The notes under the pieces are model-generated. The model searched no databases. It was given only the letters and a program-made list of their open reading frames with translations, and was not told the origin of the DNA. Positions 1-42,874 of a stretch of 42,874 nucleotides of DNA are shown here, piece after piece. The translations under genes and the position numbers were made by a program. This DNA comes from Candidatus Moraniibacteriota bacterium (lineage in GTDB: Bacteria; Patescibacteriota; Minisyncoccia; Moranbacterales; GWC2-37-73): NCBI GenBank assembly GCA_028715015.1, contig JAQTLF010000004.1:1-42874 (forward strand), in the 5' to 3' direction. The stretch's first letter is position 1, and the number at the start of each line of letters is the position of its first letter.

Positions 1-1
1 C

Positions 2-94
2 AACAACCCAGGCAGCTCCGAGCCAACAACCCACGAAACCAGTTCCCTGCTCTCGGATGCGATGAATTTGATGGGTGGCACGATAGTTGAATAA
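2..94 (+). CDS. 3' end of a CDS truncated by the window edge (tail ...SDAMNLMGGTIVE*); could be a DnaX-type C-terminus but not provable
   Basis: Open frame from position 2 to TAA at 92-94. Confidence 0.45.
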   Translation, partial: NNPGSSEPTTHETSSLLSDAMNLMGGTIVE

Positions 95-285
95 AAAAAC
101 AAATCACAAGAAACAATAACCAAAAAAATCTCAAATCTCAATTTCCAATATCAAACAAAATCCAAAATCTCAAATCCTAAAAGTTTTTTAGACATTTGGA
201 CTTGAGTCATTTATTGGAAATTTGGATTTTGTCATTTGGATTTTTGTTTGGTGTTTGTATCTTGATGTTTGTATATTTTAAATTT
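95..285. repeat. Large imperfect inverted repeat built of ~7-nt units, no ORF inside
   Basis: Left arm ...AAATCTC AAATCTC AATTTCC AATATCA AACAAAA TCC...; right arm ...GGAAATTTGGATTTTGTCATTTGGATTTTTGTTTGG...; centre CTAAAA/TTTTAG. Confidence 0.75.
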
Positions 286-287
286 AT

Positions 288-359
288 TGGGGCGTAGCCA
301 AGCGGTAAGGCAACGGACTTTGACTCCGTCACGCGTAGGTCCGAATCCTACCGCCCCAA
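288..359 (+). tRNA. tRNA-Gln (anticodon TTG)
   Basis: Acceptor TGGGGCG/CGCCCCA, anticodon loop ACTTTGACT, T-arm GTAGGTCCGAATCCTAC; no encoded CCA. Confidence 0.95.
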
Positions 360-399
360 CACAGATATTTTTAAAGACACCATTGGGGTGTCTTTAAAA

Positions 400-861
400 T
401 TACTTAATCGAATGCAGAATTGCTTGTTCCAATTTTTTGGGTTCATCAGTACCCATCCTATAAGTCTTACCATTTTTCAGTCTGATTTCAACCGCATCAA
501 AACCGGAAACATTGTAGATCCACATATTGGGCCAAAACCATCTTCTTATTCCCCATCCAAAATACCAATGATTTTTTACAGCTTCAGCAGAGACTATATC
601 ATCAAGCAAAAACTTTTTCCTATAAATGCCATAACCGAATTTGATTCGTAAATACTTTTCATTAACAATCACTTGAAGTGACCCGAAAGAAGAGAGAATA
701 AAAAGAACTAGTGCCATAATGGCAGTAACGACAAAATTTGGCCCTGAATCAACCGAAGGAAGCTCGGCGGAGGCCATCATATAAACCCGTGCGAAAAGCA
801 CCAGCACAGCCAGTATAACAACTAACATAAGATAACCAATTTGAGTGTGTTTGTATTTCAT
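400..861 (-). CDS. Membrane protein, two N-terminal TM helices plus a PH-like soluble domain
   Basis: ORF; hydrophobic N-terminus followed by charged beta-rich region. Confidence 0.75.
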   Translation of the reverse strand: MKYKHTQIGYLMLVVILAVLVLFARVYMMASAELPSVDSGPNFVVTAIMALVLFILSSFGSLQVIVNEKYLRIKFGYGIYRKKFLLDDIVSAEAVKNHWYFGWGIRRWFWPNMWIYNVSGFDAVEIRLKNGKTYRMGTDEPKKLEQAILHSIK

Positions 862-1045
862 AAAATTAAATTTTATTTATAAGTTTCAATTGGCTCTTAC
901 CTGCAAAGTCATTGTAGCACAATGTTGAAACCTGCATTACAATAAGGCCTGCGTCCGCATGCAAAAATATATAATTGACAAGTACACCCATTAAAGCTTA
1001 ACTTAATTAAATAGTACCTATAAAAAACATTGGGAGGGATAAGTC

Positions 1046-1360
1046 ATGAGAGAAACGATATACAAAAAATTTATTGACAATGGAAATGGAGACTGCATCT
1101 ATTGCAATGAAAGAAGTCATGATTGCCGCTGTGATGAAAAAACGGCAGAATCATTGGGCTATCACTATGATCACATCCCAATAATCAAGGCTTTGGAAGT
1201 GCCGCCCATGCCAGATGGACTGGATGCAATTGGAAAACTGATGTTTTCAATTAGCCATCCAACTTCCATGAAAACCAGCCTGGGTGTTTGGAGGAAAGGT
1301 GATAAGTGGTTCAGAACTGGCTATGACCTTGTTGACTATCACAATCATGTGAACACATAA
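1046..1360 (+). CDS. Hypothetical protein with Cys cluster (CIYCNERSHDCRC)
   Basis: ORF with GGGAGGG SD-like motif upstream and a terminator downstream. Confidence 0.65.
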   Translation: MRETIYKKFIDNGNGDCIYCNERSHDCRCDEKTAESLGYHYDHIPIIKALEVPPMPDGLDAIGKLMFSISHPTSMKTSLGVWRKGDKWFRTGYDLVDYHNHVNT

Positions 1361-1396
1361 ATGCGATTAAAAAAAACATGCCCTATCCAAATCACA

Positions 1397-1434
1397 AAGG
1401 CTCACTCGGAAATATTCTGAGTGAGCCTTTTTTC
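1397..1434. terminator. Rho-independent terminator between convergent genes
   Basis: AAGGCTCACTCGGAAATATTCTGAGTGAGCCTTTTTT. Confidence 0.9.
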
Positions 1435-1435
1435 C

Positions 1436-1837
1436 TTATTCAGTTGTTTTTCCATCAAATTCGGGACTGTCGGACTCAGCTTCTTGTTTGGTTGCCCGCT
1501 CAACTCCATCGAGATGATGCGCTGGAGAATAGATGGTATAGAGTTTCAGATCACTCGAATCTGAGATATTGATGATGTTGTGTTGCGCTCCTGCCGGCAC
1601 GATCACGGCGTCACCGTCGGAAACTGCATATTCGGTTTCATTGATGATGACTTTTCCCTCTCCTTTTTCGAAGCGAAAAAATTGATCATTTTCTTCATGC
1701 ACTTCCATGCCGATGTCCTCGCCGGGCTGCAAACTCATCAAAACCAGCTGGCAATGATTTCCTGTGTACAAAACTTTGCGAAACGATTCGTTTCCCAAGG
1801 TCAGATTTTCAATGTCGCCCATGTAGCCTTTTTTCAT
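1436..1837 (-). CDS. Cupin-domain protein (mannose-6-phosphate isomerase-like)
   Basis: Cupin motifs PGEDIGMEVHEENDQFFRFEKGEGKVII ... GDAVIVPAGAQHNIIN. Confidence 0.9.
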   Translation of the reverse strand: MKKGYMGDIENLTLGNESFRKVLYTGNHCQLVLMSLQPGEDIGMEVHEENDQFFRFEKGEGKVIINETEYAVSDGDAVIVPAGAQHNIINISDSSDLKLYTIYSPAHHLDGVERATKQEAESDSPEFDGKTTE

Positions 1838-2019
1838 ATTGTTTTTGTTTAGGATATTACAAACTGATTATACCACATCCGGATCGGTTTTATTTCCTTG
1901 GCTGAAAATTTCCCAAATATTACGAAACCTTGACAAAAATTCACAATATGATTATAATAGCAAGAACGTGAAAAAATGTAGCACATTAAAAATACACCAA
2001 AAAACCAGGAGGAAGTCTA

Positions 2020-2472
2020 ATGCAGAAAAAAAAACAGAGGCTTGTTCAAAAACTTGTTGATTATCTACGTGGTGATCATGCTGGTATGGATCTTACTGAT
2101 GAAGAAATTGAAGTCATTGGCAAAGCTCTTTCCATACTTGTAGAAAAAAGCTTGATCAACATAAATGAGAACGAGTTGGTGCGAGTTACAACTCCACCCA
2201 GCAAGCCGATGCCAATAAGGGCGGAAACGAAAGAGCTTATCATGGGAGCCATAGTCAGAATGCTTCATTCTGATTTGGATCACTTTAATGATGATAAGTT
2301 AAAGGGAAAGCAAACTCTCGATTTCGGCGAAAGAATTCGCGCCGATCTGGAGATTCCCAAAAAATATCACGAGCAAATGCGAAGCATTTGCCTGGAAAAA
2401 GGCTGGGAAGTGCAGGAAATTTCCGGCCTGGTGATTAAAGTAAACAATATCAAAAGAGTGAAGAAAAAATAA
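2020..2472 (+). CDS. Hypothetical protein
   Basis: ORF with AGGAGGAAG SD and strong downstream terminator. Confidence 0.75.
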   Translation: MQKKKQRLVQKLVDYLRGDHAGMDLTDEEIEVIGKALSILVEKSLININENELVRVTTPPSKPMPIRAETKELIMGAIVRMLHSDLDHFNDDKLKGKQTLDFGERIRADLEIPKKYHEQMRSICLEKGWEVQEISGLVIKVNNIKRVKKK

Positions 2473-2499
2473 TTTCAACACTTCACTCAAAAAAACAAA

Positions 2500-2533
2500 G
2501 GGTTTAGCGGAAACACGCTAAACCCTTTTTTCA
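2500..2533 (+). terminator. Rho-independent terminator
   Basis: GGGTTTAGCGGAAACACGCTAAACCCTTTTTTC. Confidence 0.9.
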
Positions 2534-2561
2534 TGTCCATTTTTACTGCACAATAAGCATC

Positions 2562-3500
2562 TCAGGATTGCACGATTTCTTTGATGTTGTAGTTCATGGT
2601 GTTTCTGCTCTTGTAATATGATTTGAGCAAGATGTCAGCCAAGAGTCCTGAAATGAAAAGTTGGATTCCGATCAAAACGAAGAAAACTCCCAAAAGCGGC
2701 CAGTTTCGAGTCGCGACTGGATATCCATAGAATATTTTTTCAATTCCCATCCAAACCAGAATCGCAAAGCCAAGTGCCATGAAGACCATGCCTGTGCCGC
2801 CAAAAAGATGCAGCGGCCTGTTGGAATATTTGCGCCAAAACCAAACTGAAATCATGTCCACAATTCCTTTGATTCCTCTTTTCCAGTTGTATTTCGTCAC
2901 ACCATGCACGCGCGGAAAATGGGTCACTTTGACTTCCCCGACTTTGTATCCTTGCAATTCCAAAATTGCCGGAATGAAACGATGCATTTCCCCGAAAAGA
3001 TCGACATCTTTGAAACATTCTTTTTTGTAGGCTTTAAGACTGCAACCACTGTCATGGATCGTGTCATTAATCAAAACCTTGCGCAAAAGATTGGCTGCTC
3101 TTGATGCCAAGTGCTTGCTGAGATTGTCTTTGCGATGGAAACGCCATCCGGAAACAACATCAAACCCCTTGTCCATTTCAGCCAGCAAAAGTGGGATATC
3201 TGCAGGATCATTTTGCAAATCACTGTCCATGGTGACAATAATCTCGCCTTGCGCCTGTTTGAAGCCTGCGTCCATGGCAGCTGTCTGACCGAAATTTTTG
3301 CGGAATTTGATCAAGATGAGCGGCGAAAGTCCTTCGCATTCTTTGACTGTTCCATCCCTTGATCCATCATCAATGAAAATTATTTCGAAAGATTTGCCAA
3401 TTTTTTGGCAAGCTTCCAAAATTCTGCGATGAAGTTCTCTCACATTTCCTTCCTCATTGAACACCGGCGCCACAATCGACAAATAAGGTTTTTCGCTCAT
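2562..3500 (-). CDS. Family 2 glycosyltransferase, DPM1/GtrB-like with C-terminal TM helices
   Basis: SIVAPVFNEEGNVREL...FIDDGSRDGT...TMDSDLQNDP. Confidence 0.93.
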   Translation of the reverse strand: MSEKPYLSIVAPVFNEEGNVRELHRRILEACQKIGKSFEIIFIDDGSRDGTVKECEGLSPLILIKFRKNFGQTAAMDAGFKQAQGEIIVTMDSDLQNDPADIPLLLAEMDKGFDVVSGWRFHRKDNLSKHLASRAANLLRKVLINDTIHDSGCSLKAYKKECFKDVDLFGEMHRFIPAILELQGYKVGEVKVTHFPRVHGVTKYNWKRGIKGIVDMISVWFWRKYSNRPLHLFGGTGMVFMALGFAILVWMGIEKIFYGYPVATRNWPLLGVFFVLIGIQLFISGLLADILLKSYYKSRNTMNYNIKEIVQS

Positions 3501-3580
3501 TTTTTTTGAAGTAAATAATTTATATTACCCATTAATATTAGCCAATTTCAACAAAAAATGCAACTGGCACAGTCGAAAAA

Positions 3581-4882
3581 TTATTTTTTCTTTAAATACA
3601 TATCCCATTTAGGGACTATTCTAAATTTGTATTGATCCCCAACCTTTACGGATTTGAATTCATGTATTTGCTGATTAAAATGATAATCCTTATATTTTGC
3701 AAAAACCCAGTCATGCGGCAAGCCGATAAAAACAAAACAAGCCAACAAAATACCAACAAAAGTTTTCAAAAATCTTTTCTCTGAGTTGAAAAATAGCCAT
3801 CCCAGGGAAATCATCCAAGCCAAGCCTGGCAAGAAATAATATCTTCCACCTGGCCCTCCGGTCATAACATCCCATTGAGGCTTGATAAGACTGACTTGCG
3901 GTGATGAAAGGGCGCCAGCAAAAACCAAAAAAGCAAAAATAATAAAAAGTTTAAGTTCCATTTGCGCCTTCCAAAAAACATATCCCAGCACGGCAACACC
4001 TGCAACTCCAAATGATATCGGAAGCGATCCATTTTCCCACAATCCAAGCTCTATTATTTTTTTGACATAATCAGTTCCCAAAAGACTACGGACAAAAACA
4101 TCCCCAGAAAGAATTTTAAAAAAATTCACAAAACTTGCACCAAGTGGAGCTGTAGAGCGCGCCGCGTCATTCACAATAAAAAGATAACTATACAGCTGGA
4201 TCAAAAATGTCACTGCCAAAATCGCAAACTTATCAAGAAATTCCTTGAATAAATTTTTGTAAAAATAGATAATTGCGATCGGCAAGGCAAAAAATATGAA
4301 AGGACCACTCAGCCCAGCCAGAAATAAAAGCGCCCAATCAAAAATTCTCCAACTGATTTTTTTGCTTTTAGGGACAATGATGATCAAAAACATCAACAAT
4401 GCCAACCGCCATTGAACATTCGTCAGATTGGCATTGATTTCAGCCGTTCCCAAGAGTGACAAATAGGCCAAACTACACAAAAAACGTTGCCAAAGTTTGG
4501 GAACCAGCTTGCCAAAACGCGCTGAAAGAAAATACAAAGCTGGCAATATCTGGAACAAAATGGCAAAAACATTGAAAACCAAAGGTGCGCGGCCGATGCC
4601 AACCATATTCCCCAGCAAACCACCAACCCTAGAAACGGTTTGGAAATATCCTTGTTTTGGAATCAGAAATGGTTGCCAAAAATGATCGGCGCCATAGGCT
4701 TCCGAAAACCAAAAAACTCCGTCCTCAGCATAGAACTGAGGATAGGTGACGACATCAACCCTTCTTGAAACAACAAGCAAAGAGAAAAATGCAGCGATCA
4801 AGAAAAACTTCAGATATTTATTTTTATACACCTTTTTCAAAAATTCCATAGTTGCAACTGATTTATTCTTAAATGATATCAT
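3581..4882 (-). CDS. Polytopic membrane protein, possible GT-C type glycosyltransferase
   Basis: Many TM segments; YPQFYAEDGVFWFSEAYG near first TM. Confidence 0.75.
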   Translation of the reverse strand: MISFKNKSVATMEFLKKVYKNKYLKFFLIAAFFSLLVVSRRVDVVTYPQFYAEDGVFWFSEAYGADHFWQPFLIPKQGYFQTVSRVGGLLGNMVGIGRAPLVFNVFAILFQILPALYFLSARFGKLVPKLWQRFLCSLAYLSLLGTAEINANLTNVQWRLALLMFLIIIVPKSKKISWRIFDWALLFLAGLSGPFIFFALPIAIIYFYKNLFKEFLDKFAILAVTFLIQLYSYLFIVNDAARSTAPLGASFVNFFKILSGDVFVRSLLGTDYVKKIIELGLWENGSLPISFGVAGVAVLGYVFWKAQMELKLFIIFAFLVFAGALSSPQVSLIKPQWDVMTGGPGGRYYFLPGLAWMISLGWLFFNSEKRFLKTFVGILLACFVFIGLPHDWVFAKYKDYHFNQQIHEFKSVKVGDQYKFRIVPKWDMYLKKK

Positions 4883-4912
4883 GTTTGCCTATTTTACACC
4901 AAGAAAATAAGT

Positions 4913-5884
4913 CTACACCTCACTGATGACATCAAAGCCTTTGTAGCTTCCAGTGATTGAAAGTCCGATCACTTTTTTGGCAATTCCTTTTTGTTTTATT
5001 TGCAAAGCAGTTTCATTGAGTGTTGCACCAGAACCAACCGCATCATCAATCAACAAAACGTTTTTGAAAGTCTTTTTTTCATTCACAATGATCGTTTTTC
5101 TGGCATTTTCAATACGATCACCCAACTTGGTGAGGGTTTTTTGTGGAACAATAATCTCTGTCTTTATTTTTACAATGGAAATCTTATTGACATGCTCATG
5201 CAGATTTTTCTCCAGTTCTTTCATAAACTGCACTTCCCGCTTCACTGTTGGTGGAATAAAACCGATTCCGTCAATGCCATATTTACTGATGATCGCATCT
5301 ATTTTCGGCTTGACATCATTGGCCAATTCGCGCATCATTTTTTTGTCCTGACTTTGCTTGGCATACAAAAGAAGTTGTCCGAGCTTTGTTTTTCCAAACC
5401 TTTCAATGCTATAAAAATCCAGATAAAAAATCTTGTCCACGCCAACTTCCTGAAAAGTTGTTTTGAATTTATCGCGCCCGTCAATAACACCACTTTTTTT
5501 GAATGCATCATATTTTTTCAATGTTTTGACGTATTCGTGTGCGGTTTTTTCAACCTGTTGATTGGTTCTTTCACACCAGAACAAAAAACCATCCATGCCC
5601 TGCTTGCGCTCACCAGACGGCGAAATGAACAAGAAATTTTCTTCAATGGTTTTTTGCACCCCATCATCAACAACATTTGATCCATTTTTTTTGATCACTT
5701 CTTTTTTTAGCATATAAAAAACCACTGGCGGCTTGCCAATTTTTACAACTTCATCCTGTGACAACAAATTGCTAAGTTGTTTAGAAACAGCCATTCGACT
5801 TATTTCCAAATAATCAACCAATTCATTGATGGATACTTGTTTTTTTAATTTCAAATATGCCTTTATTTTTTCAGAAGTCTTCAT
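4913..5884 (-). CDS. N-terminal HTH plus C-terminal phosphoribosyltransferase domain
   Basis: VSINELVDYLEISRMAVSKQLSNL (HTH); VLLIDDAVGSGATLNETA (PRPP-binding loop). Confidence 0.85.
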   Translation of the reverse strand: MKTSEKIKAYLKLKKQVSINELVDYLEISRMAVSKQLSNLLSQDEVVKIGKPPVVFYMLKKEVIKKNGSNVVDDGVQKTIEENFLFISPSGERKQGMDGFLFWCERTNQQVEKTAHEYVKTLKKYDAFKKSGVIDGRDKFKTTFQEVGVDKIFYLDFYSIERFGKTKLGQLLLYAKQSQDKKMMRELANDVKPKIDAIISKYGIDGIGFIPPTVKREVQFMKELEKNLHEHVNKISIVKIKTEIIVPQKTLTKLGDRIENARKTIIVNEKKTFKNVLLIDDAVGSGATLNETALQIKQKGIAKKVIGLSITGSYKGFDVISEV

Positions 5885-5893
5885 TTTGATAAA

Positions 5894-5920
5894 GTTTACA
5901 GTTTACAGTTAACTGTAAAC
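5894..5920. promoter_or_regulatory. Candidate operator: perfect 20-bp palindrome plus extra half-site
   Basis: GTTTACA + GTTTACAGTTAACTGTAAAC just upstream of the HTH-PRTase start. Confidence 0.65.
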
Positions 5921-6080
5921 CAATATACCATATTTTAATTAATTGTCAACAAGCCAATTTTTAAGCTTATTTCGGGCATTTTAATGGTATTTATAAAAAA
6001 ATGATTATAAAAAAATTAAAATACTCACCATTTTATGCTATAATCACAATAGGCTTTTAATTGTTGATAATAAAAATCAT

Positions 6081-7067
6081 ATGAAAATTTTGGTAACTGG
6101 CGGGGCGGGATATATAGGGTCGCACACTGTGCGGAAATTGAGGCAGGCTGGACATGAGATTGTGATTTTTGACAATCTTTCTTCAGGACATTTGGATGCC
6201 ATCCGGGGTTTTGAACTTTTTGAAGGCGACCTTGCCAACAAAAATGATTTGGAAAAAGTTTTTTCGCAAAACAATTTTGATGCGGTCGTGCATTTTGCAG
6301 GTTCGATCGAAGCCGGAGAATCAATGACTGATCCGAAAAGATTTTTCAACAACAATCTGATCAATGGTCTCAATCTTTTGGAAGCCATGCTGTCCCACGA
6401 CGTCAAAAAAATTGTTTTTTCTTCCACGGCTGCAGTGTATGGCGAACCCAAGCAGATGCCAATCGAAGAAACCGCACCCAAAAATCCGACCAATGTGTAT
6501 GGCCAGACAAAATTGATGTTCGAACAAGTTTTGGATGCCTATGACCATGCCTATGGACTCAAATCTGTGTGCCTCAGATATTTTAATGCCACTGGCGCCG
6601 ACCCGTCAGGAGAAATCGGACCTGATCACAAAAACAAAACCCATCTGCTCACTCTCACACTTTTGACCGCGCTTGGCAAAAGAGATTCCATCAAAATTTT
6701 CGGCACCGACTATCCGACTCCCGATGGAACAGGTATCCGCGATTATGTGCACGTCAACGATTTGGCCGACGCCCATGTTTTGGCCTTGGACCATTTGGAA
6801 AAAAATGGCACTTCAGACAAATTCAATTTGGGCAATGAAAAAGGCACTTCCGTGCGCGAAGTCATCGAAATGTCCAAAAAAATCACAGGCATCGATTTCA
6901 AAGTCATCGAAGAGCCGCGACGCGACGGCGATCCTGCCAATCTCTTTGCCAGTTCGCAAAAAGCCCAAACGATTTTGCACTGGAAACCCCAATTCCCTGC
7001 CATGGAGCAGATCATCGAAACCGCCTGGAATTGGCACAGAAGCCATCCAGATGGGTTTGAGAAGTGA
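6081..7067 (+). CDS. galE: UDP-glucose 4-epimerase
   Basis: MKILVTGGAGYIGSHT, YGQTK, PTPDGTGIRDYVHVNDLADAH. Confidence 0.95.
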   Translation: MKILVTGGAGYIGSHTVRKLRQAGHEIVIFDNLSSGHLDAIRGFELFEGDLANKNDLEKVFSQNNFDAVVHFAGSIEAGESMTDPKRFFNNNLINGLNLLEAMLSHDVKKIVFSSTAAVYGEPKQMPIEETAPKNPTNVYGQTKLMFEQVLDAYDHAYGLKSVCLRYFNATGADPSGEIGPDHKNKTHLLTLTLLTALGKRDSIKIFGTDYPTPDGTGIRDYVHVNDLADAHVLALDHLEKNGTSDKFNLGNEKGTSVREVIEMSKKITGIDFKVIEEPRRDGDPANLFASSQKAQTILHWKPQFPAMEQIIETAWNWHRSHPDGFEK

Positions 7068-7109
7068 CTATCACTAGACACCGAAAAGTCCGGGTGCTAT
7101 ACTTTTATT

Positions 7110-7397
7110 ATGAATATTATTAAATGCGACATGGACAAGAAAAATAAACAAGAAATAACACTTGATGACATTGCTAGGATTTTGCAAGATGGTCTTTTGA
7201 AAATGGACAAGGGCTTTAATAACGTAGATAGAAGATTAGATGGTGTGGAAGAAAAATTAAATGGCGTGGAAGAAAGATTGGCAAGTGTCGAAAAGAAAAT
7301 TGACCGTATTGAAGGTGAAATTATCAAAAAAGTTGATACGGTTGAATACAACTCAACCAAATATCGCGTGAAAAAACTGGAAGAGAAATTTGCCTAA
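7110..7397 (+). CDS. Short coiled-coil protein
   Basis: Heptad-rich ORF (NNVDRRLDGVEEKLNGVEERLASVEKKID). Confidence 0.65.
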   Translation: MNIIKCDMDKKNKQEITLDDIARILQDGLLKMDKGFNNVDRRLDGVEEKLNGVEERLASVEKKIDRIEGEIIKKVDTVEYNSTKYRVKKLEEKFA

Positions 7398-7425
7398 AAC
7401 ATTCATAACAAAAAAAACTTATACA

Positions 7426-7458
7426 AAAATCCAACTTAGATAGGCTGGATTTTTTTGA
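7426..7458 (+). terminator. Rho-independent terminator
   Basis: AAATCCAACTTAGATAGGCTGGATTTTTTT. Confidence 0.7.
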
Positions 7459-7613
7459 TGCTCAAATTTCCACCCCCACTCCTGCCAAGGACGGTCCTCG
7501 GTGATAGCTCGTTCTTGGCGATAACCTTATATGTGCATAACTATTCGGCATTTTTGCTACCAAGTATTGATATTATTTGCTATAATACACAAATAAACAA
7601 TAAACAAAATGCG

Positions 7614-10319
7614 ATGAAAAACAGAATCAAATTTAGCATTATCGTTAGTCTTGCTTTTTTGGGGTCATGGATGATGCCACAGAAAAGTTTGGCAGCTGCA
7701 AACACATGGACAACTATTGGAACTGCCGGATTTGGTCCAGGAACATCAATGAACTGGGAAGAAAAAATAATTTTTGACCCAGTAACTAAAAACCCCTGGG
7801 TATTAGTATGGGACTCTTCGAATGATCTTTTTTCTGTCATGAAGTATGTTGCTGGATCATGGTCCTATGTTGGAAATTCAGCATTTAATAGCGGTAACCC
7901 TGGGCATTTTCCAGTGCTTGTTTTTAACCCGCAAACAAACGAGCCTTATGTAGCATTTAGAAGTGGGACTGATAGTGCACGTTACAATAGTGTAATGAAA
8001 TTTAATGGCACCAATTGGGTTTATGTTGGACAATACGAACAATTTGCGGATAATTGGGAAACTTCAAATATTGCAACTATTTTTTTAGATTTTGATCCTG
8101 TCACCAATGACCCATATGTATTACAACCCGCATCTGATACTTTGTCTGGAGGTAAACTAATGAGATATAATAGTCCAACAGATAATTGGACTTCCGTTGG
8201 CCCCACAACAAATACCTACACGCTTGTTAATGATACCATCTCAACCTCATTTTATATTGAAGGATTTGCATTCAATAAAAACACTCACAGACCAAATGCA
8301 TTAATAGAAAGACACATTCAAAGCTATGATATGTACAATCAAGATTTCATGCTTATGGAATTCAATGGAACTACATGGTCTCAAGTTGGTGGAATGATAA
8401 ACAGCAGTGCTGATTACACTTATCCTGGATATCCAGACCTGGTTTTTAACCCGGTTACCAATGAACCTTATGTGGCTTATCAAAGAAGTGGTTGCAAAAT
8501 AAAAAAATTTGATGGAGCAAATTGGACCAATATTGGAAATGGGCAATGTAGTACTGACACCGCTTACGCACCGCACATAGCTTTTGATCTTGATACAAAT
8601 ATTCCATACGTTTCTTTTACTGATGATGGAATTAATAACAATTCTGATCAAGCAACTGTCACAAAATTAAATGGAAGCAGCTGGGACGTTGTTGGACAAA
8701 GAGGTTTTTCTTCTCAGGCCACATCAAATGTTCAAATAGCATTCAATCCAACCACAAAAGAACCATGGGTCGCATTCAGAGATTCAGCGAATGGAAACAG
8801 AACAACCGTAATGAAATTCAATTCAAACACGGTTGAAGCGCCAACTGCCTCGCCAGCTGCTGGAATTTATACATCAATTCAATCAGTAACACTCTCGACA
8901 ACAACTTCCGGAGCTGAGATTCGCTACACAACGAATGGATCAACGCCGTCCGCTTCTTCAACTTTATATAGCGGACCAATTTCAGTTTCATCATCTCAAA
9001 CAATCAAGGCGATTGCCATAAAATCAGGAATGGGAGATAGTGATATTTTTTCTGGAACATATACAATAAACATACCGCCAACCGTTTCCACTCCAACAGC
9101 AAGTCCAGCAGGAGGAACTCCGCCAGATAGTGGCACATGCACAGATGAGGATATGAGCATAACATTATCATCTTCAACTCCAGACGTCACCATCTATTAC
9201 ACAACTAACAACACTGACCCATCCAGATCATCAACACAATACACTGAACCCATAAATATCACAGAATCTGCAGTAATAAAAGCATTTGCAGTCAAAAGTG
9301 GCATGCTCGACAGTCAAATTCTCACACAAAACTACTGCATTGTGGTTCATAGACCAATCTTATCGCCAGCTGGCGGAACTTATGATGATCCTCAAACAGT
9401 TACTATGACACTTCCAACTCGCGACTCTTTGGCTTATTACACACTGGATGGTTCAGATCCTTACATGCGAACAGGTGGAGCTTGGTACACAAACGCAGAC
9501 CCGTACGATATAATTATAGATAAAAACACAACACTCAAAACAATTGCATTTAATGGAGCCTTAGTTGCTGGCTTTCCAGTTACAGCAAATTATTACATAA
9601 AAACAAAAAAACCAAGTGCCTCAATTTCTGGCTCAACATATTCATCAAATCAATCAATCACCCTTTCTTCAACCACATCTGGAGCAAGGATCTATTACAC
9701 ACTTAATGGTTCAACTCCAAGTGTATCATCCATCGAATTTGTTGTCGGAGTTAGTGCTCCAATAAGCATTTCATCAACCACAACAATTAAAGCAATTGCA
9801 ATAAAATCTGACTTAACTAATTCAGATGTTATGAGCGAAACGTATACAATAATTTCCCTAGCAACTCCTATTTATCGCCTATACAACACAAAGAATGGCG
9901 CGTTTCTTTACACGAAAGGAGAAGCCGACAGGGATTTTGTGTTAAACAAATTCCATGATTTTGAATTCACAGACGGAATACCTGCCTATTATTCATCTCT
10001 TGATGTTCAAGACGGCTTAACTCCAATTTATCGTTTGTACAACACGAAAAATGGAGCGTTTCTCTATACAAAAGGTGATGCTGATAGGGATTATGTGTTA
10101 AACAAATTCCATGATTTTGAATTTACAGATGGCGCACCGGCATTTTATGCCCCACTGACATATCAAGAAGGTCTGACGCCAATCTACAGACTGTACAACA
10201 GAGTTACAGGCATGTTTCTCTACACCAGAGGAGAAGCCGACAGGGATTATGTTTTGAACAAATGGTCTGATTTCGAATTTACCGATGGCACACCAGCATT
10301 CTATGCAAAAACAAACTAG
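7614..10319 (+). CDS. Secreted multidomain protein: signal peptide, propeller-like repeats, chitobiase/CHB_HEX_C-like repeats, 3 C-terminal RLYN modules
   Basis: MKNRIKFSIIVSLAFLGSWMMPQKSLAA; ISYTTNGSTPS-type repeats; TPIYRLYNTKNGAFLYTKGEADRDFVLNKFHDFEFTDG x3. Start placed at 7614 rather than 7455. Confidence 0.88.
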   Translation: MKNRIKFSIIVSLAFLGSWMMPQKSLAAANTWTTIGTAGFGPGTSMNWEEKIIFDPVTKNPWVLVWDSSNDLFSVMKYVAGSWSYVGNSAFNSGNPGHFPVLVFNPQTNEPYVAFRSGTDSARYNSVMKFNGTNWVYVGQYEQFADNWETSNIATIFLDFDPVTNDPYVLQPASDTLSGGKLMRYNSPTDNWTSVGPTTNTYTLVNDTISTSFYIEGFAFNKNTHRPNALIERHIQSYDMYNQDFMLMEFNGTTWSQVGGMINSSADYTYPGYPDLVFNPVTNEPYVAYQRSGCKIKKFDGANWTNIGNGQCSTDTAYAPHIAFDLDTNIPYVSFTDDGINNNSDQATVTKLNGSSWDVVGQRGFSSQATSNVQIAFNPTTKEPWVAFRDSANGNRTTVMKFNSNTVEAPTASPAAGIYTSIQSVTLSTTTSGAEIRYTTNGSTPSASSTLYSGPISVSSSQTIKAIAIKSGMGDSDIFSGTYTINIPPTVSTPTASPAGGTPPDSGTCTDEDMSITLSSSTPDVTIYYTTNNTDPSRSSTQYTEPINITESAVIKAFAVKSGMLDSQILTQNYCIVVHRPILSPAGGTYDDPQTVTMTLPTRDSLAYYTLDGSDPYMRTGGAWYTNADPYDIIIDKNTTLKTIAFNGALVAGFPVTANYYIKTKKPSASISGSTYSSNQSITLSSTTSGARIYYTLNGSTPSVSSIEFVVGVSAPISISSTTTIKAIAIKSDLTNSDVMSETYTIISLATPIYRLYNTKNGAFLYTKGEADRDFVLNKFHDFEFTDGIPAYYSSLDVQDGLTPIYRLYNTKNGAFLYTKGDADRDYVLNKFHDFEFTDGAPAFYAPLTYQEGLTPIYRLYNRVTGMFLYTRGEADRDYVLNKWSDFEFTDGTPAFYAKTN

Positions 10320-10351
10320 GAGAAAAAGAAATTACTAATAAATACGCACTG

Positions 10352-10387
10352 CAAGCAAAAAAGCGACAATCGTCGCTTTTTTGCTTG
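10352..10387. terminator. Bidirectional Rho-independent terminator
   Basis: CAAGCAAAAAAGCGAC-AATC-GTCGCTTTTTTGCTTG, long perfect stem. Confidence 0.9.
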
Positions 10388-10389
10388 AT

Positions 10390-11217
10390 TTAAATAAATT
10401 TTTCATCATAAAATGGGTCATTTGCAATTTCACTCCCCCATCTTTTTCGCATATATTTTTGCTCTTGAAGAAATTTTCGATATCTTTCTAATTTCCTAAA
10501 TTTCAAAAATTTTATTGGTGCTAACAATTTGTAGATGTTTTTCACATCTGATTTTCTGCTGGCAGATTCATGATGATACAGTTTAGCGTGTGGAGTACAG
10601 ATGATTTTATGTCCAAGATCACGAAGCTTTAAGCAATAATCCACATCATTATATGCAATTGGCAAATTCTTTTCATCAAATCCCCCAATCTTTTCAAAAA
10701 GATCTTTTCTGGTCATCATGCAGGCCGCAGTGACAGCTCCCCATTCCCTGGGCTCATCAAATTTTATTTCCTCCTCTTTCCATGTTCTGAACGCATGGAT
10801 TGCCAGCCGCTTTTCTTCAAGCATAACACCGGCGTGTTGGATTGCGCCATTAGGATACAAAAGCTTTACACCAACGGCTCCAACTTTTTCATCTTCAAAA
10901 CATTTCAACATTTCCTCGAGCCAATTTTCAGAAATAACCTCTGTATCATTGTTCAAAAAAAGAAGATATTCCCCTTTTGCATGTTTTACTGCAAAATTGT
11001 TTATGGCCGAGAAATTAAACTGGTCAGCATAATCCAAATTTTTTATTTTTTCATTGTTTGCAAATCTTTTCAGATATTCGTCAGTTTTTTCCTCAACACT
11101 ATTATTATCAACCAAAATAACTTCATAATTCTCATAAGAAGTTTTTTGCAAAATGCTTTCAAGACATTTTTGAAGCAATTCAATTTTATCCTTAAACGGA
11201 ATAATAATGGAAATCAT
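10390..11217 (-). CDS. Family 2 glycosyltransferase (rhamnosyltransferase/WbbL-like)
   Basis: ISIIIPFKDKIELLQKCLESI...LLFLNNDTEV...DVDYCLKLRDLG. Confidence 0.92.
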   Translation of the reverse strand: MISIIIPFKDKIELLQKCLESILQKTSYENYEVILVDNNSVEEKTDEYLKRFANNEKIKNLDYADQFNFSAINNFAVKHAKGEYLLFLNNDTEVISENWLEEMLKCFEDEKVGAVGVKLLYPNGAIQHAGVMLEEKRLAIHAFRTWKEEEIKFDEPREWGAVTAACMMTRKDLFEKIGGFDEKNLPIAYNDVDYCLKLRDLGHKIICTPHAKLYHHESASRKSDVKNIYKLLAPIKFLKFRKLERYRKFLQEQKYMRKRWGSEIANDPFYDEKFI

Positions 11218-13274
11218 TATTTGTAATTTTCAATAAATTCTTTAATCTCTGAATTACTTTTATTTTTAAGATCAGCAATGCCAAATATGAAATCATCTTT
11301 TATGATCAGGTTCCATTTTTTATAAAAATGAACCCAAGAGTTGATAAAAGAAGTTTTATCATGTCTGACACTGACATATTTTTCAGTTCCAGGATCACGC
11401 TTTATTTCATAATTAACATGATGATGAACAACACTGGCAGTTGGAGCATGGACAATTCTCAGTCCATGTTTAACAAATTGCATATAATAATCATTGTCCT
11501 CATATGCATTGACGAATCCAGAATCAAAATTTGCCAGATGCAAATATTTTCTTTTTGTCATTGTTGCTCCAGTTCCAAGCCAATCATAATCACGTTTTAT
11601 CATGGTATGAAGATCACAATCACTCTTGCCAACATTGTCCAATTTAAATTCAATGAAATTGTCATCGATTTTTTTTATCAGACCGCCAGTGTATTGTATT
11701 CTGTGATCAGGAAAAATGATCCGTGCGCAACATGAGGCTATATCGTCAGATTCATTGATTCTTATGACCATTTCCTCCAGAAAATGTTCAGCTACTTCGA
11801 TATCATTATCAAAATAAAGCACATAATCACCATTCACCAATTTGGTGGCTTCCCTTCTTCCGCCGGCAGCTTTAAGATTTTCCTTAGAGAACACGACTTT
11901 TATGTTGCTCTTGCCGTTTATTGTGTGAAGATATTCCAAAACCTTGCCGTATGTTGATCCGTTGTCCCAAATAAGAATTTCGTAATTTATGTTTTTGGCA
12001 TTTTTCTTGATTTTTTCAACAGTATTTTTTAACTGCTTGAAGCGATTAAAAGAAAGGATTACCATGGAAACTTTTTCTTTAAACTCACCTTCGTATACAA
12101 GCTTCCTGAATTTGGCTTCTTTAATAATCATTTCAACATTTTTTGCATGCTTTTCATTTTCCACCAAAGTATTTTGACTTCCATGGATCCTATGATAATA
12201 TAAATATTTATCGATAAAACCGAAAGCCTTTGGCATATAGAATGCTACCCGCAAAAACATGTCGTAGTCATGCGTTCCGCCAAATCTTGGATCAAACAGA
12301 CCGACTTTCAAAAATGCATCCTTATGAATAATCTTCAAATGGCTCGAAACCATCCCTTTCAACAAATCCTCAAATTGATTCTTGTTGGCTGCTCTTTTCC
12401 CAAACCAAACTTTTCTCAAGAATTTGTCATTCTCATCAACCTCTATCCTGTTTGAATAAACAAGTCTCAATCTTGGATTATTTTCAATGTGTTTTGCCAT
12501 CTCTAAAAGCGCATTCTCTGGCAAATAATCGTCGCAATCCAAAAAGGCAACCCATTCGCCTTTTGAGTTCAGCACTTGCGAATTCAGAGATGCGGATATT
12601 CCCTTGTTTTCTTTATTATAAACAATCGTTATCTTTTCATTGGATTCATATTTTTTCAAAATTTCCCTATTTTTAGGATCTGATGAATTGTCATCGACAA
12701 TCAAGATGTCATAATTTTTATAATCCTGATCCAAAGCACTTTGAATGCATTTCTCCAAATATTTTGAATGATTGTAGCTTGCGATTCCTATCGTAATGGA
12801 AGGGCTTGTTCGCATTATTGAATTTTTTATTTTCTTGAAATTTATTTTTCTCAGCAAAAAAATAACCCTATAAAAAAGAATAACGGAAAAATCTTTTATT
12901 CTGAACACAAATTTTGGTATTAGTTTTTTGATTTTTTTCTTATACAATTTATAGACACCATTGGAAATTCTCCAACGTAAAGAAGTTTTCATTTCATAAA
13001 GTTCTTCTCTTATTTTTTCCAACTCATGATGTTCCTCAATATTTTTTTTATACAAATGTTCAAATTTGTACTTTTCATCAATCAAATCATTAAGCAAACA
13101 ATCGTTCAGTTTTTTGATTTTTTCCACATCTTTAAAACCCGAAGAAAAATCGTTTTCATTCAAGCCAATTTCGTCAAAATATTTTTTGCATATTTTCAAA
13201 CGAGCACCATTATGGTCATCTTTGGCATCATGCATTGGGACTATCTTTGAAATTTTAGTAGTGTTGTTGTCCAT
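11217..13274 (-). CDS. Two-domain family 2 glycosyltransferase
   Basis: Two GT-A domains: SITIGIASYNHSKYLEKCIQSALDQ and VSMVILSFNRFKQLKNTVEKI. Confidence 0.92.
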   Translation of the reverse strand: MDNNTTKISKIVPMHDAKDDHNGARLKICKKYFDEIGLNENDFSSGFKDVEKIKKLNDCLLNDLIDEKYKFEHLYKKNIEEHHELEKIREELYEMKTSLRWRISNGVYKLYKKKIKKLIPKFVFRIKDFSVILFYRVIFLLRKINFKKIKNSIMRTSPSITIGIASYNHSKYLEKCIQSALDQDYKNYDILIVDDNSSDPKNREILKKYESNEKITIVYNKENKGISASLNSQVLNSKGEWVAFLDCDDYLPENALLEMAKHIENNPRLRLVYSNRIEVDENDKFLRKVWFGKRAANKNQFEDLLKGMVSSHLKIIHKDAFLKVGLFDPRFGGTHDYDMFLRVAFYMPKAFGFIDKYLYYHRIHGSQNTLVENEKHAKNVEMIIKEAKFRKLVYEGEFKEKVSMVILSFNRFKQLKNTVEKIKKNAKNINYEILIWDNGSTYGKVLEYLHTINGKSNIKVVFSKENLKAAGGRREATKLVNGDYVLYFDNDIEVAEHFLEEMVIRINESDDIASCCARIIFPDHRIQYTGGLIKKIDDNFIEFKLDNVGKSDCDLHTMIKRDYDWLGTGATMTKRKYLHLANFDSGFVNAYEDNDYYMQFVKHGLRIVHAPTASVVHHHVNYEIKRDPGTEKYVSVRHDKTSFINSWVHFYKKWNLIIKDDFIFGIADLKNKSNSEIKEFIENYK

Positions 13275-13383
13275 TATTCAGTTATTTTGCCATTTTATTT
13301 GACAAATTTCATTAAATATTTATCGGGAGCAAAAATTTCATGGATATAGAAGGCAACAATAAATTTTTATACAACTTCTCAAT

Positions 13384-13800
13384 TCATTGCTTATTCATAT
13401 TAAATTTATCCTGCAAAACAAATTTACTTAACAAATAAGTAAAGGGCATTGTTACAATAATACCCACTATTGGTGCCAGTTTTATATTATAATGCATTTT
13501 CTCCACAAGTATATACAGAAAAAACATATTCAATAAATATTGCGCGAGATATACGAATGGAAAACTTAGAAATTTTTTCAAACTAAAATATGATTTGAAC
13601 ACTAAAATAGTGTTCAAATAATATGACACTATAATACCCAAAAAAAATGCGACGGAGTACGAAATAAAGTATGGGAAAAAAAATAATAAGGCATAATATA
13701 TAACATAACTTGTCAGAGTATTAAAACCACCAACAAAAATAAAACGTATAAATTTCTTATATTTATTTATCAATCTTTTCATGATTATAACACTATTCAT
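13384..13800 (-). CDS. GtrA-like membrane protein
   Basis: FIRFIFVGGFNTLTSYVIYYALLFF; four TM. Confidence 0.88.
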   Translation of the reverse strand: MNSVIIMKRLINKYKKFIRFIFVGGFNTLTSYVIYYALLFFFPYFISYSVAFFLGIIVSYYLNTILVFKSYFSLKKFLSFPFVYLAQYLLNMFFLYILVEKMHYNIKLAPIVGIIVTMPFTYLLSKFVLQDKFNMNKQ

Positions 13801-13817
13801 TATTACATTTACTATTA

Positions 13818-14756
13818 TTATTTGTCTCTTAAATATTCCCAGGTTTTTCTTATGCCATCCTTTAAATTTATTATTGAAATATTTCCGACCTCATTTCTGG
13901 TTCTATCCATATTTAAAACGATACTCTTCACATCAACCTCCCTATCTGGCTGGTTGTCTATTTCAATTTTTTTCCCAACTATCTCTTGAATCATACCTAC
14001 AAGACTGCTTATACTCAAACCAAATCCACTGCCTACATTATAGATATTATATTTGGTCGTCTTTGTAAAAAGCAGCTTCGTGATATTAATCAAGTCATCA
14101 ATATAAATATAATCCCTAATATTATTACCATCACCAAAAATTGTAATTGGTTTTCCCTGTTTAATTAAATTAAGAAAAATAGGTATTATACCCTGACTTC
14201 CGACAAGATTTTGACCAGGACCGTATGGATTTGCGTAACGCAAAATAAGATATTCAAGCCCCCTATTTATCTTATAATATTCCAGATATTTTTCTATTGT
14301 TAATTTCGATATGGCATATGGAGAGATTGGATTTGTGCTATCATTTTCGTTTAGCAGTTCTTTTTGTGTATCACCATAAATTGCTCCGCCAGAAGATGAA
14401 AAGATGACCTTTGAAACTTTTGCATTTGCGCATTCATCCAATAAAGTTATTGTGCCTCTAATGTTAGTATCAATATCAATCAAGGGATCATTCATGGATG
14501 AACCAGGGGTAGTCAGTGAAATAAAATGGAAAACATAATCAATTCCTTTCAAGGCTTTTTTTAAATCATCTCTGTTTAAAAAATTTCCCTGAATCATTAT
14601 AAAATCATCACCAAAACAATCTAAATTTTTGGAGAATCCATCCTTGAATAAGTCAAATGCAAAAATTTTATATTTTTCATCTTTATTAAGGGATTTTGCT
14701 AAATTGCTACCTATAAATCCATCAGCTCCAAGTATCAATATTTTCTGTTTTTTCAT
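13818..14756 (-). CDS. NAD-dependent epimerase/dehydratase
   Basis: ILILGADGFIGSNLAKSL; YAISK; SDR fold. Confidence 0.92.
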   Translation of the reverse strand: MKKQKILILGADGFIGSNLAKSLNKDEKYKIFAFDLFKDGFSKNLDCFGDDFIMIQGNFLNRDDLKKALKGIDYVFHFISLTTPGSSMNDPLIDIDTNIRGTITLLDECANAKVSKVIFSSSGGAIYGDTQKELLNENDSTNPISPYAISKLTIEKYLEYYKINRGLEYLILRYANPYGPGQNLVGSQGIIPIFLNLIKQGKPITIFGDGNNIRDYIYIDDLINITKLLFTKTTKYNIYNVGSGFGLSISSLVGMIQEIVGKKIEIDNQPDREVDVKSIVLNMDRTRNEVGNISIINLKDGIRKTWEYLRDK

Positions 14757-14776
14757 TTAATTATTCAATTACATTA

Positions 14777-15709
14777 TTATTCTTTATCAATATAAACCTC
14801 ATCTATAACATATGATGGTCTTTTTCGCGTCTCATCCAATATTCTCCAAAGATATTCTCCAATTATTCCCAGCATAATCATAATTAGCCCCAATAAGAAA
14901 GTAATAATTGCAATCAATGTTGTAAATCCTTGAACTGGAATCTTGCCAAGTATTGAATCGAAAATTGTATACGCTCCAAACAAAAAACTTACACATGCAA
15001 TAACAAGACCCAGAAACGAAATTATTCTAATAGGCGCATATGAAAATGCTACAAATGAATCAACAAAAAGTTTTATCTTTTTCGATAATGTCCATCTCGA
15101 TTTCCCATGTTTTCTTTCTTTTCTCACATAATACACAAAAGCCTTCTTAAACCCAAGCCAAAAAATAAGGCTCATTATATTGGTATTTTTTTCGCAAATT
15201 TTATCAATTTCTATGACAACTTTTTTATCAAAAAGAACGAAGTCAAATCCCCCTCTAGGGTAATCTTTGATAGCAAAAGTAGCCATCAAAAAATAAAATG
15301 TATTGGAGGCTAATTTTTGCAAAAATGGATCATCCCTATCTTTCCTGGTTGCAATTACTATTTTATTTCCAGCCTCCCACTTCCTAACCATTTCCACAAA
15401 TAGCTCAGGAGGGTCTTGAAGATCTGCATTTATAACACCCACACAATCCCCCTCCGCAAAGTGAATTCCAGCTTGTATTGCAGACATCATGCCAAAATTT
15501 TTGCTTAATTTTACAATCTTTATTCTATCATCCTTTTTTCTTTCCTCGAGAAGCAATGGCAAGGAACGATCACCCGAACCATCATCAACAAAAATAAACT
15601 CTAGCTTGTATTCTGGTAAAAGATTGCCCAATTTTTTTAATTCTGGAATTGTGTACGGGATATTTAGCTCATTATAATAAACGGGTGTAACTATTGAAAA
15701 AGTCTTCAT
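14777..15709 (-). CDS. GtrB/DPM1-like glycosyltransferase with C-terminal TM pair
   Basis: FSIVTPVYYNELNIPYTIPEL...FVDDGSGDRS...INADLQDPPE. Confidence 0.93.
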   Translation of the reverse strand: MKTFSIVTPVYYNELNIPYTIPELKKLGNLLPEYKLEFIFVDDGSGDRSLPLLLEERKKDDRIKIVKLSKNFGMMSAIQAGIHFAEGDCVGVINADLQDPPELFVEMVRKWEAGNKIVIATRKDRDDPFLQKLASNTFYFLMATFAIKDYPRGGFDFVLFDKKVVIEIDKICEKNTNIMSLIFWLGFKKAFVYYVRKERKHGKSRWTLSKKIKLFVDSFVAFSYAPIRIISFLGLVIACVSFLFGAYTIFDSILGKIPVQGFTTLIAIITFLLGLIMIMLGIIGEYLWRILDETRKRPSYVIDEVYIDKE

Positions 15710-15827
15710 ACTACTTACAATTTCTTTAATTTTTTAATATTAACGTATAATAATTTTGTCATCAATTTTCTTAATTTTACATCCATTATTAGTTTTATTA
15801 ATTAAAAAATTATTTTAATAATCTTTA

Positions 15828-17447
15828 TCATTGTAAACATATTACACCCAATGTTCCAGTGACGCCAACAAAAAAATCAGAATTTGGAGAGATTGATTCA
15901 TTACCACAAAGATCTTTGGCGATATTTACCTCATTATTTGATGCAGCAGAAAAATCAAATCCGCCCACCTCATTTATGAGATTGAGCCTTGACCACTCAG
16001 CTCCAAATGCTGATATATTCATATCGCCCTGCAATGTTTTTATTTGTGTTCCATATCCCCACCTAGTGCCAACAAATGCAATAGTTTTAATTTTTGTAAA
16101 ATTTGGCAACATTTGGAGACGAACTATTATCCTATTTGCCATTTGAATATCTTTCATATTTATTCGCAATTGATCAATATAAACATGATTATTAATACCA
16201 ATAAAACTGAATATTAGTATCGTAGAAATAATAAAAAATATTTTTTTTACACTCTCATCAAAGAGTGTGTAACCCACCACGAGAATGCCAGCCCAAAAAA
16301 CTCCCAGGGAGGCTATAATTCTTGGCACCGGCCACCAAACTGCCAATAAAAGAGATACCCCCCAAACGCCAAGGATGGAAACTGCAAGCAGAATTAAAAC
16401 AGCCATTATAACTTTAAAAGAATTTATAGTATTTTTTCTTCTTAAATAATATAAACGAATCAAGCCAACACAAACAAAAAATAGCAATACAAGTAATAGA
16501 ATTTTTGACCCTAATGGCAATATAGGCTCATTCTGAAAAAACACAGTTTCAACAGAGATTTTAAATTGATACAATCGATTTGAAATATTATGCAAATTTA
16601 TAAAATTACCACGGTCTGCAATTGATATATGCAAAAAAGACAACAACAGTTTATTCATCAAAAAATACACTGATGTACCAGATATAAGCGTAAGAAGTTG
16701 CGGTCCCAGATTGATTCTCCTGATTACATCAAACCAAAAATTATTATCATACTTATACGAATCAGATTTATAGCTGCGCAATGTTTCAATTACAAGCGAC
16801 GTAATAATTGCAACAAAAACGTAATTGATAACCAATTGATACATGCTAATTGCAAAAACAAAAAGAATTGTTGCTAATGAAAATTCCTTCAATTTAAATT
16901 TACTCAAATAAACCGAAGTAAACCCAAAAAAGAGAGAGAAGATGAAAAATGTAAGTGTCATTTTAAATGTAAATATTTCAGCCTGATAAGGGAATAAAGT
17001 GATAAATAAAACAACAAGTGAACTGAGTGTAATGTTATTATTAATCTTCCATATCCTACAAATTATTATGCCTAACAATACGAATCCGATTGCTGCAATA
17101 AACATCAGCAAGGTGGGAGAAAAAACACCTTGAATACCAAGGTAATTAAAAAATTCAAAAAATAACCCTGATCCCCAGCGGCCCTGATATAACACCGTGC
17201 CAATATTTGGAGTAAAAAGCGTAAAAATATAGTCATCAACAGCATACCCCAACGTGAAAAAAGTGATTCCTCTGGCCAAAATAAAGCCAAGGATACTAAT
17301 AATGAAAACTATGCGCTCCTCTTTTGTTAATTTTAATTTCATTATAATGTTATCCATAAATTTAAATTTATTAACAAAGAAATAGATTTTGATCAATAAA
17401 TATTTTAAATAATAAAATAAAAACCCTTGCCTTTTTATGCACATCAC
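15828..17447 (-). CDS. GtrII-like polytopic glucosyltransferase
   Basis: TM-rich; GYAVDDYIFTLFTPNIGTVLYQGRWGSGLFFEF. Real start probably MDNIIMKLKLTKEER or MKLKLTKEER. Confidence 0.8.
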   Translation of the reverse strand: MMCIKRQGFLFYYLKYLLIKIYFFVNKFKFMDNIIMKLKLTKEERIVFIISILGFILARGITFFTLGYAVDDYIFTLFTPNIGTVLYQGRWGSGLFFEFFNYLGIQGVFSPTLLMFIAAIGFVLLGIIICRIWKINNNITLSSLVVLFITLFPYQAEIFTFKMTLTFFIFSLFFGFTSVYLSKFKLKEFSLATILFVFAISMYQLVINYVFVAIITSLVIETLRSYKSDSYKYDNNFWFDVIRRINLGPQLLTLISGTSVYFLMNKLLLSFLHISIADRGNFINLHNISNRLYQFKISVETVFFQNEPILPLGSKILLLVLLFFVCVGLIRLYYLRRKNTINSFKVIMAVLILLAVSILGVWGVSLLLAVWWPVPRIIASLGVFWAGILVVGYTLFDESVKKIFFIISTILIFSFIGINNHVYIDQLRINMKDIQMANRIIVRLQMLPNFTKIKTIAFVGTRWGYGTQIKTLQGDMNISAFGAEWSRLNLINEVGGFDFSAASNNEVNIAKDLCGNESISPNSDFFVGVTGTLGVICLQ

Positions 17448-17504
17448 CTAAGTAAAATATTTTTTACATCTTCTTCAGATAAAGCTTGCAATCAACAAAC
17501 TATG

Positions 17505-20500
17505 TCAGAAAAATTGATTAATTTCTTTGCGATAACTTTCTTGAAAATTTTTCAAATTATGTTGAAAAATGATCCGCTCTCTTATTAATGCTATCTTGTC
17601 GAAATAATATGAGGGATTATTATAAAATTTATCAATTTTTTCACAATATTCATCGACTGTTTCAACATTTTTAACAAGTAAACCATAATCTCTTCCAAAA
17701 ATTTCCTCCGTATCTCCAATTGCTGATGAAATTATTGGCAAATTGTGTCCAATCATATCCAAAATAACTAATGCAATGCCTTCAAATTTTGAAGTGAAAA
17801 GCAATAAATCAAATTCCTCCATATTCAATTCAGAATAATCATTATAGACACCGCGATATTCAACATTTTTCAATTTTAATATTTTTTCAAAGTATTCATC
17901 AGCCACTTTATCCCCAAAACATGCACCATAAACAACAAATGTAATGTTTTTTCTCTCTTTACATATGCCATAAAAAACATCCATCAATTTTTGATTACAT
18001 ATTCTTGAAGCCCATAATATTTTTTTATTTACGGAAAATTTCTTTTTAATGTTCAGCGCCTGATCTATTGGTGAAAATAATTTTATATAAGGGAAATCTA
18101 CTCCAGCCAATTCTTTAAAATAAGTATACCAGTATGCATTATCACTTAAAACTAAGTCTGAATTACGCATAATCTCAGGGTATAAAACTGGATAACCATC
18201 ATATTTGCCAGTATCCCAATTATATACTGGGCAAAAAAGCGAGGAAACTATTCTAACCCCATATTCCGTAAATATATCTTTATAGTATTTAATCAATTGC
18301 AAGGCGATATCGGAATTTATTACATGAATAACTTTAATTTTTGAATTCATTATCGCCTTCATTAATATATGCATTTGTTCATCAGCGCTAAAATTAGACC
18401 AACACGGACATTCCGATGCAATATCGAAATGCGGAATAGAAATTTGATCTATTCTTTCTCCCGACTTTATAGTTGTTATTAAACATGGATTATAGCTGGT
18501 TTCATGCAAAGAATTTGAATATTCAACTACCAATTTATCGGCACCACCCAAAACAACCCATGGCGCAAAGAATATAAAATCCCTATTTTCTAAAAATTTT
18601 AACAATTTAATATAAATTTTAACTTGATCAGAGATTTCAAGCCCTAAATAACGAGGATTATGAAATCTTCTATCAAATATGGAAATATTTTTTTCGCCAT
18701 ATCCTTTTAAGAATTTTTTGTAAACACCAATATTATTTTCATGATAATTTTCAATAATATTGTCATTACCAATAGCAAACTTTTTATTTGCCAACATAGG
18801 TTTTTTATAAAAAAAACCATTGTCCACTAGACGCTTTTTAACAAGATTACCATTTAACACACTGTGTGAATCTTTTTGTTTTCTATAATAAAAAACAAAT
18901 TTTGAACCAACATAAGGCAGACCCATATTTAATAAAAAATTGTTCAAATCCCAATCTTCATGTCCATAAATATGGTCGTTTTTTCTATTTTCATATTTAA
19001 GTAACATGCCCCTGAAACACATTATTTTGCTAGTATAACAATGTGTAAATAAATTATTAATTTTTATATTATCATTTGAGTTGTTATAAACATGAAAACT
19101 TATTCTAGGAAATTCCACAAGAAGCTCAGGAAATGCCACCAAGTGCTCATTTTCTGGCAATTTTTCCAGATCATCTTGCTTTTTTACGACATTCCCATAG
19201 TGATTAAATGTTGTGTCAAACAAAGCAGCAAAACAATTCGAGGAGGATAGATCGTCACCATCAGCAAATAAAATAAAATTATTTTTAGCTATATTAACTC
19301 CAAAATTTCTTGAATCTGCTGGGTTTCCAAAATCAACAACCTCAATTTTATTGAAAATGTCTATACTATTTTTAACTATTTGTTCAGTTTTACTATCTGG
19401 TTTATCCAAAACAGCAATGAACTCGATATTTTTCCATAGCTGAAATTTATCATGATATTTTTTCATATCACGAATATTTTGTATTGTTTTTTTCGCAATC
19501 AAACCCTCCGCATGGAATGTTACAACCAAAGACAATGTATATATATCCCTATCTACGAGCCCATTTGAAAGATTTATATAATGTTTAGTCTCTTTATATT
19601 CATTAATTAAGTTATTAAATATTTTTTTTAGATATTTTTTTGCAAATGAAATGGGGTGAAAAACTACAAATTTTATTTTATAATTAATATCCCTTAACTT
19701 CCAAAATTTAGATGTTAACATAAATGAGATTTCATTTTTTAATCTTTCACATTTATATTGAAGCTGCATATTTAATTCCAATAATTCATCTTTTTCAATT
19801 TTTAATGTTTCAATTGTTTTTTTAAGATTACTTTGACTTTCTAAATTTTCTGCAATCAAACTATCAGCCGCTGATTCCCTATTAATATCTAATGCTTTAT
19901 TGATATCAATTTTTTTATGCATTATATCTGTGATCTTACAAAAATAATCCGCATTTTCTGCCGAATAATATTTTTTAATGTGCTTGTTTATAACGTCTTT
20001 ATCATCATTAGATATTTTATATCTCCACGGTAATGAAAGAGCTAAAAAAACATTTTGAATATTGGCTCTCAGTGATGGTGTTATTTTAAATGCAACAATA
20101 TTTGGCAGTCCATAATTCTCAAGATATTTTTTAGGAAATATTTTATCACATGACAAAACACTCATCAACAATCCTGTTGCATAAGCATTTTCAACATAGT
20201 GCACATTATTTTGATCTACACTTTCCTTGATAACTATTGCGCCTTTTTCAATCGGCAAATTTTGCAAATTAGTATCATGCAAAATACAAATAGCGCCATC
20301 CTTGAGATAAGGAAGTACCATAAGAAAATCAAGCAACTCGCCAGGCACAACATGCATTGTATCAATGACGCAAAAATCTATCCCTGGTCCAATAATATCT
20401 AAAAATTTAGCTGCAACACCTCCAGTATAAACAGCTATTTTGTCACGCAAATCTGGCTGCGTTTTTTCCAAAATCCAACCTGTTTTTTGTTCAGGATCAC

Positions 20501-20720
20501 GATAATAGGCGTCATTGTAGTCAATTCCAAAGAGCTTTACATCTGGATCCATTCTTGTATCCTCCAACATAAAAGCAGAGCAACTCCCCGCAGCAATACC
20601 AATTTCCAAAATTTTCTTAGGACTATGTGTTTTGATTAGTTCACTAATAAAATCAATTTCGGATTCCTGCATTTCTGAATAATTTAACAACAACCGTCTT
20701 TTATCTTCAATCTTTCCCAT
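17505..20720 (-). CDS. Trifunctional fusion: SAM methyltransferase-like domain + GT2 domain + GT4-like domain
   Basis: KILEIGIAAGSCSAFMLED...CVIDTMHVVPGELL; LSLVVTFHAEGLIAKKTIQNI...ADGDDLSSSN; FFAPWVVLGGADKLVVEYSNSL...FTSKFEGIALVILD. Confidence 0.85.
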   Translation of the reverse strand: MGKIEDKRRLLLNYSEMQESEIDFISELIKTHSPKKILEIGIAAGSCSAFMLEDTRMDPDVKLFGIDYNDAYYRDPEQKTGWILEKTQPDLRDKIAVYTGGVAAKFLDIIGPGIDFCVIDTMHVVPGELLDFLMVLPYLKDGAICILHDTNLQNLPIEKGAIVIKESVDQNNVHYVENAYATGLLMSVLSCDKIFPKKYLENYGLPNIVAFKITPSLRANIQNVFLALSLPWRYKISNDDKDVINKHIKKYYSAENADYFCKITDIMHKKIDINKALDINRESAADSLIAENLESQSNLKKTIETLKIEKDELLELNMQLQYKCERLKNEISFMLTSKFWKLRDINYKIKFVVFHPISFAKKYLKKIFNNLINEYKETKHYINLSNGLVDRDIYTLSLVVTFHAEGLIAKKTIQNIRDMKKYHDKFQLWKNIEFIAVLDKPDSKTEQIVKNSIDIFNKIEVVDFGNPADSRNFGVNIAKNNFILFADGDDLSSSNCFAALFDTTFNHYGNVVKKQDDLEKLPENEHLVAFPELLVEFPRISFHVYNNSNDNIKINNLFTHCYTSKIMCFRGMLLKYENRKNDHIYGHEDWDLNNFLLNMGLPYVGSKFVFYYRKQKDSHSVLNGNLVKKRLVDNGFFYKKPMLANKKFAIGNDNIIENYHENNIGVYKKFLKGYGEKNISIFDRRFHNPRYLGLEISDQVKIYIKLLKFLENRDFIFFAPWVVLGGADKLVVEYSNSLHETSYNPCLITTIKSGERIDQISIPHFDIASECPCWSNFSADEQMHILMKAIMNSKIKVIHVINSDIALQLIKYYKDIFTEYGVRIVSSLFCPVYNWDTGKYDGYPVLYPEIMRNSDLVLSDNAYWYTYFKELAGVDFPYIKLFSPIDQALNIKKKFSVNKKILWASRICNQKLMDVFYGICKERKNITFVVYGACFGDKVADEYFEKILKLKNVEYRGVYNDYSELNMEEFDLLLFTSKFEGIALVILDMIGHNLPIISSAIGDTEEIFGRDYGLLVKNVETVDEYCEKIDKFYNNPSYYFDKIALIRERIIFQHNLKNFQESYRKEINQFF

Positions 20721-20760
20721 AATGATATACTAATTATAAAAATCAATAAGATACTCGTTA

Positions 20761-22002
20761 TTAATTCCACTCATAATCAACCTCTATAAATCCATGGCTT
20801 TTCTTTTTGGAAACAAACTTAAACTCACTTGATTTTTCAAGTAAATCATAATTTTTAAAAGCATTATCTCCATGAACTGCTGCTTTAATATAATACGTGT
20901 TATTTTTAAGAGGCAAATTGAAAAAATTTATTTGAAAATATCCTAATTTTATATATTTTTCTTTATCAACATCGTCTATAAAAGTATTGATTCCAAATAT
21001 ATACAGACCGTCTTGACTATGAACAGCTAATCCAAAATTAAGATCGTTTTTTGCTTTTTTAATATCAAAATAAACCCTGATTGACATATCGTCTCCAGTC
21101 TCAAAAACATTTTTTTCTTTGCCATCTTTATCCAAAAATTCAACCTTTGTTATTTCTGCAATTTTGTGTGATTCAGTTTTGTTTTCTTCATTTGAAATGG
21201 CAACATTTTTTTCTTTTCCATCTTTCTTTTGCTTTTCTTCGTCAAAAATCCTTTTTTCCTCGTCTGACATGTTTTGATACATGTATTCAGTTCCAACATC
21301 TTCAGCCTTTCCAATTTTTATTATTTTTCCGTTTCTAAGAAGCAATGCTCGATCACAATATCGTTGCACTGTGGCAATATCATGAGTGACCAAAATCACT
21401 GTTTTTCCAGCATCTCTGTATTTGCTGAATTCTGAAAGACATTTTGATTGAAAATTGCTGTCTCCCACAGCCAAAACCTCATCCATCAACAAAATCTCAC
21501 GGTTGGCATGAATTGAAACAGAAAAAGCCAACCGCACTTGCATGCCGGAAGAATAATTTTTCAGTTTTTGATCAATGAATCGCTCCAGTTCAGAAAATTG
21601 CACGATTGAATCAAATTTTTTGTCGATTTCTTTCTTGGAAAGTCCCAAAACAGTGGCATTGAGATACACATTGTCACGACCGGAGAGTTCAGGATTGAAA
21701 CCGATTCCAAGCTCCAAAAATGGCGAAATGCGTCCGTCAATTTTCACGCTTCCCTTGTCGGTCTGATATATGCCAGCCAGGATTTTAAGCAATGTGCTTT
21801 TTCCGCTTCCATTTCGGCCAATGATGCCGAAAAATTCACCTTTTTTCACTTCAAAAGAAACATCGTCAAGGGCTTTAAATTCTTCGTAGGAGTTTTTTTT
21901 GAAAGCCGAAACAGCCGCCCCTCGCAGTGAGGAGATTTTCTCATGAGGAATTTTGAATGTCTTACTGACATTTTTGACGCTTATTGCGATATCTTTGTTC
22001 AT
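20761..22002 (-). CDS. wzt: Polysaccharide ABC transporter ATP-binding protein with Wzt-like C-terminal domain
   Basis: Walker A GIIGRNGSGKSTLL, signature NYSSGMQVRLAFSVSIH, Walker B ILLMDEVLAVGD, beta-rich C-terminus. Confidence 0.9.
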   Translation of the reverse strand: MNKDIAISVKNVSKTFKIPHEKISSLRGAAVSAFKKNSYEEFKALDDVSFEVKKGEFFGIIGRNGSGKSTLLKILAGIYQTDKGSVKIDGRISPFLELGIGFNPELSGRDNVYLNATVLGLSKKEIDKKFDSIVQFSELERFIDQKLKNYSSGMQVRLAFSVSIHANREILLMDEVLAVGDSNFQSKCLSEFSKYRDAGKTVILVTHDIATVQRYCDRALLLRNGKIIKIGKAEDVGTEYMYQNMSDEEKRIFDEEKQKKDGKEKNVAISNEENKTESHKIAEITKVEFLDKDGKEKNVFETGDDMSIRVYFDIKKAKNDLNFGLAVHSQDGLYIFGINTFIDDVDKEKYIKLGYFQINFFNLPLKNNTYYIKAAVHGDNAFKNYDLLEKSSEFKFVSKKKSHGFIEVDYEWN

Positions 22003-22462
22003 AATTTCTAATTTTGAATTTCGAATTTCGAACCAAATTTTAATGTTTCAACTACTTAATTTTGAAATAATCTTTCCAAAAATAAGTGTTAGTTCCTGAG
22101 CTTCTTTCCATAACATGCCTGTTTCTGAAGCTAACTCTGGAGACGCCACTGAAATCATATGCAGCCAGTGCTTACTTTCTTGTATCTCTTTTTTGCAAAT
22201 ATGTATCTTGTTCTTGAAATCTTTCTTTGAGCTGGCACCGTTAGCTTCAGCATAATTGGCTCCCACACTGGTTGAACTCCTGACTATTTGTGAAATAAGC
22301 GGTCTTGTTATTGTATCCTGTTTTATTTTTTTGCACATCAATATGCAGCTTTCACCAAAAGCTGACGTTCTGATTTCTAAATTATACTCTCTTTTGTTAT
22401 TATTTTCAATCATTAGTTTTTCGAAATTGATTCAAAATTCAAAATTGGAAATTCGAAATTTA
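22003..22462. repeat. Cassette 1: heptamer inverted arms around a four-helix-bundle ORF
   Basis: Left AATTTCT AATTTTG AATTTCG AATTTCG; right CGAAATT GATT CAAAATT CAAAATT GGAAATT CGAAATT. Confidence 0.85.
22048..22413 (-). CDS. Four-helix-bundle protein (S23/Avd-like)
   Basis: Family motifs: LISQIVRSSTSVGANYAEANGASSKKDFKNKIHICKKEIQESKHWLHMI. Confidence 0.92.
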   Translation of the reverse strand: MIENNNKREYNLEIRTSAFGESCILMCKKIKQDTITRPLISQIVRSSTSVGANYAEANGASSKKDFKNKIHICKKEIQESKHWLHMISVASPELASETGMLWKEAQELTLIFGKIISKLSS

Positions 22463-22535
22463 TGCAATGTGCTTCATATGGTGCAGGATGGGGATATGGT
22501 GATTTTCTCTTATTTTAAGCCATAATTTATCAATA

Positions 22536-22564
22536 TTGACAGAAAACATGTGATGTGGTAGTAT
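22536..22564 (+). promoter_or_regulatory. Sigma70-like promoter of RNA unit 1
   Basis: TTGACA-17 nt-TAGTAT. Confidence 0.75.
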
Positions 22565-22570
22565 TACTTC

Positions 22571-22627
22571 ATAGAAATCTCGGCCAGGAGGTAACACTCC
22601 ACATCGTTAGGCGGGGATTTTTATTTT
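22571..22627 (+). ncRNA. Candidate structured small RNA 1, convergent with 22638-23045
   Basis: AAUCUC-G-GCC ... GGC-G-GGGAUU closing stem, inner GGAG/CUCC hairpin, U-rich end UUUUUAUUUU. Confidence 0.55.
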
Positions 22628-22637
22628 GTTCAAAATA

Positions 22638-23045
22638 CTACTTTGGTGAAAAACAAGACATCATATATTTTCTTTTTCTTTTATCCTCTTTTATTTGGAC
22701 ATAAAACAAATTCTTCTCCTTGGTTAGTCCCGCAAATCTATACAATATTTCTTTTCTTTCAAAAGACTCCACTTTCTCAACTGGCCCAACCTTGGAATCT
22801 TTTATTAACTCTAGTGATGCATTAAAAAATCGCAATCTGTTCATTCTCTCTTTCTGGGATTTCTGAAACAAATGTTCACGAAAATAGTCTAAAAATATTT
22901 TTTCTTTTTTAAAATAAGCTGACCTAATATATGGCCGTCTTTTTGTTTTCTTCTTGATTTCATCATAAACCAAAAAAGCTTTCTTCATGACCTCGCCGTA
23001 GCTCGTTCCTGAGATTTTATTTGATTTTGTTTGATATGGAATCAT
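22638..23045 (-). CDS. Small basic protein, possibly a RelE/BECR-fold nuclease toxin
   Basis: KRRPYIRSAYFKKEKIFLDYFREHL...ILYRFAGLTKEKNLFYVQIKEDKRKRKYMMSCFSPK; family call from memory only. Confidence 0.6.
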   Translation of the reverse strand: MIPYQTKSNKISGTSYGEVMKKAFLVYDEIKKKTKRRPYIRSAYFKKEKIFLDYFREHLFQKSQKERMNRLRFFNASLELIKDSKVGPVEKVESFERKEILYRFAGLTKEKNLFYVQIKEDKRKRKYMMSCFSPK

Positions 23046-23054
23046 TACTATAAA

Positions 23055-23134
23055 ACAAACCCCGCCATGCCCAAAGGGTCAGGACGGGTGGTTTTAGATG
23101 ATTGAATTATAGCAAAACAAGGAGATGATGTCAA
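23055..23134 (-). promoter_or_regulatory. Perfect-consensus promoter plus GC-rich leader hairpin upstream of the 22638-23045 ORF
   Basis: Minus strand TTGACA (23134-23129), 17 nt, TATAAT (23111-23106); then CCCGTCCTGACCCTTTGGGCATGGCGGGGTTTGTTTT. Confidence 0.75.
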
Positions 23135-23137
23135 AAT

Positions 23138-23209
23138 GCCGCTCATCTTTTCGTGAGGAATGCGGAAAGTTTTGGAAACGTGGGAGACTTTTATGGCAAC
23201 ATCAGACAT
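23138..23209 (-). pseudogene. Truncated N-terminus of a second Wzt-like ATPase
   Basis: MSDVAIKVSHVSKTFRIPHEKMSG parallels MNKDIAISVKNVSKTFKIPHEKISS at 22002; no Walker A follows. Confidence 0.8.
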
Positions 23210-23212
23210 AGC

Positions 23213-23690
23213 TTAGTTTAAAGTTTTAAATTTGAAATTTGAAATCAGTTTTAATTCTCTAAGTTTTTAATTTCCTTATTCCTGCCCTCCATTGTAACAA
23301 TTATCTTGGAAAAAATCAAAGTTAGCTCGTGCGCTTCCTGCCAAAATTTACGACATTCTTCAATATTTTCAACACTTGCTTTGCCCAAAAGCTGCAACCA
23401 GTACTTTGTTTCTTTCGCCTCTTTCTTGCAAATGTATATTTTATTCTTAAAATCTTTCTTGGAACTCGCCCCATTTGCTTCGCAATAGTTTGCGCCAATG
23501 CTTGTAGCTGAGCGTACAAGTTGATTCAAAAGTGGAATTGTCACAATATCTTTGTTTATTTTTCTTATAAATTCAATAATTTCACCGCTGAATTTCGCGG
23601 TTCTGTCTTCGAGTTTGAATTTTTCTTGTGATTTCTCCATTTAAAATTTAGGATTTGATTTTAAATTTAAAACTTTAAACTTAAAAATAT
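23213..23690. repeat. Cassette 2: heptamer inverted arms around a four-helix-bundle ORF
   Basis: Left AGTTTAA AGTTTTA AATTTGA AATTTGA AATC; right TTAAAATTTAGGATTTGATTTTAAATTTAAAACTTTAAACTTAAAAATA. Confidence 0.8.
23251..23640 (-). CDS. Four-helix-bundle protein (S23/Avd-like)
   Basis: LLNQLVRSATSIGANYCEANGASSKKDFKNKIYICKKEAKETKYWLQLL. Confidence 0.92.
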   Translation of the reverse strand: MEKSQEKFKLEDRTAKFSGEIIEFIRKINKDIVTIPLLNQLVRSATSIGANYCEANGASSKKDFKNKIYICKKEAKETKYWLQLLGKASVENIEECRKFWQEAHELTLIFSKIIVTMEGRNKEIKNLEN

Positions 23691-23781
23691 TTTTGCTTGT
23701 ATCTTGATGTTTGTATCTTACACGATTTTAAGGACTTGTGACTTTGTGGACTTTTTTGTGATTTATCAATTTTTGTATTTT

Positions 23782-24840
23782 TTAAGCAAGAAAGTAATTA
23801 TTGATTGCGAATTTGAATTGTTCAACGAAAAGTTCCTTGAAAAATAATGCGCTGTTTTGCTCATAGAATAACAGAATCGCTTTTTTGTAATCACTCTCAT
23901 TGACACTTCTATATGACAACGGACAAAAGCCATACGCCATCAAGATGGCATTACCCAAAATACGGGCGGTTCGTTTATTTCCATCCTCAAAAGGCTGTAT
24001 ATATGAAATCATCAAAATTGCCATAAGTGCTTTTTCCAGAGGATGCTGGATTTTCCCAATTGCAGATATTGTTTTTTCCAATACTTCTTTTATTTGATAT
24101 TGATTGTCTAATGGTCGATATATTGTTCCAGTAATTCCGACCAAACCTTTGCGCAAGCCTGTTGCCACGTTCAAATCACCGACAATAAGAGCATGCAAAT
24201 CCTCAATTTTCCTCACAGTCAAATCACTGAACACCTCTTTATTATTCAGGACATAATCAAGCGCTTTTTTATGATTCAAAATCATAACCGCCTCTTCTTT
24301 TTCATGCCCCTCTGCTTCCTTGTTTTCACGTATAAGTATTTCCGTATCTATAAGCGAATACGTATTTCCTTCAATCTGTGAAGATTTCCAACTAAGTTCG
24401 ATAGTCAGTCGCTCCAATTCTTTTTTGAAAATCGTTTCCGACATCGAAGCCACTCGCTTTTCGTAAAAATTGTTGATTTCCTGCAATTCGGAAAGCTCAT
24501 CATCATTAAACAAACCGGCCATATTGTCGAATATTTCAAAATTGAAATTAGGATATGTCACCACTCGTTCATCAAGAGTTTTCTTGAAATATTCCTCCAC
24601 ATTGAAATATGATAAAAGTTTGTTCTCAACAGCCTCAAAATATAACACGCTTCTTCCCATTCCTTCTTTTTTGATCAACTTGTTTTCCAACAAAAAATCC
24701 ATATCTCGAATAATCGTAACACGTGAAAAAACCTCACCGAGATCCCTCTCTGTGTATGCCTTAATCTCTCGAGTTCCCACACCTTTTTGTCCCCTTATGA
24801 AGCCAAAAATTGTTGATTGTCTTTTTGTTAAATTAATCAT
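23782..24840 (-). CDS. Fic-domain protein with N-terminal HTH; canonical motif His replaced by Gln
   Basis: SYIQPFEDGNKRTARILGNAI; N-terminal SSQIEGN (SxxxEG inhibitory-type motif). Start placed at MINLTKRQ. Confidence 0.9.
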   Translation of the reverse strand: MINLTKRQSTIFGFIRGQKGVGTREIKAYTERDLGEVFSRVTIIRDMDFLLENKLIKKEGMGRSVLYFEAVENKLLSYFNVEEYFKKTLDERVVTYPNFNFEIFDNMAGLFNDDELSELQEINNFYEKRVASMSETIFKKELERLTIELSWKSSQIEGNTYSLIDTEILIRENKEAEGHEKEEAVMILNHKKALDYVLNNKEVFSDLTVRKIEDLHALIVGDLNVATGLRKGLVGITGTIYRPLDNQYQIKEVLEKTISAIGKIQHPLEKALMAILMISYIQPFEDGNKRTARILGNAILMAYGFCPLSYRSVNESDYKKAILLFYEQNSALFFKELFVEQFKFAINNYFLA

Positions 24841-24852
24841 GCGTGTATATAT

Positions 24853-24895
24853 TTGTATCATTTTATACGATTAATTGTATCATTTTGATACAATT
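24853..24895. promoter_or_regulatory. Candidate autoregulatory operator upstream of Fic
   Basis: AATTGTATCA-TTT-TGATACAATT (24873-24895) plus partial copy TTGTATCATTTTATACGA. Confidence 0.65.
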
Positions 24896-25213
24896 AATGC
24901 AACACCTTGCGTCAATTTATAACTTTTTAGACATTGTATGTATTAAAAGATATATCTAATTACGCATCACAACACATAGACGTATTATATACGATTAATA
25001 GACGATTGCAAAGCCACGGAAAGCCCTGCTACCCATGGTTAAGCGGAAATGCAAAAAACACAGTTCCACATTTCTTTTGACCGCAAAAGAAACCTGGAGG
25101 AAAGAAAACTCGCACCGGATGAAGATACTGTGGCAAAAACTGCGTTCTTCGCTAAAATTTACACTTCGCGCCTACGTCTGCTGACGGGCGCTACGTTTCA
25201 AAATTTTTTAACG

Positions 25214-25382
25214 CTCATCACTTGTTTTTTGCCTACGTACTTCATATGGTGCATTTGGAATGCGGAATGCGAATACTGGATTGATTTTTGCGATTTCTCC
25301 ATTTTAAATTTAGGATTTGATTTTAAACTTAAAACTTTAAACTTAAAAATATTTCTGCTTGCTTACGTACTTCATATGGTGC
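25214..25382 (+). repeat. ~169-bp duplicated block, copy 1; includes a copy of the cassette 2 right arm
   Basis: CTCATCACTTGTTTTTTGCCTACGTACTTCATATGGTGCA...CTTGCTTACGTACTTCATATGGTGCA. Confidence 0.85.
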
Positions 25383-25434
25383 AGAATGGGAATATAGTTA
25401 TTTTCCATTATTTTAAGCCATAATTTATCAAATA

Positions 25435-25463
25435 TTGACAGAAAACATGTGGTGTGGTAGTAT
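25435..25463 (+). promoter_or_regulatory. Sigma70-like promoter of RNA unit 2
   Basis: TTGACA-17 nt-TAGTAT, nearly identical to 22536-22564. Confidence 0.75.
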
Positions 25464-25469
25464 TAGTTT

Positions 25470-25530
25470 ACAATGGCATCTCGCAAGAGAAGCTCCGAGG
25501 ACTCGCTTAGGCGGGTCCGTTTTTTTATTT
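25470..25530 (+). ncRNA. Candidate structured small RNA 2, convergent with the MazF/PemK-like gene
   Basis: Hairpin GGC-A-UCUC-GCAA-GAGA-A-GCU, then terminator GGACUCGC-UUAG-GCGGGUCC-G-UUUUUUU. Confidence 0.6.
25499..25527 (+). terminator. Terminator of RNA unit 2; T-tract overlaps the last codons of the MazF-like CDS
   Basis: GGACTCGC TTAG GCGGGTCC GTTTTTTT. Confidence 0.85.
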
Positions 25531-25929
25531 TCCTTGTAAAAATTTCACAACCACGCCAAGTATCTTATTAAATTCATCTTTTCCAACAAAACCCAATCTT
25601 CGCAAAAACCTCTTGGTGCTCATAACCCTCAATTGGAAAATAATTGCCGAAAAAAGCTTTCCCTCGTGACTATATTGATAATAATATGGATGATTTTTAA
25701 GTTTTGAACTAAGCGGTATTACTAGTGCTAAGTGTCTGTTTATTTTTCTTAACACTAAAATTGGTCTTTCAAAGTTTTCATTCTTACCGTCTTGTTCATA
25801 GCCTATATTGACACCAAGAGAACACCACCAGATTTCACCTTTTCTAAAATAAATATCCTTGTTAGTTTTATGTAACTCTTGTTTCTTCTTGTTCCAAACT
25901 TCAAATTCTTTTTTGTTTTCTGTTTTCAT
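25525..25929 (-). CDS. MazF/PemK-like toxin family protein; no antitoxin ORF adjacent
   Basis: YFRKGEIWWCSLGVNIGYEQDGKNENFERPILVLRKINRHLALVIPLSSKLK...MSTKRFLRRLGFV. Confidence 0.85.
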   Translation of the reverse strand: MKTENKKEFEVWNKKKQELHKTNKDIYFRKGEIWWCSLGVNIGYEQDGKNENFERPILVLRKINRHLALVIPLSSKLKNHPYYYQYSHEGKLFSAIIFQLRVMSTKRFLRRLGFVGKDEFNKILGVVVKFLQGK

Positions 25930-26044
25930 CTCGTGAAATTAACATATTTTACCAAATAATTATACCATCAAAAGGCCAAGTATGCAATGTTTTGGCGCGT
26001 GCAAAACTCTTTTCCACATTTCCCTCAAAAGTTTTCTTCCATAC

Positions 26045-26230
26045 CATTCTCTTCTTTGATAAGGAGAGATGTCCCGATACGGAATCGGGACAGAGAGGTT
26101 GAGCAGGGCCTAGCTCAGCCCCACCTCAATCCTCCCCCTATCTAAGGGGAGGAAGAAATAAGGAAAAATTCTTATTGATCCTCACCCCAACCCTCTCCTT
26201 ATCTAAGGAGAGGAGGAATAAGGAAATAAT
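26045..26230. repeat. Mosaic of short GC-richer palindromes
   Basis: GTCCCGATACGGAATCGGGAC; TCCTCCCCCTATCTAAGGGGAGGA; CCTCTCCTTATCTAAGGAGAGG. Confidence 0.8.
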
Positions 26231-26237
26231 TATTGGC

Positions 26238-26404
26238 TCATCACTTGTTTTTAGCCTACGTACTTCATATGGTGCAGGATGGGTGCGGAATGCGAATACT
26301 GGATTGATTTTTGCGATTTCTCCATTTTAAATTTAGGATTTGATTTTAAATTTAAAACTTTAAACTTAAAAATATTTCTGCTTGCTTACGTACTTCATAT
26401 GGTG
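26238..26404 (+). repeat. Duplicated block, copy 2 (see 25214-25382)
   Basis: Near-identical by eye over its length. Confidence 0.85.
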
Positions 26405-26550
26405 CATTTGGAATGCGGAATGCATATACTGGACTTTTTTGTGATTTGTTTGATGTTTGTGTCTTGATGTTTGTATCTTTCCCGCTGTTTGTTTAAAAAA
26501 TGCAAAAATGCTAGAATATATATGTTGGTTTGCGTTAAAATGAACAAAAA

Positions 26551-28113
26551 ATGAAAATAAAAAAAATCAAACGAATATTCATATTTATATTTTTTTTCAC
26601 GTCATTAACCATTGCCTCCAAATCAGCCGAGGCATATTGTGTTTATGATGGAGGAAATTTTCATCTTCAAAGCGATCCGAATCAGATTCTTATGCCAATT
26701 CACCGCCTTTACAACACAAATAATGGTGCGTATCTTTATACGAAAAGTGTTGCCGATGCCAATTACGTTTTGGGAAAATGGCCTGAATTTGAATTTACTG
26801 ATGGAATACCGGCTTTTTGTGCATATTCCATATACAAAGATGGACTTACGCCAATATACAGGCTATACAACACAAAAAATGGCGCTTATTTATACACCCG
26901 AGGTGAAGCTGATAGGGATTATGTTTTAAATAAATATAAGGATTTTGAATTTACTGATGGTGTTGCATCGTTTTATGCATCACTGACAATGCAAGATGGA
27001 TTGACACCAATTTACAGACTATTCAACACGAAGAATGGAATGTTTCTCTATACAAGAGGTGCAACTGACAGGGATTATGTCATGAGTAAATGGCCTGAAT
27101 TTGAATTTACTGATGGAATTCCAGCATTCTATGCAGACACCACAAATGACTCTGGCCCTGCATTGTTTAAATATGAAGGTCCTGAAATTTCAGTCGGACT
27201 TTGGTACTATGGAAAAACTGACATCCAAAATTCGAATTTCAAAATAAGTGCCAATAAGACATACAACATCAGAGATGCTGCGGGCAATATTTTGGCGCAA
27301 GCGGGAGGAAGTTCAACCACGAGTGTTGGATATGATGACAACCAAAACCAATTGACTGTCGAAGGACCATTGAGCAAAGTTATTGCCGGCAAAACCGTCA
27401 CTTTTGATGCAGCCGATGGTGACAACTCCACTCTCATTTTCGACACCCATCGTTCAAGTTTTGTTTCCGATTGGCGTGGAAAAATCGACAACTACAGAGG
27501 GAAAATAAAAATCCAATATTATCGCGGATATGACATTGCAAACGGGGCGGCACCTGGTAGCGCAGATGTGACCCAGATTTGGGTCAACAACATTCTGCCA
27601 TTGGAACAATATGTTTGGGGATCGGCAGAAACAAACGGAACAAAAGCCCTCAACCACACACAAGTGATGACCACGGCCGTCAGGACCTATGGTTTTTGGT
27701 ATATCAAATATGCCAACAAATATTCAGCACTTGGTTTCAAAATCCGCTCAGACAGCGGTTCGCAAAATTATGGAGGATACGATTGGGAAAAAAATCATCC
27801 AAACATAAAAACAGCAGCTCAAAACACGCGCGGGGTCATTGCAACTTATGCAGGCGACGTGGCACTCACGCCCTACTCTTCAGCCAGCGACGGCAGGACA
27901 AGAAGTTGGCAGGAAAAATGGGGTTCCACAGATTATCCTTGGTGCCAATCAGTCCCCGACCCATATGGCAAAGATCTCTCCAGATCATCAGGCAGCCACA
28001 TGGTCGGACTCATCGGATTCGGCTCAGAAAATTTGGCCAGCACCTACGGCTGGGACTGGCAAAGAATTTTGCATTATTATTATACTAATATTTCACTTCC
28101 GGTGAATTATTAA
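26551..28113 (+). CDS. Secreted protein with 3 RLYN modules and a SpoIID/LytB-like domain
   Basis: Signal peptide; TPIYRLYNTKNGAYLYTRGEADRDYVLNKYKDFEFTDG x3; ILPLEQYVWGSAETNG...QVMTTAVRTYGFW...SGSHMVGLIGFGSENLASTYGWDWQRILHYYY. Confidence 0.87.
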   Translation: MKIKKIKRIFIFIFFFTSLTIASKSAEAYCVYDGGNFHLQSDPNQILMPIHRLYNTNNGAYLYTKSVADANYVLGKWPEFEFTDGIPAFCAYSIYKDGLTPIYRLYNTKNGAYLYTRGEADRDYVLNKYKDFEFTDGVASFYASLTMQDGLTPIYRLFNTKNGMFLYTRGATDRDYVMSKWPEFEFTDGIPAFYADTTNDSGPALFKYEGPEISVGLWYYGKTDIQNSNFKISANKTYNIRDAAGNILAQAGGSSTTSVGYDDNQNQLTVEGPLSKVIAGKTVTFDAADGDNSTLIFDTHRSSFVSDWRGKIDNYRGKIKIQYYRGYDIANGAAPGSADVTQIWVNNILPLEQYVWGSAETNGTKALNHTQVMTTAVRTYGFWYIKYANKYSALGFKIRSDSGSQNYGGYDWEKNHPNIKTAAQNTRGVIATYAGDVALTPYSSASDGRTRSWQEKWGSTDYPWCQSVPDPYGKDLSRSSGSHMVGLIGFGSENLASTYGWDWQRILHYYYTNISLPVNY

Positions 28114-28126
28114 TTCATAAATTAAA

Positions 28127-28577
28127 GAGTTAACGGGTTAACGAGTTATGAAAATACAAAAATTTGAAGAATTAAATATTTGGAAATTAAGTCTTGAGAT
28201 TACGAAAGAAATTTATGACTTGACTTCGAAAGGTAATTTTTCAAAAGATTTTGGACTAAGAGACCAAATCAGAAGAGCTGTTGTTTCAATCAGTTCAAAT
28301 ATAGTCGAGGGATTTGAAAAAAATAACAATAATGAATTTGTCAGATTTCTTAAAATATCCAAAGGATCAGCTGGTGAAGTTAGGAATCAATTATACATCG
28401 CATTAGCCATTCCATATATTTCACAAAAAGAATTTGATGAACTAAATGGTAAATTGGAAAATTTGGCATGCCAAGTTGGAGCTTTTATTGTTTATTTGCA
28501 AAAGAAAAAAATAAACAAGGAATTTTTAAGGAAATAATGCATTCAATTTTTAACTCGTTAACTCGTTAACACGTTAA
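28127..28577. repeat. Cassette 3: octamer inverted arms around a four-helix-bundle ORF
   Basis: Left GAGTTAAC GGGTTAAC GAGTTATG; right TAACTCGT TAACTCGT TAACACGT TAA. Confidence 0.9.
28148..28537 (+). CDS. Four-helix-bundle protein (S23/Avd-like)
   Basis: FGLRDQIRRAVVSISSNIVEGFEKNNNNEFVRFLKISKGSAGEVRNQL. Confidence 0.93.
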   Translation: MKIQKFEELNIWKLSLEITKEIYDLTSKGNFSKDFGLRDQIRRAVVSISSNIVEGFEKNNNNEFVRFLKISKGSAGEVRNQLYIALAIPYISQKEFDELNGKLENLACQVGAFIVYLQKKKINKEFLRK

Positions 28578-28593
28578 TAAATAATTTATCAAC

Positions 28594-29250
28594 ATGAAAT
28601 CTCCTTTTTCAAAAACAACAACTTTCGTCTTTCTTGCTGCAATTATTGCAACCGGCTTTTGGTCTTATGTTATTTTCAAAAATCGCAATGCCAAAGAATC
28701 CATTGTTCCGACTCGCACGGAGACTTTTACCAACGATTCATCAGACTCATTGGCTGCGACGGATGATCTGGTTGATGATGGAGACAGTGACAACAATGGC
28801 ACGATGCAAAACTCATCAGATGCGTCGACAGAAAATCAGCCAACGGCAAACAATGGTCAGGAAAATTCAAGTAGTAAAACTAGAAATGCTGTCAGCAAAA
28901 ATCCTGTGAGTGTGACGCCGGAAATCAAAGGATCGAAATTGGCCAACATCACTCCAGAACATTGCAGCAATGATTGTCAGGCATTTTCAATCGATTTGAA
29001 ACTTTTTGAATATTGCCAGCAATCATGCGGCATCTCCCCCATCAAAAATGTTTCCAATTGCGACGACAAAAAAGACATCCAAAAAGATTATTGCCTCAAA
29101 GATCTGGCCATCACCAAGAAAGATTTGTCCGCCTGCGACAAAGTGAGCGATGGCAACATCAAGCAATCTTGCAAAAATCGCATCGAACAAGATGCTTTTG
29201 AAAACTTGCAACAAACCAACAACAATCAGCAATCTGAACCGACATTCTAA
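28594..29250 (+). CDS. Single-TM exported Cys-rich protein
   Basis: N-terminal TM, Ser/Asn-rich linker, CSNDCQAF...CQQSCGIS...CDDKKDIQKDYCLKDLA. Confidence 0.78.
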   Translation: MKSPFSKTTTFVFLAAIIATGFWSYVIFKNRNAKESIVPTRTETFTNDSSDSLAATDDLVDDGDSDNNGTMQNSSDASTENQPTANNGQENSSSKTRNAVSKNPVSVTPEIKGSKLANITPEHCSNDCQAFSIDLKLFEYCQQSCGISPIKNVSNCDDKKDIQKDYCLKDLAITKKDLSACDKVSDGNIKQSCKNRIEQDAFENLQQTNNNQQSEPTF

Positions 29251-29277
29251 ACCAATGTTTTATTTTTGCACATGAAA

Positions 29278-29320
29278 AGAGGGAGACCGACGTTTATCAT
29301 CGTTCTCCCTCTTGTTTTTT
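29278..29320. terminator. Bidirectional terminator
   Basis: AAAAGAGGGAGACCGACGTTTATCATCGTTCTCCCTCTTGTTTTTT. Confidence 0.85.
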
Positions 29321-29335
29321 CCAACGCAGTCCTCA

Positions 29336-29722
29336 TTAAAGAGGACTCGTCTCTTTTGTTGCATCGATGATGAATTCCTTTATTTTTTTCCTGAATTCTT
29401 CATCAATTTCAGGCCACTCATTGATGGCCTGCAAAATCCTTTCCTTGCCAACATCAGCAATGTTGAGCAAAGAGCAACGCAGAGCAAGGACATTGATGCC
29501 GGTGTTTTTCCCATCGTCATCATAATCCTTGTTGCAATCTGCCCTAAGAATTTCAATAAGTAATTTCAAAAATTCCTGCAGCTGCACTGAAAATGATTCA
29601 ACGGACGCTTTTGGATTTCTTGAAATCTGATCGACCAGCATCATTAAAACGCCAATGATGTTGTTGAATTGAGGTGTTCTCTTAACAACATCAACATTTC
29701 TTGTTTCTGGCAAATTTTGCAT
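29336..29722 (-). CDS. Hypothetical protein
   Basis: ORF with AAAGGGGAA SD-like motif and terminator. Confidence 0.75.
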   Translation of the reverse strand: MQNLPETRNVDVVKRTPQFNNIIGVLMMLVDQISRNPKASVESFSVQLQEFLKLLIEILRADCNKDYDDDGKNTGINVLALRCSLLNIADVGKERILQAINEWPEIDEEFRKKIKEFIIDATKETSPL

Positions 29723-30044
29723 ATAAAATTCCCCTTTCTGTTTCTATTTGTTTGTTTTTGACTGAATATTGAAATCCCGATTTCCCGCCAAATCAACCTT
29801 TTTTGTCAAACAACAACCATCACTTGATATACTTTTGTATATCATTTTCATGATTTTGTCAAGCCAAAAAATTTTCAGCATTTATTGTAAAATTAGGGTC
29901 ATGCCCAATATATGGCTTCAAATATTAACTTTTGTTTTTTTGCTTTGCCTGTTTTCTTTTGAGGCCATCCGCAGCGAGAGCGAGTCAGAGAGAACCATGT
30001 ATTGCATATGAACCTCAAATTCCCATATTGTCTTGATTTTGGAA

Positions 30045-30092
30045 CAAAAAAAGGGAGACGACATTTGTCGTTCTCCCCCTTGTTTTTCCTGC
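30045..30092. terminator. Bidirectional terminator, similar to 29278-29320
   Basis: AAAAAAAGGGAGACGACATTTGTCGTTCTCCCCCTTGTTTTT. Confidence 0.85.
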
Positions 30093-30107
30093 ATTAAAAA
30101 TTCACTT

Positions 30108-30554
30108 TCAAGACATAATGATGACCCTGCGTATTTCATCCATGATCATATCCTCTCCCTCAATGACACCGGAATGCTCATAAATGAACAGCCGGAGATG
30201 GGCGTTGCCCACGATCCTAAACTCCTTTGAGGTCATGAACTTTCTCAGCTGGCAAATGTTCGCCCTTGTGAAAAATTTCAGAGTCAAGTACATACCCTCA
30301 AGAAACTCATACATCTCGTCTTCCGGCATCTCTTTTTTGACAATTTTAGTGGAGATCTCGGCAGACCGCCTCGGGTCAAGAAGCGCTTCCATGAATGAAT
30401 TCCGCTTCCGCAGGAGAGCATCCGTGCCCTGCCTGTTCATCATGTGACGAATCACACACTCATTTTGTGTGGTCCTGTTCCCGTCAGGGTTGGTGAACTG
30501 TGGAATCACAACAACTTCTTCAACATCCTCTGCAACAACTTGTCCGTGTGGCAT
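30108..30554 (-). CDS. Hypothetical protein
   Basis: ORF; start MPHGQVV preceded by AAAGGAGATT SD. Confidence 0.78.
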   Translation of the reverse strand: MPHGQVVAEDVEEVVVIPQFTNPDGNRTTQNECVIRHMMNRQGTDALLRKRNSFMEALLDPRRSAEISTKIVKKEMPEDEMYEFLEGMYLTLKFFTRANICQLRKFMTSKEFRIVGNAHLRLFIYEHSGVIEGEDMIMDEIRRVIIMS

Positions 30555-30771
30555 TTGAATCTCCTTTCGTCCTGATGGTTGATTGGTTGCTTGCCTGTGG
30601 GTTGTTTTTACAAAGAACACTGCATCACTACCCTGTCTTTGTACCTCATTTTCCCCCTCCCGTCAAGCCCAAAATGGTTCCATATTCTTAAATTTATCTA
30701 AAAATAGCCGCATTCAGTTTTACAAAAAAGTTTTAACAACTTACCCCACCGACCCTTCTACCCAAAAACCC

Positions 30772-31126
30772 ATTATTCCACTTCTCGACGACCGCATGAA
30801 TCTGGAATATATCTTGATCTTGTTGCTATTATTTTACTGTCACTGCTTAATATTCAATGGATTATATGCAAACACGGCTCACATGATTTGCCCAAACCCA
30901 TTATTCCACTTCTCGACAACCGCATGGTTGTGGAATATAAATATTTTACAACAACACGAAAAAACTAGTTTATTTCAATACAAAACCAATTATGCCACTT
31001 CCAGACGACCGCATGGTTGTGGAATATGTGCCTCATGACAACAATACAGCAAGTCAAGTCCTCGTATAATTTATTAATAAAAAAGATTGTTCCACTTTTG
31101 GACGACCGCATGGTTCTGAAATAATG
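30772..31126. repeat. Hairpin repeat family, copies A-D (30772-30810, 30899-30938, 30989-31027, 31085-31124)
   Basis: Consensus ATTCCACTTYYNGACGACCGCATGGTTGTGGAATAT. Confidence 0.9.
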
Positions 31127-31237
31127 TATCCATCTCATGCATAATTGGACAACAAAAAACATGGAGGAGATTTTTCGGCTGATTCAGCAATATAACCTTA
31201 CTTTGCAAATAAAACACTTCCGGCATGCCTGACATGC

Positions 31238-31795
31238 TCAATATAGTTTAAATTTCAATTTAAATTCTTCTTCATTTGAAATGTTGATCATTTCTCCATG
31301 GCGAACAAGGTTTCGAAGTTGAAAATATTCAGTGATGAAGTTTACCTCTTTCAAGCACGGAAAAGGATGAATAAAGACGGATTTTTGAATTTCCTTGAAA
31401 CCGATGTCTTTCAATTTTTCCCTCAATATGTTTCTTTCCGCTCTTCTTTTTTCAGGAATGTCGAACATAACGACTCTCCATTTCTTGTCCCATTTGAGGG
31501 GTTTCGGTATTTTGATTGCATCGATTTCAAATTTGAGAGTTTTCAATTTCCCCTTTTCTGTCAGAACTATTTTTGTCACTCCATCTTCTTGTTCAACATA
31601 ATCAACCAATCTCTCCTGCTTGAATTCGTTCATGACACGATACAGATATTGTTTGTTTATCTCCTGCCAATCTTTTTTGAGTGTCCTGAAGGCACGGCGC
31701 TGCGATTTTGGATTTCTCGCAAATCCAAGTGCCACTCCCCCAGCAAGAAGAAGCAATATTTTTCTTTTGATCGGACTTTTGAATGTTTTCGTCAT
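31238..31795 (-). CDS. PaaX-like/Cas2-like ferredoxin-fold protein with N-terminal wHTH-like region
   Basis: KKWRVVMFDIPEKRRAERNILREKLKDIGFKEIQKSVFIHPFPCLKEVNFITEYF; ATG overlaps upstream stop (ATGA). Confidence 0.8.
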   Translation of the reverse strand: MTKTFKSPIKRKILLLLAGGVALGFARNPKSQRRAFRTLKKDWQEINKQYLYRVMNEFKQERLVDYVEQEDGVTKIVLTEKGKLKTLKFEIDAIKIPKPLKWDKKWRVVMFDIPEKRRAERNILREKLKDIGFKEIQKSVFIHPFPCLKEVNFITEYFQLRNLVRHGEMINISNEEEFKLKFKLY

Positions 31796-34700
31796 ATTCT
31801 TTTTCTCAAAAAGAAACTGGTCAGCATCAGGCTGAAAAACAATCCGACTGTTGCCACCATCCAATTTCTTTTTGGATTGTTTTCTGGAAAATTTGATTTT
31901 CCATTTTCCAATGAAAGTGTTTTGTCATTTTTTGGTGAAACATACATGAATGACATTTTTCCCAATGCAGCGGAAATCCTGCCATTGCTTCTTGCAAGCA
32001 AATCAGCAAAAGATTCTCTTTGCTGCTCAGGCTGAAAGTCAAATCTGGATTGATTTGTTGCATCATCAGAAACAATGTCCACATTTTCCTCAAAACTTCT
32101 GTCTGTCATCACGCCAAGAACTTCCTGATTGTTTCGCAATGGCAAAGGCAATGATTTCGACGAAGAGATTGTTTTGATTTCTTCTTTGGATTTTGTGACC
32201 CCATTTTTCAAAACAATGGTCGCTTTTTTGGGATGTGATTTTTTGTGTGATTTCTTTTTGTGCTTTTTGTCCTTTTTTGAACTGCGCTCATCATCATTAT
32301 TATCAGTCTTTTCCTGGGCAACATTCATTTGATTTTGAACGACAATTGGAGGAATTGCTGGCGGCGGATTATTGCTTTGTATTGGAATGTCGACGGCAAC
32401 AACCACAGGAGGCGCAACCACTGGGACAGGATCAGGCACAATGACAACAGGAGGATCAACCGTCGGAGAAGGATCAGCAACAATTGGGGGATCCGTGACA
32501 ACGACTGGTGGCGTGTCAGTGTCCGAAATTGGATCCGAATCAGGGATGACAACTGGCGGTGGATCTGCAACTGGCAGAGGATCAGTTGGAATTACAGGTG
32601 GAATTGTGGGTGGATCAGGTACAGTGACCACAGGAGGATCAGACTTTTTCACTTTGAAAGAAGCCTCTCCCCATCCATAATTCCCAGCTTCATCCAAAGC
32701 AGCAACCCAAACCGTATATTCTCTTCCTGATGATAATTTGGAAAGATCAATTGTTTTTTCAAAAAGCTCTTCTTCATCAAGATACATTTCCGTTTTGATG
32801 TTTTCAGGTTTTGAAACATTGTCTGAAAATGAAAAAGATATTGGCAGAATTTGATCATTCGTATATATTGCTCCATCTGCAGGTGAACTGATTGTGACAA
32901 TCGGCTCCACTTCATCTTTCAATTGGATGTTCTCAATCGGAGTAATATTGTTTTCAGGATCAGCCACGATGACCAAATTTTGTGTTTGATCTTTTTTTAT
33001 TTCAACCAATTGGGTTGTGGATTTGTTTTCTTTGTTGCCAGTGTGGTCAAAATATTCCACTGCCACATGATGCTTCTCGTGACTGTCAACATTGCCTTTC
33101 AAGGAAACTTTGTACTCTCCTTTCTTCGCATTCGGCACAGAGGCGATTTTGAAGCCATCTCTCAATTTTTCCTGAGAATATATGCCATTTTCAATATTGT
33201 TTTTGTCTTTGGAAATAATATTGCCATCAGGATCACTAACTTCCATTTCAGCCGGCGCATCTGTCCAAAAAATCATTTCGTCATCGATTGTCGGTGAATT
33301 GTAGATTCCATCCAGACTTTCTCCAAGTCGCTCAGCCACAATTTTTTCCGATTTGCTGACAATTTCACGATGACCATATTCCAAAACGTCACGAAAATCA
33401 CTTGGCGTGTCTCCGGAAGAAATCAAAACCTCCCCGTCCCCTTCGGTATCATCTTGATTGGGATCAATGGGGTCAGGTTTGCCATCAGCCCACACATCAT
33501 TCTTGTCTGAATTGATTGTTGGAATTTTGTTGACTGTCGGCTGTTTGTCTCCCAAAATTATGCTAAGTCTGGTTCTTGAATCAAGCTTGTCGATGTCCGA
33601 ATTCAAATCCAGCAAAAAATTGTTTTTTTCTTTCATTGAAAGAAAATTTTTCAAATTTTGCGCATCATCAACAGTATGAAGAAAATCATAGGTGGGCATC
33701 AGATCCCTAAGTGATGGGATGTATTTATGAATTGTGTCGTAAAAACTTGCAGTTTCTAGTGTTGTATTTGTTAAATATCCTAGATAAACTTTCATAATAA
33801 ATTTTCCATCCCAATTACTCGGTATGCGACCACCTTCCCAGGCAGCATAAACATCAGATGAACCCTTGTTGGGAGGTGCGATCATGATCAAGTTGTCCAC
33901 ATCACTCGCATAGGAATCGCTTTGGACATAGCTTCGAGCCACCAAACTTCCCATGGAATGTGTCACGATGTTCACTTTCTCTGCATCACTTTTTTCCAAA
34001 GCTTTTTTGATAATTGGTTTCAAATATTCTTCCGCAGATTCAACATTGCTTTGACGCCAATCATAATAGGCAATGAAAAAATTTTTGCCTTCCTGATATC
34101 CCATGACCTTGAATGCCTCAAGAATACCATCATAGGTGTGATCAAACATCATCCAATTGTCAGCAAAAATATTGCCGATCATGAGATCAGGATTGAGAGA
34201 TGCGCCGATGCCAGGAACGAAAATGACCGGTTCCTTGGGCACAGTTGGATCTGATTGATTCCATGGCCTGAAAAGAGTGCTTGTGCCCACAAGACGATTG
34301 CCTTTGCCATCCTTGTTGTCTTGTGAAGTTCCATAGGATCGATATGGACCGCTTGGATCTCCCCAATAGTTGTAGCGGGCATCAAACGCATATGAAAGAG
34401 ATGAATAGATACCGTTCCTGTTGCCCGAAATCACACTGTTTCTTATTTTCGCCATATCCCAATAAGATGAAGCATAGATTTCGACACCATTATAGTTTCC
34501 ACTTAAAACCAGTCCATCCATTGTTGGCTGAGTGTAGCGAAGAAAAATCCCATCAGAAAAACAATATTTTATTTCCGTGTGCTTGATGCTGAGGTCTTTA
34601 AAAATCTCATTGGGTTTGATGTAGTTGTCGTAACCTACCCCAGTATATGCATACAAAATTGTCGCATGTTCAATTAAAACAGGAGTGTCATGCATCGGAA

Positions 34701-35136
34701 TGACACCTATGCCACTCCAATCACCACTCATGGGTTTTCCACGACTATACACACTGCAATGTTCCAAAGTTTCACCGCCAAAAGAACTGTCACAAGCGGA
34801 AGTAAAAACGATTTTTTCTAAAACATTTCCAACCGCTTTGAAAGAACTCTTTATTGATAGTCCAGGGGATGGACCTTCTTCATCACCATTACCGAATTTG
34901 ATGACAGTTCCCGCTTCGATCGTCAAAGGAGCTTTCACTTGAATGGATTTGGTGACGACATAGGGGCTATTCGCCTTGGTCCAGGTTGTCGACTCCACAA
35001 CATCGCTTGAAATTTCAGTTGAAGCCAACACATTTTTTGGAACAAGAAAAAAGGCCACAGCAACTGTTGTTGATATTATGGTCAAAAAAAATTTTCGACT
35101 TTTTGTTTTTGTTTTGGGTTGTTCAAAAGTGATCAT
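31792..35136 (-). CDS. Large surface protein: signal sequence, parallel-beta-helix-like region, alpha/beta-hydrolase (lipase) domain, Pro-rich stalk, C-terminal TM anchor
   Basis: NIVTHSMGSLVARSYV nucleophile elbow; VVTVPDPPTIPPVIPTDP...; WMVATVGLFFSLMLTSFFLRKRI. Confidence 0.87.
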   Translation of the reverse strand: MITFEQPKTKTKSRKFFLTIISTTVAVAFFLVPKNVLASTEISSDVVESTTWTKANSPYVVTKSIQVKAPLTIEAGTVIKFGNGDEEGPSPGLSIKSSFKAVGNVLEKIVFTSACDSSFGGETLEHCSVYSRGKPMSGDWSGIGVIPMHDTPVLIEHATILYAYTGVGYDNYIKPNEIFKDLSIKHTEIKYCFSDGIFLRYTQPTMDGLVLSGNYNGVEIYASSYWDMAKIRNSVISGNRNGIYSSLSYAFDARYNYWGDPSGPYRSYGTSQDNKDGKGNRLVGTSTLFRPWNQSDPTVPKEPVIFVPGIGASLNPDLMIGNIFADNWMMFDHTYDGILEAFKVMGYQEGKNFFIAYYDWRQSNVESAEEYLKPIIKKALEKSDAEKVNIVTHSMGSLVARSYVQSDSYASDVDNLIMIAPPNKGSSDVYAAWEGGRIPSNWDGKFIMKVYLGYLTNTTLETASFYDTIHKYIPSLRDLMPTYDFLHTVDDAQNLKNFLSMKEKNNFLLDLNSDIDKLDSRTRLSIILGDKQPTVNKIPTINSDKNDVWADGKPDPIDPNQDDTEGDGEVLISSGDTPSDFRDVLEYGHREIVSKSEKIVAERLGESLDGIYNSPTIDDEMIFWTDAPAEMEVSDPDGNIISKDKNNIENGIYSQEKLRDGFKIASVPNAKKGEYKVSLKGNVDSHEKHHVAVEYFDHTGNKENKSTTQLVEIKKDQTQNLVIVADPENNITPIENIQLKDEVEPIVTISSPADGAIYTNDQILPISFSFSDNVSKPENIKTEMYLDEEELFEKTIDLSKLSSGREYTVWVAALDEAGNYGWGEASFKVKKSDPPVVTVPDPPTIPPVIPTDPLPVADPPPVVIPDSDPISDTDTPPVVVTDPPIVADPSPTVDPPVVIVPDPVPVVAPPVVVAVDIPIQSNNPPPAIPPIVVQNQMNVAQEKTDNNDDERSSKKDKKHKKKSHKKSHPKKATIVLKNGVTKSKEEIKTISSSKSLPLPLRNNQEVLGVMTDRSFEENVDIVSDDATNQSRFDFQPEQQRESFADLLARSNGRISAALGKMSFMYVSPKNDKTLSLENGKSNFPENNPKRNWMVATVGLFFSLMLTSFFLRKRI

Positions 35137-35671
35137 GCAGATGGCTGAAAGCTTGGGGCAAAAGAACCAATGCCCAATAAGTGAAAATTGATGCAAAAAT
35201 AACCAAAGACAAAAAAGATCCCAACAAAAAACTTTTCCAAGTAAATTTGTTTTTTATGATTTTAATGAACATTAAAGGAGAAATTGAAATCAAAAATACT
35301 AAAATTAAAATTGGATATAAATTAAAATCATCATAAAAATAGTAAAGATCTGCACTTTTTTTGGCAGTCCAATTGCTCAAAAAATCGTCAACCGGATATA
35401 TATAAACAAAAAGAAAAATGAGTGTCAAAGCAGAACTCAAACTCAAATATTTCATCACACTCTTTTCTTTCAAAAATTTCAGCCAAAAAAATGGCGAAAT
35501 GATGATTGCCGCAAGCGCCAAAGATGCCAAGGTTGTCAAAATGATGTTTATCACAAAATTGTTTTTTGTTTTTGTTATTGTTATTGTTATTGTTAAAAAA
35601 AGATTGATGAAAAAATCCAGCACCAATTTATCTGTATTGATATTATACCACAAACTCCCAAAGCCGGGCAA
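35123..35671 (-). CDS. Small polytopic membrane protein; start uncertain (the ORF-track extension runs through repeats E and F)
   Basis: TM-rich; overlaps the start of the lipase-like gene. Confidence 0.55.
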   Translation of the reverse strand: MPGFGSLWYNINTDKLVLDFFINLFLTITITITKTKNNFVINIILTTLASLALAAIIISPFFWLKFLKEKSVMKYLSLSSALTLIFLFVYIYPVDDFLSNWTAKKSADLYYFYDDFNLYPILILVFLISISPLMFIKIIKNKFTWKSFLLGSFLSLVIFASIFTYWALVLLPQAFSHLHDHF

Positions 35672-35695
35672 CATCAAAATTTCCAACTTATCAAC

Positions 35696-35858
35696 ATATT
35701 CCACTTCCAGACGACCGCATGGTTGTGGAATATAAAATATAAATATAAATATAAATATAAATATAAATATAAATATTATATCAACACGTAAAATCCTGCA
35801 TATTCCTATGCAAAAACGATTGTTCCACTTTTGGACGACCGCATGGTTTTGGAATAAT
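35696..35858. repeat. Hairpin repeat family, copies E and F (35696-35733, 35817-35858)
   Basis: Same consensus as 30772-31126. Confidence 0.9.
35731..35776 (+). repeat. Hexanucleotide tandem repeat (AAATAT)n
   Basis: Seven to eight units between repeats E and F. Confidence 0.9.
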
Positions 35859-35963
35859 GGTGATTTGCTATGATTATATCTGCTTTTGAACAAGAAGATT
35901 TGAACAAGAAGAAAGGCCCTTGCATTCGCAAGAGCCTTGATGCGTCACACAAGTGTGACAATA

Positions 35964-36428
35964 TTATTTTTCAACAGTGGAAATGAGCGCGTTCTCGATG
36001 CGCCGAGCCAATTTGACATCACCGATTTTTTCATCGCGTGCCAAAATCAGCAAGCGGGCAAGGTCGACGATGCCGAACTTGCTGATGAATTCATCGAGCA
36101 TTGCCTCTCCCCCTCTGGACTGCAGGAAAATCTGCACCAGCACGAAGAGGAAATCTTCCAGAAACGAAGCCTCCGGAAGGGACAACTCTTCCAGGGAAAA
36201 ATTCTTATTTGTCTTTTCAAAAATTTTCTCCAGAATTTCAGCGACTCTTCCTTCAATAGGATGCTTTGTTTTCCCGGTGATGATCGCCGCATAAATCCCG
36301 GAGCGATCCAAATTTTCCCCTATCATTTCATGGATTGAAGTTCTCCCAAACACCCCTGCAGGCATCGGGATTGGCGTAAATGCCACAGTGCGTTGCAGAG
36401 TCTCTTGTTGTTCCACTATTTCTGGCAT
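35964..36428 (-). CDS. Hypothetical protein
   Basis: ORF with AAAGGAGG SD. Confidence 0.78.
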   Translation of the reverse strand: MPEIVEQQETLQRTVAFTPIPMPAGVFGRTSIHEMIGENLDRSGIYAAIITGKTKHPIEGRVAEILEKIFEKTNKNFSLEELSLPEASFLEDFLFVLVQIFLQSRGGEAMLDEFISKFGIVDLARLLILARDEKIGDVKLARRIENALISTVEK

Positions 36429-36554
36429 AGCAACCTCCTTTTACTGATGATGGTTAATGAGATATGTCAATTACAACTGTTTTATTGTTAAGACTACCAA
36501 ACTCACTATCATATCTTTATACAGCATATTCCTCTTTTTGTAAATGGTCCATGC

Positions 36555-37331
36555 CTATATTTCCTCGGCGATGTTCGGCGCAAATTTGTTGTAACAAAAA
36601 GTTCCCAGAGCGAAGGCAACCAAAACAGTGAGAATGAAAATGAAAGTTTTCCATGGATCGGCAAAATGGTTGTTAATGAGTCCCTCTTTGGAAAAATGGA
36701 TCACAAATGCCATGGGATTGAGCAGCATTATTTTTTGGATTTTTTCCGGCATCATCTGCAAGGAATAGACGATCGGACTGGCATAGAAAAGAAGCGAGGT
36801 CACCACCTCCCAAATCATGGAAAGGTCGCGGAATTTCACATACAGCGGCGCAGTCAGCAAAGCGAATCCCAAGATGATGATATAGGTGAAAACCAAGAAC
36901 ATGCCGAAAAGCAAGATGGCCTCGAAGCTTGGCACAAATTTGTTGAGTGCGAAAAAGAAAATGATCACCAAGATGTTCATCAGAAAAATCAAGGCGGAAT
37001 TGATGGTTGAAGCGATGATGATCGTCCAACGCGGAACATATATTTTTGTCACCAATTGCGATTTGGCCAAAAGTGATGTCATGCCGGCCATCGTTCCTTC
37101 GGAAAAAAAGTTGAACATGATGATGCCCACCAGCAGTTGCAATGAATAGTATGGGATTCCGTTCCCTTTGGCATTGAAGAGCGACGAAAACACGAAATTC
37201 AAAATTGAAAACATCAACAGCGGTTTGAGGATCGCCCAGAGATATCCCAACACGCTGCCATGATAGCGCAGTTTGAAATCGGTCTTGGCCAGAACCCAAA
37301 TAAGTTCTTTGTAGTTTTCGTGACTCTTCAT
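36555..37331 (-). CDS. wzm: ABC-2 type polysaccharide export permease (Wzm-like)
   Basis: YKELIWVLAKTDFKLRYHGSVLGYLWAILKPLLMF; six TM. Start placed at MKSHENYKEL. Confidence 0.9.
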   Translation of the reverse strand: MKSHENYKELIWVLAKTDFKLRYHGSVLGYLWAILKPLLMFSILNFVFSSLFNAKGNGIPYYSLQLLVGIIMFNFFSEGTMAGMTSLLAKSQLVTKIYVPRWTIIIASTINSALIFLMNILVIIFFFALNKFVPSFEAILLFGMFLVFTYIIILGFALLTAPLYVKFRDLSMIWEVVTSLLFYASPIVYSLQMMPEKIQKIMLLNPMAFVIHFSKEGLINNHFADPWKTFIFILTVLVAFALGTFCYNKFAPNIAEEI

Positions 37332-37768
37332 ATAGCATATAGCATACAGCATATAGCAACATCGGGGCTCAGTCTTTTTCTTTGAGACCCTGTATCGTTG
37401 TCCATAGCATCGCTCCTATTTCTTCAGATAAATTAATTAATTTTTCATATTCTGCCAATTCAACGTATTCCTCTCTTCTGGAAAAATAAAGCAAATATTT
37501 TGATTCCTTAAGCGAGCCATAAGAAATATTGAGGAAGTTTTTCAATTGTTTGTCTCCCGTCCTTGCAAATCCCTCTATGTAATTCAGTATAACAGATAAT
37601 GCCGATCTTCGTAGTTGTGATGTTATTCCATACATTTCATCCTTTGGAAATTTTTTTGTCACAGCATAAGTGCCAAAAGCGTAATCATCCATTTTCCTTT
37701 TTAATTCGTCGTGAAATTTGTTGTTTTGCATTTTTGTTACATGTTATATGCTGCATGTTATATGAGCC
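37329..37768. repeat. Cassette 4: heptamer inverted arms around a four-helix-bundle ORF
   Basis: Left CATATAG CATATAG CATACAG CATATAG CAACATC; right TGTTACA TGTTATA TGCTGCA TGTTATA TGAGCC. Confidence 0.88.
37369..37731 (-). CDS. Four-helix-bundle protein (S23/Avd-like)
   Basis: GITSQLRRSALSVILNYIEGFARTGDKQLKNFLNISYGSLKESKYLLYF. Confidence 0.92.
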   Translation of the reverse strand: MQNNKFHDELKRKMDDYAFGTYAVTKKFPKDEMYGITSQLRRSALSVILNYIEGFARTGDKQLKNFLNISYGSLKESKYLLYFSRREEYVELAEYEKLINLSEEIGAMLWTTIQGLKEKD

Positions 37769-38724
37769 TAATATAGTTGTTTATTTTCCTGATACCAAGC
37801 GATAAATCTTTCCATGCCTTCTTCAATTTTGACTTTTGGATCATAACCGAGGAGTTTGCGGGATTTGGTGAGGTCGGCATTGGTGATGCGGACGTCGCCG
37901 GGTTGCATGGGGAACTCTTTGACGCAAGCCTTTTTGCCGAGAATTTTTTCCACCGTGGCAATGAAATAATTAAGTTCAACCGTGCTGGAATTTCCCAAAT
38001 TGAAAATCTCATAGCCCAAAATGTTGTCCAAGGCAGCCACCACTCCGTCGACCAAATCATCGATAAAGGTGTAGTCACGCTGGGTTGATCCGTCGCCGAA
38101 ACGCTTCACTTCAGCCCCTTCGTCGATCAATTTGGTGCACAAAAACGGAAACATGTCAGGCCGTCCACCGGGCCCGTAGACTGTGAAGGGACGCACCACG
38201 TTCACGTTGAGCTTGTATAAATGGTGGTAGGTGTATCCCAGAAGCTCTGTGGCCTTCTTGGTGGCCGCATAGGGCGAAATGGGATTATCCACCGGGTCAG
38301 ATTCTGAAAATGGCACTTTGGAGGAATTTCCGTAGACAGAGGATGAGCTGAAAAGGACGAAATTTTCGATGCCGAATTCCTTGGACAAATGGAGCAAATT
38401 GAGGGTTCCTTTCACGTTTGTGTCTTCATAGATGAACGGATTTTCAATGCTTGGCCTGACTCCCGCTCTGGCTGCCGCATGCACCACTCTTTGAATTCCC
38501 TCTTTTTCGAAAACAGTTTTCAAGAAATCAAAGTCGGTAATGCTGCCGCGATGCAAAGTAAAATTTGGATCGTTTTCAAATTGTGCAACATTAAGTTCTT
38601 TTATTTTCGGAGAATAGTAATCATTAAATTCATCCACACAGACCACGATGTCTCCGCGCTCCAACAATTTTTTGGTCACATTGCTGCCAATAAATCCAGC
38701 GCCACCGGTAACTAATATCTTCAT
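37768..38724 (-). CDS. NAD-dependent epimerase (UDP-glucuronate/UDP-glucose epimerase-like)
   Basis: MKILVTGGAGFIGSNVTKKL; YAATKKATE; GDGSTQRDYTFIDDLVDGV. Confidence 0.93.
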   Translation of the reverse strand: MKILVTGGAGFIGSNVTKKLLERGDIVVCVDEFNDYYSPKIKELNVAQFENDPNFTLHRGSITDFDFLKTVFEKEGIQRVVHAAARAGVRPSIENPFIYEDTNVKGTLNLLHLSKEFGIENFVLFSSSSVYGNSSKVPFSESDPVDNPISPYAATKKATELLGYTYHHLYKLNVNVVRPFTVYGPGGRPDMFPFLCTKLIDEGAEVKRFGDGSTQRDYTFIDDLVDGVVAALDNILGYEIFNLGNSSTVELNYFIATVEKILGKKACVKEFPMQPGDVRITNADLTKSRKLLGYDPKVKIEEGMERFIAWYQENKQLY

Positions 38725-38790
38725 ATTTTCTTTTTCAAATTAAGCATTATTATAATTTTCTATTTTCAACGCTAATCGAAGAGTGATCCA

Positions 38791-38889
38791 TCATTAGTCA
38801 TTGGTCATTGGTCATCGGTCATCACAAATTCATGCCTGCAAAGTTTTTCGTGTTTGATTACTAATTACTGTTGACTGATGACTAAACAT
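38791..38889. repeat. ORF-less heptamer inverted-arm element
   Basis: TCATTAG TCATTGG TCATTGG TCATCGG TCATCAC ... TGATTAC TAATTAC TGTTGAC TGATGAC TAA. Confidence 0.85.
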
Positions 38890-40066
38890 TTATCTTGATT
38901 TTTGATCTCAGATATTCATAATATTCCTCGTTGCTTGCGTTGGTTGTGGTATATTTTTCAAATGCCTTTTCTCTTGCCTTCTCGCCCATTGATTTTCGCA
39001 GTTCACTGCTGTTGATCAATTTTTCCAATTTTTCAATCCATTGTTCGCTGTCATTGGCCACGAAGCCGTCCACACCGTCAACAATGGCTTCAAAAAACGG
39101 TTGGGTTGCGGCAGCCACTGTCGGCACACCCACGATTGCCGCTTCGAAAAATTTGAGTTCTGATTTTGATTCGCAAAAAGGATTTCCCATTTCCAAAGGC
39201 ACGATGTTGATGTCGACAGCGGCCAAATTGACGAAATGTTTCTCCCTTTTGACATATGGAAGTTGTTTTATTCTTGCACCAAACTTGTTCAATTTGTTTT
39301 CCAAATCCAATGGTCCGACCAAGAAAAGTTCCACGTTTTCATTTTTTTCCATGATGAACATCAGCACATCGGTGATGGTGGCAAAATCTTTGTTATGGGA
39401 AAGGGTGCCGGAAAAATATCCCAATCGCACTGTGTTTTTGATGACTGATGACTGATGACTGATGATTTCATTTGCAATTTTCACATCTTTCTTTGACAAT
39501 CTGTTCGGCACGATGAAAACTTTTTTGCCATGTTCGCGCAATTTTTCTGCCAAAAATGTCGTGGTGGTGGTGCAGACTTTCACATAGGGATCAACCAGGA
39601 TTTCTCCGCCAACTCCGTTTTCATATAGCTTTCTTTCCAAAGAATTCATGACTTTGAAATAGTCCATGTGCTGGAGATATTTTGAATCATAGACAAGATC
39701 ATCAGTTTCAAAAATTATTTTCTTGCCTTGGGCTTTGATTTTTTCGATCAGTTTTTTCACGCTTGGGGTTAAAAGGACACGATGAAAAACAAATATTTGA
39801 AATTTGTCCGCATAGGTTGCGAGCAATGGGTTGTCCTGCACTGTTATGGAACATTTGAAATTTTGCATTTCCAACTCCTCAGCCACATGATGGGTGCGAT
39901 AGCGGGCACTGTCGCCCACCCCGCCAGTCACAAAAAGAATGTCGCCTTTGCCCACAAAGCGGAACAAAGCAAAAAAGGCTGAAAAAACACGTTTTCCGCC
40001 TTTCAAAATCCCATCCCTTTGGATAGTTTTGATGGCTTTCCCAACTTTGATTAGCAATAATTTCAT
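38882..40066 (-). CDS. GT-B (family 4-like) glycosyltransferase
   Basis: Rossmann-like GT-B; VRLGYFSGTLSHNKDFATI...KFFEAAIVGVPTVAAATQPF. Confidence 0.87.
   Translation of the reverse strand: MKLLLIKVGKAIKTIQRDGILKGGKRVFSAFFALFRFVGKGDILFVTGGVGDSARYRTHHVAEELEMQNFKCSITVQDNPLLATYADKFQIFVFHRVLLTPSVKKLIEKIKAQGKKIIFETDDLVYDSKYLQHMDYFKVMNSLERKLYENGVGGEILVDPYVKVCTTTTTFLAEKLREHGKKVFIVPNRLSKKDVKIANEIISHQSSVIKNTVRLGYFSGTLSHNKDFATITDVLMFIMEKNENVELFLVGPLDLENKLNKFGARIKQLPYVKREKHFVNLAAVDINIVPLEMGNPFCESKSELKFFEAAIVGVPTVAAATQPFFEAIVDGVDGFVANDSEQWIEKLEKLINSSELRKSMGEKAREKAFEKYTTTNASNEEYYEYLRSKIKINV
39439..39466. repeat. Heptamer tandem array inside the glycosyltransferase CDS
   Basis: TGATGAC x3 + TGATGAT. Confidence 0.95.
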
Positions 40067-40126
40067 ATAAACATTATATCATGTAACGCACAGCATGAAA
40101 ACAGTGGTTGTTGGCAGCCTTTTTGG

Positions 40127-40147
40127 TAATTAGTTATTAGTTATTAG
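40127..40147. repeat. Solo heptamer arm
   Basis: TAATTAG TTATTAG TTATTAG. Confidence 0.8.
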
Positions 40148-40159
40148 TTTTTTGTAAAT

Positions 40160-41587
40160 TTATTGTTTTGTTGCCTGGAAATTCAGATCGTTGATCAGGG
40201 TCTGTTTTTCAGTGAACTCACCATCGACTGTTTTCACGTGCACGGTCACTGGCACATCCGTCACACCTGATTGTTTTTGGATGAGCAATTTGTAGTCATT
40301 AATGCTCATGTTGGAAAAAGAAGCCGGCAATTGATATCTCACCGTGGCATCGGTCGTATCATTGATGAGCACATCGAGTTTGAATCCGAAATATGTTTTG
40401 CCAAAGTCATCAGCAGTCGCCACGCGGTTCACCATGTGACTGTCGAGAAATGTCGATCCTTGCGGCACATATATTCTCAAATATGAATGATAGTCACTGG
40501 TGCGCCAATCTCCGCCTGTGGCAGTGTGGGTGTATTTCAAATTCAAAGTCACCAATGGATTAGGTTGGGTAAGGTCGATGTCATAATTCATTTCGCGTTT
40601 GATGTAGAAATCTGACTTGAGCGCTCCCATGTTGGCATCAATCGCCATCAGAAAATCACTGTTCCAATCTTTGGCAACGGTACCATCCCAGCGCACGCTG
40701 GCCACTTGTTGTTGCAAATTCTGATCAGTAAAATTCAACATCACATTTCTGTTTTTCATTTCGGTGTGCAACAGATCAGCAATTTTAGGGATATTTCCCA
40801 ATGTCAAAAGTTTGTCCAAAATGATCGGAGCCATTTTTTTCAGAATGGCTTTTCTGTTTTGCGTGTCCAAGGATGGATCCATGATGTAGGCTTTTTCAAC
40901 TTGCGCTTCAAGTTGACGTGAAGCATTTTCCTTGGTGTATTCTCCTGAATATCCAGGCACAGTTATTGGTCCAGTGAGCCCGATCACGTCATCAAAAACT
41001 TGCGAATTGACCGCAATCACTCCATCAAATCCTGTTGTGCTTCTTCCAGCCATGCGCATGAAATATTTGGCCTTGTCAACATTGGTTGGAAAATCAGGAG
41101 AAAAATTCGAATCGCGGAATTTCCAATTCTTGATTTGCATCATTTTCTTGAACGGAAATGGCGCCACGATTTTGGCCGAGATTCGCTGGTCCAAAAGATT
41201 GGCATCTTCCACGAAAGTCGAAGTTACTTGCCCATTTTTAATGGTCACGATGGCATATTGACCCAAAAATCCTCCGCCTGGTCTGAGCTCGGCATTGTTT
41301 TGCAGCATGATCAAAAAAGTTCTTTCCTTGTTGTCATTTTGTGTCAGCACACCCACGATGTTGTTTACAACTTCGATCTCTTTTTTTTCATCGGCAGGCA
41401 ATGGCAAAAATCTGGTGACTTTGCCCAGAACCGACAACGAGGAAACTGCCAACATGCGCTTGTTCTTCATCGCATAGGTTGCGCCAGCAAAAAGCCCCGC
41501 CAGCAAAACTACAACCACGATTATTTTGATTATTCTTTTTTTAGGAAAATTCTGTTTATTGAAATATTTTGGTGAAAAATTTTGCAT
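40160..41587 (-). CDS. DUF4012-like membrane-anchored protein
   Basis: TFLIMLQNNAELRPGGGFLGQYAIVTIKNG. Confidence 0.88.
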   Translation of the reverse strand: MQNFSPKYFNKQNFPKKRIIKIIVVVVLLAGLFAGATYAMKNKRMLAVSSLSVLGKVTRFLPLPADEKKEIEVVNNIVGVLTQNDNKERTFLIMLQNNAELRPGGGFLGQYAIVTIKNGQVTSTFVEDANLLDQRISAKIVAPFPFKKMMQIKNWKFRDSNFSPDFPTNVDKAKYFMRMAGRSTTGFDGVIAVNSQVFDDVIGLTGPITVPGYSGEYTKENASRQLEAQVEKAYIMDPSLDTQNRKAILKKMAPIILDKLLTLGNIPKIADLLHTEMKNRNVMLNFTDQNLQQQVASVRWDGTVAKDWNSDFLMAIDANMGALKSDFYIKREMNYDIDLTQPNPLVTLNLKYTHTATGGDWRTSDYHSYLRIYVPQGSTFLDSHMVNRVATADDFGKTYFGFKLDVLINDTTDATVRYQLPASFSNMSINDYKLLIQKQSGVTDVPVTVHVKTVDGEFTEKQTLINDLNFQATKQ

Positions 41588-41605
41588 AGGATGCTTTTTG
41601 TTTTT

Positions 41606-42781
41606 TTATTGTTTAAAATAAATTTCTTCAATTTTTTCAGAGGAAAGATCCCAACTGAATTTTTCAATTTGCTTTTTGTTAAACTCACCTTGAAATCTTG
41701 TTTTTTCTTGATCATTGACAAGCTTGATGATCGCTTCGGTCAACCCTGCCGCTGAAATTTCCTGCGCATATTCCGCCCCGTTGCCAAGATAGGCTCTGTT
41801 GTTGGGACGATCGAAACAGACCACGCCAAGACCGGCTGCCATGTATTGCAAGATTTTTCCACTGGCTTGCAAAGTCGTTGAATCTTTGGGATCAACGCCG
41901 ATGTCACTGGCCATCAAAATTTTTGACAAGTCAAAATAATCAAGCGGACTGATGACGCGGACAGAAGCTGACAAACCATTATCACTCACGAATTTTACAA
42001 CATTTTCCGCAGGAAATCCAGCCACAACAAAATAGGCATTTGGGGTCTTTTTGAGCACTTCAGGAATGGCCTGCAGCAGATATTCAATGCCTTTGTTGCC
42101 CATCAATGCTCCGGTATATGTCACAATGGTTTTGTCCAGCGGCAATTCAAATTCTTTCTTGAGTTCAATTTTGCTTGGCAGATTGGAATAGTGAGCCAAA
42201 TTTGCGCCATCCAAAATTGTTGAAACCTGATGATCTGTGCGAAAAAGTGCGATGTCTTTGGCAAGTTCTTCGCTGCTAGCCATGGCGCTGTCACCCAGAT
42301 TGTTCACCCATCTTTCAATTGAGCAAAATATTTTTTTGAGAGGACCGCCATTAAGATAGCTGTGCGAAACCATTTCTTTGGTCAGACTTCCATGGAAATC
42401 AGCCACCAATTTCATTTTTCTCCAAAAAAGAACGGTTTTTACAATCCAACCGATCAACACGCCTTCATGCAAATGCCCATGGATGATGTCTGGTTTTTGA
42501 GTTCTGGCCAGATTGAAAGCCTTGCGGATGAGCATGATGTCCAACAGAATTTTCTGCCAATCAGGACCGGCTTCCAATTTTTTGTACCAAAAAAGCAGAC
42601 GCCTGATGCGTCTGACATCAACTTCGGTTTGGACATTTGCGTCGATATCTTTGCCTATATGATATGTCGCAATCGTGATTTTGTGGCCACGTTTTTCCAA
42701 AGCCAAGGCTTCTTCCAATATTCGAATGTGTGTTCCCCTGTCGGCAAAAAACGGCGTAGGGGCAATAACCAATATCTTCAT
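41606..42781 (-). CDS. Family 4 glycosyltransferase
   Basis: MKILVIAPTPFFADRGTHIRILEEALALEKRGHKITIAT...DIIHGHLHEGVLIG...TYTGALMGNKGIEYLLQAI. Confidence 0.93.
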   Translation of the reverse strand: MKILVIAPTPFFADRGTHIRILEEALALEKRGHKITIATYHIGKDIDANVQTEVDVRRIRRLLFWYKKLEAGPDWQKILLDIMLIRKAFNLARTQKPDIIHGHLHEGVLIGWIVKTVLFWRKMKLVADFHGSLTKEMVSHSYLNGGPLKKIFCSIERWVNNLGDSAMASSEELAKDIALFRTDHQVSTILDGANLAHYSNLPSKIELKKEFELPLDKTIVTYTGALMGNKGIEYLLQAIPEVLKKTPNAYFVVAGFPAENVVKFVSDNGLSASVRVISPLDYFDLSKILMASDIGVDPKDSTTLQASGKILQYMAAGLGVVCFDRPNNRAYLGNGAEYAQEISAAGLTEAIIKLVNDQEKTRFQGEFNKKQIEKFSWDLSSEKIEEIYFKQ

Positions 42782-42874
42782 ATTATATACAGCATACAAT
42801 ATCTGCCGAGATTATGCCAGTTTTTGGGTCATGTTTAACTTATGGTTTCAGGAAATGGTTCTTGGTTTTTGCTT

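Follow-up and report, generated by a model that had tools for sequence, protein, structure and literature searches.

Results

Two convergent RNA and gene units in the window

The window analysed here, a stretch of 42,874 nt that makes up contig C4 of a 1.06-Mb genome, holds two units about 2.9 kb apart, in each of which a predicted small RNA converges with a toxin-like gene (Table 1). The promoter blocks of the two units are 90% identical over approximately 101 nt (22469-22569 versus 25367-25468), which bears out the near-identity of the upstream regions claimed in the preliminary description, and this block exists in only two copies in the genome. The promoter and the terminator that had been proposed for RNA unit 2 could both be located, and promoters of the same type also lie antisense to the toxin gene in homologous loci. 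The terminator T-tract had further been said to encode the last codons of the toxin gene. Actually, T7 overlaps the stop codon only, and it is the T-rich stretch beyond T7 that encodes the last codons. The predicted fold of RNA unit 2 was better than those of 199 out of 200 dinucleotide shuffles (z -3.4). Searched against Rfam 15, the window matched one tRNA only, and the homologous loci gave no meaningful match.

Table 1. Features of the two convergent units, with positions in the window
Feature	Position	Strand	Remarks
Promoter of RNA unit 1	22536-22564	+	TTGACA, 17 nt, TAGTAT with TG
RNA unit 1	22572-22626	+	R2 match, 56.4 bits; fold z -5.3 against dinucleotide shuffles
Gene 2	22638-23045	-	135-aa family without a Pfam name; partner of RNA unit 1
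Promoter of RNA unit 2	25435-25463	+	TTGACA, 17 nt, TAGTAT, with TG before the -10 (extended -10); 10/12 matches
RNA unit 2 (MazF-linked RNA)	25464-25526	+	about 57-60 nt; R1 match 25464-25525, 51.2 bits, E 4.2e-14; predicted start near 25470, from the position of the -10
Parts of RNA unit 2	P1 hairpin 25475-25494; CCGAG 25495-25499	+	leader ACAAU; P1 closing GGC/GCU with UCUC-GCAA-GAGA inside; then P2 and U-tract
P2, intrinsic terminator stem	25499-25518	+	8-bp GC-rich hairpin, then T7 (25520-25526); P2 covariation in homologues
Orphan PemK/MazF-like toxin gene	25525-25929	-	134 aa; stop codon 25525-25527 overlaps the RNA U-tract

As for the surroundings of the units, short repeats around CTTCATATGGTGCA lie at window positions 22469, 25230, 25367, 26254 and 26383, some of them also on contigs C10 and C34, and this mobile-looking family flanks both RNA units. 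Genes for wzt-like ABC transporters, or their 5' fragments, often adjoin the toxin units (window 20761-23251; L041, L032 and L221; for example MSDVAIKVSHVSKTFRIPHEK upstream of gene 2), which suggests a shared insertion site. Two 23S rRNA-intervening-sequence (four-helix) proteins and one Fic protein are encoded among the two units (22048-22413, 23251-23640 and 23782-24861). An imperfect inverted repeat of about 48 nt (ATTCCACTT..GACGACCGCATGGTTGTGGAATA) is found in six copies in apparently non-coding stretches of the window (30765-31126 and 35688-35859), along with four repeats of about 300 nt (9853-10308 and 26681-27136). The pair at 26681-27136 encodes DUF5648 repeats of the protein at 26551-28113, which also carries a SpoIID domain.

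A MazF-like toxin gene lacking an adjacent antitoxin ORF

The gene at 25525-25929 had been described as MazF/PemK-like, and its product indeed matches the Pfam profile PemK_toxin (PF02452) with 41.9 bits against a cut-off of 23.1 (E 1.3e-10). This is its only match in Pfam, and NCBIfam and PADLOC gave none. The AF2 model of the 134-aa protein (pLDDT 81.5) has 106 PDB matches at E<=0.001, with E values down to 6e-7, the best of which is M. tuberculosis MazF-mt1. The catalytic positions are kept, R25 and T48 of EndoA aligning with R55 and S74. With a profile score above the curated cut-off, a MazF fold, and the catalytic Arg and Thr/Ser, the protein belongs to the PemK/MazF family. No antitoxin ORF adjoins the gene among the ORFs of the window, in agreement with the earlier claim.

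The RNA accompanies the toxin across genomes

Homologues of the toxin are patchily distributed. They occur in 12 of 142 genomes and in none of five congeners, in 74 of 384 genomes of the class, and in 374 confirmed stretches of the GTDB species collection. The best 80 of these 374 stretches were taken on; nearly all are from Patescibacteria, and Lactococcus taiwanensis is among them. At the 3' ends of the homologues, the antisense strand repeatedly carries a sigma-70-type promoter, an RNA of approximately 55-60 nt and a U-tract. The parts of these RNAs follow the order leader ((U)ACAAAU or AUUAGU), P1 (e.g. GGC-UUCG-GCC), YCGAG, P2, CG, and U-tract. In a second subtype, an A-rich stretch comes after P1 and P2, and the terminator is a hairpin of its own, which lies over the toxin 3' end. 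Only a few loci have two copies of the RNA, and the window has a single unit.

From 34 homologous RNAs we built the covariance model R1; the RNA of the window is one of the 34, and independent support comes from the homologues. Across 377 kb of loci, R1 gave 79 matches; with the exception of a few weak ones, they lie on the opposite strand at the 3' end of a toxin gene. We then counted the RNA by gene, in the 108 distinct toxin genes with enough flanking sequence, whose loci are related by descent. Sixty-eight had an R1 match at E<=0.01 and 11 at E<=1, while 20 showed the leader/P1 motif, a test with false positives in 2 of 19 canonical controls. Nine had neither, seven of which carry a variant leader and hairpins, judged by eye only. 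The remaining two, L040 and L078, had no RNA by model, motif or eye. The RNA overlaps the toxin coding sequence by a median of 2 nt (n=40) and usually by 0-5 nt. ACAAATG occurred in 46 of 114 antisense regions versus once on the other strand, and a promoter score of at least 10 was reached at 47 of 106 loci on the antisense strand and at one of 106 on the sense strand. RNA-toxin pairing is near-obligate in this PemK/MazF branch, and the two very probably form one functional unit.

As controls, we used 19 ordinary PemK/MazF loci of the same class, which have higher Pfam scores than the RNA-linked branch. An overlapping antitoxin-like ORF lies upstream of the toxin gene in 17 of these 19 loci, and the RNA lies at the 3' end in none of them; two weak R1 matches within the control loci were elsewhere or on the wrong strand. 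Small upstream ORFs in the RNA-linked branch are scattered (28/106) and mutually dissimilar. The contrast between 17 control loci with an upstream ORF and none with the RNA means that RNA and protein antitoxin are mutually exclusive, one replacing the other. The preliminary description had envisaged a module for toxin control linked to an RNA, set apart from classic type III by its convergent layout, and had proposed a genome survey in which lack of conservation would speak against it. What we found is an RNA conserved with the MazF-like gene, kept with the toxin in Patescibacteria and Lactococcus and missing from the protein-antitoxin PemK genes of the class.

Conserved structure of the MazF-linked RNA

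In the seed alignment of R1, 88.7% of the cells are paired. Double-sided changes numbered 73 versus 25.8 in shuffles, none of which reached the score; every slid register scored far lower, and a larger alignment agrees. Covariation in the MazF-RNA alignments was above that of all 500 shuffles. It is strong in P2, which doubles as the terminator. Covariation of P2 by itself would be expected of a terminator too, so that more weight falls on the leader, on P1, and on GAG and CG. A P1 stem of at least 3 bp is present in 66 of the 79 RNAs and ends 1-2 nt before YGAG in 63; P1 is short, and as the alignments are registered, 61-66% of its cells pair. GAG and CG are invariant throughout the family. 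The predicted folds are compatible with two readings of GAG...CG, as the G-C pair that closes P2 or as a CG/CG clamp from which AG bulges out.

RNAs without the toxin

Scanning 238 genomes with R1, without use of the toxin, gave 33 matches, most of them at the 3' ends of toxin genes. Toxin fragments adjoin two of the matches (L187 and L193). Six, a small number, are solitary (L167, L168, L177, L180, L188, and L196) and might be remnants. The toxin frame of Lactococcus taiwanensis is interrupted by an early stop, while its RNA reaches 48.6 bits. Genomes tolerate the RNA in the absence of the toxin, but the toxin is rarely found in the absence of the RNA, and this is the asymmetry predicted for an antitoxin. 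Moreover, solitary RNAs are easier to reconcile with action in trans than with a cis-antisense role. Matches at L189 and L190, inside or beside unrelated coding sequence, were taken as false. We also considered the 136-aa protein beside the solitary RNA of L188 as a third partner family; four of its homologues have no RNA, and we regard it as a chance neighbour.

Gene 2 and its RNA

Gene 2 was found in 14 of 142 relatives and in 13 of 286 class genomes, with convergent RNA at the 3' ends. A convergent promoter and a structurally distinct RNA accompany 25 of the 25 full-length homologues examined in these two sets. The preliminary description had named the product a BECR nuclease, an assignment that our searches did not reproduce: the product had no convincing match in Pfam, NCBIfam or PADLOC, 13 members of the family had no relevant match in Pfam, and the predicted fold (pLDDT 89) had no significant match in the PDB (best E 0.58). 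In RNA unit 1, a long outer stem that also serves as the terminator is followed by a 1x1 mismatch, GCC/GGC, an inner hairpin and a 3' asymmetric loop ACAUCGUUA. This fold is common to most of 24 homologous RNAs, with the 3' loop conserved.

The model R2, built from these 24 RNAs, finds the RNA in 27 of 27 loci searched, although its alignment is imperfect and the covariation support is weaker than for R1. Among its 20 best matches in the 286 genomes (E<1e-5), 15 adjoin gene 2 and five do not, one of the latter having a weak gene 2 remnant. Low-scoring matches on both strands were symmetrical hairpins and were taken as false. The two RNA bodies had been thought to be related. Within the window, however, R1 matches only 25464-25525 and R2 only 22572-22626, each being blind to the other's RNA, and the supposedly common TTAGGCGGG is variable P2 stem/loop sequence within the MazF-RNA family. 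Since neither model recognises the other RNA, the two unrelated toxin-like families have a common layout and not a common RNA.

Some further features of gene 2 loci deserve mention. In L202, the core of the gene 2-type RNA occurs twice in tandem in one predicted transcript, antisense at the 3' end of a gene 2 homologue, which recalls type III repeats. In the window (23045-23134, - strand), a perfect promoter, TTGACA-17-TATAAT, is followed by a hairpin and a U-rich tract (CACCCGTCCTGACC...GGCATGGCGGGGTTTGTTTT) just before the start codon of gene 2, and a nearly identical leader precedes the MazF gene in L032 and L059. This leader looks like an attenuator limiting toxin expression. Solitary gene 2-type RNAs lie opposite the 3' ends of a Fic-like gene (9 nt) and a PIN/VapC-like gene (30 nt) in L230 and L233, which reflects either chance or capture by other toxins.

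Discussion

Given that the RNA accompanies the toxin branch in place of a protein antitoxin, the MazF-linked RNA is probably an antitoxin, and it may well act by binding the toxin protein. The locus would then be a toxin-antitoxin module in which a small structured RNA, transcribed in the direction of the toxin gene, serves as the antitoxin. Produced in excess from its own promoter, the RNA would bind the MazF-like endoribonuclease directly; as a decoy made up of the leader, P1, P2 and the conserved GAG between them, it would fill the substrate groove and hold the toxin inactive. When the RNA supply falls, through loss of the module or transcription shut-off, the more stable toxin would be freed and would cut RNA. 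Gene 2 would form, with RNA unit 1, a second pair of this layout that is unrelated to the first. The recognition sequences of MazF enzymes include UACAU and ACA, and the resemblance of the leader to them suggests a substrate-mimic decoy.

We infer a transcribed RNA and a toxic protein, which would be neutralised by contact with the RNA rather than by RNA-RNA pairing. Three observations point to protein binding: invariants of structure and sequence lie outside the coding sequence and recur from Patescibacteria to Lactococcus, the RNA survives without the gene, and the median overlap is 2 nt. The direct-binding precedent of AbiF/RCd22 (PMC12373285) counts on the same side. Alternatively, the convergent RNA could be a type I-like cis-antisense RNA, which pairs with the toxin mRNA at its 3' end or UTR and leads to its block or degradation. 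A convergent RNA is by necessity complementary to the 3' region of the toxin and to any toxin transcript extending past the stop codon, and a published convergent antisense RNA, asRelE2, controls a RelE toxin (PMC9325379). Nevertheless, we consider this explanation unlikely: the overlap with the coding sequence is slight, the RNAs persist without the toxin gene, and cis pairing is automatic and needs no invariants or leader kept over such a range of genomes.

A strong antisense promoter and a terminator would also be expected if the unit merely limited toxin transcription, by convergent promoter, terminator or transcriptional interference, with a functionless RNA product. Yet P1, the leader and GAG are conserved beyond the needs of a terminator, and both tandem RNA copies and solitary RNAs exist, so that this possibility appears quite improbable. 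Obligate pairing and conserved structure fit equally well with an RNA that serves as a cofactor or guide, steering the MazF-like nuclease to its targets as an RNP effector instead of inhibiting it; no variable guide-like segment was seen in the RNA, however, and the RNAs survive without the nuclease, and we give this reading very little weight. Finally, a leaderless mRNA for a peptide antitoxin, starting at the conserved AUG in ACAAAUGG, was rejected, because the AUG, while frequent at the leader, is missing in 17 of 79 RNAs, the invariant GAG falls in all three frames relative to it (30/11/11) with no frame conserved, and the peptides are dissimilar.

An antitoxin RNA that binds the toxin protein would bring the locus closest in function to type III systems. 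The ToxN fold is related to that of MazF, and the type III systems (ToxIN, AbiQ, CptIN, and TenpIN) share with the present locus an endoribonuclease toxin of MazF-like fold, a small structured RNA as presumed antitoxin and the absence of a protein antitoxin. In type III, the RNA is a pseudoknotted array of 34-50-nt repeats, located upstream on the same strand, with a terminator before the toxin in one operon (PMC5086642, PMC12373285). Here, by contrast, a single-copy RNA with two hairpins is convergent on the opposite strand and has its own promoter, the terminator belongs to the RNA strand and does not separate RNA from toxin on the strand of the toxin, and the toxin is of the PemK family, not ToxN, CptN or TenpN. 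In AbiF/RCd22 of C. difficile (Rfam RF03085, abiF motif), a toxic protein is neutralised when a structured RNA binds it directly, both in cis and in trans (PMC12373285), a contact that we predict for our locus. The protein in that case belongs to Abi_2, and the RNA is a different one, located upstream on the same strand and carrying two abiF motifs. With the type II systems MazEF and PemIK, the locus shares toxin family, fold and catalytic positions, but MazE/PemI is absent, and the 106 loci have no consistent upstream ORF as opposed to 17 of 19 canonical controls. A convergent RNA at the toxin 3' end is also known from TxpA/RatA and BsrG/SR4, whose RNAs are the antisense antitoxins of B. subtilis type I pairs. 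TxpA and BsrG are small hydrophobic peptides, unlike the 134-aa MazF-like protein. In RelBE2-asRelE2 of M. tuberculosis, another convergent case, asRelE2 spans the whole coding sequence and RelB is present too (PMC9325379). In our loci, the RNA overlaps the coding sequence by about 2 nt and its structure is conserved, and complementarity to the toxin transcript is confined to the 3' end or UTR. The tested features fit neither type III, type II nor, by toxin type, type I.

The literature searched (open-licence PMC papers, preprints excluded) contained no description of a convergent RNA-toxin pair; a prior description elsewhere is possible, and this convergent, single-copy arrangement of an RNA antitoxin has probably not been described before. 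The chance seems to us about even that at least two unrelated toxin families of Patescibacteria each evolved or acquired a dedicated, convergent, single-copy RNA antitoxin, which would make this a general toxin-antitoxin layout. If so, surveys of toxin-antitoxin and defence systems overlook it because they search for protein antitoxins or upstream repeats, and many MazF toxins annotated as orphans belong to it. It would account for a large MazF branch that does without MazE and would extend the RNA antitoxins to a layout beyond the reach of standard searches. Two new RNA families, each with a defined protein partner, would be gained as well. The idea is directly testable in E. coli, with an independent homologous locus in Lactococcus, outside this mostly uncultured phylum.

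More distant relatives may extend the picture. R1 had no sequence match at the MazF homologues of Campylobacter CJIE4, Nitratiruptor and Latilactobacillus. Distant orphan MazF genes in Campylobacter phages (L197 and L198), on a Nitratiruptor plasmid (L199) and on a viral contig (L214) nevertheless face a convergent -10 element and hairpins, with no R1 match; the Nitratiruptor locus and the viral locus have a leader and two hairpins at the toxin 3' end. Possibly, these represent further RNA classes of convergent layout. For the related MazF of the Campylobacter CJIE4 prophage, the protein was detected and no MazE gene was found (PMC3995785), which, although R1 has no match there, is consistent with a hidden RNA partner.
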